A stretch of DNA of 64,000 nt, from positions 1 to 64,000 of the forward strand of contig NZ_JAXIVS010000010.1 in NCBI RefSeq assembly GCF_034259325.1. The letters run 5' to 3'. Under the pieces are notes generated by a model. That model had not been told where the DNA came from and did no database searches. It saw only the letters and a program-made list of their open reading frames with translations. Positions 1 through 64,000 of the stretch are shown here, one piece after another; within the stretch, counting starts at the first letter, position 1; every line of letters begins with the position of its first letter. This DNA comes from Hyalangium ruber (GTDB taxonomy: Bacteria > Myxococcota > Myxococcia > Myxococcales > Myxococcaceae). Made by a program: the position numbers and the translations under genes.

Positions 1-117
1 CTTGCAGCAGTCGTCGAGGCTGAGCTCGACGCCATCTGCCGGGACGACTCCTTCCTGCGCCGCCTGTGGCAGAGTTCGGAGCTTCCGATCCCGCCAGCCC
101 TGACATTACTTTCCTGA
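1..117 (+). CDS. C-terminal fragment of an unidentified gene upstream of an Imm11 gene
   Basis: An open frame enters from the left edge and ends at TGA 115-117, giving 38 residues that finish in PIPPALTLLS. It lies 18 bases before the Imm11-type immunity gene on the same strand. In myxobacterial toxin/immunity cassettes the gene at this position is usually the toxin, often a lipoprotein with an AHH nuclease end, so this may be the toxin's C-terminus. Nothing in the visible residues proves that, and the fragment is too short to assign. Confidence 0.45.
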   Translation, partial: LAAVVEAELDAICRDDSFLRRLWQSSELPIPPALTLLS

Positions 118-135
118 GAGCCTATAAATGGCCCC

Positions 136-699
136 ATGCCGAAGCGCTTTTTTCAGCTATCTGACGCCGTAGAACTCCCGCACCGCTGGGCTCTGGGGAT
201 GCCCAGGGATGGTCAGGGCCTCAAAATGGATGACGATCAGTTCATGCGCGGAACGCCCGTCCACACCAAGGAACGGTTGAGAATACCCATCGAGATTGCG
301 GGAGCGCCGCTGGACTTCACGGAGGCGGGCATCATGATCCCGGTGGTCCATGTTCGGGTCGCGTCCATGTTCGCGGAGCTGGCCCCGGATGATGTGCAAC
401 TGATCCCCGTGGACGTAGAGGGCCAGCCAGAGCAGTACCTCATCCTCGTTGCTACGTGCCTCATCCGCTGTATCGACGAAACAGCATCCCGGATCCAGCT
501 CTGGACTCATGAAGACGGGCTCCCAGACATGGTCGGTCGTTATGCCTCCGTGCGGGGCCTGCGCATCGACAAGGCCAAGGTGGGAAGCGCCAAGGTGTTC
601 CGGTGCGAGGGATGGACGGGCCCGCTGATCGTCTCAGAGGAAATCAAGGCCGCATTGGATGGCATGGGCGCCACGGGCACGAGGTTTGAGGAGGTCTAG
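136..699 (+). CDS. Imm11-family (DUF1629-like) immunity protein
   Basis: A 187-aa cytoplasmic protein without signal peptide or membrane segment. It resembles the myxobacterial Imm11 (DUF1629-like) group, which is thought to neutralise a cognate toxin encoded just upstream. Shared landmarks with the paralogue at 17761-18324 are an N-terminal MPxRFF, the LDFTEAG and VVHVRVA segments, and the RIDKA and AKVF motifs near the C-terminus. The two proteins align without gaps and are identical at well over half of positions. The start MPKRFF was chosen because the paralogue begins the same way and both proteins are then exactly 187 aa. An out-of-frame ATG eight bases upstream is ignored. The immunity role is inferred from family and context. 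Confidence 0.7.
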   Translation: MPKRFFQLSDAVELPHRWALGMPRDGQGLKMDDDQFMRGTPVHTKERLRIPIEIAGAPLDFTEAGIMIPVVHVRVASMFAELAPDDVQLIPVDVEGQPEQYLILVATCLIRCIDETASRIQLWTHEDGLPDMVGRYASVRGLRIDKAKVGSAKVFRCEGWTGPLIVSEEIKAALDGMGATGTRFEEV

Positions 700-739
700 T
701 CCGGGCCCCGGGGAGGCGGCGCCCGTTTTCGATCACTCG

Positions 740-1326
740 GGCCGGTCGAGCACTGGTGGAGCCCTGCACGTCGGACAGCTCCAGCTCGGTCCGGTGGCGC
801 TGCCTCGAAGCGCTCCAACTCGGGCCCGGTGGTGCGCCGTAGGTGGCCTTCACCTCGCCTGCAACGAAATCGGAGGACACCTCGAGCCCCGCGGTTGCAA
901 GCCATGACGGCCACACCCAAAGCCAGCAACGCGGCTCGTGGGTGGCCCAACGTCCGCACCTCGCTGTGGAGCACGGATTCCAAACGCCCGAACATGCCTT
1001 CAATGCTCCAGCGGTGGCGGTACAGCCTCGCCACCTGTTGCGCTCCCAGGCGCTCGGCAGGCGCGTTCGTCAACAGACGGATGACGGTCTCCATCCTCGG
1101 TTGGCTCATCCAAGTGCAACTCAATGCGGCGCAAAGGCAGGTGCCGTCCTGTTCCATCCTCAATCTGAACGACCTGCTCGAACACGACGCCCGTCTCCAC
1201 TCGGCCCACCTCCTGCAGAGCCCCTACCGGCTCCGGGTGAGGAGAAACGCCATGCTCACGGATGAGGAAGGCCGCCCCTTTGTCATGAATGGCAAACAGA
1301 ATACCCGGCTGCTCTCCCGGGCCCTC
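740..1326 (-). pseudogene. Decayed IS4-type transposase (C-terminal part, frameshifted)
   Basis: Three successive minus-strand frames must be joined to read a transposase. The first runs from about 1326 (GILFAIHDKGAAFLIREHG) through DGTGRHLPLRRIE. A frameshift near 1090 leads into VIRLLTN, LYRHRWSIEGMFGRLE, LHSEVRTLGHPRAALLA. Another near 890 leads into SSDFVAGEVKATY. The segment with RHRWSIEGMF is the conserved C-terminal catalytic (third acidic residue) region of IS4-type DDE transposases. The N-terminal half and any terminal inverted repeats are not recognisable, and a stop sits immediately upstream (1327-1329). The element is a dead remnant beside the Imm11 gene. Boundaries are approximate. 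Confidence 0.72.
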
Positions 1327-1371
1327 TCAAGGAGCCACTACGCAACACCTTGAAAGGGGTGGGCTTGATGT

Positions 1372-2073
1372 CTATTCGATGGCCCGAGGAGAGGGCTTGA
1401 GGCCCCGCTGGAGCGCCTGGGTGAGTTGCTCCATGTCCTCCACCCGGATGTCGCGCAGCAGGAGGCGAGCGCTCCACCCCCGCCTGTCGGTGCGGGCGTA
1501 GAGCTTCACCGGGTTCTGGGTGTTCTCCGCGAGGTACTGCCGGAGCGTGTCGCAGTAGCGCTGGAAGGCCTGCGCATAGCGCTCCTGCGGCGTCCTGCTC
1601 CGCCGATCGCGCTCGCCGAGGATGGCCTGGCGCAGGTCTTCCATCGTGCAGTCGGCGAAGGGCTTCGTCATCGTCAGCCCGCCCCTCCGGGGAATCTGGA
1701 TGGGCGTATCGCCCGGCTCCCGCCGGTTCTCGGGGACGACGGCGACTCGCCAGTACTCCAGCAGGGCGCCCAGACTGGCCATGCCGTACTTCTCGCAGAC
1801 CTCCCGGGAGAACGTTCGCGAGACGGCGCGGAACCGGACCAGCGTGGCATGAGAGAGCACCCGCACATGCTGCCGGAAGTACTCGCGCGTGGTGCGGTAG
1901 CCCTCGTTCACCGCTCGCCGGTAAAGCACCATGTGGTCGTAGATCTCGCCGATCTCGTAGTGGCCAGCAGGGCCCCGCATCAGGCACTGGAGAATGGTGT
2001 CGCGCACCTGATCGAGCGTCATCGTATGAAGGTTGGGGGTGTTGCCCGCACTCAGCTCCCGCGTCTGCAGCAT
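1372..2073 (-). CDS. Hypothetical 233-aa protein
   Basis: I do not recognise this family. The protein is soluble, rich in Arg and Glu, and has no signal peptide or membrane segment. The N-terminal half (residues about 20-120) looks helical and could be a winged-helix-like fold (LDQVRDTILQCLMRG). The C-terminal half is charged. A good ribosome-binding sequence (GGAAGAAG) sits just before the ATG at 2073, which supports the start. It stands alone between the transposase remnant and a divergently read histidine kinase. A DNA-binding role is only a guess. Confidence 0.6.
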   Translation of the reverse strand: MLQTRELSAGNTPNLHTMTLDQVRDTILQCLMRGPAGHYEIGEIYDHMVLYRRAVNEGYRTTREYFRQHVRVLSHATLVRFRAVSRTFSREVCEKYGMASLGALLEYWRVAVVPENRREPGDTPIQIPRRGGLTMTKPFADCTMEDLRQAILGERDRRSRTPQERYAQAFQRYCDTLRQYLAENTQNPVKLYARTDRRGWSARLLLRDIRVEDMEQLTQALQRGLKPSPRAIE

Positions 2074-2315
2074 GACTTCTTCCTTTGGAGGGGGTTGGAC
2101 CGCCCGGTGACGCAGAGCAGGAACCGCGCCAGCCGGAAGTCAGAGCGGGATGGGGCTCCCGGAGTCCACGGCGCGAGACGGGCCGTCCGGAACCGTGGAC
2201 GGGGATCTGTTCGCTAACCGGAAAGACCCTCCATCCAGGCTGGCAAGCCCCTGGACTCAGTGGAGGGCGCCATGGAACAAAGCACTCTCCGGCTGCCTTC
2301 TCTGGCAGAGTGGGA

Positions 2316-4025
2316 ATGAGTGAGGCAATGAATCCGCAGCCCGATAGGTGGTCCCACGTCTTCAATGCCCTCCCGGAGCCGGCCTACCTCGTAGACGACA
2401 CGGGCAGACTCCAGGCCATCAGCGCCGCCGGGGCCCGCGCCCTGGGCAAAGAGTCCGGAGAGCTGCTCGGCCGCCGCTGGGGCGAGCTGGAAGCCGAGCT
2501 CCAGGTGCTCGCCCGCCTGGAGTCCGAGTGGGCGCGTTCGCTCGCCACCGGTACCCCCTCCACCCTGGAGCTGTCCTGGCCCGCCCCCGAGGGCCCTCGC
2601 CTCCACGCCTTCCAGCTCACGCCCGTGCCCGGAGAGGCCGGCAAGCCCTGGGTGCTCATCACCGCCCGCCCTCTCTCCGAGGCCGAGGCCGTACACGCCC
2701 GCGCCCTGGAGCTGGAGCAGGCCGCCCGCGCCGAGGTCGAAGCCGCCGAGCGCCGCCGCTCCTTCCTCTACCAGGCGATGAGCACCCTCTTCGCCCACCC
2801 GCCAGACCCCCAGGGCATGTACACCCTGCTGGCGCACCTGGCGGTGCCGGACCTGGCCGACTGGTGCCTCGTGGATGCGCTCGAGCACGACGCCTGGGTC
2901 ACCCGCGTGGCCTCCGCCTGCCTGGACCCCACCCAGGAGCAACAGGCCCGCGCGCTGCCCCAGCGCCAGGAGCTGCGCATGGACGCGCCCATCGGCCTGC
3001 TGCGCGTGCTGCGCACCGGTGAGCCCGAGCTGGTGCCCGCCGTAACGGACTCGCTGCTGCGCGCCGCCGCCGCCGAGCCTTCCCATCCCGCCCTGCTGTC
3101 CATGCTCCAGGCGCGCTCGTACATGATCGTCCCCCTGCGAGCGCGGGGGAACACCCTGGGCGCCGTCACCTTCGTGGCCTCGAACTCCGAGCGCCGCTAC
3201 GGTCCCGAGGACCTGGCCCTGGCCGAGGACCTGTGCCAGCGCGCCAGCCTCGCCATCGACAACGCGCGCCTCTTCGGTGAGTCGCGCCGGGCCACCCGCG
3301 CCCGTGAAGACTTGCTGGCCGTCGTCTCCCACGACCTGCGCAACCCCCTGAGCGTGGTGCAGCTCGGCTCGGCGCTGCTCTTGCGCGAGCGGCCCGGCGT
3401 GCCCCGGGACGAGCACGTCGTCAAACACGCCAGCCGCATGCGCGACGCCACGGAGCGCGCCCTGCGCCTCATCTCCGACCTGCTGGACTGGGGCCGGCTG
3501 GAGGCCGGAGGGCTGCGGCTGGAGCTGAACGTGGAGGACACCGACTCGCTGGTGATGGAGGCGATCGACGGCATCCGCCCGCTGGCGGAGGCCCAGCGGC
3601 TCAACCTCACCGTGGAGCTGCCCGCGGGCCTGCCCCGGGTGCGCTGCGACCGGACGCGCGTGCTGCAGGTGTTCGGCAACCTGCTGGGCAACGCGGTGAA
3701 GTTCACCGGCGAGGGAGGCCACCTCACCGCCGGCGTGCGGCTCAAGGACGACGCGGTGTGCTTCTACGTCCGGGACACGGGCCACGGCATCCCCGCCGAG
3801 CAGTTGCCCTATATCTTCGACCGGTACTGGCAGGCCAAGGACTCGGCCAGCCGGGGCGCGGGGCTGGGCCTGGCCATCGCCAAGGGCCTCATCGAGGCGC
3901 ACGGCGGCCGCATCTGGGCCGAGAGCACCCCCGGCCAGGGCAGCACCTTCCGCTTCAGCCTGCCCGCCTACGTGCCCGGGCAGGAAACCCAGCCGGGCGA
4001 CACCCAGGGCCCCCTTCACTCCTGA
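2316..4025 (+). CDS. PAS-GAF sensor histidine kinase
   Basis: A 569-aa cytoplasmic kinase. Residues about 10-110 form a PAS domain (ALPEPAYLVDDTGRLQ). A short coiled coil follows, then a GAF domain (about 150-320). HisKA carries phospho-acceptor His339 in VVSHDLRNPLS, and the HATPase domain has the N box (GNLLGNAVKF), a DTGHGIP G1 box and a GLGLAIAKG G2 box. No membrane segment is present, so the input is probably an internal ligand or redox state. The open frame extends 77 codons further upstream. ATG 2316 was chosen because it directly precedes the PAS domain, while the upstream residues have low-complexity, non-coding character. No response regulator is adjacent, as is usual for orphan myxobacterial kinases. 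Confidence 0.88.
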   Translation: MSEAMNPQPDRWSHVFNALPEPAYLVDDTGRLQAISAAGARALGKESGELLGRRWGELEAELQVLARLESEWARSLATGTPSTLELSWPAPEGPRLHAFQLTPVPGEAGKPWVLITARPLSEAEAVHARALELEQAARAEVEAAERRRSFLYQAMSTLFAHPPDPQGMYTLLAHLAVPDLADWCLVDALEHDAWVTRVASACLDPTQEQQARALPQRQELRMDAPIGLLRVLRTGEPELVPAVTDSLLRAAAAEPSHPALLSMLQARSYMIVPLRARGNTLGAVTFVASNSERRYGPEDLALAEDLCQRASLAIDNARLFGESRRATRAREDLLAVVSHDLRNPLSVVQLGSALLLRERPGVPRDEHVVKHASRMRDATERALRLISDLLDWGRLEAGGLRLELNVEDTDSLVMEAIDGIRPLAEAQRLNLTVELPAGLPRVRCDRTRVLQVFGNLLGNAVKFTGEGGHLTAGVRLKDDAVCFYVRDTGHGIPAEQLPYIFDRYWQAKDSASRGAGLGLAIAKGLIEAHGGRIWAESTPGQGSTFRFSLPAYVPGQETQPGDTQGPLHS

Positions 4026-4106
4026 GCCGGGGCCGGCCAGGGCCGGTTGACGCAGCAGGACAGGCAACAGGCAACGGTGCCAACAGGGTATCGTGCCGGC
4101 CTCTTC

Positions 4107-4778
4107 ATGCGCGCCCTGCTCCTCACTCTCGTCCTCGGTGCCAGCCTCACCGCGCGGGCCCAGGGCCTGCCCCCCTCCGAGCCGTATGCGCCCCCAGCGC
4201 GCCTGCTCGTCAATGAGGTCCGCACCCAGGTGGGCCTGCTCGTCGGCGGCTACGGCTTCGAGGGTGGAGGCTGGGACGACGCCTTCTTCCTCAACAGCAC
4301 CAGCGGCCACTACCTCTTCGGCGGCTTCACCGCGGAGGCCGGGCTCCTCTCCCTGGTGCCGCTGGAGCGCGGCGGCCCCCAGAGCAGCTACGCGCTCAGC
4401 GCACGCCTGGGCTACACCGGCGAGCGCTGGAGCGTGCTCGCAGGCCCCGTGCTCCAGGCCACCTACCCCGGCAGTCCCCTCATCCAGGTGCTGCCCTCGG
4501 TGAAGGGGCGCTACCGGCTGGGCGAGGTGACGTTGGATGCGGCCGTGCTGGACCAGCAGGGCATGGTGCCCGCGCACGTGGGCGCCACCTACGGCCCGGT
4601 GGGCCTGGCCTATGTGCTGCCCCTGGGCGCGCGGGCCCACGCGCGCATTCCGCTCTCGCCCCGGGTAGCCCTGCTGGTGGAGGGCTTCGCCTTCCGCCTC
4701 AGCAGCGCCCGCAGCGCCATGCTCACCGTGGGAATCGTGGGCATTCCTCCCTCCTCCCGTTCTGGAGCCACGCCGTGA
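4107..4778 (+). CDS. Secreted, probably outer-membrane beta-barrel protein
   Basis: A 223-aa protein beginning with a clear Sec signal peptide (MRALLLTLVLGASLTARA, cleavage before Gln). The mature part alternates Gly/aromatic-rich strands (VGLLVGGYGFEGG, GHYLFGGFTAEAGL, ALSARLGYTGERWSV), as in small outer-membrane barrels. An alternative start 20 codons upstream would spoil the signal peptide. Its stop overlaps the GTG start of the glycosidase gene by four bases (GTGA), so the two are cotranslated. A role in surface display or export near that enzyme is inference, since I know no named family for it. Confidence 0.72.
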   Translation: MRALLLTLVLGASLTARAQGLPPSEPYAPPARLLVNEVRTQVGLLVGGYGFEGGGWDDAFFLNSTSGHYLFGGFTAEAGLLSLVPLERGGPQSSYALSARLGYTGERWSVLAGPVLQATYPGSPLIQVLPSVKGRYRLGEVTLDAAVLDQQGMVPAHVGATYGPVGLAYVLPLGARAHARIPLSPRVALLVEGFAFRLSSARSAMLTVGIVGIPPSSRSGATP

Positions 4779-6184
4779 GCCGCCGCCTCCTGCTCGCCCT
4801 GCCCCTGCTGCTCACCGCGTGCAGCGAGCGGCCCCGCTTCGACCCGGACGCGGTGCGCGCCGCCCGCCTCGGCGCCGGGCTGCCCCCGGGCTTCATGCTG
4901 GGCACCTCCACCTCCTCCCACCAGGTGGAGGGTGGCAACGAGAACCAGTGGTCCGCGTGGGAGCGCGGCCAGTGGCCCGACGGCCGCCCGCATATAAAGG
5001 ATGGGACGGTGTCCGGTGAGGCCACCGACTCGTGGAACCGCTTCGACGAGGACGTGCGCCTCATTCAGCGGCTGGGCTCCAACGCCTACCGCTTCGGCCT
5101 GGAGTGGAGCCGGCTGCAGCCCACCCAGGACACCTGGGACGAGGAGGCCCTGGCGCGCTACACGCAGTGGGCCCGCACGCTGCGCCAGAACGGCATCACC
5201 CCGCTGGTGACGCTCTACCACTTCACCCTGCCCAACTGGGTGGTGGACACGGGCGGCTGGGAGAACCCCGCCACGATTGACGCCTTCGAGGCATACACGG
5301 CGCGGGTGGCCGAGGCGATGGGCGGCGAGGTGGACTGGTGGTGCACGGTGAACGAGCCCAACGTGTATGCGGTGCTGGGCTATCTGGACGCCGAGTGGCC
5401 TCCCGGGCGGCAGGACGAGAAGGCCACGGCCACGGTGCTCTCCCACCTCATCGAGGCCCACGCCCGCGCCGCCCGCCAGCTGCGCCAGAAGGACACGGTG
5501 GACGCGGATGGAGACAGCCACGCCACCCGCATCGGCCTGGCCCACCATGTGCGCGTCTTCCAGCCGGCCACCGGCTCCGCGGTGGACACCACCGTGGCGG
5601 GGCTCACCGATGCCTTCTTCAACGAAAGCGTGCCCGAGGCGCTGCGCACCGGCCGCATCCGCCTGTCCATCCCCGGCTCGGTGAGCCTGGACCGCGAGGT
5701 GGAGGGCCTCAAGGGCTCCATCGACTACTTCGGCATCAACTACTACACGCGCGACTACGTGCGGCAGTACTTCGGTGAGCCCTCCCTGTCGCGTCAGTAC
5801 GTGCCTCGGGGCCGGGAGAAGAATGACTTGGGGTGGGACCTCTACCCCGAAGGCCTCTACCTGTTCCTCACCCGGTACGCGAAGCTCGGCCTGCCCCTGC
5901 TCGTCACCGAGAACGGCATGGCGGACCACACGGGTGAGCGTCGACCCTACTACCTGCAGAGTCACATCTACGCCGTGGAGCAGGCGCGGGCGGCCGGGGC
6001 CGATGTGCGCGGCTACTTCCACTGGAGCCTGCTGGACAACTTCGAGTGGGCCGAAGGGTATGAGCCGAAGTTCGGTCTGTTCTCGGTGGACCTTGCCAGC
6101 CCGGAGAAGACGCGCCAGGACACCCCCGCCGTGGCCACCTTCCAGGAGATTGCCCGGAACCTGGGACTTACTCCCAGCCCCTAG
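4775..6184 (+). CDS. Glycoside hydrolase family 1 lipoprotein (beta-glucosidase-like)
   Basis: A 469-aa GH1 enzyme carrying a lipoprotein signal (LLLTAC), so it probably acts on the periplasmic side of a membrane or at the surface. The TIM-barrel landmarks of the family are present: GTSTSSHQVEGG near the start, the acid/base Glu194 in TVNEPN, NYYTRDY, the nucleophile Glu379 in VTENG, and the closing FHWSLLDNFEWAEGY with FGLF. Expected activity is retaining hydrolysis of beta-linked glucosides or galactosides; substrate cannot be read from sequence. Most GH1 proteins are cytoplasmic, so the lipobox is unusual. GTG 4775 is chosen because it gives the signal peptide and a four-base overlap with the preceding gene. 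Confidence 0.9.
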   Translation: MSRRLLLALPLLLTACSERPRFDPDAVRAARLGAGLPPGFMLGTSTSSHQVEGGNENQWSAWERGQWPDGRPHIKDGTVSGEATDSWNRFDEDVRLIQRLGSNAYRFGLEWSRLQPTQDTWDEEALARYTQWARTLRQNGITPLVTLYHFTLPNWVVDTGGWENPATIDAFEAYTARVAEAMGGEVDWWCTVNEPNVYAVLGYLDAEWPPGRQDEKATATVLSHLIEAHARAARQLRQKDTVDADGDSHATRIGLAHHVRVFQPATGSAVDTTVAGLTDAFFNESVPEALRTGRIRLSIPGSVSLDREVEGLKGSIDYFGINYYTRDYVRQYFGEPSLSRQYVPRGREKNDLGWDLYPEGLYLFLTRYAKLGLPLLVTENGMADHTGERRPYYLQSHIYAVEQARAAGADVRGYFHWSLLDNFEWAEGYEPKFGLFSVDLASPEKTRQDTPAVATFQEIARNLGLTPSP

Positions 6185-6237
6185 CTTCCGGGCCTCTGTC
6201 GTGGTGGTGTTGCGTTGACGATGAGCTGAACTCCCTC

Positions 6238-7971
6238 ATGTCCGAGCCTCCCGCCAAGAAGCGCTCCCCCCGGCGCCCCTCCTCGGAGTCCCCCCCGGCT
6301 CCGGCCCCCTCCTCCGCCCCCCGGCGCGCCGCCGCCGTGCCCGCAGCCAGTCCGAAGAAGGCTGGACGCGGCCGCAAGGCCCCCGTGGAGCCCGTCGCCG
6401 CCCCGGTGGTACCTGCTCCCACCCCGGTGGCGCCGCCCCCCACCCCGGCGCTCGCGCCCAAGACCCCCACCCCGGCCCCGGTCCCGCGCGGCCTCCCCCT
6501 GGGAACCCTCGTCGAGAGCCTGCCGGACCCTGTCTTCGCCAAGGACCTCCAGGGCCGCTATCAGTTCATCAACCCCGCGGGGGCCCGCGTGCTGGGGCGG
6601 TCCGTCGAGCAGGTGGTGGGCCGCAGCGACGCGGAGCTGTTCTCCCCCGAGGCCGCCGCCGCCGCCATCGCCCGGGACCGGCAGGTGCTCTCCACCGGGC
6701 AGCCGCTGACGTACGAGACCCTGGAGGCCACCCCCTCGGGCACCCGCGTGTGGCTGTCCACCCAGGGCCCGCTGAAGGATGGAGAGGGCAAGGTGCTGGG
6801 GCTGGTGGGCGTCTCCCGCGACATCACCCGCCACCAGAACGTGGAGGAGGACCGCTCGCTGAACGTGGAGCGGCTGCGGCTGTGCATGGACACCGCCCAG
6901 GTCGCCATCTGGGACTGGGACATGGACGAGGGCCGCATCCGCTGGTCCGAGAACGTCGCCTCCATCCTCGGGGGCGTGCCGGGCGACACCTATGAGTCCT
7001 TCTTCCAGCGGGTGCTGGCCGAGGACCAGGGGCGCTTTGCCCGGCAGGTGTCCACCGCGCTGCAGAACTTCTCGGACTTCGAGGTGGAGTTCCGTGTCTA
7101 CGTGACGGGGGGCGCGCCGCGCTGGGTGCGCGCCAAGGCGCGGGTGCTGTCCGAGGATGGGCTGCCCAAGCGGGTGCTCGGCGCGCTGCGCGACATCACC
7201 CACGAGCGGCGGGTGGCCGAGGAGTCCCGCCGGGCCTTCGACTTCCAGGAGCAGCTCACCGACATCATCAGCCACGACATCCGCAGCCCCCTGGGCGCCA
7301 TCATCTCCTGGGCGCGCATCATGGCCCTGGGCGGCCCGCCGCCCGAGGAGCAGCAGCGCACCTTCCGGCGCATCACCTCGGCGGCCCTGCGCATCGAGCG
7401 GCTCACTCGGCTGCTGCTGGACTTCGCCCGGGCCCGGCTCGGCGGCGGGGTGACGCTGGAGCCGCGGCGCTGTGACTTGCACGAGCTGCTCCAGAAGGTG
7501 ACGCACGAGTTCCGGGTGGCCTACCCGGACCGCAGCGTCCTGTGCGAGCAGGTGGGCGAGCCCGCCACCGGGACGTGGGACCCCGACCGGCTGGCCCAGG
7601 TCGTCTCCAACCTGCTGGAGAACGCGCTGAAGTACAGCCCGCCGGACACCCAGGTGACGCTGACGGCGACCGGCGAGAAGGAGCACGTGCTGCTGGCGGT
7701 ACACAACCAGGGCAAGCCGATTCCGCCCGAGCTGATGCCCCACATCTTCGAGCCCTTCCGGCCCGGCCCCACCACCGCGCGCACGGTGAAGACGAGCTAC
7801 GGGCTGGGGCTCTACATCGTCCAGGAGATCGTCCGCGCGCACGGGGGCACCATCGAGGTGCGCTCCGACATCGAGGAGGGCACCACCTTCACCGTGCGGC
7901 TGCCGCGCATGCCGCCCGCGGCCCTGGAGTTGATGCGGCGCCCCTCGCCCGCGGGGCCTCAGCGCGCGTAG
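6238..7971 (+). CDS. Double-PAS sensor histidine kinase with Pro/Ala-rich N-terminus
   Basis: A 577-aa soluble kinase. Residues 1-85 are a disordered Pro/Ala/Lys-rich leader. PAS domains follow at about 85-205 (LPDPVFAKDLQGRYQFINPAGA) and about 215-330, the second ending in a PAC-like RDITHERR. HisKA has His346 in IISHDIRSPLG. The HATPase domain has ENALKYSPPD and GLGLYIVQEIV. Its 3' end overlaps the convergent cheB by 13 bases (7959-7971), so the transcripts run into each other. It may talk to the che operon, but no direct evidence shows it. Confidence 0.9.
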   Translation: MSEPPAKKRSPRRPSSESPPAPAPSSAPRRAAAVPAASPKKAGRGRKAPVEPVAAPVVPAPTPVAPPPTPALAPKTPTPAPVPRGLPLGTLVESLPDPVFAKDLQGRYQFINPAGARVLGRSVEQVVGRSDAELFSPEAAAAAIARDRQVLSTGQPLTYETLEATPSGTRVWLSTQGPLKDGEGKVLGLVGVSRDITRHQNVEEDRSLNVERLRLCMDTAQVAIWDWDMDEGRIRWSENVASILGGVPGDTYESFFQRVLAEDQGRFARQVSTALQNFSDFEVEFRVYVTGGAPRWVRAKARVLSEDGLPKRVLGALRDITHERRVAEESRRAFDFQEQLTDIISHDIRSPLGAIISWARIMALGGPPPEEQQRTFRRITSAALRIERLTRLLLDFARARLGGGVTLEPRRCDLHELLQKVTHEFRVAYPDRSVLCEQVGEPATGTWDPDRLAQVVSNLLENALKYSPPDTQVTLTATGEKEHVLLAVHNQGKPIPPELMPHIFEPFRPGPTTARTVKTSYGLGLYIVQEIVRAHGGTIEVRSDIEEGTTFTVRLPRMPPAALELMRRPSPAGPQRA

Positions 7972-8996
7972 CGCCCGAGCAGGGCCGCCATCTCTTCTAT
8001 CGGCGCGCTGGCGTGGGAGAGCTTCGCCTCCTTCACCACGCGCGGCATGCCGTACACCACGGCGGAGTCAGCGGACTCGGTGAGCACCAGCCCTCCCGCG
8101 GCGCGGATGGACTCCGCGCCCTGCAGCCCGTCGTCCCCCATGCCCGTGAGCACCACGCCCACCACGTCCGCGCCCCAGCCCGCCACCGCGCTCTGGAAGA
8201 GCACGTCCACCGAGGGGTGGTGCGGCATCTGGCGCGGCAGTCGGTCCAGGCGCACCCAGGCGCGCTCGCCCTCGCGCTCCACCTTCAGGTGCAGCCCCGC
8301 CCGGGCCAGCACCGCCCGCCCGGGCCGCAGCTCCATCCCATCCTCCGCCTCCAGCACCTCCAGCGCGCTCTGTCCGTCCAACCGGCGCGACAGCGCCTCC
8401 GTGTAGCCGGCGGGGATGTGCAGCGCGAGCGCCAGCGGCGAGGGGAAGTCCGCGGGCAGGTCCCTCAAGAGCCGCGTGAGCGCCGCGGGTCCGCCCGTCG
8501 AGGTGCCCACCACCACCAGCCGCTTCCAGGCGCGTGCGGGCGCTACCGGCGCGGGCTTCGTCACCGGCTCCCCGCTCACGGGCGGGCGCACCCGGGCCTG
8601 CGCCGCCAGGCGCACCTTGGCCACCAGCTCCTCGCCCAGCTCGTAGAGCCGGTCGGTGGCCAGCGCCGTGGGCTTGTGGACCAGGTCCACCGCGCCCGCC
8701 TGGAGCGCGGACACCGCCAGCTCGCTCTCCTCTCCCGCGCTGCTCACCACCACCACGCGCGGCGAGGGCGCCCCCGCCAGCGACTTGAGCACCCCGAGCC
8801 CGTCCAGGCCCGGCATCACCAGGTCCAGCGTCACCACGTCCGGCTGGAGCTCGGAGATCTTCTCCAGCGCATCCAGCCCGTCCCGCGCGGTGTCCACCAC
8901 GGTGAGCCCAGGCGCGCTCGAGAGCACCTGGCGCAGCACCTTGCGCGCGAAGGCGGAGTCGTCCACCACCAGCACGCGAATGGTCGAGTCCGTCAC
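7959..8996 (-). CDS. cheB: CheB, chemoreceptor glutamate methylesterase/response regulator
   Basis: 345 aa. It removes methyl groups from the operon's chemoreceptor, resetting adaptation when phosphorylated by CheA. The receiver domain (1-120) has acidic residues in VVDDSAF and phospho-acceptor Asp58 in VTLDLVMPG. The esterase domain (about 150-345) has the nucleophile Ser166 in VVGTSTGG, a His in LALHIPAGYT and an Asp in VVLTGMGDDG. The GTG start at 8996 overlaps the cheR stop by four bases. A longer frame upstream lies inside cheR and is rejected. It is the last gene of the seven-gene operon. Confidence 0.95.
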   Translation of the reverse strand: MTDSTIRVLVVDDSAFARKVLRQVLSSAPGLTVVDTARDGLDALEKISELQPDVVTLDLVMPGLDGLGVLKSLAGAPSPRVVVVSSAGEESELAVSALQAGAVDLVHKPTALATDRLYELGEELVAKVRLAAQARVRPPVSGEPVTKPAPVAPARAWKRLVVVGTSTGGPAALTRLLRDLPADFPSPLALALHIPAGYTEALSRRLDGQSALEVLEAEDGMELRPGRAVLARAGLHLKVEREGERAWVRLDRLPRQMPHHPSVDVLFQSAVAGWGADVVGVVLTGMGDDGLQGAESIRAAGGLVLTESADSAVVYGMPRVVKEAKLSHASAPIEEMAALLGRYAR

Positions 8997-9817
8997 GCAC
9001 CCTCCTTGGGGCGGGTGTAGAAGAAGACGCCGCGCCGCTCCTCGCACTCCAGCGCGGTGCCGAAGCGCAGCAGGGACTCGGAGGTGCCCACCAGCAGGTG
9101 GCCTCCCGGCACCAGCGCCCCGGTGAGCAGCTCCGTCACGCGCCGCGCCGTGTCGTCCTGGAAGTAGATGAGCACGTTGCGGCAGAGGACGGCGTCGAAG
9201 GTGCCCAGCTCGGCGATGGTGGCCGCGTCCGTCAGGTTCACCCGCCGCCAGGTCACCGAGGCGAGGAGGTCCGAGCGCACGTGGGGCTTGCCGTCCACCA
9301 CGTCCATGTAGCGCCCCTCGACGCCCGGCGGCAGCGCCCGGAGCGAGCGCAGGTTGTGCTCGCCGCGCCGGGCGCGATCCAGGGCACGCTGGCTGATGTC
9401 ACTGGCCAGCAGGTACACCCCATCCAGCACGCCGCGCTCATGCAGCATCATCGCCAGCGTGAGGGGCTCCTCGCCGGTGGAGCACGCCGCGCACCAGAGC
9501 CGGGGCCGCCTGCCGGCACGCACCGCGAGCGCCACGTCATCGGCCAGCACCTCCAGGGCCAGCGCGTCCCGGAAGAAGTACGTCTCGTGGACCACCAGCC
9601 CCTCGATGAGGGTATCCAGCGCCGCGGGCCCCTTCGGGTCGTGGCGCAGGAAGAGGTAGTAGTCGAACAGCGAATCGAAGCCGGCCTCCAGCGCACGGAT
9701 GGAGACTTTGTCTTCCAACAGCTCGCGGTCCCCGAGCCCATAGTGGATGCCCGAATGCCGTTCGATGAGATCGGCAAGCAGGGTGAAGACCGGCGGTAGG
9801 AGCGGCAGCGAGGGCAT
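8993..9817 (-). CDS. cheR: CheR, chemoreceptor glutamate methyltransferase
   Basis: 274 aa, the usual length. It transfers methyl groups from S-adenosylmethionine to glutamates of the chemoreceptor. An N-terminal helical domain (1-85) precedes the SAM-binding Rossmann domain with CAACSTGEEPLTLAM, LLASDIS and the CRNVLIYF signature. YFFRD before the SAM domain matches CheR family sequence. It follows the HEAT gene by seven bases and overlaps cheB. There are no extra TPR repeats, which some CheR proteins carry. Confidence 0.95.
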   Translation of the reverse strand: MPSLPLLPPVFTLLADLIERHSGIHYGLGDRELLEDKVSIRALEAGFDSLFDYYLFLRHDPKGPAALDTLIEGLVVHETYFFRDALALEVLADDVALAVRAGRRPRLWCAACSTGEEPLTLAMMLHERGVLDGVYLLASDISQRALDRARRGEHNLRSLRALPPGVEGRYMDVVDGKPHVRSDLLASVTWRRVNLTDAATIAELGTFDAVLCRNVLIYFQDDTARRVTELLTGALVPGGHLLVGTSESLLRFGTALECEERRGVFFYTRPKEGA

Positions 9818-9824
9818 GGCCGGC

Positions 9825-12179
9825 TCAGCGACTCAGCGCCAGGAGACTGGCCCGTCGCACCTCGGAGTCTTCGTCATGGGCAGCGGAGCGCTCCAGTGCC
9901 TGACGTGCCTCCACCGTGCCCAGGGCCCCCACGGCCGCCGCGGCGGCGCGTCGGCCCGCGGGGCTGCTCGAGCCCAGCGCGGTGAGCAGCGCCGCGCGTG
10001 CGTCCGCCCGCTGCATGCGGGCCAGGGCGGCCACCAGCAGCGGCGCCACCAGCTCGTCGGCCGCCTCCAGCGCGGTGAGCAGCCCGGGGATGCGACCCTC
10101 GGCCGGCAGCGCCAGCGCGCTCACCACCCGATCTCTCAGGGACGGGTCCCCCAGCAGTGACACCAGGGCCTGCGTGGCGGCCATGCCCGCGCGCGTGGCC
10201 AGGAAGCCCACCGCCGCGCTGCGCACGCTCTCGTCGGGGTCTCCCGCCGCGCGCAGCAGCGCTGGCACCGTCTCCGAGGCGTCGTACTCGGCCACCGCCG
10301 ACAGGGCCACCAGCCGCGTGGCCGGGTCTCCCGAGCCCGCCGCCTCCAGCAGCACCGGCAGCGCGTCCAGCCGCTTGGAGACACCCAGGCCCAGCAGGGC
10401 CGCCCGGCGCACGTCCGAGTCATCCGAGCTGGCCGCGCGGCGCAGCGCCGCCAGCGCGCTCTCGGTGTGCAGGTGCGCCAGCGCGTCCACCACCGCCACG
10501 CGCACCTGGCCCGCATCGTCATTGGCCAGCGCGACGATGGCGTCCGCGGCGGCCTCCTCGTTCAGCTTCCCCAGCGACTGGCACGCGTAGTAGCGCACCC
10601 ACGGGTCCTTGTCGTTGAGCCCGCCCAACAGGCACGAGGTGACGCGGGCCTCCTTGTCCGTCTGCCCCAGCGCGCGCATGGCCGCCGCGCGCGTGCGTTC
10701 GGACTCGTGGCGCGCCGCCTCCAGCAGCGCATCCACCGCGCGCGGGTCATCGATGAAGGGCAGGCCGTAGATGGCGGCGTCGCGCAGCCGCTCGTCCTGC
10801 TCGCGCATGGCGTGCAGCAACACGTCCAACCCGCGCGGGTAGCCGAAGTAGGAGACGATGCGCAGGGCGGCGCGGCGACGGCGGGGGTCCGCCGAGCGCG
10901 CGGCGGACAGGGCCAGCTCCTCCGTCTCCTCGCTGCCCAGCGATTGGATGGCGCCCACCGCCGCCTGGGCCACGCGCGCATCCTCATCGCCCAGCCGCTC
11001 GAAGAGGTGCCGCGCGGCCATCGGGTCCCCAATCCGGGAGAGGGTGTCGGCCGCCAGGGTCCGCACCGCGGCGTCCCGGTCCTCCAGGCACAGCACCACG
11101 TCCGGCACGGCCGTGGCGCGCCGGGCCACCAGCGGCAGCAGCACCATGCGCCGCGCGCTGTCGCCCTCGCGCAGGGCCTGGAGGATGGGAGCGTCCGCCT
11201 CGGGGCCCAGCTCCATGAGGGCGCTGGCCGCCGCGCGCGCCACCGTGGGCTCCGCGTCCAGCAGCGCCAGCAGCCCCGCCGCCGCGTCCGGCCCCCCCAC
11301 CCAGCCCAGAAGCCGCGAGAGGGCGGCCTTCTCCGCCGCGTCCGCGCCCGCGAGGCAGCGCGCCAACCGCCGCCCCAGCTCGCCCAGCTCGGGCCGCACC
11401 CGCAGCGCCGCCTGCACCACGCGCGTGCCACCGAAGCGCTGCACCTGCGCCTCGTGAATCTCCACCAGCGCCACCGCCGCCACCCGCATCACCGCGTCAT
11501 TGCCCCGCAGCAGCAGGCCCACCAGCGAGGGCACCGCCGCCTCCTGGCCGGCGCGGCCCAGCGCGCGCGTCGCCTCGGTGACGTAGAAGGGGTCCGACAA
11601 CAGGCCCAGCAGGGGCGTCACGACGGAGGCATCCCCCGAGCGCCCCAGCACGTCGATGGCGGGGAAGATGCGGAAGAAGTTGCCGCTGCCCAGCGCCGCC
11701 AGCAACGCGTCCACCGCGGCCCCGCCGCCGATGCGGCCCAGCGCCTCGATGGCGGCCACCGCCACGTTGTCATCCGGGTGCAGCGTGAGCTGGGACAGCA
11801 GCGGCACGGCGCGCCGGCTGCGCCGCCTGCCCAGCACCTGCGCCACATCGCACACCACGGCGGGGTTGGCGTCCTCGCCCAGGGTGATGACGGGCTCGTC
11901 CACCTCGCCGGTGGAGGCCACCAGCACCTCCACCGCCGCGGCGAGCCGGGCCTCGCTGTCGCGCCGGTGGCAGAGCACCTCGCACAGCGGCGCCACGGCC
12001 GGGGTGCCCATGCGGGCCAGCGCGCCGATGACGGCGCGGCGCACCGCCCAGCTCGGCGTGTCCATGTCCTTGAGCAGCGCCTCGAGGCCGGCGGAGCCCC
12101 GGCGCGCGAGCGCCTCCACCGCCTCTACCCGGGCGCGGTCCTCGGCCGACAGCGACAGCGGATGACCTGGCGCCCTCAC
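9825..12179 (-). CDS. HEAT-repeat protein of the chemosensory operon
   Basis: 784 aa composed almost entirely of HEAT/PBS-lyase-type repeats of about 30 residues, with recurring patterns such as [31 protein letters not shown] and [10 protein letters not shown]. The fold is an all-helical solenoid and no catalytic motif is seen. It lies between mcp and cheR and shares a GTGA overlap with mcp, so it is made with the Che proteins and probably acts as a scaffold or output partner. Myxococcus xanthus has a comparable Che cluster, called Che7 as I recall, in which a HEAT-repeat protein takes part in signalling. I infer that this is the same arrangement. GTG 12179 was chosen over an earlier ATG inside mcp. 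Confidence 0.88.
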
Positions 12180-14722
12180 GCCTGCTCCACCGCGCGAGCC
12201 GGCTTGCCTTCCGGCCTCCACGCGCCTCCCAGCACTCCGCTGAGTCGGGACAGCTGCTCCACCTGCTCGGTGTGCATGCGCGACAGCTGCGTGAGCCGCG
12301 CCGTCACCTCGCGCACCTCGCCGGCGGTGGTGGCCGTGGCGCGGGCCTGCTGCGCCGTGCTGGTGGCGATCTCCCGGGAGCGGCCGCGCATGTCCTCCAC
12401 CGCGCGGGCGATCTGCTCGCTCATGGCGGCCTGCTCGGCGGTGGCGCGCGCCACGGATGCCACCCCCGTTGCCTGCCGGTTGGCGGAGAGGGAGAGGCTC
12501 CCCAGCGCCTCGGACTGCTCCTCCAGCGCGCGCGCCGTCTGGCGAGCAATGCGCCGCACCTCCTCGCCGCCCCGGGTGAGCGCGCTGAGCGCCTGGCCCT
12601 GCTCCTCGGTGGCGCGAGTCACCTCCGCGGCGAGCTTGGCCACCTGGCGCGCCGCCGTCTCGCTCTGGCGCACCGCGCGCGCCTGCTCACCTACGGCCTT
12701 GGCCACCTGGGCCACCTGCTTGCGCGTGTCCTCCATGGCCTTCGCCACCTCGGTGGCGCCCTTGGCCTGCTCCGCCAGCCCCGCCAGGGTGCGCTGGGTG
12801 GCGCTGGCCACCTCCTGCGCGAGCCCGCCCACGCCCGCCACCTCCTTGCTCTGCGCCACCACCGCGGAGCTCACCTGCTGCACCAGCGTGCGCATCTGCA
12901 TGGCCGTCTTCGCCAGCTCCCCGGAGGCGGTGGCCTGCTCCTGCATCGCGCGCGACACCTGCTCGGCGGCCGAGGCCAGCTGCCCGTTGGAGCGCACCGC
13001 GTCGCGCAGCGCCCGGGCCTGGTCCACCGTGGCCTGCGTCGTCTGCTTGGCCATGCGCCGCATCTCCGACGCGCTCTGGGTCAGCGCCTGCGCCGCCTGC
13101 GCCTGCTCCGCGGCCGAGGCGGTGATGAGGCGCCCGTGCTCGCTCACCCGGCTGGTGGACTGCGCCAGCGACTGCACCGCCTGCACCTGCTCGTTGGTGG
13201 CGCGCGACACCTCGCGCACCGTGGTGCCCAGCTCCTCCACGCCCTTGAGGATGGAGGACAGCGCCCGCTCGGCATCCGCCGCCAGCCCCGCGCCCTCGTC
13301 CGCCGCGCGCACCCCGTCCGCCGTGGCCGTCACCGCGTCCCGCGCGGTGTTCTGCAGCCCTCGGACGATTTTCGCCACGTCCGCGCTGGCCGTGGCGGCC
13401 CGGTCCGCCAGCGCGCGGATCTCCTCGGCCACCACCGCGAAGCCGCGCCCGTGCTCGCCCGCGCGCGCCGCCTCGATGCTGGCGTTGAGCGACAAGAGGT
13501 TGGTGCGGTCGGCGATGAGGTTGATGGTCTGGACGATGTCGCCGATCTCCTCGGCCCGCCGCCCCATCTCCTTCATGACGCCGGCCGACTCGGTGATGGA
13601 CTGGCGGATGCGGGTGAAGCCTCCAATGGAGCGGGCCACGGTGGCGCCGCCCTCGCGCGCGGTGGTGCTCACCCGCTCGCCGGTGGCGCGCGCCTCCTCG
13701 GCCATCTGGGCGATGCGCCGGGTAGAGGTCTCCATCTGGTTGGAGGCGGAGGCGCTGGTGGAAGCCAGGGTGTTGATCTGCTCGGCGCCGCGAGCCACCG
13801 TCTGCGCGGAGCGGGCGAGCTGCTCGATGGTGGCGGCGTTGGAGTCCACGGTGGCGGCGTTCTTCTCCGCGGTGGCGGCCACCTCCTCGACGCTGGCGGC
13901 CACCTCCGTCACCGTGGAGGCGGTGGCGGCGGCGGACGTCTCCAGCGTACGGGCGTGCTCGGCCACCCCGCGCACCGAGCGCGCCAGCTCCTCGGCGGTG
14001 GAGGCCGCCTCTTCCACCATGGCGGCCATGGCGGTGGCGTCCTGGGACACCACGCCCAGCACCCGGCCCACGCCCACCACGGCGTTGGTCACCGTGGAGA
14101 CGCGCTCGCCCACCATCTGCGAGTCCGTGGCCAGCCGGGAGATGCCCTTGGACATCTCCTCCATGGTGGCGGCCACCTCCTCGGTGGCCGCGGCGCTGGC
14201 CTGGTTGCGCGCCACCACGTCCGTCACCGTGGCGTTCATCTCCGTCATGCTGGCCAGCAGCTCCTCGCTGGCGGCGGCCAGGTCCTCGGCGTTGGCGCCC
14301 ACGCCCTTGATGGAGCGGGCCGCCTCCTCGATGGTGGCGGCGGTGGCATCGGCGCTGGCCGCCAGCGCGACGCCGTCCTTGCGCACCCCGATGATGGAGG
14401 CCGTCACCTCCTGCAGCGCGCCGGAGGTCTGCTCGGCCTCCTGCTGCACGCCCTTGGCCGAGTCGCTCACGGTGCGCTGCGAGCGCACCAGGGCCTGCAC
14501 CGAGGCCCCGGTCTCCTCCACGCTGGCGGCCACCGCCTCGATGGCGACGCGCACCTGGTCGGCCGCGGCGGCCTGCTCGTTGCCCGCGGAGGCCAGCCGC
14601 GTGGCGAGTTGCTCGGCCGCCTGCAACACCCCGGCGCTCTCGCGCACCGAGTGCGCGGCGCTCTCGGCCAGCTCGCGGACATCCTCGGACGCCGGCGCGC
14701 CAGTCACAGTCTCAGTCGCCAT
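12176..14722 (-). CDS. Soluble methyl-accepting chemotaxis protein
   Basis: 848 aa, almost wholly Ala/Glu/Thr-rich coiled coil and without any membrane segment, so a cytoplasmic receptor. The signalling tip is at about residues 400-450: [19 protein letters not shown] followed by [19 protein letters not shown], the universal CheW/CheA-binding hairpin. Long flanking regions (about 1-380 and 470-848) consist of repeating heptads with many potential methylation sites (EE/QQ/EQ pairs). No separate sensor domain is evident. It may sense through partners or bundle geometry, as proposed for FrzCD-like receptors. A strong ribosome site (GGAGGAGAAGG) precedes ATG 14722, and the gene overlaps cheW by 11 bases. 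Confidence 0.93.
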
Positions 14723-15149
14723 GAACCTTCTCCTCCCCGACGACGCGGGGGAAATCGATCAACATCACCAACCGCTGGCCCACCTGGGCCACGGCCTTCA
14801 CGAAACCCTTGGCCTGCTCGGCCACCATCGGCGGCGGAGGCTGGAGCTGCTCGGGCGCGAGCTTCATCACCTCGCGCGCGCTGTCCACCAGCAGCCCCAC
14901 CGTGCGCGAGCCCAGCTGGCCCACCACCACGCGCGAGTCCAGCGTGCGCTCCGCGGCGGGCAGCCCGAAGCGCGCTCGCGCGTCCACCACCGGTACCACC
15001 CGGCCGCGCACCTGCACCAGCCCCGCCACGTGCGAGGGAGCGCCGGGCACGGGCGTGGCGCCGGTGAAGGACTCCATCTGCAACACCTCGGCGGCGGGGA
15101 TGGCGTACTCCGCCCCCGCGACCTTGAACACCACGTGCAGCGCGCTCAT
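14712..15149 (-). CDS. cheW: CheW, receptor-kinase coupling protein
   Basis: 145 aa. A single CheW SH3-like domain that bridges the cytoplasmic receptor to CheA. Typical segments are [17 protein letters not shown], the [18 protein letters not shown] strand pair and [14 protein letters not shown]. The C-terminus ([15 protein letters not shown]) is slightly extended. ATG 15149 overlaps the cheA stop by four bases (ATGA), pointing to translational coupling. Confidence 0.95.
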
Positions 15150-17206
15150 TGCGCCTCACCTCTCCGCGCCATGCGCTCGGGCCGCGCGGTGCTCGCGCGC
15201 GAGGCGCCCAGCGCCGACAAGTCCAGTACCAGCGTGGGCTGCCCATCCCCCAGGTCCGTGGCGCCAGCCACACCCGGCACCTTCACGAGCGGATCCTCCA
15301 GGGGACGCAGGACGATCTCCTGCTGTCCCATGAGGCGATCCACCGCGAAGGCCACGGGGGCGCCCCGCTGCCGGACGATGAACGCCTTGAGCCCGGGCCC
15401 CGAGCGGTCCGTGTCGCGGCGCAGCAGGCGCTCCAGGGGAATGAGGGGGATGGCCATGCCCCGCCGCTCCACCAGGGTCACCCCGCCCTCGGCCATGCCC
15501 GGGGGGCGGACGAGGCGCGCGGGGTCCACCTCGATGATCTCCTCCACGGCGCTCACGGCCACCGCGTAGCGCAGGGCGGCGCACTCGAAGACGAAGGCGT
15601 CCACGATGGTGATGGTGAGGGGCACGTGCAGGGTGAAGGTGGTGCCCACGCCGGGCTTCGTCTCCAGGTGCAGCTCGCCGCCGAGCTGATCCACGGTGAC
15701 GCGCTTGACGATGTCCATGCCCATGCCGCGCCCGCTGGTGGCGTCGGCGGCGGCGCGGGTGGAGAGGCCCGGGCGGCACAGGAGCTCCAGCAGCTCGGCG
15801 GAGGAGGTGGGCACGGGTGCCTGGGCGCGCGCGGCGACGGCGGCGGCGTTCACGCCCCGGCCATCATCGATGACGCACAGCTCGAGCCGGCCGCTGGAGC
15901 GCGCGTGGCAGACCAGACGCACCACGCCCTCCTCGGGCTTGCCGGCGGCGCGGCGCTCCTCGGGGCGCTCGATGGCATGGTCCACCGCGTTGCGCACCAG
16001 GTGGATGAGGGCAGGCAGCAGCCGGTCGGCCACGGCCTTGTCCAGCTCCGCGTCGCCCACCTCCAGCTCCAGGCGCACCTGCTTGCCGGTGGTGCGGCGC
16101 AGGCCACGGACCAGCAGCGGCATGCGCTCCAGCACCTCCCGCAGCCGCACCATGCGCAGGTGGAGGATGGAGGCGCGCAAGTCCCGGAGCTGGCGCGCGT
16201 TCTCCTGGAGCACCAGCACCAGGTCACGCGTGGGCGCGCCCGCCGCGGTGAGCACCGCCACGGCGCGCGCGAGCTTCGAGCGGTTGACGACGAGCGCGGC
16301 CAGCTTCTCCAGCGCATCGTCCAGGCGGGCCACCTCCACGCGCAGCACCCCGCCCCGGCGAGGCTCGGCGGAGGGCTCCTCCTCCTCCTCCTCCAGCACC
16401 GGCAGATCCAAGGGCAGCGGCGTCGCGGGGAGAGGCTCCGCGGGGGTGACGGAGGCCAGCGAGCGCAGCGTGGCGGGAGGACCCCCGAGGGACTCGAGGA
16501 GCTCGGCATCCGAGGCCTCGGTGAGCACCAGCAGCACGAAGGTGAGGTTGCCTCCGCCCGTGGTGGGACCGGCCAGGGGCACCACCTTGACGAGCTCCCC
16601 CAGGCGGCCGAGGCGCTCACGCACGCTGTTGATGGTGAGGCCCTGGGCGGCGCGCTCGGCGGACGGGACATAGTCCAGGCGCACGGCACGGCGGCCGGCG
16701 GTGACTCCGGCCAGGAGCTGCTCCTGCTCGCCCGGGGCGAGCTTGGCGGCGAGGGCGGGCTCCAGCTCCAGGGAGACGGGGGGAGGCGGCTTGGCGGAGG
16801 CGCCCGATGCGGTGGCCTCCAGCCCCTCGAGCCGCTCGAGCAGTCCCTGGGGAGCGGCGGAGACGGGCTTGTCGTCAGCGAGCTGGCGCACGCGCTGCTC
16901 GATGGCGCGCAGGCCCTCCATGAGCGGCTCGATGCTGGACTCGGCGAGGCGGCCACCGGCCTGGTTGGCGTGGCGCAGGGCCGCCTCCATCCAGTGGGCG
17001 ATGGAGACGATGGGCTCCACGTCGACCATGGCCGACAGGCCCTTGATGGTGTGCAGGGCGCGGAACAGCTCCCGGGCGATGCGGGGGCTGGCCTGGCCCT
17101 GGCGGATGACGGTCTCCAGCGCGAGCAGGTGGGCGTTGGCGGCGCCCAACAGCTCCTCCACCTCGGTGAGGTAGGCAGGGAGAAAGTCCCCGAGATCCAC
17201 ACTCAC
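15146..17206 (-). CDS. cheA: CheA, chemotaxis histidine kinase
   Basis: 686 aa. It autophosphorylates and passes phosphate to CheY and CheB. The Hpt domain (1-115) has the phosphorylated His52 in ALHTIKGLS. A linker region (about 150-290) contains a possible P2-like docking domain. The dimerisation helices and HATPase domain (about 295-540) carry the H-box-like LVRNAVDHAIE, DDGRGV and GRGMGMDIVKR boxes. The CheW-like domain is at about 545-670 (IVDAFVFECAALRYAVAVSAVEEIIEVD). There is no receiver, so this is a CheA, not a CheA-Y hybrid. GTG 17206 overlaps the cheY stop by four bases. Confidence 0.95.
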   Translation of the reverse strand: MSVDLGDFLPAYLTEVEELLGAANAHLLALETVIRQGQASPRIARELFRALHTIKGLSAMVDVEPIVSIAHWMEAALRHANQAGGRLAESSIEPLMEGLRAIEQRVRQLADDKPVSAAPQGLLERLEGLEATASGASAKPPPPVSLELEPALAAKLAPGEQEQLLAGVTAGRRAVRLDYVPSAERAAQGLTINSVRERLGRLGELVKVVPLAGPTTGGGNLTFVLLVLTEASDAELLESLGGPPATLRSLASVTPAEPLPATPLPLDLPVLEEEEEEPSAEPRRGGVLRVEVARLDDALEKLAALVVNRSKLARAVAVLTAAGAPTRDLVLVLQENARQLRDLRASILHLRMVRLREVLERMPLLVRGLRRTTGKQVRLELEVGDAELDKAVADRLLPALIHLVRNAVDHAIERPEERRAAGKPEEGVVRLVCHARSSGRLELCVIDDGRGVNAAAVAARAQAPVPTSSAELLELLCRPGLSTRAAADATSGRGMGMDIVKRVTVDQLGGELHLETKPGVGTTFTLHVPLTITIVDAFVFECAALRYAVAVSAVEEIIEVDPARLVRPPGMAEGGVTLVERRGMAIPLIPLERLLRRDTDRSGPGLKAFIVRQRGAPVAFAVDRLMGQQEIVLRPLEDPLVKVPGVAGATDLGDGQPTLVLDLSALGASRASTARPERMARRGEAQ

Positions 17207-17580
17207 CCGCGCACCCGCTCCAGCAGCCCTTTGACTTCCGAGAGGATGGCATCCGGGGTGAAGGGCTTGGTCATGAAGCGGTCGGCGCCGGCGGTGAGGG
17301 CCTTGGCGCGCGAGGCTTCATCCCCGCGAGTGGTGACGATGACGATGGGCAGATGGCGCAGGGTGTCCTGGCCGCGGACGAACTCGACCACCTCGATGCC
17401 GCCGATGTCCGGCATGTTGAGGTCCAGGACGATCAAATCATAGGGCTTGAGCGATAAGCGCTCGATGGCCTCGAGGCCACTGGAGGCGTGCGTGAAGGTG
17501 AGACCCGGATAGGGCCGCAGGCAGGCGACGACCATGTCGCGCATCACCTTGCTGTCATCGACGACGAGAACTTCGGGCAT
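17203..17580 (-). CDS. cheY: CheY-type single-domain response regulator
   Basis: 125 aa, a lone receiver domain with Asp8/Asp9, phospho-acceptor Asp53 in VLDLNMPD, the Thr of IVTTRGD and the Lys of FMTKPF. It is the first gene of the che operon and overlaps cheA. MPEVLVVDD was taken as the start because AGAGGAAGG lies just ahead of ATG 17580. The longer open frame upstream has no homology. It should be phosphorylated by the adjacent CheA and carry the output signal, though the downstream target (motility, gene expression or lipid metabolism) cannot be read here. Confidence 0.94.
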   Translation of the reverse strand: MPEVLVVDDSKVMRDMVVACLRPYPGLTFTHASSGLEAIERLSLKPYDLIVLDLNMPDIGGIEVVEFVRGQDTLRHLPIVIVTTRGDEASRAKALTAGADRFMTKPFTPDAILSEVKGLLERVRG

Positions 17581-17760
17581 GACCTTCCTCTGGCAACGAG
17601 AGGCGACCCTAGAGGGATTCCAGACGGAGGAAAGTTCTGTAACGCGCCGGGGGTCCACATCGCCCAGTGGGCGACACTCCCCAGAGCGCGGCACAGGGGT
17701 GTAGCGAGCGGAGCGTGGGGCTGGATGTCCGCCTGCTGTCGAGGCAGACGACCGAAAGGG

Positions 17761-18324
17761 CTACACCTCCTTGAACTTCAGTCCCGTGGCACCCACACGT
17801 TCGAGCGCATCCTTGATGTCGCCCGAGACGACCAGGGCCACCTCCCATCCTTCAGGGCGGAACACCTTGGCGTCCCCTGCCATCGCCTTGTCGATGCGCA
17901 TGTCCCGAACATCCCGATACTGGCCAACCCTGTCGGGCGCTCCATCCTCGTGGGTCCAGAGCAGGATCCTCGAGGCCTGCTCGTCGATACAGCGGATCCG
18001 TCGCGTGGCAACGAGGATCTGGTACGGGTCTGGCTGACCCTCGACGCTTGCGGGAATCAGTTGAACCTCGTCGGAGGCCAGCTCCGCGAAGACAGCGGCC
18101 ACACGGACGTGGACGACCGCGATCCCGAGTCCTGCTTCGGTGAAATCCAGCGCTCTCCCCTCGACTTCAACGGGGATTCGCAGGCGACCCGGGCGGCTCA
18201 CGGGTGCCCCACAGGTGAAGTCCCAGTCATGCACCTTGGAGCCCGCGCTATCGATGGGCGTCGCGAGGTGCCAGCGATGCGGAACCTGAACATCGTCGGT
18301 CAAATCGAAGAATCGCGTGGGCAT
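17761..18324 (-). CDS. Imm11-family immunity protein, second copy
   Basis: 187 aa, gapless paralogue of the protein at 136-699 with the same landmarks (MPTRFF start, LDFTEAG, VVHVRVA, EGQPDPY, RIDKA, AKVFRPEGW). It is in opposite orientation, so the two copies face each other across 17 kb. An in-frame ATG three codons earlier is possible; the later ATG is preferred because it matches the paralogue. No toxin gene is recognisable upstream on its strand, so it appears to be an orphan immunity gene, possibly protecting against toxins delivered by kin or rivals. That role is inference. Confidence 0.7.
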   Translation of the reverse strand: MPTRFFDLTDDVQVPHRWHLATPIDSAGSKVHDWDFTCGAPVSRPGRLRIPVEVEGRALDFTEAGLGIAVVHVRVAAVFAELASDEVQLIPASVEGQPDPYQILVATRRIRCIDEQASRILLWTHEDGAPDRVGQYRDVRDMRIDKAMAGDAKVFRPEGWEVALVVSGDIKDALERVGATGLKFKEV

Positions 18325-18519
18325 GGGCGCCATCTATTGCGGTCTTCCTTGGGTGATCAGTTGATTCAAAGGGTGTTGAGTCAGAGCAAGCGAACGAAGC
18401 ATCGAGTGCTCTCATTGCCACACCAGTGGCGCTCATCACGCTTGCAGCGTGTTACCTACTCTGAGCAGTCCTATTGGCCTCAAGGGACCCACCGACTGAC
18501 CCGGCCCATAAACCTACTG

Positions 18520-18567
18520 TTTGGAAATGTCGGGGGTTTCGGTCCCAAGAGTCCCGACATTTCCGAA
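18520..18567. repeat. Inverted repeat, 15-base arms
   Basis: Left arm 18520-18534 (TTTGGAAATGTCGGG) pairs with right arm 18553-18567 (CCCGACATTTCCGAA). Fourteen pairs are Watson-Crick and one could be a G-U wobble in RNA; the loop is 18 bases. No T-run follows, so it is not a classic terminator. It could be a recombination site, an element end or a structured RNA. Confidence 0.75.
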
Positions 18568-18860
18568 TAGTCGCTCACGTAGGCTAACTCCGAGGGCTCT
18601 GCAGCAGTCAGATGAAGGCAGGACAAGGTCACCTGTTCCTCCCCTGATGCTCGGCCCCCCTGCAAGCGGCTATGCACTGAAATTATTTTATCCCGCTTGC
18701 CTGCCTGCGCCTATTCAACACACCCAAAAGCGCTTCGCGCGCCCCAGCGCTTGTGCAATGGCTTTCTTCACTGAATTTCTGTGAAGGGCTTCACATCCTT
18801 TGCGTAGCTTCTCCTGCAGAATCCTTAGCATCACAGGCCAACAAAACCGGTCGGCTCGTG

Positions 18861-18876
18861 GTAAATTAAATTTTAC
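18861..18876. promoter_or_regulatory. AT-rich near-palindrome ahead of the small gene
   Basis: GTAAATTAAATTTTAC lies 18 bases upstream of ATG 18895. The outer five bases on each side (GTAAA/TTTAC) are inverted and the centre is imperfect. In so GC-rich a genome such a site could be a -10 region or an operator for the downstream gene. No regulator is identified. Confidence 0.3.
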
Positions 18877-18894
18877 GTCGGTTAGAGGTGCATC

Positions 18895-19278
18895 ATGCCA
18901 GGCCAAGGTAGATTCGTTATTGTGAATGCTACGGGAATCCCCATGTACGGTGTCATGCCGTACTTTCATTCGGGAAGCTTCCGGTTTCACGACCAGATTC
19001 CAGACTTGATCGGCGACCCTGCGTCTACTCCTACCATTAGTGCCCCTATACCTTTTACTTCAAACCCTGGTGTGTCCGACTATTGGTCCTTCCGCTTCAC
19101 TACGACTGCGTCTGGCGGACAGGCCTTTGCTCCTGCGGATAGCATTCATGTGGATTTCACAGATCAAGATGCCCATACAGGAGCCCCTGTCCTCTTGGTG
19201 ATCTATACCAACACTTGGTCGATCATCATGCCGTCCAGTGGCTCTAATGAGCACAATCGTTATGGGAAAGCCCCCTAG
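18895..19278 (+). CDS. Small unknown protein of AT-rich character
   Basis: 127 aa with no signal peptide, Cys or membrane segment. It is rich in Pro, Ser, Thr, Phe and aromatic strands (RFVIVNATGIPMYGV, DYWSFRFTTTASGG, APVLLVIYTNTWSIIM), suggesting an all-beta fold. The pattern of an N-terminal NATGIPMYGV strand and a central DYWSFRF distantly recalls small beta-sandwich proteins such as those annotated as up-regulated in Daf-2 or aegerolysin-like, but the match is by eye only. AGAGGTG precedes the ATG. Codon use is clearly AT-richer than its neighbours, which suggests recent transfer. Function unknown. Confidence 0.62.
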   Translation: MPGQGRFVIVNATGIPMYGVMPYFHSGSFRFHDQIPDLIGDPASTPTISAPIPFTSNPGVSDYWSFRFTTTASGGQAFAPADSIHVDFTDQDAHTGAPVLLVIYTNTWSIIMPSSGSNEHNRYGKAP

Positions 19279-19678
19279 TAATACCTGACCTGATGCGCGA
19301 CGGCCCCAATAGAGGGGCGCGGGAGTTGATGTCGCGCAGGCAGAGTGGGTAGTGACCGGTGCGCCGCAACAGCACGTCTTTGGAAGCGACCGTGTGACTG
19401 CACATCGGGCAACTCCTCCCAACGAGGGAACAAGCGACTCGGTTGACACCTGTGCCTATCCACCCGGCAGGTCGCTCCTTCGTCTGCCCTCTCGGTATAC
19501 TTCCTTGCGGCCTCCTAACTCCCACCAGGCAGTCAAGCCACCGCGCCCGCACGGAGCACCCAGCCCATCGCCCGCCCAGGCGTCGCTTGCGCCTTCAGGA
19601 GCCTGCTTTACGGTTGAGTCAGACGGGGACACGTCCCACGTGACGCGGCCTCCGTCGCACAGAGAGGAGGAAACCGTC
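19279..19678. other. Intergenic stretch upstream of hspA
   Basis: About 400 bases with no supported gene. A minus-strand frame (about 19300-19470) reads CPMCSHTV, then GHYPLCLRD, a CxxC pattern that could be a remnant of a zinc-binding protein, but it lacks a start and family support. The right half should hold the hspA promoter. I could not find a convincing heat-shock consensus. Confidence 0.4.
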
Positions 19679-20191
19679 ATGGCTGATCTATCGATTCGTC
19701 GTGGAAGTGGAAGCACGCCGCAGCGCAGCCGCGAGTGGGATCCCTTCCAGCAGATGCAGGAAATGATGAACTGGGATCCCATCGAGCTGATGAACCATCC
19801 CTGGTTCACCGGTCGTCAAGGGGCGGCGACGTTCTTGCCGGCCTTTGAAGTGAAGGAGACCAAGGACGCGTTCATCTTCAAGGCGGACCTGCCGGGCGTG
19901 GATGAGAAGGACATCGAGGTGACGCTCACCGGCGACCGCATCGTCGTGAGCGGCAAGCGTGAGAGCGAGAAGCGCGAGGAGTCCGATCGCTTCTATGCCT
20001 ACGAGCGCAGCTTCGGCTCGTTCAGCCGCGCGTTCACCCTTCCGGAGGGCGTGGATGGAGACAACGTCCAGGCCGACCTGAAGAGCGGCGTGCTGACGCT
20101 CACCCTGCCCAAGCGTCCCGAGGTGCAACCCAAGCGCATCAAGGTAGGGACCACCAGCACCGGGGAGAAGAAGGACCAGATCAAGGCCTAG
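19679..20191 (+). CDS. hspA: Hsp20/alpha-crystallin small heat-shock protein (SP21-like)
   Basis: 170 aa. An ATP-independent holdase chaperone that forms oligomers and keeps unfolding proteins soluble. It closely resembles SP21/HspA of Stigmatella aurantiaca, made during heat shock and fruiting: the N-terminus MADLSIRRGSG, WDPFQQMQEMMNWDP and the C-terminal LTLPKRPEVQPKRI are characteristic. The alpha-crystallin domain spans about 50-150 (FKADLPGVDEKDIEVTL, SFSRAFTLPEGVD, LKSGVLTLTLPK). Start ATG 19679 follows GAGAGGAGGAAA. A hairpin lies 26 bases after the stop. The open frame continues far upstream, but that part is not homologous. Confidence 0.95.
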   Translation: MADLSIRRGSGSTPQRSREWDPFQQMQEMMNWDPIELMNHPWFTGRQGAATFLPAFEVKETKDAFIFKADLPGVDEKDIEVTLTGDRIVVSGKRESEKREESDRFYAYERSFGSFSRAFTLPEGVDGDNVQADLKSGVLTLTLPKRPEVQPKRIKVGTTSTGEKKDQIKA

Positions 20192-20217
20192 TCCCGGGCG
20201 CCGGCAACTCAGGAGCT

Positions 20218-20240
20218 TGACCACCCACCCAGGGTGGTCA
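20218..20240 (+). terminator. Hairpin downstream of hspA
   Basis: Perfect 9-base arms TGACCACCC and GGGTGGTCA around a 5-base loop. No T-run follows, as is common in GC-rich genomes. It probably ends or stabilises the hspA transcript. Confidence 0.55.
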
Positions 20241-20301
20241 GGCCCCCATGAGCGCTGGGAGGATTTGCTCCCAGGCGTTCCCATTCAGTACAGGGGCAGG
20301 G

Positions 20302-22053
20302 ATGAACTTCCGCCCTCTCATCGCCCTGCTCGCCCTGCTGCCGCTCGCATGCGGGCCCGAGTCCACTCCCCTCCCGAGCGAGTCGCAGCCCGGAGGCCCC
20401 CTCGTCCTGGTGTTCTCGCCTGCCCCCAGCGTGGCGCTCCCGGCCTCGCAGAAGACGCTGCACATCTCTGGCCGGGTGAATTCCCTGGCGGGCCTGAGCG
20501 AGTTCTCCTGGCAGCTCGATGAGGAGGCCGCAACGCCCCTGGCGTTCGAGCCGGGCGCCGAGGAACACCCCTTCACCTTCACGATTCCCCTGTCAGAGGG
20601 AACTCACGTGCTGCGCCTGCGCGCGCTGGACAGTGCCGGACGCGTGGGCACGAGCACGCTGCGCGTCACCAGCGTGGGGCCACCCAAGGTGCAGGTGCTC
20701 TCCCCTGCGGCGGGACAGAGTGTCACCGTGCGGCGCGTGCGCGTGGAAGGCACCGCCACGGGTGACATGAAGCTGGCCTCCTTCACCTGGGCCCTCAACG
20801 GCGCTTCACCCCAGCCGCTGTCCGCCACGCCCGGGGCCTTCGCCTTCGAGGTGACGCCCCGGCCCGGCCCCAACACCCTGATCCTGCACGCCGTGGACGT
20901 GCTGGGCAACGAGACCGAACAGACGCGGAGCTTCCACTACGGCAGCCGCTCGGGCGGCGGCGGGCTGCACACCGGCGTGGTGCGCGATGGCCTCCTCTAC
21001 ACGTGGGGCCGCAACAACCGGGGCCAGATCGGCTGGGGCTCCGCGGTGACGACGGACCAGAAGCTGCCGGGCAAGGTGCCGGCCTTCACGGACGTGGCGG
21101 CCATGGCCTTCAACCAGAACAGCTCCCTGGCGCTGAAGCTGGACGGCACCGTGTGGGCCTGGGGCGAGAACGCGCAGGGACAGCTCGGCCTGGGCCCCGT
21201 GCCCCAGGCGGACGTGCCGCGCACCCCGGACCTCACCCCGCGCTTCAGCCCCACGCGCGTGCCGGGCCTGAGCGGCGCGGTGGCCCTCGGCCTGGGCTAC
21301 CGCCACGCCCTGGTGCTGTTCGAGGACGGCTCCGTGCGCGCCTTCGGAGACAACTCCGCCGGCCAGCTCGGAGACGGCACCCCCGGAGGCACCAAGGACT
21401 ACCCAGTGACGGTGGTGGGCCTGACGGACGTGGTGAAGGTGGTCGCCGGTTCCATGCACTCAGTGGCGCTCCAGGGCGACGGCACGGTGTGGGCATGGGG
21501 CCGCAACACGTACGGCAACCTCGGCCTGGGCACAGCCGACAGCGCCTCGCACCCCACGCCGACGCGGGTGCCGGGCCTGGCCAACGTGGTGGACATCGCC
21601 ACCGGCCGGGACCACGTGCTGGCGCTGCACGCGGATGGCACGGTCTCCTCCTGGGGCCTCGACGCCAGCGGCCAGCTCGGCACGGGCGAGGTGCTGCCCG
21701 ACGAGGAGAGCGCCGTGCCCATGCGGGTGAAGGGGCTCGCCGACGCGCGCGCCGTGTTCGCCAACGGGCTGATGAGCTACGCCTGGAGGGCCGACGGCTC
21801 GCTCGTCTCTTGGGGGCAGAACTTCAACGGCCAGCTCGGCAATGGCACCACCACGGACGCGCGCGAGCCCACGCCCTCGGTGGCCGGACTCAAGGGGCTC
21901 GTCACCGTGGCGCCGGGCGCCACGCACGTCGTCGCCTTCCGCGAAGACGGCGAGCTGTTCACCTGGGGGTGGAACTCGCGCGGCAGCCTCGGCCGGGACG
22001 ACCTGCTCGACAACTGGACCTACTCCGAGCCCATCCGCGTGACGCTGCCATGA
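20302..22053 (+). CDS. RCC1-repeat lipoprotein
   Basis: 583 aa. The signal peptide with lipobox LLPLAC predicts a lipid-anchored envelope or surface protein. Residues about 35-220 form two Ig-like modules (VFSPAPSVALPAS..., VQVLSPAAGQSVTV...). Residues about 225-583 contain at least seven RCC1 repeats forming a beta-propeller, each with a core such as DGTVWAWGENAQGQLGLG, DGSVRAFGDNSAGQLGDG or DGSLVSWGQNFNGQLGNG. Such propellers bind proteins or ligands; the partner is unknown. ATG 20302 was chosen for the signal peptide and the AGGGGCAGGG before it. It shares an ATGA overlap with the di-haem oxidoreductase, implying that the two work together. Confidence 0.88.
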   Translation: MNFRPLIALLALLPLACGPESTPLPSESQPGGPLVLVFSPAPSVALPASQKTLHISGRVNSLAGLSEFSWQLDEEAATPLAFEPGAEEHPFTFTIPLSEGTHVLRLRALDSAGRVGTSTLRVTSVGPPKVQVLSPAAGQSVTVRRVRVEGTATGDMKLASFTWALNGASPQPLSATPGAFAFEVTPRPGPNTLILHAVDVLGNETEQTRSFHYGSRSGGGGLHTGVVRDGLLYTWGRNNRGQIGWGSAVTTDQKLPGKVPAFTDVAAMAFNQNSSLALKLDGTVWAWGENAQGQLGLGPVPQADVPRTPDLTPRFSPTRVPGLSGAVALGLGYRHALVLFEDGSVRAFGDNSAGQLGDGTPGGTKDYPVTVVGLTDVVKVVAGSMHSVALQGDGTVWAWGRNTYGNLGLGTADSASHPTPTRVPGLANVVDIATGRDHVLALHADGTVSSWGLDASGQLGTGEVLPDEESAVPMRVKGLADARAVFANGLMSYAWRADGSLVSWGQNFNGQLGNGTTTDAREPTPSVAGLKGLVTVAPGATHVVAFREDGELFTWGWNSRGSLGRDDLLDNWTYSEPIRVTLP

Positions 22054-23489
22054 GTGGACGAACGCTGGCGCTGCTGGCGCTGCTGCTCTCCGCCAACGCC
22101 TGCCAGTCCTCGGAGGAGCCGACGCCCTCTCCGCTCCCGCCAGAGCCCGCATCGCCGCAAGAGCCCCGCCATGACGTCGTCGAGCCGGGCGAGGAGTCAC
22201 CGGGCGGCGCGGCGAGCGTGGCGGACACGGGCCCCGAGGCCTTCACCCGCCCGGTGGGCAACCTCTCCGTGGAGCGCCGCTCGGAGTTCCTCGTGGGCGA
22301 GGCCTTCTCCGAGGCGGACTGGTTCGCCGCGCCCCACGCGCGCGCGGACCGGGATGGGCTGGGGCCGCTCTTCAACGCTCCCTCCTGCGTGGCCTGCCAC
22401 GTGCGAAACGGACGAGGCGCGCCGCCGGGGCCGGGCGAGCCCGCGCTGTCGCTGCTGGTGCGGTTGAGCCTGCCCGGCGCGGACGCGCGCGGGGCGCCGA
22501 TCCCCGAGCCCACCTATGGAGACCAGGTACAGCCCCTGGCGGTGGCGAGTGTGCCTGGAGAGGCCCGGGTGGAGGTGCGCACCACGGAGCGCTCGGGCAC
22601 CTTCGCCGACGGCGAGCCCTACTCGCTCCTGGTCCCCGAGTACCGACTGGAGGCGCTGGCCTACGGCCCCCTGCACCCGGACACGCGCCTGTCCCCACGG
22701 GCGACGCCGCCCATGTTCGGGCTGGGACTGCTGGCCGCCATCCCCGAGGCAACGCTGCTGGAGTGGGCGGACCCCGAGGACGCGAACGGAGACGGAATCT
22801 CGGGGCGGCCCAACCGCGTGTGGAGCAAGCGACTGGGGCGCACGGTGCTGGGGCGCTTCGGCTGGAAGGCGAACCAACCGGACCTGGAGCACCAGAACGC
22901 CGGGGCGATGGCGGGAGACCTGGGCATCACTTCCCCGCTCTCGCCGGAGGAGCCCTGCACGGCGGCCCAGGCCGAGTGCCGCGCGGCGCCCAACGGGGGC
23001 ACGCCGGAGCTGGACGCGCGCAAGCTGGAGGCGCTCACCTTCTATACGCACATGATTGGGGTGCCCGCGCGCCAGGGCGTGAACGCGCCAGCGGTGCTCC
23101 AGGGCAAGGCCGTGTTCCACCGGGTGGGGTGCGCGCGCTGTCACCGGCCCTCCATGGTGACGGGGACGCTGGAGGGCTACCCGGAGCTGTCCGGGCAGCG
23201 CGTGTGGCCCTACACGGATCTGCTGCTGCACGACCTGGGCGAGGCGCTGGCGGACGGGCGCGAGGACTCCGCGGCCTCGGGGCGGGAGTGGCGCACCCCG
23301 CCGCTGTGGGGCCTGGGGCGGACGGCGACCGTGAGCGGACACACGCGCCTGCTGCATGACGGTCGAGCGCGCACGGTGATGGAGGCCATCCTGTGGCACG
23401 GGGGCGAGGCCGAGTCCTCACAGGAGCAGGTGCTAGGCCTCTCCCAGGCCGAGCGCGCGGCGCTGCTCACCTTCCTCGAGTCGCTCTGA
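22050..23489 (+). CDS. Di-haem oxidoreductase (DHOR-like) lipoprotein
   Basis: 479 aa. The N-terminus has a signal peptide with LLLSANAC as a probable lipobox, then a Pro/Glu-rich spacer. Two covalent c-type haem sites are visible: CVACH at residues 113-117 and CARCH at 361-365. The segments NAPSCVACHVRNGRG, PMFGLGLLAAIPE, DANGDGISGRPNRVW, GRFGWKA and LHDLGEALADG are typical of the family formerly called thiol oxidoreductase/di-haem oxidoreductase. It should transfer electrons in the periplasm or at the cell surface. It is cotranslated with the RCC1 lipoprotein and runs convergently into the next kinase gene with only six bases between them. Confidence 0.88.
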   Translation: MSGRTLALLALLLSANACQSSEEPTPSPLPPEPASPQEPRHDVVEPGEESPGGAASVADTGPEAFTRPVGNLSVERRSEFLVGEAFSEADWFAAPHARADRDGLGPLFNAPSCVACHVRNGRGAPPGPGEPALSLLVRLSLPGADARGAPIPEPTYGDQVQPLAVASVPGEARVEVRTTERSGTFADGEPYSLLVPEYRLEALAYGPLHPDTRLSPRATPPMFGLGLLAAIPEATLLEWADPEDANGDGISGRPNRVWSKRLGRTVLGRFGWKANQPDLEHQNAGAMAGDLGITSPLSPEEPCTAAQAECRAAPNGGTPELDARKLEALTFYTHMIGVPARQGVNAPAVLQGKAVFHRVGCARCHRPSMVTGTLEGYPELSGQRVWPYTDLLLHDLGEALADGREDSAASGREWRTPPLWGLGRTATVSGHTRLLHDGRARTVMEAILWHGGEAESSQEQVLGLSQAERAALLTFLESL

Positions 23490-23495
23490 GGCCCG

Positions 23496-25469
23496 TCACG
23501 CCCGAATGCTGTGGACGGGGATGACGGCGGCCCCGCCCACGGGCAGGTGGACGCGGAAGGTGGAGCCCTCGCCGGGCACGCTGGCCACCGACACCACGCC
23601 ACCGTGCGCCTCGACGATGCTGCGCACCCGGTACAGCCCCAGCCCCAGCCCGCCGTAGTGGCGCGCGGACACGGCGCGCTCGAAGCGCTTGAACAGGCCC
23701 TCTAACCGCTCGGGGGCGATGCCGATGCCGTGGTCTCTCACCTGGAGCACCACCTCGTCCGGCTGGGACTCCAGCAACACCTCCACCGGCTTGCCGGGCC
23801 CGAACTTCACCGCGTTGGCCAGCAGGTGCCGAATCACCTGCGCCAGCCGCACCCGGTCCCACTTGCCCACCGTGCTCGGCAACGGGCTGAGCACCAGCTG
23901 GCACCCGGCGCGCAGGGCCTCCTGCTCGGAGCGGGCCACCGTCTCGCGCACCACCGAGGCCAGGTCCAGGTCCTCCAGCTCCAGCCGGGGGCCCTGGTTC
24001 TGAAGCTGGGACACATCCAGCAGCGTGTCCACCAGGCTGGCCAGCCGCCCCACCTGCCGGTCCGCCGCCTCCAGCACCTGCACCATGCGCTCGGGCGAGG
24101 AGGGCGTGTCCGCGCGCAGCGCCTGCGCCACGCCCTGCAGCCGCAGCCGCAGCGCCGTGAGCGGCGTGCGCAGCTCATGGGCGGCCACGGCGAGGAACTC
24201 ATCGCGCGTGCGCACCGCCTCCTGCGTCTCGCGGTACAGGCGCAGTTGCTCGGTGACGTCGCCGATGATGCCCGTCATCCGCACGGGCCGGCCCTCGGCG
24301 TCTCGCAGGGCGCGCCCACGGCTCACACAGGCACGATAGCCCCCGTTGGCGTGGCGCAGCCGGTAGGAGACGTCATACGGAATGTCCCGCTCCAGGTGCG
24401 CCGACAGGGCGTTGACCACCGCCTCCCGGTCATCGGGGTGCAGCCGCTCGACGAACACCTCATAGGTGCCCGGAGAGGAGGCGGCGGTGAGCCCGAGCAT
24501 CTCCAGCAGGCGCGGGCTGCACCAGAAGGACCGCCGACGCAGGTCCCAGTCCCACACCCCGTCATAGGAGCCGGCGATGATGAGCCGGTAGCGCTCCTCG
24601 CTCTCGCGGGCGGTGCGCTCGGCCTGGGCCAGCAGCCCCACCTGGCGCTCCAGCCGCCGCACCATGCCGAACAGGTGCTCCTCCACGGAGGGGCCCGCGT
24701 CGGAGAGCGAGGGGACCGAGCCGCCCAGGTGCAGCTCGCGCAGCAGCGCGGCGAGCAGCTCGTCTCCCTCCTGGGTGCGGCGCACGAAGGCGTTGGCGCC
24801 CACGTTCTGCGCCATGCGCAGGTCCAGCTCGTCCGGCGCCCCCACGTGCGTGAGGATGACCGGCACATGGGCCAGCCTCGGCTCCTTGCGCAGCGCCAGG
24901 CACATCCGGAAGCCGTCCATGCGCGGCATCAGCACATCACACACCACCACGTCCGGCTGCCGCCTGCGGGCCAGGTCCAACGCGGCCTGCCCGTCCCCCG
25001 CCGTCACCACGTCGAAGTGGAAGGGCGCCAGGGACAGCATGAGCAGCTTGCGCGAGACGGGGTCGTCATCGGCGATGAGGACGGTGGGGCGCCGCGCGCT
25101 CGGGGAGGCCTGGGCCTCGGGGGGCAGTATCACGCGAACCGCCTCCACCATGGCCCCCACCGAGAGCGGTCGCCCGAGGAAGATGGCCCGCAGGCCCTGG
25201 CGCACCAGCCGCTCCTGCTCCGCGGCCGAGGCCATGACGAGCAGGGGCACGCCCAGCGACTCCCAGGCGCGGCGCAGGGCGCCCTCGGGCACCAGCTCCT
25301 CCAGGGAAGTGCTCACCTCCAGCAGGACGACGTCCGGCCGGCGCGCCAGCGTGAGCAACGCCGCGACGGAGTCGGCTTCCTGGACGTGCCAGCCTTGGCT
25401 CTCGAGCGCGAGCGCCCGAAGGGTCCGGTCCTGTCCGGACCCGGCGATGAGGAGGATGAGAGGCTTCAT
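23496..25469 (-). CDS. Hybrid kinase: degenerate receiver, receiver, PAS, histidine kinase
   Basis: 657 aa, cytoplasmic. Residues 1-120 have a receiver-like fold but lack the acidic pocket (LILLIAGSGQDR), so this part is probably not phosphorylated. A complete receiver follows (about 128-245), with ADDDPVS and phospho-acceptor Asp178 in VVCDVLMPRMDG. The PAS domain is at about 285-405 (YDGVWDWDLRRRSFWCSP). HisKA carries His431 in VAAHELRTPLT, and the HATPase domain has LLANAVKFGPG, DHGIGIA and GLGLGLYRVRSIV. Receivers ahead of the kinase allow another kinase to tune its activity. No obvious ribosome site precedes the ATG. The partner is unknown. Confidence 0.9.
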   Translation of the reverse strand: MKPLILLIAGSGQDRTLRALALESQGWHVQEADSVAALLTLARRPDVVLLEVSTSLEELVPEGALRRAWESLGVPLLVMASAAEQERLVRQGLRAIFLGRPLSVGAMVEAVRVILPPEAQASPSARRPTVLIADDDPVSRKLLMLSLAPFHFDVVTAGDGQAALDLARRRQPDVVVCDVLMPRMDGFRMCLALRKEPRLAHVPVILTHVGAPDELDLRMAQNVGANAFVRRTQEGDELLAALLRELHLGGSVPSLSDAGPSVEEHLFGMVRRLERQVGLLAQAERTARESEERYRLIIAGSYDGVWDWDLRRRSFWCSPRLLEMLGLTAASSPGTYEVFVERLHPDDREAVVNALSAHLERDIPYDVSYRLRHANGGYRACVSRGRALRDAEGRPVRMTGIIGDVTEQLRLYRETQEAVRTRDEFLAVAAHELRTPLTALRLRLQGVAQALRADTPSSPERMVQVLEAADRQVGRLASLVDTLLDVSQLQNQGPRLELEDLDLASVVRETVARSEQEALRAGCQLVLSPLPSTVGKWDRVRLAQVIRHLLANAVKFGPGKPVEVLLESQPDEVVLQVRDHGIGIAPERLEGLFKRFERAVSARHYGGLGLGLYRVRSIVEAHGGVVSVASVPGEGSTFRVHLPVGGAAVIPVHSIRA

Positions 25470-25867
25470 TTACGGCGTGCGAGCACGGTGAGCGAGCAAG
25501 GGGTGAGCCCCTCTGGGGGGAAAAGGAATGAGGGCACTCGCAGTCTCGGCATCCCTCATTGCCAGTCAAGGCAACGTTCCGCCGGATGTTGAAAGTTGCA
25601 ACATCAATCGGAGGTGGGGAGCACCCGGTGGAGCCCCACTCCGTCCACCCGCTGGGCAAAGCACGAGCGAGCCACGGCCTGCCCTCCCTCAGAGGAAGGT
25701 CGGTCCAGGTGCGTCAACGTAACCACGGAATAATGAACAAAGGATTTACCTTAAGTGGCCGGGGATTTAGGCTTGATTCCGGGCCATGAAGTGCAAATAC
25801 ATGGGCCCACTGATTTTTCGCCCCCACCCATGCTGGGCCTAGGGGGGCCGCCTGGAGGCAATGACAC
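25470..25867. other. Intergenic control region between divergent kinase and glnA
   Basis: About 400 bases separate the divergent hybrid-kinase and glnA genes. No gene or RNA was recognised. A weak sigma-70-like pair, TTGATT at 25773-25778 and AATACA at 25796-25801 (17-base spacer), is a candidate glnA promoter. The flanks GGGCCATG (25781-25788) and CATGGGCCC (25800-25808) form an imperfect inverted repeat around it. GGAGGC at 25854-25859 serves as ribosome site for glnA. Confidence 0.35.
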
Positions 25868-27307
25868 ATGGAGACGAAGGGCCTGCGCGACTTCCTGGAG
25901 ATTCCGTACGACGAGCTGGAGGCGATGAACCTCCGCGTGAAGGAGCAGCGCCTTCGGCGTGAGTCTCCGGAGAAGGTACGGGATGAGCGCCTCAAGTACC
26001 TGACCGACGAGAAGCGCATCAAAGCGGTCACCGTGTGCTTCACCGATCTCGAGGGTCGGCTGCACATGCTGGACTACGACAAGAAGTTCCTGCTCAAGAG
26101 CGCCGACAACCTCACCTTCGACGGCTCGTCCATCCGCGGCTTCTCGGCGCAGGCCGAGAGCGACCTGCGGCTGAACATCGACTGGAGCGCCTTCTACTGG
26201 CTGCCCGCGGACATCTTCGGGCCGGGCAAGGTGCTGGTCTTCAGCGAGGTGCTCGAGCGCGACGGCACCCCGTACCACTCGGACATGCGCGGGCTGCTCA
26301 AGCGCGTGACCGAGCAGATGTTCCAGAAGGACGGCACGGTGTTCCACGCCGCGCCCGAAATCGAGGGCTTCCTCTTCAAGGGCCGCGACGCCGAGCGCCA
26401 CTACCACGAGACGGGCAAGTTCGAGTTCATCTCCACCGGCGGCTACTACCACTCGCTGCCGGGTGACATGCTGCGCAAGTTCATCGACACGGCGGCCGAG
26501 GCCCAGCGGGCCATGGGCTTCCAGAACGAGAAGGACCACCCGGAGGTCTCGCCCAGCCAGTTCGAGATCAACTTCTCGTACAGCGAGGCGCTCATCGCCG
26601 CCGACCAGATTCAGCTCTACAAGCTCTTGTGCCGCCAGGTGGCCGCGCAGATGGACCTGACGGCCAGCTTCCTGCCCAAGCCCGTCACCGGCGTGAACGG
26701 CAACGGCATGCACATGAACCTCTCCCTGTCCAAGGGCGGCCGCAACCTGTTCTACGACAAGAACGGGCAGGACGGGCTGAGCCAGATGGGCTGGGAGACC
26801 ATCGACCGCATCCTCAACAACGCCAACGACATCTGCCTGGTGCTCAACTCCAGCGTGAACGCCTACCGCCGGCTGGACCCGCACTACGAGGCGCCCAACC
26901 AGATCAAGGCCAGCCCCAACAACCGCGGCGCCATGGTGCGCATCCCGTTTGGCAACGAGCGCAGCGCCCGCATCGAGGTGCGCTCGGTGGCCCCGGACGC
27001 CAACCCGTACCTGGTGCTCTTCACGCTGCTGCGCACCGCGCAGGAGGGCCCCGTGCCGCAGGAGGACGCGGAGACCAAGCGCAGCCGCACCCGCTTCCTG
27101 CCGGACAACATCCTGGACGCGGTGCGCCTCTTCAAGGGCAGCCAGTTCGTGGCGCAGATTCTCGGGGAGAACGTGCAGAGCAAGTTCGCCGAGCTGAAGC
27201 TGGCCTCGGCCGAGCGCTGCCCCAAGCAGCTGGGCAGCCGGGTGAAGATCGCCGAGATTCAGTTCCACCACGAGGTGACCAACCAGCACCTCTGGAGCCT
27301 CTTCTAG
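25868..27307 (+). CDS. glnA: Glutamine synthetase, type I
   Basis: 479 aa, close to the usual length of about 470. It makes glutamine from glutamate, ammonia and ATP, the main entry of ammonium into metabolism. The beta-Grasp N-terminus ends in the DGSSIRGF signature. The catalytic part has EIEGFLF, the ATP-binding KPVTGVNGNGMHMN and NNRGAMVRIP. The NLYDLPP loop that carries the regulatory adenylylated Tyr in the enterobacterial type is not visible, so control by GlnE seems unlikely. A 50-residue helical N-terminal extension (about 1-45) is more than usual. It is followed after 23 bases by a Fur-family regulator gene. Confidence 0.95.
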   Translation: METKGLRDFLEIPYDELEAMNLRVKEQRLRRESPEKVRDERLKYLTDEKRIKAVTVCFTDLEGRLHMLDYDKKFLLKSADNLTFDGSSIRGFSAQAESDLRLNIDWSAFYWLPADIFGPGKVLVFSEVLERDGTPYHSDMRGLLKRVTEQMFQKDGTVFHAAPEIEGFLFKGRDAERHYHETGKFEFISTGGYYHSLPGDMLRKFIDTAAEAQRAMGFQNEKDHPEVSPSQFEINFSYSEALIAADQIQLYKLLCRQVAAQMDLTASFLPKPVTGVNGNGMHMNLSLSKGGRNLFYDKNGQDGLSQMGWETIDRILNNANDICLVLNSSVNAYRRLDPHYEAPNQIKASPNNRGAMVRIPFGNERSARIEVRSVAPDANPYLVLFTLLRTAQEGPVPQEDAETKRSRTRFLPDNILDAVRLFKGSQFVAQILGENVQSKFAELKLASAERCPKQLGSRVKIAEIQFHHEVTNQHLWSLF

Positions 27308-27321
27308 GATTCGGTTAAAGC

Positions 27322-27356
27322 GGGGGGAGCATGGGCTCCAAGAAGATGCTCCCCCC
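27322..27356 (+). promoter_or_regulatory. Hairpin enclosing the start of the Fur-family gene
   Basis: Perfect 11-base arms GGGGGGAGCAT (27322-27332) and ATGCTCCCCCC (27346-27356) with a 13-base loop. The left arm contains the ribosome site (GGGGGGAG) and most of ATG 27331; the right arm begins at an in-frame alternative ATG (27346). In RNA the fold would block translation initiation. It may also act as a terminator or processing signal after glnA. Confidence 0.6.
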
Positions 27357-27783
27357 ACCGAAGCTCGCCGAGTTCCAGGAGTTGATCCGCGCCTCGGGGC
27401 TGCGCAGCACCGCGCCCCGAGTGGCGGTGCTGCGGGAGCTGGAGGCAGCCACCTCCCCGCTGAGCCACGCGGACCTGGTGGATGCGCTGGGGGACGAGGG
27501 CTACGACCGCGTCACCCTGTACCGCAACCTCACGGACCTGACCGAGGCGGGGCTGGTGGTGCGCGCGGACCTGGGCGACCACGTGTGGCGCTTCGAGTTG
27601 CGGCGCGCTGGCGGCAAGAACCACACCGGCATCCACCCTCACTTCACCTGCACGGACTGCGGCACGGTGACGTGCCTGCCCGAGCAGTCGGTCCGCATCA
27701 CCCCGGCCAAGGGTGCTCCCAAGGCGGTGATGGCGCGCGCGGTGGAGGTCCACCTGCGCGGCCTGTGCGATCGCTGTGACTGA
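27331..27783 (+). CDS. Fur-family metal- or peroxide-responsive repressor
   Basis: 150 aa. The N-terminal winged helix (about 12-90) contains GLRSTAPRVAVLRELE and YDRVTLYRNLTDLTEAGLV, the DNA-recognition part of Fur proteins. The C-terminal dimerisation domain has HPHFTCTDCGTVTCL and a final CDRCD, two CxxC pairs for structural zinc. Which member (Fur, Zur or PerR) is not clear. The HPHFxCxxCG pattern with two CxxC pairs is compatible with Zur or PerR. It lies 23 bases after glnA and may be cotranscribed. Start is 27331, or possibly the ATG five codons later. Both lie in the hairpin described separately. Confidence 0.88.
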   Translation: MGSKKMLPPPKLAEFQELIRASGLRSTAPRVAVLRELEAATSPLSHADLVDALGDEGYDRVTLYRNLTDLTEAGLVVRADLGDHVWRFELRRAGGKNHTGIHPHFTCTDCGTVTCLPEQSVRITPAKGAPKAVMARAVEVHLRGLCDRCD

Positions 27784-27871
27784 AGCACGCTGGGGCCCCG
27801 TGGGGCCGCCGGGTGTCCACCATTGACGGGCGGGAGTTGAGCGCGGGCCCCCTTTCTGGGAGCGTGCGGCC

Positions 27872-29269
27872 ATGCGGCGCTCTCGCCTCGGATGGGCAGG
27901 ACTCATCTCCCTGCTCCTGCACGCGGCGCTCCTGGGTCTGCTCTGGGAGCGAGCTCCCGTGCGCCGTGAGAGCGCCCCGCCCGAGGAGCCGCCGCCGCTC
28001 GTGGTGGAGATCCTCACCCCTCCCGCCGAGCCCCCGGCCCCCCCGCCACCGCTCGCGAAGCCACTACCCCCGAGCCCGAAGGCACGGCCCGAGCGGCCCA
28101 AGCCTCCGCCTCCCGCGCCGCGCCCCGAGCCGCTCCCTCCCGAGCCAGTCCGCGCGCCCGAGCCGAGCGCGCCAGAGCCGCCAGCCAGCCCTCTGACCGA
28201 GCCGGCCGAGCCGAGCGAACCAGAGCCACCTGCCGCCGAAGCCTTGCCCGAGCCGGCCGAGCCCCCAGCCGTGCCCGAGGAGGCGCCTCCCGCGAGCGCC
28301 GCGCCAGAGCCGCCCGCCGCAGCCGAACCGCCGCCCGCGCTGGCCACCGCGCCGCCTCCCGACGCGCCGCTGGAGCCCAAGGCCCAGCGCCCCTCGCTCC
28401 TGCCGTCCTCGCCCGATGAAGGCTGGAGCCTGCCCGCCCCCGAGGCGCCGCGCGGCCGCACGCTCTACCCGGACGACCCCAGCCTGTCTCCCGAGGCCTT
28501 GAAAGCGGAGGAGCAAGCCCGGGTGAGCGCGCGGGTGCAGACGTGGGCCGAGGACGACCTGGCGAAGCTGCGGGTGGAGAACGGCCTGGTACACCCCTAC
28601 TTCAGCGAGATCCGCACCTCGCTGGAGAAGCAGCTGGAGAACGCCCCCCTCTTCGAGGCGCAGAAGACCATGAAGGACTTCGCCCAGCGGATGGCGCGCT
28701 CCTACATGAAGGGGGCTCAGCAATACGGGGCCACCGGCACCACGGGCCGTCCCCCCGCGGAACGCGGCGGGCCCACCGCCCGCGAGCGGTTCGAGGCCCT
28801 CTCCCAGGGCAACCCAACCCATGATCGGATGCGTGCCTTCCTCGCGGCGGGCGAGGCCATGCAGGAGCTGGCCGAGAGCGACCCCGACCTCGTCGTCATC
28901 GTCGAGATGCAGCAGGGCCCCGAGGGCCAGCTGCGCTCGGTGAAGGTGGTGGAGCCCAGCGGCAACAAGGCGTTCGACCGCTATGTGCTGGAGGCGGTGC
29001 CTCCGGCGCTCACGAAGCTGGCGCCTCCCCCCTCGCAGGCCATGGGCGTGCGCCCCGAGGGCATCCGCACGCTCTGGGCGGTGGAGGGCCGCGTCGTCTA
29101 CCTCAAGCGCCTCTCGGAGATGAAGGGCGAGGACGCCTGGTACGTCGCCAGCGCCGCGAGCCTGGGCGTGCTCTCCGGACGCTTCGAGGAGACGACGGGC
29201 GACATCTACGTCATCGACATCCGCAACCCGAAGTTCGTCGTCCGTCCCCGTCTGCTGCGCGTCTGGTGA
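27872..29269 (+). CDS. TonB-like energy transducer with long Pro/Glu spacer
   Basis: 465 aa. A short cytoplasmic start and one membrane helix (LISLLLHAALLGLLW, about 10-26) are followed by a very Pro/Glu/Ala-rich periplasm-spanning region (about 34-170). A charged helical part (about 205-300) comes next. The C-terminal domain (about 330-400) has VEMQQGPEGQLRSVKVVEPSGNKAFDRYVLEAV, the pattern of the TonB C-terminal domain. Residues about 405-465 extend past the usual TonB end. It should couple inner-membrane energy to outer-membrane uptake or to a secretion machine, but no ExbB/ExbD or receptor is nearby. Confidence 0.82.
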   Translation: MRRSRLGWAGLISLLLHAALLGLLWERAPVRRESAPPEEPPPLVVEILTPPAEPPAPPPPLAKPLPPSPKARPERPKPPPPAPRPEPLPPEPVRAPEPSAPEPPASPLTEPAEPSEPEPPAAEALPEPAEPPAVPEEAPPASAAPEPPAAAEPPPALATAPPPDAPLEPKAQRPSLLPSSPDEGWSLPAPEAPRGRTLYPDDPSLSPEALKAEEQARVSARVQTWAEDDLAKLRVENGLVHPYFSEIRTSLEKQLENAPLFEAQKTMKDFAQRMARSYMKGAQQYGATGTTGRPPAERGGPTARERFEALSQGNPTHDRMRAFLAAGEAMQELAESDPDLVVIVEMQQGPEGQLRSVKVVEPSGNKAFDRYVLEAVPPALTKLAPPPSQAMGVRPEGIRTLWAVEGRVVYLKRLSEMKGEDAWYVASAASLGVLSGRFEETTGDIYVIDIRNPKFVVRPRLLRVW

Positions 29270-29411
29270 AGGTGCGCGGCTGAACACTCACGCCTGCTCG
29301 CCTGCTCTTCGAACGACAGGTCGTCGAAGTGCGTGAGCTTGGTTGGCACGGGAAGTGAGGCTGCCCACCTTTTCTCCCGAAGTTCAGACATCCACTTCAA
29401 GGGGATAGGGA

Positions 29412-30086
29412 ATGAAGAAGCTCATTGCGGCGCTGGCCATCTGTGCGGGGACCGTGGCTTTCGCGAACGAGACGCCAGACAAGGTCCAGAAGGCCCAGCA
29501 GGAGCAGGCGGAGAAGAAGCGGGATGCCACCCAGGTCTTCACCCAGAAGCCGGGCGATTCCATCAAGGAGTCCAAGCGGGACGCGGAGGAGGGCGTGGAC
29601 GCCACCCGCGTGGGCCCAGCGATCGGCAAGGCGGCCAAGGACGTCACCGGCGTGCAGACCGAGAGCGAAGGCACCTTCAAGGTCGGCCAGGCCTTCAACA
29701 TGCGGGGTACGCTGAAGGACACCACCATGGAGGGCGTCACCATCGAGCGGCCGGGCCTGCCGGCGGCGGACCTGGACATCCGTGACAAGACGGCGGTGTG
29801 GCTGGATGGCAAGAAGGTGAAGGTGAACGCCATCCCCGAGGGCGCGCAGGTGCGCGCGAAGTTCCAGCTCGAGGGCCAGGACATCGTCGCCGTGGAGCTG
29901 CGCGCCACCAGCCCCAAGACCAAGGTGCCCGCGGCCAAGCCGGTGGACACTGACGCCACGGGCGGCTCCGGCACGATGATGAAGGACGACCTGAACAAGG
30001 ACGCTCCGGACGCCACCGAGGTGGGCGGTGACACGGTGGACCGTGCCAACGAGAAGCGCGACGACATGAACAAGTCGCTCAAGTAG
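29412..30086 (+). CDS. Secreted hypothetical protein
   Basis: 224 aa with a clear signal peptide (MKKLIAALAICAGTVAFA, cleaved before Asn). The mature protein is highly charged, with many Lys and Asp residues. It has disordered flanks and a compact centre (about 88-175) whose beta pattern (GVTIERPGLPAADLDIRDKTAVWLDG, VRAKFQLEG) resembles small OB-like folds. No family is recognised. A good ribosome site (GGGATAGGG) precedes the ATG and a strong hairpin follows the stop, so it is a single-gene transcript. Confidence 0.7.
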   Translation: MKKLIAALAICAGTVAFANETPDKVQKAQQEQAEKKRDATQVFTQKPGDSIKESKRDAEEGVDATRVGPAIGKAAKDVTGVQTESEGTFKVGQAFNMRGTLKDTTMEGVTIERPGLPAADLDIRDKTAVWLDGKKVKVNAIPEGAQVRAKFQLEGQDIVAVELRATSPKTKVPAAKPVDTDATGGSGTMMKDDLNKDAPDATEVGGDTVDRANEKRDDMNKSLK

Positions 30087-30109
30087 TCCCGCTGGATGCT
30101 TCAGCGGTT

Positions 30110-30150
30110 CGGGCCCGCTTCCCTCGCTGGGGAGCGGGCCCGGTCGTTTC
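30110..30150 (+). terminator. Rho-independent-type terminator
   Basis: Perfect 10-base arms CGGGCCCGCT (30110-30119) and AGCGGGCCCG (30133-30142), then GTCGTTTC, a weak T-rich tail. It ends the transcript of the secreted protein gene. Confidence 0.75.
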
Positions 30151-30268
30151 TGGGAAAACTCCTTCCCTCCCTGGCGCCCGAGGCGCCCTCCCCTGCCCCC
30201 GGATCCAGCCCGGGAGCCCGGTACGCCGCTTGCTTTGGCACTCGCACGCGAGGAGGAAGACCAAGGTG

Positions 30269-31783
30269 ATGCGGAGACTGCTGGGGGCGTGTGCGGTGGT
30301 GGCGGTGGTGGCGACGTGGGCGTGTGGGGACTCCAGTCCGGAGCCCACGCCTCCAGCGGGGAACATCGATGAGCCAGGGCTTCCGGAGGATCCGAACGCG
30401 AAGCCCACGCTCCCGGATTCGGGGACGACGAACCCGCCGAGAGACGGGGGCACGACGCCTCCTCCGGATGGCGGCACGACGCCTCCCCCGGATGGCGGCA
30501 CGACGCCTCCCCCGGATGGCGGCACGGATGGGGGCACGCAGCCGCCTCCGCAGGCGGGCCCGGGCCCCTGGCCCAACGAGGCGGTGATCAACTACTCGCA
30601 GCGCTACAACCTGGGGCGCGTGCGCTCGGTGGGCGTGGATGACGCGTACAACATCTGGCTGCTGGACGGCGAGCGCATCGGCGTGCTGCGGCCGGGCACC
30701 ACCCAGCCGCATTGGGTGAGCAACATCGGCCAGGCGCGCTATGGCTTCGGCGCGGACCAGCTGGCGCTGGGCTCCACCGTCATCTGCGGTGGCAGCGCGG
30801 GCCGGGCCTACGTGGGCTACAGCACCTACGACCTGCAGCCGGATCCGGAGTTCCCCGAGCTGCACCCCAACTACATCGTCGGCCCGGGCGAGTGCTTCGT
30901 GTGGGACAGCAGCAAGCCCGCCGAGTGCTACCCCTACAGCGAGCGGCGCTGGCAGGAGTTCCAGAAGGGGGACATGGACGCGGTGAAGCTGGACGACGCC
31001 AGCGGCTCCATCGTCCTGGAGGAGCACCTGGGGAAGTCGGTGCGCTTCGGCTACAAGGACGTGGGCATCCGCAACAGCAACAACTGGCACTACGACGAGG
31101 ACCGCTCGGTGCTCACCTGCAAGAAGGTGATGCGGGGTGAGTTCCGCGGTGAGGTGTACATCGGCACCAACCACGGCGTGAGCCGCATCCGCGGGCTGGA
31201 GTACAACAGCCACCGCCACCCGGTGTGGGACGTGGATGGCTCGCTGCGCATTGGCTACAACTACGCGGTGGGCATCGCCCAGAACGGCGATCTGCTGATC
31301 GGCAACGAGTGGAAGATCGGCCTCATGACGCCGCCCGCGGCGCTGGTGGACTACGACGACCACGACAAGGTGCCCTACAAGCTGAACACCTACGTGGAGG
31401 CGCTCAACGACCTGCCGACGATGGACAAGTGGCGCGGGTTCGAGCAGACGGTGGACGGGCTGTACTACCTGGGCAGCGCTCAGTACGGCCTGTGGGAGAT
31501 GACGTTGGAGCTCCGCACCGACGGCAAGTACAAGCCGACCTACAAGAAAGTGCCGGGCCCCACCGAGCTGGAGACCATCACCACGCTGGCGGCGACCGAC
31601 GACGGCTCGCTCTTCGTCGGCACCCCCTCGGGGCTCTGGCGCCTGGACGCTCGCAAGGAGCTCACCCGGGTAAGCGAGGTGGGAGGCTCGCGGGTGCGGG
31701 AACTCCTCTATGACCCCACGGTGAAGCCCGGCATGCTCTACGTGCTCACCGATGCGGGCCTCACGGTGATCCGCGGCCACTGA
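30269..31783 (+). CDS. Putative lipoprotein with low-complexity stalk and beta-propeller-like domain
   Basis: 504 aa. The signal region (MRRLLGACAVVAVVATWAC) ends in a non-canonical lipobox, so lipid attachment is likely but unproven. Residues about 25-105 are a Pro/Gly/Thr/Asp stalk with three identical GGTTPPPD repeats. The remainder (about 110-504) has repeated short blades with patterns such as GVDDAYNIWLLDGERIGVL, GIAQNGDLLIGNEWKIGLM and AATDDGSLFVGTPSGLWRLD, like sensor-type propellers. Function is unknown; ligand binding at the surface is plausible. The start was chosen for AGGAGGAAG 14 bases upstream and the signal peptide. A terminator follows. Confidence 0.75.
   Translation: MRRLLGACAVVAVVATWACGDSSPEPTPPAGNIDEPGLPEDPNAKPTLPDSGTTNPPRDGGTTPPPDGGTTPPPDGGTTPPPDGGTDGGTQPPPQAGPGPWPNEAVINYSQRYNLGRVRSVGVDDAYNIWLLDGERIGVLRPGTTQPHWVSNIGQARYGFGADQLALGSTVICGGSAGRAYVGYSTYDLQPDPEFPELHPNYIVGPGECFVWDSSKPAECYPYSERRWQEFQKGDMDAVKLDDASGSIVLEEHLGKSVRFGYKDVGIRNSNNWHYDEDRSVLTCKKVMRGEFRGEVYIGTNHGVSRIRGLEYNSHRHPVWDVDGSLRIGYNYAVGIAQNGDLLIGNEWKIGLMTPPAALVDYDDHDKVPYKLNTYVEALNDLPTMDKWRGFEQTVDGLYYLGSAQYGLWEMTLELRTDGKYKPTYKKVPGPTELETITTLAATDDGSLFVGTPSGLWRLDARKELTRVSEVGGSRVRELLYDPTVKPGMLYVLTDAGLTVIRGH
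30446..30517 (+). repeat. Tandem repeat, three 24-base units
   Basis: Three nearly identical 24-base units encode GGTTPPPD in the stalk of the lipoprotein gene. Copy number could vary by slippage and change stalk length. Confidence 0.8.
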
Positions 31784-31803
31784 GTCGCCCTGAATCCCCG
31801 GTT

Positions 31804-31829
31804 GGGGGGCTGGCAGGCTCCAGCCCCCC
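31804..31829 (+). terminator. Hairpin terminator
   Basis: Perfect 10-base arms GGGGGGCTGG and CCAGCCCCCC around a 6-base loop, 20 bases after the stop of the propeller lipoprotein. The T-run is absent. Confidence 0.65.
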
Positions 31830-31899
31830 ACCTTCAGTCGCGTGGGTCATCTTCCGTACAATGCGGCGCTCAACTCGACCGCCCCGACGGAAGGACCGC

Positions 31900-32817
31900 A
31901 TGCGCCTGAGACTCTCCCGCCGCTTCGCCACTCGCGCCACCGCGAGCACGGCCCACACCTCCTCGGGGAGCCACGGGCTGGCCCTGGCTCGCAACGAGGT
32001 GGTGGCGAGGTATGGAGAGGATCCGCTGCGCTCGGAGGTCGAGCGCCTCCGCTGGCGGGACCACTTCGCCCTCAACGAGTACGTGCTCGACATCCCCGGC
32101 CTGCACCCCGAGCATGACGGGCTGCGCGTGGCCCAGCTGTCGGACATCCATGTGGGGCAGGCGACCTCGGATGTGCGCATCCGCCGCGCGGTGGCGGCGG
32201 TGAACGCCTCGGCGCCGGACCTCATCTTCCTCACCGGTGACTACGTCACCCACAGCCCCAAGCCCCTGCCGCGCGTGCGCGAGGTGCTCTCGGGGCTCGC
32301 CGGCCCCGTCTTCGTGGTGCTGGGCAACCATGACCACTGGGTGAACGCGCCCTACATCCGCGAGGGCTTCGAGCGGCTGGGCTACACGGTGCTGCAGAAC
32401 GAGCACCGGGTGGTGCATGTGCGCGGCGCCCCGGCGACGGTGCTGGGCATCGACGACGGGCGCACGGGCCGGGACGACGTGGAGGCCACCTTCCGGGGCG
32501 CGCCCACCACGGGCACGCGGCTGGTGCTGGCCCACACGCCGCCCACGGTGGAGAAGCTGCCCCCGTACGCGGGCCTGGTGCAGTTCTCCGGGCACACGCA
32601 CGGCGGCCAGTTCGTCGTGCGCGGGCTGACCGAGAAGCTGTTCCGCCGCGCGGGCCAGCCCTACATCCGCGGGCACTACGCGGTGCGGGGCAACCAGCTC
32701 TATGTGAACCAGGGCCTGGGCTTCGGCTTCGGCGGGCCGTACCTGCGCCGGGGCACCGAGCCGGAGGTGGCGTTCTTCACCCTGCGCGCCGCCCCCGCGC
32801 TCCAGCCGGTGGCCTAG
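31900..32817 (+). CDS. Calcineurin-like metallophosphoesterase
   Basis: 305 aa. The two-metal phosphoesterase motifs are all visible: SDIHVG, FLTGDYV, LGNHDHW, LAHTPP and SGHTHGGQ. The arrangement fits the YkuE-like group that acts on phospholipid headgroups such as UDP-diacylglucosamine or other phosphodiesters. A basic N-terminus (MRLRLSRRFATRATAS) could bind membrane. An upstream ATG (31861) would add 13 basic residues. ATG 31900 is preferred because GGAAGGAC precedes it. The gene stands alone and converges with the next kinase. Confidence 0.88.
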   Translation: MRLRLSRRFATRATASTAHTSSGSHGLALARNEVVARYGEDPLRSEVERLRWRDHFALNEYVLDIPGLHPEHDGLRVAQLSDIHVGQATSDVRIRRAVAAVNASAPDLIFLTGDYVTHSPKPLPRVREVLSGLAGPVFVVLGNHDHWVNAPYIREGFERLGYTVLQNEHRVVHVRGAPATVLGIDDGRTGRDDVEATFRGAPTTGTRLVLAHTPPTVEKLPPYAGLVQFSGHTHGGQFVVRGLTEKLFRRAGQPYIRGHYAVRGNQLYVNQGLGFGFGGPYLRRGTEPEVAFFTLRAAPALQPVA

Positions 32818-32826
32818 GTTCCTGAC

Positions 32827-34020
32827 TCACCCTGGGTGGCGGGCGACGTGCTCCTCGGCCCGCCCGCCGTCCTCCTTGGACCTGCGCGAGGCCTCCGCCG
32901 TGCGCGCGTCGCGCGGCAGCAGCACCGTGAAGGTGGTGCCCTCTCCCTCGCGGGAATGCACCACCACGCGCCCGCCGTGCGCCTCGGCGATCTCCTTGAC
33001 GATGTAGAGGCCCAGCCCCAGGCCGCTGCGCTTGCGCTTCCCCGAGGTGGCGGAGCGCCGGAACGGCTCGAACATCGTGGCCAGCACGTGCTCGGGGATG
33101 GCGGGGCCCGGGTTGTGAACCTCCAGGGCCAGCAACTCCTCGCACGGGTAGCTGCGCACGAGCACCGGCACCTCGGCGCCGCCGTGCTCCAGCGCGTTGG
33201 CCACCAGGTTGCTCAGCACCTGCGCCAGCCGCTCGGAGTCCCACACCCCCTCGCCGGCGCCCTGCTCGTCATAGACGATGCACCGGTTGGGGTAGGCCGC
33301 CGACATCTCCTCCACCACCTGCCGGCACACCTCACTGGCCTGCGTGGGCTCCAGGAAGAGGGGGATGCCGCTCGAGAGCCGTGCCCGCGTCAGGTCCAGG
33401 ATGTCGGAGATCATCTTCATCATCCGCGACGCGCTGGATTCGATGCGCTGCTCCATCTCCTGCTGCAGGGGCGTGAGCGTGCCGTAGCGGCTGATGGCGC
33501 GCGCCGACAGGGAGATGGCGCTCAGGGGACTGCGGAGATCATGCCCGAGGATTCCGATGAAGCGCTCGCGGAACTCGGCCTCCTCCTCCATGCGCTCCTC
33601 GCGGGCCCGGGCGCGCTCCAGGGCCTCGCGCGCGCGGCGCTCCTCGAGGCGGGCCTGCGTCACCTCGCGCAGCCACAGGGCGAAGCCCTCGGTCTGACGG
33701 ACCGCGGTGGCCTGCCACCACGACTCGACGCCGTAGCGCCGGAAGTACAGCTCGGTGGTGTAGGGCTCGCCGGTGTCCTCGACGCGAGCGCAGGCAGGGA
33801 CTTCCAGCAGCTCGGCTACGGCTTGGGCCCAGCGTGTCACCTCGCCGCCCGGCTCTCGGGCACGCAGACACGCCTCGGCGGCGGCGTTCCAGGACACGCA
33901 GCGCAGGCCGAGCGGATGGCGCGCCATATCGCGTGTCGTCTCGAAGAACAGACAAGGCGTAGAGCTCTCGGCATGAGAGGTCCCCACCCGGGTCAGCCCA
34001 GGAACAGAAGATAGCTGCAT
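32827..34020 (-). CDS. Sensor histidine kinase with short PAS-like input
   Basis: 397 aa, cytoplasmic. Residues about 30-125 look like a divergent PAS domain (LRCVSWNAAAEACLRA, ESWWQATAVRQTEGFALWLREV). A coiled coil leads into HisKA with His160 in ILGHDLRSPLS. The HATPase domain has VANALEHGG, EVHNPGPAIP and GLGLGLYIVKEIAE. The last 20 residues are disordered. It closely resembles the kinase domains of the other kinases in the window (2316, 6238, 40310), a family expanded in myxobacteria. The start codon is not certain. Confidence 0.88.
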   Translation of the reverse strand: MQLSSVPGLTRVGTSHAESSTPCLFFETTRDMARHPLGLRCVSWNAAAEACLRAREPGGEVTRWAQAVAELLEVPACARVEDTGEPYTTELYFRRYGVESWWQATAVRQTEGFALWLREVTQARLEERRAREALERARAREERMEEEAEFRERFIGILGHDLRSPLSAISLSARAISRYGTLTPLQQEMEQRIESSASRMMKMISDILDLTRARLSSGIPLFLEPTQASEVCRQVVEEMSAAYPNRCIVYDEQGAGEGVWDSERLAQVLSNLVANALEHGGAEVPVLVRSYPCEELLALEVHNPGPAIPEHVLATMFEPFRRSATSGKRKRSGLGLGLYIVKEIAEAHGGRVVVHSREGEGTTFTVLLPRDARTAEASRRSKEDGGRAEEHVARHPG

Positions 34021-34406
34021 GCAACAACCCCCCGGCGCACCGTATTCGGGCTAGGAGGTCGGACACAGGAGGGAACGGGGCGCGATGCCCGAATCCTCCC
34101 ACGTTCCCCACCGGTTGTAACCCCTCCTCGGCCCAAAGGGAGGGTAGGTCCGCCTGCAGTGAACACTGCCCCCAGACCTGGGCCGGATTGACTCCGGCCT
34201 ATCATGTGCTCTCGGAAGCACTTCGATCTGAAAGAGTTCCTATGCGGCCGCTTGATGTATTGCTCGGCCCGCTCGGGCAGGCGTTTTCTCGGCCTTGGGC
34301 TGCGGCATTTTGCGGCTGACCGTAGCAACTCCTACAACCCATGCCCTCGTTGCTAGAAACGTGACTGAGTGGACCCCTCGGCAGTGAGACTGAGGGCGTG
34401 ACATGC
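34021..34406. other. Intergenic stretch, no gene seen
   Basis: About 390 bases between two leftward genes. No frame here looks coding. At 34083-34106, on the minus strand, a sequence related to the left arm of the inverted repeat at 18520 is found (about 17 of 24 bases match by eye). The rest shows nothing I can name. It should contain the promoter of the downstream kinase gene. Confidence 0.4.
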
Positions 34407-36209
34407 TCACGGCCAGTACCGGACAGCGAGAGCGCTCCACTCGCGCGGCAGTCGGGCCTGCCCGGGCTTTGAGCCGTCAATCTTGATGGTGAGCCCCGTC
34501 ACATCCCCCAGCACGAAGCAGATGGGAACACGACGGCCATCCGGCAGAAGCGCCTGGGTGTAGCGGCCCAGGACCGCCTCCTGCCCTTGCTTGGTGAGTC
34601 CCTCCGTCCAGAGTTGCCCGTAGAGGAGGGTTCCGTCGGGCAGGGGGCCCGTCCAGCCGTAGCGCACCACCCGGCTGACGATTTTCCCCTCTTGGAAGAC
34701 GCCCTCCTGCTGGTTGGTGCCGGGCTGGTTGATGTCGATGATGACGCGGTAGCCGTCCCCCCCGAAGAGGCCCATCTCCTCCATGCTCTGGACCGCCTGC
34801 TGAGGGCAGTCCACTGGCAGGAGCCGGACCTGGGCCGCTGTGCAGCTGACGCCGAAGGTGGTGCATAGCCAGGCAGCAACGACCCTCATGGGCCGGGAGT
34901 TGCGGAGGTTGGACACGAGTGAGATTCCTTTCTCAGGTGCGGCGGGGGAAGTCGTAGCGGGAGAGAGCCACAACCACCAAGCAGCGAAGAGGGCGAGGCC
35001 TAGCAGGAAGGGGCTCGCCCCGAGGGCGATTCTCCGCCGCCACTTCTTCCGGTGGGCTGCCTTCTCCTCGGCGGCGGCTACCTCCGCCTCCAACTCCTGA
35101 ATGGCGGCCGAGAACTGCTCCAGGGCCTGCTCGTGGGAGAGCTCCTGCTCCTTTCGCCTCTGGGCCTCCTGCGCCCTGCGTTCCGACTCCTGCTGGTGCA
35201 GGCGGCGCTCCTCCACCTCCTCTTGGGTGATGGGGGCCGGGCTCTCGGCATGAAGGCCCAACGGCACCTTCCATTCCTTCTTGGAGCGCTCCTTGGCTGC
35301 GGCCCACAGCGCCTGGAGCAGGGCCTGGGCGCTCTCGTAGCGAGCCTCCGGCAACTTCTCAAGCAGCCTCAGTGTGATGCGGCTGAGCGATTCGGGAACC
35401 TCCGGGTTGAGGCGGTGGGGCGCGCGGGGGACGACGGTTTGAATGGCCGTGAGCAACTCGTCGTGAGTCATCCGTGCATCGAAGGGCCAGAACTCCGTCA
35501 GCGCCTCATAGAAGAAGACGCCGAGTTGGTAGAGGTCCCCGGCCGCAGTCGCGTCGAACCGCGCCCCTTGTCTCCATGAGCCCTCGCGAATGAATGCAAT
35601 GCACTCGGGCGGTAGGGCATGGGGTGTGCCCGGGGCCAGTCCCACGGTGAGGGTGGAGCCGCCCGGCAACCACGCGCTGCCCATGTCCACGAGCACCGGC
35701 CTGTTGTCCGTGGGGTTGACGATGACGTGCTCGCTCTTGAAGTCCCGGATGAGGATGCCGCGGCTGTGCAGCCTGACCACCACCCGCACCACCTCGATGA
35801 AGATGTCCACGAGCTGGACAGCAGTGGGCCGGATGCGCTCACGCCAGTCGTGGAAGGGCTCACCCGGCACGAAGTCGGTGACGAGATAGAGATAGCCCCT
35901 GGTGGGGTGCGGCCACCTGTCCATGGCGCGCAGGTGCGGCAGGCCCGGGTGGCTGGCGTTGGCCATGAGGATGGCTCCCTCATGACGCATACGCCCATCC
36001 ACCTGCCGCTCCTCGAGGGCCTTCTCAGGAGTCTCCTGGGGAAGCTCGGGCGCCGGCCGCACCGCCATTTTCAGCGTGAAGAAGTCCCCGTCGCGCTCGG
36101 CCTTGAAGGCGCGGCCGAAGCCACCGCTGCCCAGCGACTCGACAATCCGCCAGGGGCCCACCATGTGCCCGACCTTGAGGTGGTCGGGGTGAAAGGCGTC
36201 CATCGTCAT
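34407..36209 (-). CDS. Membrane-anchored Ser/Thr protein kinase, DUF2381-linked
   Basis: 600 aa. The kinase domain (about 18-300) has a Gly loop GSGGFGRAF, Lys47 in FFTLKMAV, a catalytic loop IRDFKSEHVIVN where the usual HRD and Asn are Ile-Arg-Asp and His, and VDMG in place of DFG. Asp and Lys of the catalytic loop remain, so activity is possible but altered. A coiled coil (about 335-390) precedes a single membrane helix (about 395-416). The C-terminal 180 residues, after a second hydrophobic stretch (VVAAWLCTTFGVSC), form an unknown extracytoplasmic domain. Its ribosome site AGGAGG overlaps the stop of the upstream DUF2381 gene, showing translational coupling. Confidence 0.88.
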   Translation of the reverse strand: MTMDAFHPDHLKVGHMVGPWRIVESLGSGGFGRAFKAERDGDFFTLKMAVRPAPELPQETPEKALEERQVDGRMRHEGAILMANASHPGLPHLRAMDRWPHPTRGYLYLVTDFVPGEPFHDWRERIRPTAVQLVDIFIEVVRVVVRLHSRGILIRDFKSEHVIVNPTDNRPVLVDMGSAWLPGGSTLTVGLAPGTPHALPPECIAFIREGSWRQGARFDATAAGDLYQLGVFFYEALTEFWPFDARMTHDELLTAIQTVVPRAPHRLNPEVPESLSRITLRLLEKLPEARYESAQALLQALWAAAKERSKKEWKVPLGLHAESPAPITQEEVEERRLHQQESERRAQEAQRRKEQELSHEQALEQFSAAIQELEAEVAAAEEKAAHRKKWRRRIALGASPFLLGLALFAAWWLWLSPATTSPAAPEKGISLVSNLRNSRPMRVVAAWLCTTFGVSCTAAQVRLLPVDCPQQAVQSMEEMGLFGGDGYRVIIDINQPGTNQQEGVFQEGKIVSRVVRYGWTGPLPDGTLLYGQLWTEGLTKQGQEAVLGRYTQALLPDGRRVPICFVLGDVTGLTIKIDGSKPGQARLPREWSALAVRYWP

Positions 36210-36222
36210 GGGCGGGGGCCTC

Positions 36223-37107
36223 CTACATGGCCAACAGGTTGAAGGACAGGCGCCGCTGGCCGCTCGCGTCCACCAACTCCACGCTGAACGGCTTGCCAGG
36301 GGCCCAGGGCGCGGCCTTCGACTCCACCACCACGAGCCCCTCTTCAGCGGGGGCCAGGTGCTGCGGCTTCAACTGGACCGAGAGCACTTTCACCGACACA
36401 CCACCCGGCCCGGCAACGCGGGCCTGCCCCAACTCCCAAGGCTTCTGGCCCGGCAGGTTCCGGAGGCGGACGGCTACCAGCGCCGAGGAGCCTCCCTCGT
36501 AGCCAATGCTCTCTGTCACCACCAAGCCGCTGGTGTCCGCCGGCGACTCGATGATGAAGAATGGGCGGGGCTTCATGCTCTTGGTAAGCCACTCAGAGAG
36601 GACAAGGTTCGCCGGGCCACTCCCAGCGCTCCGGGCCTTGAGTTCCTCCAACTCCGCTTCCTTCTGGGCCAAGGCCGCCAGCAGGGCCTCGGGGGTGTTG
36701 GCCCGACGATCCACTTCCACATTCCCGTCCACCACCGTGGAGTCGGTGACAACAGCGAGAACGGCCAGCGTGGGCAACGCCCTGTCCTTGAAGCCGACCT
36801 TGACGATGAGACGCTCACCCGAGCCCAAGTCCGCAAAGGGTTGCAGGACGAGAGTGCGGTCGCCGACGTCCACCCACTTGAAGCGCGTCCGGTCCACCAC
36901 GAGGCTCTCCCTGTCCAACGGCCCGTTGAAGGCCACCGTGGTGAGGTTGCCGGCGGCCACGTACAGCTCGGGGATGGGCTCGGCGGAAGTAGATGGCAGT
37001 GCGGCGCGCCGATCTTGGCGCTGCCGGACAGGAGACCGAGGCTGGGCGGCAGCAGCGCTCGCCACCAGAAGCAGGGCGAGGAGCAGCCACTTCGTGGGTA
37101 GTACCAA
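36223..37107 (-). CDS. DUF2381 (TIGR02268-type) myxobacterial secreted protein
   Basis: 294 aa with a signal peptide (LLLALLLVASAAAA, cleaved before Gln). It matches the myxobacterial paralogous family DUF2381/TIGR02268: an N-terminal PELYVAAGNLTTVAFNGPLDRESL beta region, a TLAVLAVVTDSTVVDGNVEV strand, a short coiled coil (ALLAALAQKEAELEELKA) and a beta-rich end. Members often sit next to Ser/Thr kinases, as here, and may be the periplasmic ligand or sensor of that kinase. That link is inferred from neighbourhood. It is the first gene of a two-gene operon. Confidence 0.85.
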   Translation of the reverse strand: MVLPTKWLLLALLLVASAAAAQPRSPVRQRQDRRAALPSTSAEPIPELYVAAGNLTTVAFNGPLDRESLVVDRTRFKWVDVGDRTLVLQPFADLGSGERLIVKVGFKDRALPTLAVLAVVTDSTVVDGNVEVDRRANTPEALLAALAQKEAELEELKARSAGSGPANLVLSEWLTKSMKPRPFFIIESPADTSGLVVTESIGYEGGSSALVAVRLRNLPGQKPWELGQARVAGPGGVSVKVLSVQLKPQHLAPAEEGLVVVESKAAPWAPGKPFSVELVDASGQRRLSFNLLAM

Positions 37108-37284
37108 GAAAGTAGGACCTCCTAGGTTGCCACCTTAGCAGAGATGCAGCCTTGCAGCGCGAGGCGAGAGACGCGCGCTACGTGCTCTCCCCTCAAGCAA
37201 AGATGACTCTTGGTGCAGGCAAGCCGGTGGACCATCCCCCACCGGCCTCCTGTCCCTACTCACTTATTGAAAGCGAGCACGTTC

Positions 37285-37755
37285 ATGCGCCATCGACTCG
37301 AAGAGGTCTCCCGTCACCACTTTCCCTATCCTTCTGCGACACCCCAAGAGATTGAAGAGTTCGAGCAGCGTGTCAGATGGCGGCTAGACCCAGACCTGCG
37401 CGACTTCTATCTGCACTGCAATGGCGCGGAGTTCTTCAAGCGATTGCCTGGCGCTCCCTACCGGATGCTTCCTCTTTCCGAGATTACTCGGGCGCGGGTG
37501 GCCATTCGCGGAGAAGACGACGACCGATGGGGCTCCGCCTCCATGTACGCCATCTGTGACATGCAGGATGGGAATTACGTGGTGGTCGACGTGTCCCGGC
37601 AGGAAAACGAGCGCCATCCACTCATGGATGGCGACCATGAGACATGGCCAGATCCTGCATACTGCAAGCAGATCGCCCACTCCTTCTCGGAGTTTCTGGA
37701 GAAGGCGCTACGGAGCCAGGGGCGTTCGTACTGGCTCACACAGCCCGCTCAGTAG
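37285..37755 (+). CDS. SMI1/KNR4-family protein, possible immunity protein
   Basis: 156 aa, soluble. The SMI1/KNR4 pattern is visible in ATPQEIEEFEQRVRWRLDPDLRDFYLHCNGAEFF, followed by RMLPLSEI and GNYVVVDVS. In bacteria these domains are mostly immunity proteins against polymorphic toxins, but no toxin gene is adjacent. The start ATG 37285 gives the family's usual beginning; 25 further codons upstream are open but not conserved-looking. Confidence 0.75.
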   Translation: MRHRLEEVSRHHFPYPSATPQEIEEFEQRVRWRLDPDLRDFYLHCNGAEFFKRLPGAPYRMLPLSEITRARVAIRGEDDDRWGSASMYAICDMQDGNYVVVDVSRQENERHPLMDGDHETWPDPAYCKQIAHSFSEFLEKALRSQGRSYWLTQPAQ

Positions 37756-37843
37756 CGGCCCTTCATTCCGAGGAAGGGCACGCCCACCGGCGCGTCCAGG
37801 GTTGGCGAAGCCATGACGCGTGTCTGTTGCGGCGCCGGTCCGC

Positions 37844-38407
37844 TCAGTGCCGGTAGATGATCGCGCTGGCCACCAGGTGCAGCAGCTTGAGCTGCGACCG
37901 AGTCAACCGCCTCAGGCTCCGCATCAGCTTGCGCATCTCCGGCGTGTCATCCAACCCCTCAGGTACCTCGCCTGCCCAGGGCGAGTTCTCCGGCGAGTCG
38001 TCGATGGGCGCCATCCCCATCAGCTCATGAGGGCCACTGCGCAGCGCCACGCACAGCCGCAGCAGCGTGGGCACGCTGGGCAACATCTTCCCGCGCTCCA
38101 TCCGCCCGTACACCTCCGTGGCCACGCCGATGCGCTCGGCCACGTCCGCTTGCGTCAGCCCCGCCCGCATCCGCGCCAGCCGCGAGGACTCTCCCACCGT
38201 CGTCGCCAGCCGCTTCTCCATCCTGCGCACCGCCAAGGGCAGCGTGGGGCCCTTGCGCCGCTCCCTCCGACGTCTTGGCGCGCTGGGCACGGAACCTTTC
38301 AGGTTGGGTTTCACCACACGAACCTTGCGCACGTTGTCGAGTGGGGCGGCAGTCTCGGTGCGAGCCCGCTTCCAGGTGAGTGAGCGCCGCGCGTTATAAC
38401 CCGCCAC
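37844..38407 (-). CDS. XRE-family helix-turn-helix regulator
   Basis: 187 aa. A basic, probably disordered N-terminus (1-62) precedes an XRE domain (about 72-130) with RMRAGLTQADVAERIGVAT and YGRMERGKMLPSVPTLLRL. The C-terminal part is acidic and then basic. The GTG at 38407 is the longest start; ATG at residue 63 would give the bare regulator. It is divergent from a Ser/Thr kinase gene, and two small inverted repeats lie in the shared 246-base control region. Regulation of that kinase or of itself is likely but inferred. Confidence 0.82.
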   Translation of the reverse strand: MAGYNARRSLTWKRARTETAAPLDNVRKVRVVKPNLKGSVPSAPRRRRERRKGPTLPLAVRRMEKRLATTVGESSRLARMRAGLTQADVAERIGVATEVYGRMERGKMLPSVPTLLRLCVALRSGPHELMGMAPIDDSPENSPWAGEVPEGLDDTPEMRKLMRSLRRLTRSQLKLLHLVASAIIYRH

Positions 38408-38535
38408 GTCGGGTACACCTACACCTATTTGCCAGGTCGGGCCCTATTTGATGGGTTGGGTCCCAGCCCCCTTCTCGGGCGTAAGCCCTGGATTTTCCGC
38501 TTACACCGAGCCTTTACGACGCATCGCATCATGAC

Positions 38536-38554
38536 TGCCCTGTCAGGTAGGGCA
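38536..38554. promoter_or_regulatory. Inverted repeat in the XRE/kinase control region
   Basis: TGCCCT and AGGGCA arms separated by seven bases, about 100 bases ahead of the kinase start. A candidate operator for the divergent XRE regulator. Confidence 0.3.
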
Positions 38555-38582
38555 CTCAGCGGGCGCGCGGGCTTCTCCTACC

Positions 38583-38595
38583 CACCTGATAGGTG
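38583..38595. promoter_or_regulatory. Palindrome CACCTGATAGGTG
   Basis: Perfect 5-base arms around GAT, 58 bases before the kinase start codon. A candidate operator or part of the promoter. Confidence 0.3.
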
Positions 38596-38653
38596 ACGCG
38601 GCACGCGGGACGGACCATACTCTCCAGGTCCTCTCCATCGCAGGAGCGCTGCC

Positions 38654-39808
38654 ATGTCGTCCCTGTCCTCCGAGCCCCCCTCCTCAGAGGTGCTGCTGAG
38701 GAGCGGGCACACCTCCTACGAGTTCGTCCGCTGGCTGGGCCCTGCCCGCCACGGCGAGCTGGTACTGGCCCGTCGCCACTACTCCGAACGCTTCGGCGGC
38801 TACATCGTCATCAAGCGCCCGCTGCCCGCCGGGGATGACGAGGCGCGGCAGCGGCTGTTGGACGAGGCCCGCCTCACCTCGCAATTGCGCCACCCCAGCA
38901 TCCTCTCGGCCCTGCACATGCGCGGCTCGGACGACGCGCCCCACCTGGTGCTGGAGCATGTGCCGGGCTTCCGTCTGGCGGCGCTGCTGGAGGCCTCCGC
39001 GCGGGCCCGCCATCCTTTCTCCGAGGCCTTCGCCCTCTATGTCGCGTCGGAGGTGGCCGACGCCCTGAGCCACGCTCACGGCCTGAGCGATGAGCACGGG
39101 CGCCAGCTGGGCGTCGTCCACCGCGATGTCACCCCGCACAACATCCTGGTGAGCGAGCACGGCGAGGTGAAGCTCATGGACTTCGGCGCCGCCTGGTCCC
39201 GGCTCTCCGGACGCGTGGGCAGCGAGGGGGACGCGCTCCAGGGCAGCCTCGCCTACGCCGCGCCCGAGCACGTGCAGCACACCGCGCTGGACGGGCGCGC
39301 CGATCAGTTCTCCCTGGGCATCGTCCTGCTGCAGCTGCTCACCGGCAGGCACCTCTTCGAGGGCGCCGAGCGCTTCGAGTCCCGGCAGCGCAACCCGCGC
39401 ACCCCTCCGGCCTCCACCACCCAGCTGTGTGCCCGGGAGCTGGCCTGGCGCATCCGCACCTTCTCGGTGGCGGAGCTCGAGGCCGCCACCCGCTCGGTGC
39501 CCGCGGCGCTGCTGCCCCTGCTCCAGCGCGCCCTCGCCCCGGACCGGCTGGAGCGCTTCGACACCTGCGCCCAGTTCGCGCGCGCCCTGCGCCACCAGCT
39601 GGTGGCCCTCGGCGAGCCCTTCGGCCGGCACGAGGCCCTGGCCGAGCTGGCCACCCTGCGCTACGTGTCCCTGCGCGTGGCCGCCGGCGAGGCCCCGGAT
39701 GACGCGGTGCGCGAGCGCCTGCTGCCCGAGCCCGGCCCTCGCTCCGCCCCCCGAGTGCTCGCCAGTCGCCGGTCCGCCCGGCTGAGGGGAGCCCCTCGCC
39801 GCCGCTGA
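38654..39808 (+). CDS. Cytoplasmic Ser/Thr protein kinase
   Basis: 384 aa. Kinase domain at about 18-310 with IVIKRPLP (catalytic Lys), HRDVTPHN catalytic loop, LMDFG and the APE-like AAPEH segment, so it is predicted active. The Gly loop is loose (LGPARHGEL). The C-terminal 70 residues are Arg/Ala-rich with no membrane segment, so unlike many myxobacterial kinases it is soluble. Divergent from the XRE regulator gene. Substrates unknown. Confidence 0.88.
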   Translation: MSSLSSEPPSSEVLLRSGHTSYEFVRWLGPARHGELVLARRHYSERFGGYIVIKRPLPAGDDEARQRLLDEARLTSQLRHPSILSALHMRGSDDAPHLVLEHVPGFRLAALLEASARARHPFSEAFALYVASEVADALSHAHGLSDEHGRQLGVVHRDVTPHNILVSEHGEVKLMDFGAAWSRLSGRVGSEGDALQGSLAYAAPEHVQHTALDGRADQFSLGIVLLQLLTGRHLFEGAERFESRQRNPRTPPASTTQLCARELAWRIRTFSVAELEAATRSVPAALLPLLQRALAPDRLERFDTCAQFARALRHQLVALGEPFGRHEALAELATLRYVSLRVAAGEAPDDAVRERLLPEPGPRSAPRVLASRRSARLRGAPRRR

Positions 39809-39911
39809 TCATTGGGTAGAGAACACCTCCCGGGGCCGGCCTCTTCACACCCCTCCCCGTCCGTAAGACGCTTGGGTGCGTATGAGTCACCGCGGACTGG
39901 GAGACTGGAAC

Positions 39912-40313
39912 ATGTTCGGACGCTTCCGCGTCCTGTTGGTCGAGGACCACGCCGACAGTCGGGAGATGCTGGAGGAGTACCTCTCTCAGGAGGGCTTCCT
40001 CGTCGAGACCGCCGTCAACGGCTTGAAAGCGCTGGAGCGGCTCAAGAACCCGAGCCAGCCCCGGCCGGACGTGGTGCTGCTCGACCTGATGATGCCCGTC
40101 ATGACGGGCTGGGACTTGATGGAGCGGGTGGAGCAGGAGCCCTCCCTGAGGGACTTGCGGGTCATCGTCGTCTCCGGGGCGGGCGCCACGCGGCCCCTGC
40201 CTCGCGGCATCCTCGGCTCCATCCCCAAGCCGCTGGACCTGAACCTGCTGATGGAGACGCTCGAGCGCCTGCGCGCGGAGGCTCCCGGCGCGGCCCTGGC
40301 CGCCGCGCCCTAG
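39912..40313 (+). CDS. Single-domain response regulator
   Basis: 133 aa, a lone receiver with VEDHADS, a phospho-acceptor Asp in VLLDLMMPVMTGW, the Ser of VVSGAG and the Lys of SIPKPLD. It faces the kinase gene at 40310-42841 and their stop regions overlap by four bases, so it may be its partner; convergent orientation makes this uncertain. ATG 39912 was chosen for the GGGAGACTGG ahead of it. Confidence 0.88.
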   Translation: MFGRFRVLLVEDHADSREMLEEYLSQEGFLVETAVNGLKALERLKNPSQPRPDVVLLDLMMPVMTGWDLMERVEQEPSLRDLRVIVVSGAGATRPLPRGILGSIPKPLDLNLLMETLERLRAEAPGAALAAAP

Positions 40314-42841
40314 CCGGCCTTCGGCGCGGACTGGCGAGGGAGCAGGACCCGGAAGAGCGTGCCCTCCTCGGCGGTGGAGCGCACCTCGATGCGGCCCCCG
40401 TGCCCCTTCACCACCTGCTCGACGATATAGAGACCCAGCCCCAGGCCTCCTCCCCCGGAGGAGGCGCGGCGGAAGGGGTCGAACAGCGTCGGCAGGGCCT
40501 CGGGCGGAATGGGCGCGCCCTGGTTGTGGACCTCCAGCACCACCTCTTCCCCCCCATCGCTCAGGGAGAAGGAGACCGGGCTGTCCGGGGGGCTGTACTG
40601 GAGCGCGTTACCTCCCAGGTTGCTCACCACCTGCACCAGCCGGTCCGCGTCCCAGGTGCCCTCGTACTGCCCGGGCGCCACGCTCAGCCGCACGGTGCGC
40701 TCCGGCCAGGCCGCCTCCAGCTCCTCCACGCCCTGGCGCACCACCCCGCGCAGGTCTCCCTGCACGCGCTGGATGGGGATGCCTCCGCCCAGCCGCCCCC
40801 GGGTGAAGTCCAACAGCTCGGCGATCATCCGCTTCATCCGGTCCGTCGACTTGGCGATGCGCGTGGTGATGCGCTGCTCGCGCGCCGGCAGCGACTCGCT
40901 GTGCAGGAGCTGGGTGACGGACAGGTGGATGGCGTTGAGGGGGTTGCGCAAGTCGTGGCTGACGATGCCGATGAGCTTCTCGCCGAACTCGGCGGCCTGG
41001 CGCGCGGCGGTCTCGGCACGGCGCAGCTCGCTCACGTCCACGAACGTCACCACGGCGGCGGTGATGCGCCCCTCGCGGTCCCGGATGGGAGAGCTGGAGG
41101 AGAGGACGCTGACGCGGGTGCCATCCGGGCGCCGCACCTCGAACTCCTGGCCCTGCACCACCTCGCCCGCCAGCGCGCGCGCCATGGCGAACTCCTCGAC
41201 GGACAGGCGCCGCCCGTCCGGGTGGTAGACGGGATAGGCGACGTACTCGTTGATGTGCTCCACCGGGATGATGGACATCCCGAGGATGACCTCGACGCGC
41301 CGGCTGGCCATCACCAACCGGCCACTGGGCGCCTCGGCGAGCAGGACACCAGCCGGGAGCTGATCGAGCACCGCGGCCAGGCGGGCGCGCTCGGCCTCGA
41401 TGCCGGAGAGCAGCCGCTGGCGCTCGGCCTCGGCGGTGCGGCGCTGGGTGATGTCCAGCACCGTACCCACGCGCTGCACCACCCGCCCGGCCTCGTCCCG
41501 GAACACCGTCACGTGCGTCAAGGCGGGGAAGCGGCTGCCGTCCTTGCGCAGGTGCATGGCCTCGTACTCGTGGTGGGGCTTGGACTGGGCGGCGGCCGCG
41601 TGCCGGACCAGCGTTCCGCGCGACTCCGGGGCGAGGGTGTCCGCCAGCGACCGGCCCACCAGCTCCTCGCGCGTGTAGCCGTGCATCCGCGCGAAGGCCG
41701 GGTTCACGTCCTCCAGCACGTCGTCGGTGCTCCGCACCAGCGCCACGCCCACGCCCAGGTGGGTGAAGACCTCCATCCAGCGCCGCAAGCGCTCCTCGCT
41801 GGCGCTCACCTGGGCCAGCGCGGCCTGGGCCTCGGCGCGGGCCATCTGCTCGCGGTCGAAGGCCTGCGTGCGGGCAACCATGGAGGTGGTGCGCGCCGCC
41901 AGGGTGCGCAGCAGCAGCCGATCCTCGTCGGAGAACTCGTGGCTGGTGCGGCTGCCCATGTGGACCACGCCCAGCAGCTCGTCCCCCAGCAGCAGCGGCA
42001 CGCCATAGAGGGCGCGCAGGCCGCTCTGGCGCAGCGCATGGCTGCGCACCCGCGGATCGTTGGAGGCGTCACGCGAGGTGAGGGGCTGACGGGTGGAGGC
42101 CACCTCGCCGGCGAAGCCCTCGCCGATGCGCAGGCGGAAGCCCTCCTCGAGCGTGATGCCCACCGAGCTCTCCTCCCGGAGGAAGTCCCCGTCGCGCAGC
42201 AGCACCACCACCGCGTCCACCACGGGCACCGTCTCGCGCAGCACCTGGAGCAGCCGGGGCAGGAAGGTGTGCAGATCCGGGCTGCCAATGGCGGCGGCGG
42301 AGATGCGGTCCAGCGCCTGGAAGGTGCGCTCGCGCGCGCGGGTGTAGTGGCTCACCGTGGCGGCCACCGCCTCGTCCACCGCCTCGTGGAAGAGGGTCGC
42401 CGCCTCCAGCGTGTCCATGACGCCCTGGGCCTGCCACAGCCGCAGCACGCAGCGGCGCAAGAGCCGGTACTCCAGCACCACCTCGCGCAGGTCGAAGCCC
42501 TCGCCCAGCCGCTCCAGGGCGTGGACGTCGGGCACCGAGCCCAGCCCGGAGGCCACCTCCACCGGAGGTGCGCGCGTCATCATCTGCGCGATGCTGTCGA
42601 GCAGCACGGGCAGGTGGTTGCGCAGCTCTTTCCGGGAGAGGCTCCGGGCGGCGGGCAGTTCACGGGCCTCTGCCTCCCAAGCCTCGAGGATGGCTTCACG
42701 GTGACTGCGGAGGAAATCTGCCAGGCGAAGGGGCACGCGCGGGAGCAAAGGTAGCGCGGGGATGAGGCCCTGGGAGTCCTCCTCTACCGAGGGAACACCG
42801 GAAGTGCGGACCCGCGCGACGAAATGACGGCTGGCGGACAT
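40310..42841 (-). CDS. RsbRD-like/GAF/PAS/PAS histidine kinase
   Basis: 843 aa, cytoplasmic. Residues about 38-170 resemble the RsbRD-type four-helix sensor domain (LRSHREAILEAWEAEARE, LREVVLEYRLLRRCVL). Next are a GAF domain (about 180-330), a PAS domain (about 345-460) with PAC-like RTAEAERQ, a second PAS (about 475-600), HisKA with His629 in IVSHDLRNPLN, and HATPase with GGNALQYSPPD, EVHNQGAPIP and GLGLYIVEQVVKG. Four input modules suggest integration of several internal cues. It converges on a response regulator gene. The N-terminal 25 residues are of uncertain reading, and the start may lie a little downstream. Confidence 0.88.
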   Translation of the reverse strand: MSASRHFVARVRTSGVPSVEEDSQGLIPALPLLPRVPLRLADFLRSHREAILEAWEAEARELPAARSLSRKELRNHLPVLLDSIAQMMTRAPPVEVASGLGSVPDVHALERLGEGFDLREVVLEYRLLRRCVLRLWQAQGVMDTLEAATLFHEAVDEAVAATVSHYTRARERTFQALDRISAAAIGSPDLHTFLPRLLQVLRETVPVVDAVVVLLRDGDFLREESSVGITLEEGFRLRIGEGFAGEVASTRQPLTSRDASNDPRVRSHALRQSGLRALYGVPLLLGDELLGVVHMGSRTSHEFSDEDRLLLRTLAARTTSMVARTQAFDREQMARAEAQAALAQVSASEERLRRWMEVFTHLGVGVALVRSTDDVLEDVNPAFARMHGYTREELVGRSLADTLAPESRGTLVRHAAAAQSKPHHEYEAMHLRKDGSRFPALTHVTVFRDEAGRVVQRVGTVLDITQRRTAEAERQRLLSGIEAERARLAAVLDQLPAGVLLAEAPSGRLVMASRRVEVILGMSIIPVEHINEYVAYPVYHPDGRRLSVEEFAMARALAGEVVQGQEFEVRRPDGTRVSVLSSSSPIRDREGRITAAVVTFVDVSELRRAETAARQAAEFGEKLIGIVSHDLRNPLNAIHLSVTQLLHSESLPAREQRITTRIAKSTDRMKRMIAELLDFTRGRLGGGIPIQRVQGDLRGVVRQGVEELEAAWPERTVRLSVAPGQYEGTWDADRLVQVVSNLGGNALQYSPPDSPVSFSLSDGGEEVVLEVHNQGAPIPPEALPTLFDPFRRASSGGGGLGLGLYIVEQVVKGHGGRIEVRSTAEEGTLFRVLLPRQSAPKAG

Positions 42842-42863
42842 TCCCCCGAGCGGCGAGGCGACC

Positions 42864-43139
42864 TCAAGAGGTCGGGGCGGGCATGCCCTGCCCCTCTGGC
42901 TCCTGGAGCTCCAGCAGGAGGAGCAGCCCGCGCTTCACGTCCAGCGCGTAGCGCACATGGAAGCCCGAGGGGAGCAGGCGCGTGCCAGAGGCCTCCGGCC
43001 CGGGGCCCCGAGCCTCCAGGCTCAGCAGCGGCCCGGCGAAGACATCGCCCAGCTCGTGCAGCACCTGCTCTCGCACCGCCGCCCGACATGTCGAGAGCAC
43101 GCGCACCGCATCGGGCGTGAGCTGGAGTCGGAAGGCCAT
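42864..43139 (-). CDS. Small RelE/ParE-like protein, divergent from a response regulator
   Basis: 91 aa. The order beta (FRLQLTPDAV), helices (VLSTCRAAVREQVLHELGDVF), then beta strands (FHVRYALDVKRGLLLLLEL) fits the RelE/ParE toxin fold, though the family's basic catalytic residues are not clear. It resembles the C-terminal domain of the response regulator encoded divergently at 43285. No antitoxin gene adjoins, so a simple toxin role is doubtful. ATG 43139 was preferred to an earlier ATG that would add 49 unrelated residues and run over the neighbour's start. The assignment is tentative. Confidence 0.55.
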   Translation of the reverse strand: MAFRLQLTPDAVRVLSTCRAAVREQVLHELGDVFAGPLLSLEARGPGPEASGTRLLPSGFHVRYALDVKRGLLLLLELQEPEGQGMPAPTS

Positions 43140-43284
43140 GGTCGTGGCCAACCTGGGCACGAGGCCGCGCCGGGGCAAGCCGACTCGGGTTTGCCCCCAT
43201 TCGCCCCAGTGTTCAGCAGGGTCCGCCCCTGGCCCCGCCAGGGTTGCCTGGGGGACGGGAACTTGCTTTGGTCCAGCGCTCACC

Positions 43285-43962
43285 ATGCGAATTCAGCGCC
43301 TGCTCGTCGTGGAGGATGACCCCACCTGGCGCGATCGCCTGGGTGAAGCGGCTCTCAAAGAGGGCTGCGACGTCACCCTCGCGTCCGATGGGCTGGAGGC
43401 CCTGTCCCAGCTGAATGACAGCGCGCGGCCCCCACCGGAGCTGGTGCTGCTGGATCTGCTGATGCCCCACCTGGACGGCTGGGGGCTGTACGGGCGGATG
43501 CGCTCGGACGCCGCGCTGCGGCGCATCCCCATCCTGATGATGTCCATGGCCCAGGGGCGCGACATCGACCTGGGTGGCGTGGTGGGCTTCCTGCACAAGG
43601 CGCCCTCGCCGGAGCCCACGCTCACGGAGCTGCGGCAGCGGCTGCGCCAGCCCACGCCGCCCTCCTTCAAGGCCGAGGCGGTCACCGCCTACGCCCTGCG
43701 GCTCACGGAGGAATGTACCCTCACGCTCAACACCCTGCCCACGCCGCTGCGCCATGCGGTGCAGATGCACCTGCACCGCGCCGCGGAGCTGGCGGGCACC
43801 GAGCTGCCGATGATGTCCACCTGGCTCCTGGCGCTGCCGGGCACGCCGCCCTCGCTGCTGGTCACGGTGCAGGGGGTACGCGTGGTGCTGGAGGTGGACG
43901 ACGCGGCGCGCACGCTCACCACCAGCACCTTCATCATCCCGCCGCACCTGCCGCTCTCGTGA
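43285..43962 (+). CDS. Response regulator with RelE/ParE-like C-terminal domain
   Basis: 225 aa. A receiver domain (1-120) with VVEDDPTW, phospho-acceptor Asp in VLLDLLMPHLDG and the Lys of FLHKAP, followed by an uncharacterised 95-residue domain. That domain has the pattern YALRLTEECTLTLNTLP, LRHAVQMHLHRAAELAG, then beta strands, and resembles the small protein encoded divergently 145 bases away. No DNA-binding motif is seen. The output mechanism is unknown; direct protein binding or RNA cleavage are possibilities. Confidence 0.8.
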   Translation: MRIQRLLVVEDDPTWRDRLGEAALKEGCDVTLASDGLEALSQLNDSARPPPELVLLDLLMPHLDGWGLYGRMRSDAALRRIPILMMSMAQGRDIDLGGVVGFLHKAPSPEPTLTELRQRLRQPTPPSFKAEAVTAYALRLTEECTLTLNTLPTPLRHAVQMHLHRAAELAGTELPMMSTWLLALPGTPPSLLVTVQGVRVVLEVDDAARTLTTSTFIIPPHLPLS

Positions 43963-43977
43963 GCCCGCGCGGGCGCC

Positions 43978-46845
43978 TCAGCTGAGCGGCACCCGCCGCG
44001 CCGAGCCCTCCGTCAGGTCCACCCGCAGCAGCCGGCCCGTCACGTCGAACACCAGCAGCTCTCCGGGCGAGAAGCGCACCCGCGCGCGCGTCTCGCCCTC
44101 GAGGAGGAAGCGCGCCCGCACGGTGCTGCCGCGCGACAGCAGCACCACCTCCTGGCCCACGGGCGTCGGCACGCAGCTCACCGTCCACGGGGGCATGTAC
44201 ACCCAGTGGTCCAGCCGCTCCACCTGACCGGTGAGCGGGTCGAGGCTCAGCATGGGCAGGCCGTCCCCCGAGCGGCGCGGGACGCGCGAGCGCAGCGTGG
44301 GCCCTCCGGGCAGCACGTAGGTCCACAGCTGCGGCTCCTCGCCCCACGTGGCGAAGCGCAGCTCCACGTCCACCTCGAGCGCCAGCACCGGGCCGCCGAC
44401 TTCGGACACCCGCCAGAGCGCCTTCAGGCCGTCGGCGTTCAGCGCATCCACCGCCATCACCGTGTCGCGCTCGGCGATGAACCACAGGCTGCCGTCGTAG
44501 CTGGGCGCGAAGGCGTCCACCTTCGCGTCGCACCAGTGCGTCGCCCGACGGGAGCCGAGCTCGATGCGCGAGATGCGCTTGAGCTCTCCACGCGGCGCCA
44601 GCGCCAGCACCCGGTCCTCGTGGACCGAGGGCACCAGGGAGAAGGCCGGCACGTCGAAGTGGGCCACCCGCCTGCCGTCGGTGCGCACCATGCGGACTCC
44701 CGCCTCACCCAGCGCCAGCAGCAGGCGCTGGCCCGACAGCGCCACCGCGTCATGAATGGGGTACGGGCCCGCCTCGGTCGCGCCGAGCCGCTCGGTCAGC
44801 AGCGCCGCTCCGGACTCGTCGATCCAGGGGTGGCGACGGGGATCCGACACGGGGGGAAGATCCGCGCGCAGCGTGCCGTCCCCCGCATCGCGCAGCAGCA
44901 GCGTCAGCAGGTTGGTGTCGATGCGCGTGTGGCCCGCCGCCCGGTCCCTCAAGAGCGAGCGCACCACGGGCCCGACCAGCACGGTGCGCGTGTCCGAGCG
45001 CGCCTCGGCGGCCAGCACCTCCGCGAAGGCCATCCGCTCGGCGGCTCGCTCCCGGCCCTCGTCCTCCAGCAGCGCGAGCGTCGGCGCGCGCGCGCCCTCG
45101 AAGGCCACGGGGAAGGCCGCCACCAGCCGCGCCAGGGCCCTCGCGCCGCCCACGCCCCCCACCTCGGAGCCATGCTCCAGCCACGAGCGCGCCAGCGGGC
45201 GGGCATCCTCCAGCGGCCACACCACGGTGGCGGCCCGCAGGTAGTCTCCGGCCTCCGCCAGCGACTCGGCCCACAGCAGCCGCAGGGTGCGCGCCTCGGC
45301 GGGGTGGGTGCGCTCCAGCCGCAGCACCGCGTCCGAGAAGGCCCCGCTGCGCCGGGCGATGGCCACCGCCCGCTTCAGGTCCTTGGCCAGCAGCCACTGG
45401 CGCACCACCAGCCCCGGCGCCAGGCCGCGCCCTTCGGCCAGCTCGGCCGCCAGCCCCAGCCGCTCGTGCTTCTCCAGGAAGGACACCGCCTCCTCGTGCT
45501 CGCCCAGCAGCTCGGAGAGGACGAAGGCCGCCTCGTCGATGCGGCCCTCGCGCTCCAGCTTGCGGAAGGCGGCGCGGTAGCGCTCCTGGAGCGCCGAGTA
45601 GATCTCCTCTCCGCCACCGAAGAGGCTCTTGCCGCCGCCCCCGCGAGCCGGCTGCAGGGTGATGCTCTCCCGAGGCCCCGGCAGCCCCAGGGCGATGCGC
45701 GCCGACTCCGTCATCCCCTTGCCCAGGGGGATGGCGTAGCGCAGCGCCTCGTCGAGGTTGCCCTGCTCGAACATGTCGAAGAGGCGCCGCACGTACTCCG
45801 CCTTGCGCTGGCCGAGGAGCGGACCCAGGGGCGTGTTGCGCAGCATCCACTCCGTGAGGCGCGAGAACAGCCCCGGCCCCTGCGGCTCGGGCGGCGGCGG
45901 AGCGCCTGCGCCTCGCGAGGCGGACGGCGAGGCCACCTCCTCGCTTCCGGAGAAGGCCTGTCGGAGCCTTCCCAGCAGGCGACTCAGCCACGAGGGAGGC
46001 CCCGGCGGTGCCTCCTTCCGAGGCTTGCTGGGAGAAGTGGCGCCCGAGGGCAGCGCGGGCTTCGCGGCCGCCTCCGGGCCCCGCGAGCCCAGGGTCCGCC
46101 GGAGCCACGAGGAGAGCCGCCCCACCAGCGAGGGACTGGAGGCAGCCTCCGGGGCCGAGGCGCTCGCGGCGCTCACCGGGGCTTCTGGACGTCGTGGGGC
46201 GTTCTCGCCCCGGAGCCAGGCGCGCAGCCGGTCCCACCACGAGCCCTGGGCGCGGGCCTTCGCGGCGAGCGCCTCCTGGGTCTTGGCGTCCACGGGCTGC
46301 CCTTCCATGCGTGCGCGCAGGGCCTCGGCCTCGGGCGCGGGGGCCGGAATGCCGGCCCCGAAACGCTCTCGAGCGGGCGCGGTGACGGGCTCCAGCACGG
46401 CCACCGGCGGCGGCGGCGCTCCCAGGCCCTTCACGGCGGCCACGCTCCACCCGGAGACCTCCAGCCACGCCGACACGTCCACCCGGCGCGAGGGGTCCGC
46501 CTGCAGCACCTCCGCGCGCCCGGCCCGCACCAGCACCACCGAGCCCAAGGCAGGCGCCAGGTGCGCACGTTCGGAGGCCGAGAGCGGAGCGGAGGTGAGC
46601 ACGCCCTCCTCCAGCGTGAGCGGCAACCCGGGTGCGGCGGCGCACTCCACCGGCCGGGGCTGGGGCAGCCGGAGCAGGAAGCCTCCCGCCACCTCGAAGA
46701 CGTTGATGCCGGGAGCCCACGTGGCGAGCACCCTCCCGCGGGCCTCGCGCTCGCCGAGCAGCGCGGGGTCGAACCAGAGGGCCGACGCCACCACGGTGCC
46801 CCGGTGGACGTGCAGCCGAGGCTTCACGGGGCGCGCGCGGCTCAC
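43978..46845 (-). CDS. bpX6-like beta-propeller protein of a MoxR-vWA ternary system
   Basis: 955 aa. The N-terminal 160 residues (LHVHRGTVVASALWFDPALL..., GSVVLVRAGRAEVLQAD) match what I recall of the bpX6 domain. A long Pro/Ser/Arg linker (about 180-360) leads to a helical-repeat region (about 370-660; FDMFEQGNLDEALRYAIPLGKGM, EREGRIDEAAFVLSELL). The C-terminal part (about 690-955) has propeller-like blades (HDAVALSGQRLLLALGEAGVRMV, VDAFAPSYDGSLWFIAERD). In the described systems these proteins are thought to recognise targets for a MoxR ATPase and a vWA protein. GTG 46845 overlaps the vWA gene's stop by four bases. It is the last gene of the operon. Confidence 0.75.
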   Translation of the reverse strand: MSRARPVKPRLHVHRGTVVASALWFDPALLGEREARGRVLATWAPGINVFEVAGGFLLRLPQPRPVECAAAPGLPLTLEEGVLTSAPLSASERAHLAPALGSVVLVRAGRAEVLQADPSRRVDVSAWLEVSGWSVAAVKGLGAPPPPVAVLEPVTAPARERFGAGIPAPAPEAEALRARMEGQPVDAKTQEALAAKARAQGSWWDRLRAWLRGENAPRRPEAPVSAASASAPEAASSPSLVGRLSSWLRRTLGSRGPEAAAKPALPSGATSPSKPRKEAPPGPPSWLSRLLGRLRQAFSGSEEVASPSASRGAGAPPPPEPQGPGLFSRLTEWMLRNTPLGPLLGQRKAEYVRRLFDMFEQGNLDEALRYAIPLGKGMTESARIALGLPGPRESITLQPARGGGGKSLFGGGEEIYSALQERYRAAFRKLEREGRIDEAAFVLSELLGEHEEAVSFLEKHERLGLAAELAEGRGLAPGLVVRQWLLAKDLKRAVAIARRSGAFSDAVLRLERTHPAEARTLRLLWAESLAEAGDYLRAATVVWPLEDARPLARSWLEHGSEVGGVGGARALARLVAAFPVAFEGARAPTLALLEDEGRERAAERMAFAEVLAAEARSDTRTVLVGPVVRSLLRDRAAGHTRIDTNLLTLLLRDAGDGTLRADLPPVSDPRRHPWIDESGAALLTERLGATEAGPYPIHDAVALSGQRLLLALGEAGVRMVRTDGRRVAHFDVPAFSLVPSVHEDRVLALAPRGELKRISRIELGSRRATHWCDAKVDAFAPSYDGSLWFIAERDTVMAVDALNADGLKALWRVSEVGGPVLALEVDVELRFATWGEEPQLWTYVLPGGPTLRSRVPRRSGDGLPMLSLDPLTGQVERLDHWVYMPPWTVSCVPTPVGQEVVLLSRGSTVRARFLLEGETRARVRFSPGELLVFDVTGRLLRVDLTEGSARRVPLS

Positions 46846-48635
46846 GAGCCCTCCTCCGGCGCGGCGCGGTAGATGGCGGTCTCGTGCTGGAAGCTCCACA
46901 CCACCAACTCCCCCTTCACCGTGAGCCACGCGAGCAGGGGCTGCCCGTGGCTGGCCTCGGCGTGGACCACGTCTTGCGCCGCCCGCGTCACCGTGCGGAC
47001 CCCCGAGGGGCTCAGGAGCATGAAGCCGCGCCGGTCCGGCCCCAGCAGCAGCAGCCCGGGCTCCTTCTTGGGGTAGCTGTTGATGCCCACGCCCACCACG
47101 CGCGAGCCCACCGGCACGGAGAGCTGCACGTTGCCCTGGGCCATCAGCACCTGCCACGTGCCCGGCTGGTGGCGCAGCGCGAGCAGCCCTGCCTCCGGGT
47201 GGCCGAAGCCGTGGACGTGGCCGAAGTACGCCTTGCCATCCCCCGGGCCGAGCGGCACGTGGCGCTGGTGGAAGTCCTCCAGCAGGCCCAGCCACACCCC
47301 CTCCATGGGAGAGCCTTCGGCGGGCGTCATGACGAAGGAGGGCCGGCCCTTCACCTCGGCGAAGGCGCTCACGCGGCTGGCCAGCAGCGCCGGCCCCTGC
47401 GGGTTGACGAGGAACAGGCGCCCCTCGGCGTCACGCACCAGCACGCGCTCGCGGTCATCCACGACCTGGACGGTGGCGAGGCCCGGCGGCAGGTGGGGCG
47501 CGGGCGCGTCGGGCAGCAGCCCCTCGTAGCCCAGGTAGGGAATGCCCCGGGGCCGGGTGATGCGAGAGCCCTCGGGCATCCAGCCGTGGATCCACAGGGT
47601 CCTGTCGTCGCGGGTGAGGGCGAGCAGGCCTCCATTGCGGCGCCACCCGGCGGCCACGAGCACCTGGCCCGCGGCCGGCTGGAAGCGTCGGGGCCGGGGA
47701 ACGGTGGCGCGCGGCGAGTGAGGCAAGGGCTGCACGGCCATGCTGCCATCGGCGCGAGCGAGGATGAGCCGCGAGCCATCCGCGGAGAAGAAGAACGACT
47801 GGACGCGGGCGCTGCGGGACAGGCGCACGGGCGCGGTGGCGCGCACGGTGAACGGGTCTCTCAGCAGACGCACGCACGCATCGGCGGGAGGCAGCTCCAG
47901 CTCCACGGCGGCGGGAGCCCGCGCCAGGCGCCGCACCGCCACGGAGAGCTTGCGGACGCCGGGCGCCACCACCTCGGCCACATCCACGCGGGACAGGCCG
48001 GCGGCCTCGGGGAAGCGGGCGAGCCGCGCATCCCCCACGAGCCAGCCATCCTCCGGCGCCGAGCCGAGCGCCAGCGCCTCGCGCCAGCGGGCCACGTGCT
48101 CGCCCCGGACCGGCACTCCGCTGCGGGCCGAGAGCCAGGTGTTCACCGTGGCGGGAGTCACCGCCGTGAAGGGCCCCTTGTCCGGGGAGGACTGGAGCAC
48201 GCCCCAGACGAACTCGGCGCCGGCCGCCTCCGCGCGCCGCTGCAGCACGACGAGCAGCGCGAGGTGGGCGATGCGAGGAGCGCCGAGCTGATCCGGCCCC
48301 GCGTCCATCAGCACCACCGTGCGCCGCGAGCCCTGGGGCTGCTTGAAGGCGGGCTTGAGGAAGGCCTGCTCGCCGAAGGCAGCACGCCGGACGAACTCGT
48401 CGGGAGACTCCAGGGCGTAGAGCCACTCGGTGAGCAGCAGCCGCTCGTAGGAGCCCCGGCGGGTGAGGCCGTCGTAGCCCTGGGGCTCGCCTCCGTCGGC
48501 CTCCCCACGAGGGCGCAGCGCGCCGATGGCCGCCGAGAGCCGGGCCACGTAGGGCCCGAGGCTGAGGGCGAGCTCCTCGGGGAAGATGGCGAGCTGGGTG
48601 GCCCAGGGGTGCAGCGCGGGAGGCAGGCTGCTCAC
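46842..48635 (-). CDS. vWA-beta-propeller protein of a MoxR-vWA ternary system
   Basis: 597 aa. Residues about 55-260 look like a vWA domain: LLLTEWLYALESPDEFVRR, then RRTVVLMDAGPDQLGAPR around Asp111 and LALLVVLQRRAEAAGAEFVWGV. The metal site DxSxS is replaced by DAGPD, so metal binding is doubtful. The rest (about 300-597) is beta-propeller-like, with blades such as FFFSADGSRLILARADGSMAV and LVAAGWRRNGGLLALTRDDRTLWI. GTG 48635 overlaps the bpX5 gene stop. This is the adaptor expected between MoxR and bpX proteins. Confidence 0.75.
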   Translation of the reverse strand: MSSLPPALHPWATQLAIFPEELALSLGPYVARLSAAIGALRPRGEADGGEPQGYDGLTRRGSYERLLLTEWLYALESPDEFVRRAAFGEQAFLKPAFKQPQGSRRTVVLMDAGPDQLGAPRIAHLALLVVLQRRAEAAGAEFVWGVLQSSPDKGPFTAVTPATVNTWLSARSGVPVRGEHVARWREALALGSAPEDGWLVGDARLARFPEAAGLSRVDVAEVVAPGVRKLSVAVRRLARAPAAVELELPPADACVRLLRDPFTVRATAPVRLSRSARVQSFFFSADGSRLILARADGSMAVQPLPHSPRATVPRPRRFQPAAGQVLVAAGWRRNGGLLALTRDDRTLWIHGWMPEGSRITRPRGIPYLGYEGLLPDAPAPHLPPGLATVQVVDDRERVLVRDAEGRLFLVNPQGPALLASRVSAFAEVKGRPSFVMTPAEGSPMEGVWLGLLEDFHQRHVPLGPGDGKAYFGHVHGFGHPEAGLLALRHQPGTWQVLMAQGNVQLSVPVGSRVVGVGINSYPKKEPGLLLLGPDRRGFMLLSPSGVRTVTRAAQDVVHAEASHGQPLLAWLTVKGELVVWSFQHETAIYRAAPEEGS

Positions 48636-49093
48636 GGGCGAGCCTCCTCGGCCGCGAGCCACGCGGCGAGCGTCTGGCGCGCCACGGCCCGAGCGGCGCC
48701 CACGGGGACGAGCTGCGCGGCGCGGGGCAGCACCGCCAGCGGAGTCCCCGCGGAGGCATGAGCGACCAGGGCGCGCTCGAGGAGCGCGGGGGCCACATCC
48801 GGCGCCAACGTGCAGGGCAGCAGCAGCGAGGGAGCAGCGACCTCCCGCCCGAGGTACACGGCGCCATCCACCCAGGGCAGCGCCCCGGTCTCTCCCAGCA
48901 GGACGAGGAGCCCGGGGCCGGCCACGCCCGTCCAGGCACCGAGCTGCGCGTCGGGCGCGGCGAGCGCCCTCCGAGCGAGGGCGAGCGCCACGGGGCCAGT
49001 GCCCGCGACCGCGAGCGCGACCAGCGGCTCCGGTCGCGGACTCCACATCACCGGCAGCCGCGAAGAGGACTGCGCCTGGGGAGGGTGACTCAA
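48632..49093 (-). CDS. bpX5-type small protein of a MoxR-vWA ternary system
   Basis: 153 aa, soluble. The order of segments WSPRPEPLVALAVAG, LLVLLGETGALPWVDGAVYLGRE, SLLLPCTLAPDVAPALLERAL and LVPVGAARAVARQTLAAWLA matches my memory of the bpX5 domain. It is the first gene of a three-gene operon with four-base overlaps. The start may instead be the ATG at residue 16, closer to the domain. Its biochemical role is unknown; it is assumed to assist the vWA and bpX6 proteins. Confidence 0.7.
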   Translation of the reverse strand: MSHPPQAQSSSRLPVMWSPRPEPLVALAVAGTGPVALALARRALAAPDAQLGAWTGVAGPGLLVLLGETGALPWVDGAVYLGREVAAPSLLLPCTLAPDVAPALLERALVAHASAGTPLAVLPRAAQLVPVGAARAVARQTLAAWLAAEEARP

Positions 49094-49154
49094 GACGTCG
49101 GGAGCTTAACCCACCCCAGGCCGGGCGGCCCTACCTCTCCACTTGGGCCAACCG

Positions 49155-51179
49155 TCAGTACGGCGTGGGGTCACACATCCACGGCTTCTCGCGGCAGTAG
49201 ATGGGATCGGGATCCGTGGGCGGAGGCGTACCGAGCACGAAGTTGTACGGCTTGCCGTCCAGCAGCGAGTTGTGCAGACCCTGCGCGTCGATGGCGTACA
49301 GGTAGATGGGGTGCTGGTAGCCATCGTGGAACTGCGAGGGGATGGTGAACTCGAAGCCATGGTTGCCCGTGGCGCCGTAGATGCCGTTGATGTCCGAGCG
49401 GAACACGTTCGTCGGCACGGAGAAGCCCGGGAAGCCCGAGCCGGCGGGACCACCGATGTAGTAATGCACCGCGAGGGACGTGCTCAGCGCGTGCAGGTCC
49501 ACCGCCCAGCCCTTCACGGTGCCGGTGCTGGTGATGCGCTCCACGTGGCCCTCGGCGCCCCCGAAGGTGAAGGTATGGGGGATGCCATCCACCGCCTGAT
49601 TGCTCAGGCCGTCCGTATCGATGCCGTAGACGTACACGGTGTGCGGCTGCCCGTCGTAGTACTGGGCGGGAATCGGCAGCTGGAAGCCATGGGCGCCGGG
49701 GATGGAGAAGACGTCGTTGACGTCATTGCGCGGCTGGTTCGCGGTGGCCGTGAACAACGGCGCTCCCGAACCCGAGGGCCCGTCGATGTAGTAATGCACC
49801 TGGAGGGAAGAGCCCGGCGAATGCACGTCGTAGACCCAGCCCTCGACTCCCGTGGTGGGGATGATGCGATCGACGTGGCCCTTCATGCCGGACAACCACT
49901 CGTACTCACCGCCCGAGGGGTCGCTCACCATGACCTGGTGCCCGGTGTCCGCGCGCCAGTAGATGGAGCCGCCCTCGAAGTGGTTCACCTTGCGGCCATC
50001 CTCCGTGTCCAGCGTGTCGGAGGTGGGGTAGCCGAGGAAGCCGTTCTCCCAGCCCATCTCCTCCCACTTCGAGCGGATCTCCCAGCGGACGACGTGGGCG
50101 CCCGTGTCCGGGTGCCAGTAGATGGAGGCGTTCTCATAGTGCTGGTAACGGCCCCAGTCCCGCGCCCGTCCCTCGTCGGTGATGGGGTCGCCGATGTACA
50201 GGTAGAGGTTGGGCTGCAGGTACTCCGCATACTTGCGAAACACCCAGCTGCCATACATCGAGGTGATGGCGTTCAGGTCACCATCGCTCAGGCCGTTGCG
50301 CTGGCCCACGGTGACTCCCGAGGGGGGAGTCGTCACGTACGAGAAGAGCGGCAGCGCATTGCCGGCAGCGTCTTTCTCACTGCAGTCCGAGGTGATCGAG
50401 TAGTGCATGATGGAGGCGAAGTCATAGCCCTGCATGCTCTTGCCGCTGTCGGTCTCCTTGTTGAACTGGTCCAGACAATCGGCGAAGTTTCCCTCCAGGA
50501 CATCGATGTAGTTGTCGCGATCCGACCGGTTGTGCTCGTGCCACAGGCCCAGGGCGTGGCCGATCTCATGAACGAGATTGCCGCTCCGGCACCAGTCGGC
50601 CACGTTGATGTCCTGACGGGCGGGGACCAGGCCGATCATCAGCCTGCCGACCACGGAGTTGCACTTGCCCTTCCCCCCCTCGGTGTTGCGCCGGAAGGTG
50701 ATGCAGTTCTCGAAGAGGTCGCAGACCGACTTCTGGGTGAAGCGGGCCACGGTGCGCCGCTCCCAGTGGGCCATGGCCGACTGGATGTCCGCCCGCTGCT
50801 GGCTCGTCAACGAGGCGTCCAACGCGTAGGGGATGACGGCGTTGCTCCACCGGTAGAAGCTGTCCTGGATGCCCAGACCGGACGCGGAGACGTTGCCCTC
50901 GGCCTGCGCCCGAGCCACCTCCGCACGCACGCGCGCGGACTCGGCCTCGACCTGCTCCACGCGCCCCAGGAGGATGTCGCCCTGGGTGACCGCCCACTCG
51001 CCCTCGACGACATAGGGCACCTCCTGCGGCGTCCGGCTTCGACCGAAGGGCAGGAAGGCCGAGCCCTTCACGGGGGCCTCGGGGGCAACGGGCTCACAGC
51101 CCTGGGACAGCACGGCGGCGACAGCGAGGAGAATCCAAGGAGCGCCCAGGCGCGAGCGGCCCCACGACCACGTCTTCAT
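49155..51179 (-). CDS. Secreted astacin-like metalloprotease with repeat modules
   Basis: 674 aa. A signal peptide (ILLAVAAVLSQGC) ends in a probable lipobox. A pro-region of about 80 residues is followed by the protease domain (about 95-330) with the zinc motif HEIGHALGLWHEH (His204, Glu205, His208, His214) and the Met-turn SIMHYS, as in astacin (M12A) enzymes. LGFP-type repeats follow (GFLGYPTSDTLDTEDGRK, GGSIYWRADTGHQV). Two repeated modules of about 100 residues end the protein (GHVDRI..., GHVERI..., each with VHYYI and HGF). It should digest extracellular protein, fitting predation. Start is the ATG at 51179; an in-frame GTG five codons earlier is possible. Confidence 0.9.
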   Translation of the reverse strand: MKTWSWGRSRLGAPWILLAVAAVLSQGCEPVAPEAPVKGSAFLPFGRSRTPQEVPYVVEGEWAVTQGDILLGRVEQVEAESARVRAEVARAQAEGNVSASGLGIQDSFYRWSNAVIPYALDASLTSQQRADIQSAMAHWERRTVARFTQKSVCDLFENCITFRRNTEGGKGKCNSVVGRLMIGLVPARQDINVADWCRSGNLVHEIGHALGLWHEHNRSDRDNYIDVLEGNFADCLDQFNKETDSGKSMQGYDFASIMHYSITSDCSEKDAAGNALPLFSYVTTPPSGVTVGQRNGLSDGDLNAITSMYGSWVFRKYAEYLQPNLYLYIGDPITDEGRARDWGRYQHYENASIYWHPDTGAHVVRWEIRSKWEEMGWENGFLGYPTSDTLDTEDGRKVNHFEGGSIYWRADTGHQVMVSDPSGGEYEWLSGMKGHVDRIIPTTGVEGWVYDVHSPGSSLQVHYYIDGPSGSGAPLFTATANQPRNDVNDVFSIPGAHGFQLPIPAQYYDGQPHTVYVYGIDTDGLSNQAVDGIPHTFTFGGAEGHVERITSTGTVKGWAVDLHALSTSLAVHYYIGGPAGSGFPGFSVPTNVFRSDINGIYGATGNHGFEFTIPSQFHDGYQHPIYLYAIDAQGLHNSLLDGKPYNFVLGTPPPTDPDPIYCREKPWMCDPTPY

Positions 51180-51301
51180 GTTGATGTGCCTCACGGGTGA
51201 AGAAGATGAGGCACCCTATAAAGGAGGGAGTGGCCCCTGGGGTGAGATGCCGTGAAACGCTCCCCCGGTGCCGTGAACCGGCCTACTGGGCCGGTGAACC
51301 G

Positions 51302-52111
51302 TCACCCCTTGCCGAGCAGGGCGTCCAGCCGCTCGCGGTAGCCCCGGCTGAGCTTCAGGCTGGTGCCGTCGTGGAGGGTGACTTGATACTCGCCGTGGAA
51401 AAGCGGCCGGAGCTCCTTTACCCGCTCGACGTTGACGATGGTGGAGCGGTGGATGCGCACGAAACGCCGGGGGTCCAGCTCCTCCTCCATCTCGCGCAGC
51501 GACTGGCGGACGAGGTGCTTCTGCGCGCCGGCATGCACCTGGATGTAGTTGTCCTCGGCTTCCAGCCAGTCGATCTCGCCCACGGGCAGGAAGGCCATCC
51601 GGCCCATGTCCTTGAGCACCAGCCGCTCCACGTAGCGGGGCGCGGGCGGCGGGGTGGGCGCGGGAAGGGAGGTGCCCAGCATCTCCGCGAGCTCGCGCGC
51701 CGCGCGCTGAACGCGCACGCCCTTCACGTGCTCCTTGGCGCGGGCCAGCACCTGGGCGAAGCGCTCGTCATCGAAGGGCTTGAGCAGGTAGTCCAGGGCC
51801 CGGAACTCGAAGGCCTTGAGGGCGTAGTTCTCGTAGGCGGTGACGAAGATGACGGCGGCGGTGCGCTCGTCTCCGAGCTCGCTGAGGACCTGGAATCCAT
51901 CCTTGCCCGCCATCTCCACGTCCAGGAAGACCACCTCGACGGGCTCGGACTGCCGGCGCAGGGCCTCCACGGCCTGGGAGCCATTGGCGCACTGGCCTAC
52001 CACCTCCACCTCGTGGTCGGCGGCCAGCAGCGCGCACAGGCTCTCGCGGGCGATGCGCTCGTCATCCACCACCAGCGCGCGGATGGGAGGCGGGGGCGGC
52101 GCCAGGCTCAT
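51302..52111 (-). CDS. LytTR-family response regulator
   Basis: 269 aa. Receiver domain (about 9-125) with VVDDERIARESL, phospho-acceptor Asp in VVFLDVEMAGKDG and LDYLLKPFD. The LytTR DNA-binding domain (about 165-265) has IDWLEAEDNYIQVH, FVRIHRSTIVNVERV and TLHDGTSLKLSRGYRERLD. It should bind direct repeats upstream of its targets. It overlaps the upstream kinase gene by four bases (ATGA). Targets are unknown; the adjacent protease gene on the same strand is a candidate. Confidence 0.93.
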   Translation of the reverse strand: MSLAPPPPPIRALVVDDERIARESLCALLAADHEVEVVGQCANGSQAVEALRRQSEPVEVVFLDVEMAGKDGFQVLSELGDERTAAVIFVTAYENYALKAFEFRALDYLLKPFDDERFAQVLARAKEHVKGVRVQRAARELAEMLGTSLPAPTPPPAPRYVERLVLKDMGRMAFLPVGEIDWLEAEDNYIQVHAGAQKHLVRQSLREMEEELDPRRFVRIHRSTIVNVERVKELRPLFHGEYQVTLHDGTSLKLSRGYRERLDALLGKG

Positions 52112-53235
52112 GAGCGCTGCTCCGCGCCCACGCGGCGGAAGGGAATGGCCACCTCGGCCAGGGCACCACCGCCCTCGGCGGGCAACAGCTCCAGCCGGTG
52201 CGCGTCACCATAGAGGTGGCGCAGCCGGGCGCGGGTGTTGGTCAGGCCGATGCCGCCCTCTTCGGGCACTCCGGGCTCGGGCTTCTCGCGCTCGATGGGC
52301 CCATGGCCCATGTCCCGCACGCGCAGCCACAGCATGTCCGCCTCGCGGGTGATGTGGATGTCCACCCGGTTCTCCCCCTCGTCCCCGCGCGAGCCGTGGC
52401 GCACGGCGTTCTCCACCAGGGGCTGCAGCAGCAGGTGGGGCACCAGCGCGTCGCTGGCCTCGGGGTCCACCTCGATGTGGGTGCGCAGCCGATCCTGGAA
52501 GCGCAGTTGCTCGACGCGCAGGTAGCGGCCCACGAAGTCCAGCTCCTGGCGCAGGGGGACTTCCTGGGCACCGTCGCTGCGCAGCACCGCGCGCAGCAGA
52601 TCCGCCAGACCCGCCGTCATCTGCACGGCGCCGCGCGAGTCACCGGTGCGGATGAGGCCCGAGATGGTGTTGAGCGCGTTGAAGAGGAAATGGGGGCGCA
52701 GCTGCATCTGCAGGGCGAAGAACTGGGCGCGCAGCAGCTGGCTCTCCAGCTCGGCGGTGCGCAGGCGGCGCTCGACATACAAGCGGTGGTAGCGCAGCGC
52801 GTGGCTCAGGCTGGCCACGGCGAAGTAGCTGAAGAAGTTGACGAAGAAGCCCTTGAGCAGACTGTCCACCCAGGGCTTGGGCGGCGCGCCCATCCATCGA
52901 TCGAGCAGGAGCCACACCGCCACGTCCATCACCCAGAAGAGGACGAGCAGCGCCACATGCACTCCCAGGTGGAGCGCCCAGCGGCGCTGGCCCAGCGGGA
53001 AGCGCTCCGACGCTGCGAAGATGCACGGGGTCATCAGCACCCACAGCAGGCCCCCTCCCATGGCGTTGACCCACCAGACGCGATCTGGCGCGGGGGTGCC
53101 ATAGAGCAGGGCGGACGCTGACTGCTGCCCGAAGGACACCAGGAAGACGGCGCCCCAACCCAGGAAGGCAAGCGCCAGCAGGCGCCAGTCCCAGGGCGAA
53201 AACTCGGCCTTTGATGTGCGTTGAGGGGAGAGCAA
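52108..53235 (-). CDS. LytS-type membrane sensor kinase
   Basis: 375 aa. Four or five membrane helices occupy about residues 17-160 (LLALAFLGWGAVFLVSF, GGGLLWVLMTPCIFAA, LLVLFWVMDVAVWLLL, FFVNFFSYFAVASL). A short coiled coil leads to the His_kinase domain with phospho-acceptor His182 in LRPHFLFNALNTI, then HATPase with LLQPLVENAVRHG and GGIGLTNTRARL. This is the usual cognate kinase of LytTR regulators, here overlapping by four bases. No extracytoplasmic domain is present, so it may sense the membrane itself. Confidence 0.93.
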   Translation of the reverse strand: MLSPQRTSKAEFSPWDWRLLALAFLGWGAVFLVSFGQQSASALLYGTPAPDRVWWVNAMGGGLLWVLMTPCIFAASERFPLGQRRWALHLGVHVALLVLFWVMDVAVWLLLDRWMGAPPKPWVDSLLKGFFVNFFSYFAVASLSHALRYHRLYVERRLRTAELESQLLRAQFFALQMQLRPHFLFNALNTISGLIRTGDSRGAVQMTAGLADLLRAVLRSDGAQEVPLRQELDFVGRYLRVEQLRFQDRLRTHIEVDPEASDALVPHLLLQPLVENAVRHGSRGDEGENRVDIHITREADMLWLRVRDMGHGPIEREKPEPGVPEEGGIGLTNTRARLRHLYGDAHRLELLPAEGGGALAEVAIPFRRVGAEQRS

Positions 53236-53348
53236 GGCAGGTCAATGGTTCATGCGTCCGACCGCCCTGTCAATCGAGGCCCCGGCGAACAGCCGGCAAC
53301 AGGAGTGTCCTGGTGCCATGATGTTCACGGCGCGAGGAGACAGGAACA

Positions 53349-54047
53349 GTGAGCGGACAGGACAAGGAACTGGCGCGGTTGCGCGCGCGGCCGGGAACTT
53401 CCCGAGAGCCCGCGCCGCCTCCCGGCATGCACCCGCTGGGGCTGTCGCTCTTGAAGGATGGGCGGCTCTTCGTGCCCACCTCCTATACACCCGACCGACC
53501 CGCGACCTTCGCGCTGGTGCTGCACGGGGCGAGCGGCGACGGGCGGCGCGCGCTGGAGCCACTGGTGGCCTTCGCCGAAGAAGCGGGCATGGTGCTGCTC
53601 GCCCCGGACGCGCGAGGCCCCAGCTGGGACCGAGTCTGGCTGCGCGGGTGGGGCCCGGATGTGCGCTACATCGACCGGGCACTCGAACACGCCTTCGCGA
53701 GGTTCGCGGTGGACCCGCGTCGTCTCGTGGTGCTGGGCTTCTCGGACGGAGCCTCCTACGCGCTGTCGCTCGGGCTGACCAACGGGGACCTCTTCAGCCA
53801 CATCGTCGCGCTGTCACCCGGGTTCGCCGTGCCGGAGACGCTGCGTGGTAGCCCGCGCGTCTTCGTCTCCCAGGGCCTGAGCGACTCGGTGCTCCCGGTG
53901 GACAAGTGCGGCCGCAAGGTGGTCTCACAGATGGAGAAGGCGGGCCTGCGCGTGCGTTACCGCGAGTTCGACGGGGGCCACGAGGTGCCGCCCGCGGTGG
54001 CGCGCGAGGCGTTCGACTTCTTCACTGGCCCCGACTCCACGGACTGA
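53349..54047 (+). CDS. Alpha/beta-hydrolase (phospholipase/carboxylesterase-like)
   Basis: 232 aa, cytoplasmic. The fold is shown by LVLHGASGDG (oxyanion strand), the nucleophile Ser132 in LGFSDGAS, an Asp in SQGLSDSVLP and a His in GGHEVPP. Size and motifs fit the PF02230-like esterase group. The GTG at 53349 follows AGACAGGAAC; no better start is nearby. It converges with rdrB, leaving six bases between the stops. Whether it belongs to the defence locus is not known. Confidence 0.85.
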   Translation: MSGQDKELARLRARPGTSREPAPPPGMHPLGLSLLKDGRLFVPTSYTPDRPATFALVLHGASGDGRRALEPLVAFAEEAGMVLLAPDARGPSWDRVWLRGWGPDVRYIDRALEHAFARFAVDPRRLVVLGFSDGASYALSLGLTNGDLFSHIVALSPGFAVPETLRGSPRVFVSQGLSDSVLPVDKCGRKVVSQMEKAGLRVRYREFDGGHEVPPAVAREAFDFFTGPDSTD

Positions 54048-54053
54048 GCGGCG

Positions 54054-56861
54054 TCAGCTTCGGATGCTCGAGCGCTGAAGGTATTCGCCCAGCTCGCGCA
54101 TCAACCGATCCGCCATGTCCCGGGCGGTGGGCAGCCAGGCCACCGTGAAGCGGGCATCCAGACCGGTCCGCCGGATGCGGTCCAGCCACTGGTACGCCAC
54201 CCGCTCCGAGTAGCCGGCGATGAGGGCCGCCTCGTGCAGCAGGGAGTATTCCCGCATCAGCCAGGTGCTGAAGGTGATGGGGTCGTCCGAGCCCACGGCG
54301 ATGGGCACCGGTGGCGGCGCATTCCCCTGGGGCTCCGGCGGGTTGAGGCGAAGGATGGGATGGTTGCGCAGGTCCAGCAGGTCGCCGATCAGCAGGTTGC
54401 TGGAAGGATTGATCTCCACCACGAGCCCCCGGATCTCCACACCGCGTCGCAGCGCGTTCTGAACGGAGTAGAGCGCCGCCACCTCGGAGGCATCCAGGGT
54501 GATGTCCACGGGCTCCTGTCCGCGCTGGAAGACCTGCTCGTCCTCGCGGTAGCGGAGCAGGATCTTCCGAACCATCGGGAAGTAGCGAATGTGCTCGGGA
54601 TCGAGGGTGAGCACCGCGCGAGCGAACGCATCCAGGCTGCCCTCCGCCCGGACCCTCCCGATCGGGGCGCAGAAGAGCTGGTGCAGCACATGGTGGACCT
54701 CGGCCAGCACCTGCGGCTCGTAGCTGTGCCGGAAGATGCTACTGGACAGCTCGCGGATGCGGTTCTCCACCTGCTCCGGCCGGCCGGGAGGCGCCTCCGC
54801 GCGGAGCTCGGGGGCGATGCGGTAGCTGCTGTATAGCCGCCACTCGAAGATCAGGTCCCACAACCAATCCTCCGCCGTCATCATCACTGAGCCGGACGAC
54901 TCCGCCCAGAGACGAGGCTCCACGCCAAGCGCCGTGGCGTGGCCCAGCCGTCCCCCGGAGCGGGTCAGCAGGTACTGGATGCATTCGAAGATGCGTCGAA
55001 GGCCCTCCATCAGGTGACGGAAGTCCTCGCCCACATGGGCCGTCAGGCGCAGCGGTGGCGGCGAATGGCGACCCTGCCAGGCGGCGGCGGTCGTCGCGGC
55101 TAGGTTCGCCTCCGCTTGGACGTAGCGATAGAGGGGGACCATCACCCAGGTGGGCTCGCCCAGCTCGTAGGAGGCCACGTCCAACCCTCGCAGGAGCCAC
55201 AGCACCGAGGGCACGTTGCGCACCAACTCCACCATGGCCCGGGCGCGCACCGCCTGGTTCTCGAAGAAGTCCGCGTAGCGGCCCCCCGGCCGCAGCAGAT
55301 CATCGGGCCGGGGCTCGGCATGCGTCCGACGGTCGCCCGCGGGCGGCACACCAGCAGCCCACAGCCTGCCCGGGTCATGCTCCTTGATGAAGTGGATGAG
55401 CACGCCGAACTCAGGCTCGCGCCGGCCATGCCGAGGCGCATCGGTCGTCCCAATCACGTGCTTCCACGAGCGGGTGAGCGTCCAGAGCTCCTCTGCCAGC
55501 CCATACGAGCTGAGCGCGGGGCCAATGCGCACCTCCAGGGCGGAGAGGTGCTGGGACCGCCCCGCCACGTGGAAGGACACCTCGGCGCGCGCGGCATACA
55601 GCGGCTTGCTCGCCCACCGCAGGCGGTCATAGAAGCGGACGAACCACTGCAGGCCCGCGGTCAACGGCCGCTGCACCACCGTGCGGTAGTACACGCACCG
55701 GATCCGCAGCACCTGCCAGAAGAGCCGGCGGAAAAAGGGATCCGCCGAGCCAGGAGAGGCGCCCTGCTCGTGCTCCTCCTGCTCGCACTCCACGAGGTAG
55801 CGCAGGCCCTGGCGCATCAACCATCGCTCCCCTCCGTTGGGAGTGTGCAGCCCCAAGCGGATGGAGATGGGGTCACAGTACCGCCAGACCTCCTCGAGCT
55901 TCTCGATGGGCCGGGACGGCAGGGTGCTGCCCACCGGGTGGAGCTGCCCATAGAGGTCCTTCAGCCGATAGAACTCGGGAAGCTCCGAGTCCCTCCCGTG
56001 CGACAGGGCCTGGATGGCCTGGTACAGCCTCATCAGCCGATAGATGGGCCAGGCGGGCGAATGGCCCAGCGCGTCCACGAATCCCTGCAGGCGAAGAGAA
56101 GGGATGCTCTCCCGGCGGATGCAGAACTCGGCGAGCACGCAGCGGACCACGGCGGCGGTCAGCACCCAGCTCATCATCACCTCGCCTGTCTCGAACGGGA
56201 GGCCGGGGCTCTCCAGCTCCTTGTGCGAGAGGGTGGGGTCGGCCAGCCTCGCCAACAACGAGGCCCAGAGGATGGAGAAGTCCATGCCCGCGCCCACGTG
56301 GTGGTGGATCTCCGCGGTGCCAGTGTCCACCAGCCTGCGGAGCAGCAGGGGCGGCTCGACATCCACCTGGGAGGGTGCCGGCTCCACGGGCATGGAAGAG
56401 AGCAGCAGGTCCTCTGGGAGCGCGAACGTGAGCCAGCGGTAGTGCATGGAAGCCTCGAAGGCGTTGACCTCGAAGCTCTGGAGCACCTCGGTGACGCCGG
56501 AGCGGGGCTCGAGAAAGCTCTGCGCCAGGTTGCGCAGGTAGCGCAGCATGGAGACTGGCTGCAGGGACGAGATGCGTCGGCGTCCCGGCACCTCGCCGAA
56601 CCAGAAGAAGTTGCGCGCGATGATGAGCCTGTCCAGGGACCAGCCGCTGGCGTGCTCCGACAGGGACTGCTCGCACTGCTGCCAGAGCGCGCGGGTGGGT
56701 TCTCCCCTCCGGGGGTCGAGCTCCGGGTTGAGCTCGACCATGGCGCTGCGAAACGCCGTCAGGCTGACCAGCGGATAGCTGGCGATCTCGGAGCGGACAT
56801 AAGCCTCGGGGACCCGTCTGGGCGCCAGGGTGGCGCTGGGAGGCGTATGGGGACCGCTCAT
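54054..56861 (-). CDS. rdrB: RdrB-like adenosine deaminase of a RADAR defence system
   Basis: 935 aa, far larger than housekeeping adenosine deaminases (about 350). ADA-like catalytic motifs are spread out: TAEIHHHVG (His186-188) for the HxH metal site, LTAHVGED with His609 and Glu612, RLGHATALG with His641, EINPSSNLLIGDL, and VGSDDPITF with Asp859/Asp860. The order HxH, HxGE, GHA, SDDP is that of ADA proteins. In RADAR, RdrB assembles into large shells and deaminates adenosine or adenine nucleotides/RNA to inosine when phage infection is sensed. ATG 56861 overlaps the rdrA stop by four bases. The call is motif- and context-based. Confidence 0.82.
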   Translation of the reverse strand: MSGPHTPPSATLAPRRVPEAYVRSEIASYPLVSLTAFRSAMVELNPELDPRRGEPTRALWQQCEQSLSEHASGWSLDRLIIARNFFWFGEVPGRRRISSLQPVSMLRYLRNLAQSFLEPRSGVTEVLQSFEVNAFEASMHYRWLTFALPEDLLLSSMPVEPAPSQVDVEPPLLLRRLVDTGTAEIHHHVGAGMDFSILWASLLARLADPTLSHKELESPGLPFETGEVMMSWVLTAAVVRCVLAEFCIRRESIPSLRLQGFVDALGHSPAWPIYRLMRLYQAIQALSHGRDSELPEFYRLKDLYGQLHPVGSTLPSRPIEKLEEVWRYCDPISIRLGLHTPNGGERWLMRQGLRYLVECEQEEHEQGASPGSADPFFRRLFWQVLRIRCVYYRTVVQRPLTAGLQWFVRFYDRLRWASKPLYAARAEVSFHVAGRSQHLSALEVRIGPALSSYGLAEELWTLTRSWKHVIGTTDAPRHGRREPEFGVLIHFIKEHDPGRLWAAGVPPAGDRRTHAEPRPDDLLRPGGRYADFFENQAVRARAMVELVRNVPSVLWLLRGLDVASYELGEPTWVMVPLYRYVQAEANLAATTAAAWQGRHSPPPLRLTAHVGEDFRHLMEGLRRIFECIQYLLTRSGGRLGHATALGVEPRLWAESSGSVMMTAEDWLWDLIFEWRLYSSYRIAPELRAEAPPGRPEQVENRIRELSSSIFRHSYEPQVLAEVHHVLHQLFCAPIGRVRAEGSLDAFARAVLTLDPEHIRYFPMVRKILLRYREDEQVFQRGQEPVDITLDASEVAALYSVQNALRRGVEIRGLVVEINPSSNLLIGDLLDLRNHPILRLNPPEPQGNAPPPVPIAVGSDDPITFSTWLMREYSLLHEAALIAGYSERVAYQWLDRIRRTGLDARFTVAWLPTARDMADRLMRELGEYLQRSSIRS

Positions 56862-59653
56862 AGCTTGATGCCCCGCTCCCCCTCGGTCTCCAGGTCCCCC
56901 ACGGTCTCCAGCCACTTGTCACAGGACTGGTGGAGCCAGCCGCGGAGGAAGCGGGCGCTGAAGCCCCGGCTGGTGCGAGCCGCCTCCTGATAGGCCTGGA
57001 AGGTTCGGGAGCGCTCCAGCACCTCGATCACCAGCTCGCGCCGACGTGCTTCGATGAAGGGGTTGTTCTCCTGCCAGATGCTCTTCCAGAGGGAGACGGG
57101 GAACTTCTCCTCCATCTCCTTCAGCAGCCACTCATGATTCGTGAGGAAGGGAGGTGGCAGGAACTCCGGGTGCAGCATCAGGGGCAGGGTCTGCTCGAGC
57201 CAGAGGCGGGAGATCCACAGCGTGTCATAGCCACCGCTCTGCTCCCGGGCCCTCGCGAAGAGATTCTCGACGCGGGTGGCGACCGCCCGCTGGTAGTTCG
57301 GGAGCAGCTCCTCGGCATCGAACCTACGAGGCGGCAACGTCTCGCCCGGGACCTTCTCGCTCGCCTTGCCCGGGGGCACCACTTCGGTGAGCTGCGCCCA
57401 GTCCCACCTGCCGCGATGCTCGCTCGCGACCGAGCAGACGTTGTCGATCCACGCGGCCATGACGAGGTTGAAGCGAGCTTCCGCGAATTCCTTCTGGACG
57501 AGCTGGTCACCCGCGGGCTGGAAGAGCTTCGTGGTGCGGTGAAGGAAGGCCCTCCATTGAATGACGAAGATGGAGAAGTCGATGAAGGTGTCCCAGCTGG
57601 GAGGCAACCACCAGAAGTCGAGTTCGGTGAGCTGCGAGGGCTGCAGCAATGCCTGATGCACGGTCACCACCAGCTCGGGAGCGGTCTCGAGCGGGATGAA
57701 CGAGACGTTCATCACCCGCCCTTCCTGGGTGAGCACCAGCAGATCGTGCAGCAGCATGAACCAGCCCGCGACCGCCGGAGGCAGCGGCACCGCTCTGCCA
57801 GGTTTGTCGAGATCGTGCAGCTCGAGGATGTCGTCCTGGAAGTGCCGCAGGTGCAGCTCGGTGCGCAGCAGGGGGTACTGCTCGGTGCTCACCAGCGGGT
57901 GTCCTTCGACGCTCTGCGGAGGATGTGTGCTGGGAGCATGCCTGTCCGGCATCTGCCTGCTCCATTGGGGGTTCCACTCCAACACGTCGGACAGGGTGGT
58001 GCGCTTGAGCTTGCGCACGGGCTTGCCCGTGAGGTCCAGGACGACGCGGTTCAGGGTGTTGCGACGCATGATGCGGTTGAGGAGCTGCTCACTGGCCCAG
58101 GCCGGTAGCTCGCTCTCGTCGATGGCGGTGCGCAGCATTCCCTCGGCGACGTGGATGACCCGCTCCGCACAACTGGGGCATGGCACCTTGGCGTGGTCCA
58201 GCGTCTTCTGGCACTGCTCCTTCTGCTGGTGCGCGGCCTTGAGCGACTGCCAGAGATCCAGGGCGGTCCGAGCCGACAAGGTCAGGGCGAGCCTGGCCGC
58301 ATAGGTGAAGATGGGCCCATCCTGCTCCGCGCTCCCCGTGCGGGACTGGCCGTCCGCTCCCTTCGCCCTTTGTTCGCCCCGCCCGTTCTCCGCCGATTGC
58401 TCTCGCAGGACGTCGAGGTACTCCGCTCGTACCAGGTCGCCGAGCCGCCCTCGGACATCGAAGAGGTCCGCGAAGTACTTCAGGTTGGGTGAGGCCTGGG
58501 TCCTGCCAGCCAGGTAGAGATCCTTCAGGAAGTCCGCGAGACACTTCGTGTCCTGGGCATCACCGCCGGCCAGGATGGGCGCGGCCCGGAACTCCCAGGC
58601 GGCCCTGGGGGTGACCGACGCGATCTGGATGCGATGGATGGGAGGAAGCACCCGGCGCATGGCGGCGGCGGCCTGGCGGCGGGCAATGGAAAGGGTCTCT
58701 TCTCGCGCCTTGGTCCCGAGCGGCGCGTGGCCGGACGAGGACAGCTCTGCCTGGAAGGTCCGCTCCAGGAAGAGCTGGAACTCGGCGCGCCCGGCGGCGA
58801 GGACGAACCAGAGCCTTCGACTGGCCACCATCCGCGTCAGCTTGAGGATGAGGTGCAGGTGCTGGATGCTGCGATCGACGTTGTCGATGGGCAGCACCAG
58901 CAGGACCCTTTTGTTCTCGCTGCCCTGACCGAAGCGCCGCGCGGCCAGGAGGCTGGAGACGGCATCCATGGCCTTGAAGAAGTTCTGGCGGAAGGTGGCG
59001 TAGATCTCCGCGGCCTTGATCTGCTGATCCGCGCGCTGGCGGGGATCCTGTCCCTGCGCCTGGATGTCCTCCCACATGAAGGTGGCATCCCGGACGAGCT
59101 TGTCGATCTTCCCATAGGGGTCATCCAGCCCCTCCTCGAGGAGCGAGGGAGGAGCCCATCGCTCCCGTCCTGGGACATTGCGACCGGAGTCCAGCGCATT
59201 GCGGACGCGGACCAGCAACGTGGCCAGCAGGTTGGCCTGCGCTGGGATGGGCTCCATGTCGAGGGCGTCCAACCAGACCAGGCGCTGATGGAGCTCACCG
59301 AGCTTGGTGCTCAGCAGCGAGAGCCGGGTGGGCTCCTTCTGTGGCTCGACCTTGAGGAACTCGTGGGGGACACGCAGGGCGTAGGAGGCCGACAGCAGGA
59401 TGGTGGTCTTGCCAAAGCCCCGGTCTCCGGAGACGAGCGCGCTCGTGGCGAGCTGCTCCTCCTTCTCCTGGTGCTGGGGCGAATCGCCCGACACCGCCGT
59501 GCCGGAGGCCGAGTGCAGCCAGGTGATGAGCTCTTCCAGGGCGTCCTGGGTGGTCGGGAGGAGATCGTGCCACTTGAGCGCCGTGGCCTCGGGCCTGGGG
59601 CCCCGCTCGGTGCCAAACGCGCTCCGGGGCGAGCTGCTCGCAGTCGGATCCAT
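56858..59653 (-). CDS. rdrA: RdrA-like P-loop NTPase of a RADAR defence system
   Basis: 931 aa. Walker A is SGDRGFGKTT (Lys82) and the Walker B-like segment is RVLLVLPIDNVD (Asp257), followed by the WFVLAAGRAEF sensor-like strand. A Cys cluster (C481, CPSC at 492-495) suggests a zinc site. The C-terminal half is helical and unassigned. Known RdrA proteins are about 900-aa AAA-type NTPases that form rings and work with RdrB against phage. The gene order rdrA-rdrB with a four-base overlap fits. ATG 59653 follows GGAGGAGG; the longer frame would include an extra 23 residues. Confidence 0.82.
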   Translation of the reverse strand: MDPTASSSPRSAFGTERGPRPEATALKWHDLLPTTQDALEELITWLHSASGTAVSGDSPQHQEKEEQLATSALVSGDRGFGKTTILLSASYALRVPHEFLKVEPQKEPTRLSLLSTKLGELHQRLVWLDALDMEPIPAQANLLATLLVRVRNALDSGRNVPGRERWAPPSLLEEGLDDPYGKIDKLVRDATFMWEDIQAQGQDPRQRADQQIKAAEIYATFRQNFFKAMDAVSSLLAARRFGQGSENKRVLLVLPIDNVDRSIQHLHLILKLTRMVASRRLWFVLAAGRAEFQLFLERTFQAELSSSGHAPLGTKAREETLSIARRQAAAAMRRVLPPIHRIQIASVTPRAAWEFRAAPILAGGDAQDTKCLADFLKDLYLAGRTQASPNLKYFADLFDVRGRLGDLVRAEYLDVLREQSAENGRGEQRAKGADGQSRTGSAEQDGPIFTYAARLALTLSARTALDLWQSLKAAHQQKEQCQKTLDHAKVPCPSCAERVIHVAEGMLRTAIDESELPAWASEQLLNRIMRRNTLNRVVLDLTGKPVRKLKRTTLSDVLEWNPQWSRQMPDRHAPSTHPPQSVEGHPLVSTEQYPLLRTELHLRHFQDDILELHDLDKPGRAVPLPPAVAGWFMLLHDLLVLTQEGRVMNVSFIPLETAPELVVTVHQALLQPSQLTELDFWWLPPSWDTFIDFSIFVIQWRAFLHRTTKLFQPAGDQLVQKEFAEARFNLVMAAWIDNVCSVASEHRGRWDWAQLTEVVPPGKASEKVPGETLPPRRFDAEELLPNYQRAVATRVENLFARAREQSGGYDTLWISRLWLEQTLPLMLHPEFLPPPFLTNHEWLLKEMEEKFPVSLWKSIWQENNPFIEARRRELVIEVLERSRTFQAYQEAARTSRGFSARFLRGWLHQSCDKWLETVGDLETEGERGIKL

Positions 59654-59829
59654 TCCCGCGCCTCCTCCGTCTTCCATGAGACAGAGGTGGACCTGACGAA
59701 GTGCCGGAGAAAACGGCCCCAAGGGAGGAGCGACCGAGGTGGCGCGGAACTCGTTCGGATGGCCGCCGCCCCCTCCCTCGCGAACCCTTTCGTTTCCAGC
59801 TCCGAGGGGCCGCGCTTAACCTGCCGCCC

Positions 59830-61101
59830 ATGACACCTTCCCTGTCTCGGCAGCGTTTCACCTGGAGCACCCTGCTCGCCCTCCTGGCCGCGAGCCTGCT
59901 CACCGCCTGCTTCGGCCGCGCCACCCACGACGATGCGGCCGCCAGCTGGTACGGAACCTGGAGCGTCGCGCCGCAGGACTACAACGAGCCGTTCCCTACC
60001 CCTCTCCCGCCGCTCGTCTTCAGCAACCAGACGATCCGACAGGTGCTGCGCACCTCGGCCGGCGGCAAGGAAGTGCGCGTGCGCTTCAGCAACGTGTTCG
60101 GCAAGGCTCCGCTCAAGATCGACGGCGCGAGCATCGCGCGGGCACAGAGCGGCGCCAGCATCGCGCCCGCTTCCAGCACCGAGCTCAAGTTCAACGGCCA
60201 GCCCTCCGTGTCCATCCCCGCCGGTGAGGAGCTGTGGAGCGACCCCGCGGCGCTCGCGGTGGAGGCGGAGACCGACTTGGCCGTGAGCCTGTTCCTCGCC
60301 TCGGACACCCCCGCGTCCACCCAGCACATGTTTGCCCTGCGGGACAACTATGTGGCCGCTGGCAACGCCCTGGCCACGGACACCCTCTCCAACCCCGAGA
60401 CGCGCACTTCGTACTTCTTCATCACTGGCGTCGATGTACGGAGCAGCGCCAGGGCCAGCGTGGTGGTGGCCTTCGGTGACTCCATCACGGACGGGGTGGG
60501 TTCCACGCCCGGCAGCAACCGCCGGTGGACCGACTTCCTGGTCCGTCGCCTGCGGGCCGAGGGCAACATCGGCACCGTCAGCGTGCTGAACGCGGGCATC
60601 AGCGGCGGGCGGATCCTCACGGACGTGATGGGTCCCAAGGGCGTCGACCGCTTCGAGCGTGACGTGCTCGGCCAGAGCGGCGTCAGCCACGTCATCATCC
60701 TGCTGGGCATCAACGACATCGGCTTCGCCTCCTTCGTCCCGAACCAGGAGGTGAGCGTGGAGCAGATGACCGCGGGCCTCCAGTCGATGATCGACAAGGC
60801 CAAGGCCCGGGGCGTCAAGGTGCTCGTGGGCACGCTGCTGCCCTACAAGGGCGCGGCGGTCGCGGGCACCTCCTACTACCAGGAGGCCCACGAGCCCAAG
60901 CGGCAGGCCTTCAACGCCTGGATCCGCGAGAACAAGACGCTCGACGGGGTGATCGACTTCGCCGACATCATGAAGAACCCGGCCGACCCCCTGGCGATCC
61001 TGCCGGCCTATGACAGCGGCGACCGCCTGCACCCGAGCGATGCGGGCTACGAGGCCATGGCCAGGGCGATCGACCTCGCGCTGATCACCTCGAAGCCCTG
61101 A
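59830..61101 (+). CDS. SGNH/GDSL-family hydrolase lipoprotein
   Basis: 423 aa. The signal peptide has lipobox SLLTAC. A beta-rich N-terminal part (about 40-205) precedes the SGNH domain with Ser218 in VAFGDSITDG, GINDIGF and the catalytic Asp398/His401 in DRLHPSDAGY. It should cleave esters of sugars or lipids at the cell surface. The start ATG 59830 was chosen for the signal peptide. It is divergent from rdrA and converges with the MoxR gene, with four bases between the stops. Confidence 0.9.
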   Translation: MTPSLSRQRFTWSTLLALLAASLLTACFGRATHDDAAASWYGTWSVAPQDYNEPFPTPLPPLVFSNQTIRQVLRTSAGGKEVRVRFSNVFGKAPLKIDGASIARAQSGASIAPASSTELKFNGQPSVSIPAGEELWSDPAALAVEAETDLAVSLFLASDTPASTQHMFALRDNYVAAGNALATDTLSNPETRTSYFFITGVDVRSSARASVVVAFGDSITDGVGSTPGSNRRWTDFLVRRLRAEGNIGTVSVLNAGISGGRILTDVMGPKGVDRFERDVLGQSGVSHVIILLGINDIGFASFVPNQEVSVEQMTAGLQSMIDKAKARGVKVLVGTLLPYKGAAVAGTSYYQEAHEPKRQAFNAWIRENKTLDGVIDFADIMKNPADPLAILPAYDSGDRLHPSDAGYEAMARAIDLALITSKP

Positions 61102-61105
61102 GGCC

Positions 61106-62269
61106 TCAGGCCTCCGCCACCGCGTCAGCCGGTCCCGCCAGCGCCGCGCGGATCTCCTCGCGCAGCGCCAGGAGCTCCGCGGGCATCGCCTCGGGCGCGA
61201 AGCCCGCGTCCATCTCCCGGGCCACGCCCTCCAGCTTGAGCCGCCACGCGGAGAGCTCCTCGACGGCGCTGTCCATCGGCCGTCCCCCCAGCACCTCGCG
61301 GCCCGCCCGAGCGATGCGCTGCGCCCGGGCCAGAGGGCCCGCGCTCGCCTCCAGCGCCGCCGCCGCGAGTGCCGGGTTCTCCGTGGAGGCCAACAGCTCG
61401 CGCAGCACCTCGCGCGCCAGCGCCTGCCCCTCCTTGGTGGGCACCGCGTAGATGAGCGGCCACAGGTCCGCCACGCCCGGCACCCGCCGCCCCGCCAGGG
61501 CCGCCGCCGCCGCGATGAGCCGCTGCACCTTCACCGCGCGCCGGTCCGACAGCCCGATTCCCGCCGCCCGCAGTGTGCGCAGTCCATGGGCCAGGTGGGG
61601 GCGCACCGGCGCCAGATCCGCCTCCTGCGCCGCTCGGGCCAGGACATCCAGAGACACCAGCGAGGCCGTGCGTGCCTCCGTGTCGCGCCACAGCGAGGCG
61701 CCTCCCGCCAGCAGCTCCTCCAGGCGCGGATCCGGCACGGACTCGACGAAGATGCGCGCCAGGAACCGGTCCGCGAACGCCGCCAGCGACTCCTCCTCGG
61801 GCAGCCCGTTGGAGGCGCCCACACACACGCGCAGGGGACACTTCATCCGGGTGTGGCCCCGACGGAAGATGCGCTCGTTGAGTACACCCAGCAGCGTGTT
61901 GAGGATGGCGGTGGAGCCGAGGAACACCTCGTCCAGGAAGGCCACGTCCGCCTCGGGCAGCATGCCGGCCGTCTCCGTCTCCACCAGCCCCTCGCGCAGC
62001 TTGCGCAGGTCCACCGGCCCGAAGATCTCCGACGGCTCGGTGAAGCGGCCGAGCAGGTACTCGAAATAGCTGCCCCCCAGGGCCCGGGCAGTGCGGCGCA
62101 CGGCCTCGCTCTTGGCGGTGCCCGGAGGCCCGATGACGAGCAGGTGCTCGCCCGCCACGGCGGACAGGGCGACCAGCTCCACCATGGCCTCTCGCTCCAC
62201 CAGGCCCCGGCCGGCGTCGGCGAGGGCATCCCGGAGCGAGGCGGCGGCGTCTTCGAAGGACAGGGACAT
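61106..62269 (-). CDS. MoxR-type AAA+ ATPase
   Basis: 387 aa. The AAA+ module has Walker A GPPGTAKSEA (Lys53), FTEPSEIFGPVD, Walker B VAFLDEVF (Asp113/Glu114) and the arginine-finger region DRFLARIFVE, the signature of MoxR/RavA proteins. The C-terminal 150 residues are helical. MoxR ATPases work with vWA proteins as chaperones or conflict-system motors. No vWA gene is adjacent; the nearest is in the bpX operon 12 kb to the left on the same strand, of which this may be the separated motor. Stands alone between convergent and divergent neighbours. Confidence 0.88.
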   Translation of the reverse strand: MSLSFEDAAASLRDALADAGRGLVEREAMVELVALSAVAGEHLLVIGPPGTAKSEAVRRTARALGGSYFEYLLGRFTEPSEIFGPVDLRKLREGLVETETAGMLPEADVAFLDEVFLGSTAILNTLLGVLNERIFRRGHTRMKCPLRVCVGASNGLPEEESLAAFADRFLARIFVESVPDPRLEELLAGGASLWRDTEARTASLVSLDVLARAAQEADLAPVRPHLAHGLRTLRAAGIGLSDRRAVKVQRLIAAAAALAGRRVPGVADLWPLIYAVPTKEGQALAREVLRELLASTENPALAAAALEASAGPLARAQRIARAGREVLGGRPMDSAVEELSAWRLKLEGVAREMDAGFAPEAMPAELLALREEIRAALAGPADAVAEA

Positions 62270-62371
62270 GGACGCGCAGTGTATGAGGCCCGACGGGGGA
62301 TTCGGAACGACGAGCCATACCCGAGGGGCGGTGGACCGGCCCCCGCCCCCGAGGGCTATGCTTCAGGGGTG

Positions 62372-62962
62372 ATGCAACCTGTATCGAAGCTCGGAGTGTT
62401 GCTGGGGCTGCTGCTGTACGCGGGAGCGGCCCAGGCCGGAGAGTGGCGCGGGTACCTGTCGCTGGGCGCGGGGATGGCGCTGGACCACATGAGCGAGTGG
62501 GACGCCAAGGGCGCCGCCATCAACGCCTACTTTGGAGTGGAGGCTCCCGTAGGCCTGTCCCTGGGCATCTACGGCGAGGCGGCGGAGACATGGGGCCAGA
62601 AGCTCGATGAGCTGCAGCAGCGCTCCCCCGGGCGAATACAGCTCGACTATCGCCAGTACGGGCTGGAGGTCCGCATGCGGGTATTCCGCGAGCGGATGTT
62701 CTCGCCCTGGCTGGCGGTGCGGCTGGCCCGTAGCGAGTCCCACCCGCTGACACCGGACGAGTTCGGCCAACTGGTGCGCCAGGAGTTCCAGGCGATGAGC
62801 GCCGCGCTGCGCTTCGGCATCGATATGTGGCTGGGCAAGCACTGGGGCGCCACGGCGGCCACCTCGTGGCAGTGGTGTGACGTGCGCTACGAGCAGCAGG
62901 CCGCGCGCCAATGCGCCAAGCCCATCAACTCCATCCTCGTCGGGCCCACGCTGCGCTTCTGA
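62372..62962 (+). CDS. Small outer-membrane protein
   Basis: 196 aa with a signal peptide (GVLLGLLLYAGAAQA, cleaved before Gly). The rest has alternating strands (WRGYLSLGAGMAL, AAINAYFGVEAPVGLSLGIYGEAAET, YGLEVRMRVF, SPWLAVRLARS, SAALRFGIDMWLG) and ends in a terminal Phe (PTLRF), typical of outer-membrane barrels assembled by BAM. Two Cys near the end could pair. Function unknown. It is divergent from the MoxR gene; CAGGGGTG precedes the ATG. Confidence 0.8.
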   Translation: MQPVSKLGVLLGLLLYAGAAQAGEWRGYLSLGAGMALDHMSEWDAKGAAINAYFGVEAPVGLSLGIYGEAAETWGQKLDELQQRSPGRIQLDYRQYGLEVRMRVFRERMFSPWLAVRLARSESHPLTPDEFGQLVRQEFQAMSAALRFGIDMWLGKHWGATAATSWQWCDVRYEQQAARQCAKPINSILVGPTLRF

Positions 62963-63011
62963 GCCTTGCGCGCCCTTCCGACGCGCCGTGTCGAGCGCTA
63001 AGGTTCCGCGC

Positions 63012-63725
63012 ATGAACCGCGAATACCACCGCTGGTACAGCCACCGTCTCGGAAGGGACATGGAGTTGCTGCTCTACGGGCACGCGGGCGAGCCGGTGCT
63101 GCTGCTCCCCACCAGCCGGGGCCGCTTCTACCAGAACGAGGACTTCGGGCTGGTGGGCGCCATCGCCGACCGCATCCAGGCGGGCCGCTACCTCGTGGTG
63201 TGCGCGGACGCCATCGACGAAGAGACCTGGCTCAACCGGCACATGCACCCGCACGACAGGGTGGCGCGGCACGCCGCCTGGGAGTCGTACCTCCTCCATG
63301 AGGTGGTGCCCCTGCTGATGAGCCGCAGCACGGGCGGGCGGCTGACGCTGGCCGGGTGCAGCTTCGGCGGCTTCCACACCTACAACATCGGCCTGCGCCA
63401 CCCGCACGTGTTCCGCCGCCTCATCTCCATGGCCGGCAAGTTCGACACGGCGGACTTCCTCGACGGCTACCACGACGACAGCGTGTACTTCCATTCGTGT
63501 ACGCAGTGGCTGCCGAACGTGTCGGACCACGCTCAGCTCTCCGCGCTGCAGCGGGTGGAGATGGTGCTGGCGGTGGGCGAGCACGACTTCTGCCGCCCCG
63601 CCAACGAGCAGCTCTCCAGCATGCTGTGGAAGAAGGACATCGGGAACCACCTGTCCGTCTGGAACGGTGGCATCCACGACTGGCCGACCTGGCGGCACAT
63701 GCTGCCCACCTACCTGCCCTGGTAG
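63012..63725 (+). CDS. Esterase D-like alpha/beta-hydrolase
   Basis: 237 aa, cytoplasmic. The PF00756-type esterase pattern is visible: LLLYGHAGEPVLLLPTS, YLLHEVVPLL, the nucleophile Ser in AGCSFGGFH, an Asp in VGEHDFC and a His in GGIHDWPTW. The substrate cannot be read; members include S-formylglutathione hydrolases and mycolyl-type transferases. ATG 63012 is selected because the segment MNREYHRWYS starts the typical domain. Confidence 0.87.
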   Translation: MNREYHRWYSHRLGRDMELLLYGHAGEPVLLLPTSRGRFYQNEDFGLVGAIADRIQAGRYLVVCADAIDEETWLNRHMHPHDRVARHAAWESYLLHEVVPLLMSRSTGGRLTLAGCSFGGFHTYNIGLRHPHVFRRLISMAGKFDTADFLDGYHDDSVYFHSCTQWLPNVSDHAQLSALQRVEMVLAVGEHDFCRPANEQLSSMLWKKDIGNHLSVWNGGIHDWPTWRHMLPTYLPW

Positions 63726-63726
63726 C

Positions 63727-64000
63727 TCAGGGGCGCGCCAGGTCGAAGAGGAAGTCGAAGCTCGCGGAGTCGGCGTTGCCGCAGTCGGCCACCGTCACCT
63801 GGCCCTTGGAGGAGAGCACCACGCGACCCGCGAGCCGCGCCCGGGTGTTCTGCTCCAGCACCACCCGGCCCTCGAGCTGCTGAACGAGAGGGCCCTGGCG
63901 CACACGCGAGTAGCACCCCACGGTTGCCCACGCCGCGGTCACCACGGGCGAGTGGCCCGGGGCCGACGTGAATGCGGGGGACTCATCGCTGATCACCCGG
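63727..64000 (-). CDS. C-terminal part of an unknown protein (runs off the window)
   Basis: A minus-strand frame of about 90 codons enters from the right edge and stops at 63727-63729, one base past the esterase stop, so the two genes converge. The visible part has beta-like segments (VVLEQNTRARLAGRVVLSSKG) and two Cys (GCYSR, ADCGN). No family recognised. The start lies beyond 64000. Confidence 0.6.
   Translation of the reverse strand, partial: RVISDESPAFTSAPGHSPVVTAAWATVGCYSRVRQGPLVQQLEGRVVLEQNTRARLAGRVVLSSKGQVTVADCGNADSASFDFLFDLARP

Follow-up and report, generated by a model that had tools for sequence, protein, structure and literature searches.

The closest described relatives of the locus analysed here are the RADAR systems of E. 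coli, C. rodentium and S. suis (PMC9994260; PDB 8fnt-8fnw and 8hr7-8hrc), in which two adjacent genes encode RdrA, with an AAA+ fold, and RdrB, with an adenosine-deaminase fold. RADAR assembles from an RdrA heptamer that docks on a dodecamer of RdrB. E. coli RdrB converts ATP to ITP and is stimulated by its partner RdrA, which hydrolyses ATP (PMC9994260). D221 and D222 (Walker B) and D253 (sensor 1) of E. coli RdrA are counted among the conserved features, and the mutant systems tested carried RdrA K82A or RdrB E501A (PMC9994260). RADAR was first reported as an RNA editor, as stated in the introduction of that paper. The same RdrAB core is accompanied by SLATT on plasmid pAT1 of Aureibacter tunicatorum and by RdrD in E. 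coli Z1323CEC0015. In addition, an adenosine-deaminase fold that converts ATP to ITP in phage defence is found in Cad1, a CARF-fused adenosine deaminase of type III CRISPR systems; unlike RADAR, Cad1 is activated by cyclic oligoadenylate through its CARF domain and has no RdrA partner (PMC11645235). Among the papers searched, none joined RADAR, RdrB and myxobacteria.

A RADAR-type gene pair in Hyalangium ruber

We analysed a 64,000-nucleotide stretch of DNA from the predatory, soil-dwelling myxobacterium Hyalangium ruber (hereafter the window), which lies on contig C10 of a 10.8-Mb genome. As the first-pass annotation of this DNA had reported, the window contains two overlapping genes; both lie on the minus strand with intact reading frames. 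The motifs it had named (HHH, TAHVGED, RLGHA and SDDP) were all found in the translations, as was the Walker A motif GDRGFGKTT (Table 1). The two genes stand in the same order and have similar sizes as in the RADAR systems of E. coli, C. rodentium and S. suis. The motifs are not chance occurrences, since H186, H188, H609, E612, H641, D859 and D860 are invariant among 31 RdrB homologues and an RdrA homologue adjoins RdrB in nearly all related loci examined.

Table 1 Positions of the features discussed, in the window unless a locus is named
Feature	Position	Strand	Basis or conservation
rdrA-like gene, AAA+ ATPase, 931 aa, first of pair	56858..59653	-	Translation; intact ORF
rdrB-like gene, adenosine deaminase, 935 aa, second of pair	54054..56861	-	Translation; intact ORF
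ATGA, rdrA stop and rdrB start, 4-base overlap	56858..56861	-	Read off translations
RdrA Walker A GDRGFGKTT, residues 76-84	59402..59428	-	G79, G81 and K82 invariant in 27 RdrAs
RdrA N258 (E. coli Walker-B acid D222)	58880..58882	-	N in 14/14 of clade, D in 23/23 others
RdrA R289 (E. coli sensor-1 D253)	58787..58789	-	R or H throughout clade; outside mostly D, variable (H, N, Q, K)
RdrA R462, candidate sensor-2 arginine	58268..58270	-	Invariant in 27-sequence alignment; R in nearly all reference RdrAs
RdrA CxxC (C492, C495), with C481 in cluster	58169..58180	-	CxxC only in window, L042 and L043
RdrB HxH zinc ligands H186 and H188 (HHH, residues 186-188)	56298..56306	-	Invariant in 31 RdrBs; E. 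coli H152/H154
RdrB H609 and catalytic E612 (TAHVGED)	55026..55037	-	Invariant in 31 RdrBs; E. coli H498/E501
RdrB H641 (RLGHA)	54939..54941	-	Invariant in 31 RdrBs; E. coli H530, same 32-residue spacing from H498
RdrB D859 and D860 (SDDP)	54282..54287	-	Invariant in 31 RdrBs
Protein-kinase-like gene	38654..39808	+	PADLOC PD-T4-6 kinase models, 1e-42
Membrane accessory beside rdrB, up to four predicted TM segments	L046:9770-10894, L054:9923-11020, L053:5833-6381, others		
Second membrane-protein family	L042:3581-4177, L024:4753-5679, L060:2967-3578		About 200 aa in L042 and L060
rdrA, rdrB and SLATT_2 gene, Fibrobacter-binned MAG contig	L055:3898-10269		DNVDRS motif in RdrA
Two genes preceding rdrA, Myxococcus sp. 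RHSTA-1-4	L044:2813-4036		
VanZ-family gene, Cetobacterium somerae plasmid	L081:9224-9655		

Pfam gave only a sub-threshold adenosine-deaminase match to window RdrB. The PADLOC RdrB models matched it at 2e-34 and NCBIfam RdrB at 3e-41, yet with 142 bits where the cut-off is 800. RdrB of E. coli, whose structure is solved, was matched at E 3.5e-26 (phmmer), and a profile of the 31 RdrB relatives reached E. coli RdrB at 3.6e-57 and ordinary adenosine deaminases at 2.6e-8 or weaker. The AlphaFold model of window RdrB (pLDDT 86.9, pTM 0.90) aligned with RdrB 8fnv at Z 30.8 over 696 of 770 residues, spanning residues 26..908 of the model and hence the whole protein including its insertions, against Z about 24 over about 310 residues for plain deaminases. 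This match places an ADA barrel in the predicted fold of the 935-aa protein, one of the two features on whose presence the first-pass annotation had staked its reading. Cad1 aligned with window RdrB at Z about 23 over the deaminase core only (about 330 residues). The deaminase site is complete, with the four zinc histidines and the catalytic glutamate of E. coli RdrB (H152, H154, H498, H530 and E501) all present and the spacing of residues 609, 612 and 641 equal to that of E. coli 498, 501 and 530.

Window RdrA gave weak results in single-sequence searches, with NCBIfam RdrA at 1.8e-6 and 26.7 bits against a cut-off of 600. Both proteins thus lie far under the NCBIfam cut-offs, in line with the earlier suggestion that the pair is divergent enough to be missed by standard annotation. 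Among PDB entries, a profile of 27 RdrAs adjoining RdrB homologues matched E. coli RdrA best (E 4.4e-7). The predicted structures are of monomers only; that of window RdrA (pLDDT 77) had RdrA chains as its only strong Foldseek matches (ranks 1-20), with VIA Z scores of 18-22 to RdrA chains and 13.6 to the next family, BrxC. In fold alignments, window RdrB is about 19% and window RdrA only about 12-14% identical to the solved proteins, and the C-terminal half of RdrA is poorly aligned and of lower confidence. On the model, homology of the AAA+ half to RdrA is well supported. As for the Cys cluster pointed out earlier in RdrA, one CxxC with an additional C481 is indeed there, but it is not a conserved feature, the CxxC being shared with only the two closest RdrAs of the alignment. 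A zinc-binding Cys cluster was rejected because of this confinement to three close RdrAs.

The RADAR assignment is borne out by sequence and fold, by the order of the genes and by the residues of the deaminase active site, and we conclude that the window pair is a RADAR-type RdrA-RdrB pair distant from known RADAR. The RNA editing that the first-pass annotation attached to it is contested. If RdrA threaded RNA to RdrB, which would then deaminate adenosines in transcripts, the locus would match the first report of RADAR, and we keep this alternative because other structures of RdrA rings, PDB 8hra and 8hrb, carry titles that describe an RNA-loading state. Nevertheless, we regard it as unlikely: no robust RNA editing was found in infected cells, and in vitro hairpin RNA was not deaminated whereas mononucleotides were completely converted, so that the reported activity is conversion of (d)ATP to (d)ITP instead (PMC9994260). 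The RdrB fold, moreover, is that of nucleoside and AMP deaminases. By analogy with E. coli RADAR, window RdrB is more probably a (d)ATP deaminase than an RNA editor.

Changes at the RdrA ATPase site

The most unusual point of this locus, absent from the first reading, is that Walker B (D to N) and sensor 1 of RdrA are changed throughout the clade to which the window pair belongs. Compared with E. coli-type RADAR, window RdrA has asparagine in place of D222 and arginine in place of D253; the E. coli numbering (D221, D222 and D253) was counted off a profile alignment to E. coli RdrA, and the residue roles follow PMC9994260. Across 37 RdrAs, position 258 is asparagine in every member of the window clade and aspartate in every other sequence, the latter including RdrAs of E. 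coli, Aliivibrio, Pantoea, Rhizobium, Cetobacterium and Aureibacter and of both other pairs of the same genome. The D-to-N change occurs once in a tree built without that column. The sensor-1 change is the weaker point, as this residue varies outside the clade too. The first Walker-B acid is kept (D257, E. coli D221), as is D260, and R462 would correspond to E. coli R377.

In AAA+ proteins, replacement of a Walker-B acid by its amide with Walker A intact usually leaves ATP binding without efficient hydrolysis. The sequences of the window clade predict an RdrA that binds ATP and whose hydrolysis is impaired or rebuilt, and the Walker-B D-to-N and sensor-1 D-to-R/H changes suggest a protein that acts mainly as an ATP-bound switch or scaffold. 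Since the ATPase site is required for defence in E. coli RADAR (PMC9994260), an RdrA with impaired hydrolysis would differ from it in a substantial way.

Two other readings bear on the same residues. The pair could be a fully canonical RADAR whose RdrA hydrolyses ATP, for example through D260 or another residue, with a neutral D-to-N change and divergence in sequence only. The retention of D257, D260, Walker A and R462, together with two intact genes and an intact deaminase site, agrees with such a system. However, the changed site is the second Walker-B acid, counted among the conserved catalytic features (PMC9994260), sensor 1 is changed too, and neutral drift is not expected to hold asparagine in every clade member when RdrA identities within the clade go down to about 40%; we therefore consider this alternative credible but doubtful. 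Alternatively, the pair could be a RADAR remnant that has degenerated and no longer functions, as the missing catalytic Walker-B acid and sensor 1 might indicate. This is very improbable, because neither reading frame is disrupted, no residue of the deaminase site is missing and the Walker-B motif in its altered form is strictly conserved across many species.

A mostly myxobacterial clade with changing neighbours

Judged from the sequence trees, the window pair belongs to a distinct, mostly myxobacterial RADAR clade. In the RdrB tree, the window protein groups with that of Archangium lansinium (99/96) inside an 18-row clade (100/100) apart from E. coli-type RADARs, and the main groups agree between the RdrA and RdrB trees. 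When genome contigs were scanned, a single-protein query returned nothing and an alignment query returned matches. RdrB homologues were found in 31 of the 195 genomes of the phylum and RdrA in 22 of the 96 genomes of the family; relatives with a RADAR pair include Archangium, Corallococcus and Myxococcus. A scan with the motif LP[IV]DNVDRS turned up more loci of the clade, among them the Fibrobacter-binned MAG contig of L055 and a locus that gives one Corallococcus genome its second copy. In L055, rdrA is split into two ORFs, possibly by a frameshift or an assembly error. An apparent RdrA-RdrB fusion in L054 (a 1867-aa ORF) was rejected: this ORF is a GC artefact in the wrong frame, and the true RdrA, with its DNVDRS motif, lies elsewhere in that locus. 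The H. ruber genome itself carries two more RdrAB pairs, of another clade, at about 138-145 kb of C3 (L039) and about 372-378 kb of C2 (L040). The RdrAs of L039 and L040 have the usual Walker-B DD, and their called ORFs, with untrimmed starts, are longer (1224 and 1159 aa).

The window pair is flanked by an esterase-like hydrolase, a GDSL lipase, a LytTR/histidine-kinase pair, an astacin-like protease and a MoxR ATPase. The first two of these adjoin the pair as had been claimed. In the relatives examined, where they served to look for an empty site, their homologues lie apart from each other, in no common neighbourhood and unlinked to RADAR, so the two are probably bystanders. Among the nearby genes scanned, the only one with a PADLOC match was a protein-kinase-like gene at a distance of about 15 kb, which probably belongs to the numerous Ser/Thr kinases of myxobacteria and is not a defence gene. 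The window locus lies outside any recognisable defence island. A search for carriage of the pair on phage or viral contigs gave no match. Foreign origin by base composition was also considered; G+C contents of 66% (rdrA) and 68% (rdrB) are only slightly lower than the 70% of the window and are not decisive.

No SLATT or RdrD gene lies beside window rdrB, in agreement with the earlier remark that an RdrC/RdrD-type membrane accessory is absent at this locus, and the two accessory proteins described below were not found in a search of the H. ruber genome. In contrast, many clade relatives carry a membrane accessory gene. In most Corallococcus, an Anaeromyxobacter MAG and UBA5297, the gene directly after rdrB, convergent or co-directional with it, encodes a membrane protein of about 365-475 aa for which up to four TM segments are predicted. 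This protein has no Pfam, NCBIfam or PADLOC match. Some of its homologues lie downstream of second-clade RdrAB, at a distance of about 3.3 kb, in three g19 genomes; others are found away from RADAR. Identification of the clade accessory proteins, including this roughly four-TM protein, as RdrD was rejected for lack of a significant pairwise match. A second membrane-protein family, with no family match above cut-off, is encoded upstream of rdrA, divergently or co-directionally, at two clade loci and a Planctomycetaceae locus. Among the clade relatives, L055 has rdrB immediately followed by a SLATT_2 gene, and NCBI also annotates a SLATT-type protein beside the Aureibacter pair. In Myxococcus sp. 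RHSTA-1-4, rdrA is preceded by genes for a 251-aa two-TM protein and a 152-aa nucleoside 2-deoxyribosyltransferase-like protein, and the latter may be an additional component that acts on nucleotides. A plasmid of Cetobacterium somerae carries a VanZ-family gene after its RdrA-RdrB pair.

These surroundings bear on whether the pair, although derived from RADAR, is no longer defensive and serves as a housekeeping or developmental complex of nucleotide metabolism in myxobacteria. The window clade is present in most Corallococcus genomes searched, several copies lying at one syntenic place and others elsewhere, and this, like the position outside a defence island, fits a housekeeping role. However, RdrA is patchy in the family, the clade loci lie at different places in different genera and the membrane accessories change between loci, which together look like defence-gene turnover and make a housekeeping role decidedly unlikely.

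A possible switch in RADAR immunity

Taken together, the locus is probably a RADAR-type anti-phage operon of a mostly myxobacterial clade, with RdrB as a (d)ATP deaminase shell and the RdrA ring mainly as an ATP-bound switch or scaffold. In the proposed mechanism, the zinc adenosine-deaminase shell of RdrB would respond to phage infection by turning ATP and dATP into ITP and dITP, which would starve or poison replication, and an AAA+ ring of RdrA docked on RdrB would sense infection and raise RdrB activity. Unlike the ATP-hydrolysing RdrA of E. coli, the clade RdrA would do so mainly as an ATP-bound switch or scaffold, its hydrolysis being impaired or rebuilt. Points against this explanation are the low RdrA identity with its poorly aligned C-terminal half, the need for the ATPase site in E. 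coli defence, the lack of a recognisable defence island and the variability of sensor 1 outside the clade.

RADAR is already known; what is new is the conserved Walker-B substitution in a distinct clade, and it is worth specialist attention. The clade extends RADAR to lineages overlooked by curated models, and membrane accessory genes turn over around its constant RdrAB core. As a natural clade with a fixed Walker-B asparagine, it is a ready comparison for the role of the RdrA ATPase cycle, binding versus hydrolysis. We tentatively suggest, at somewhat under an even chance, that the whole clade has abandoned canonical ATP hydrolysis by RdrA while keeping ATP binding and a complete deaminase, so that RdrA would be an ATP- or dATP-bound switch or scaffold gating RdrB without a motor cycle. 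If true, nucleotide binding would be separated from hydrolysis in RADAR immunity.
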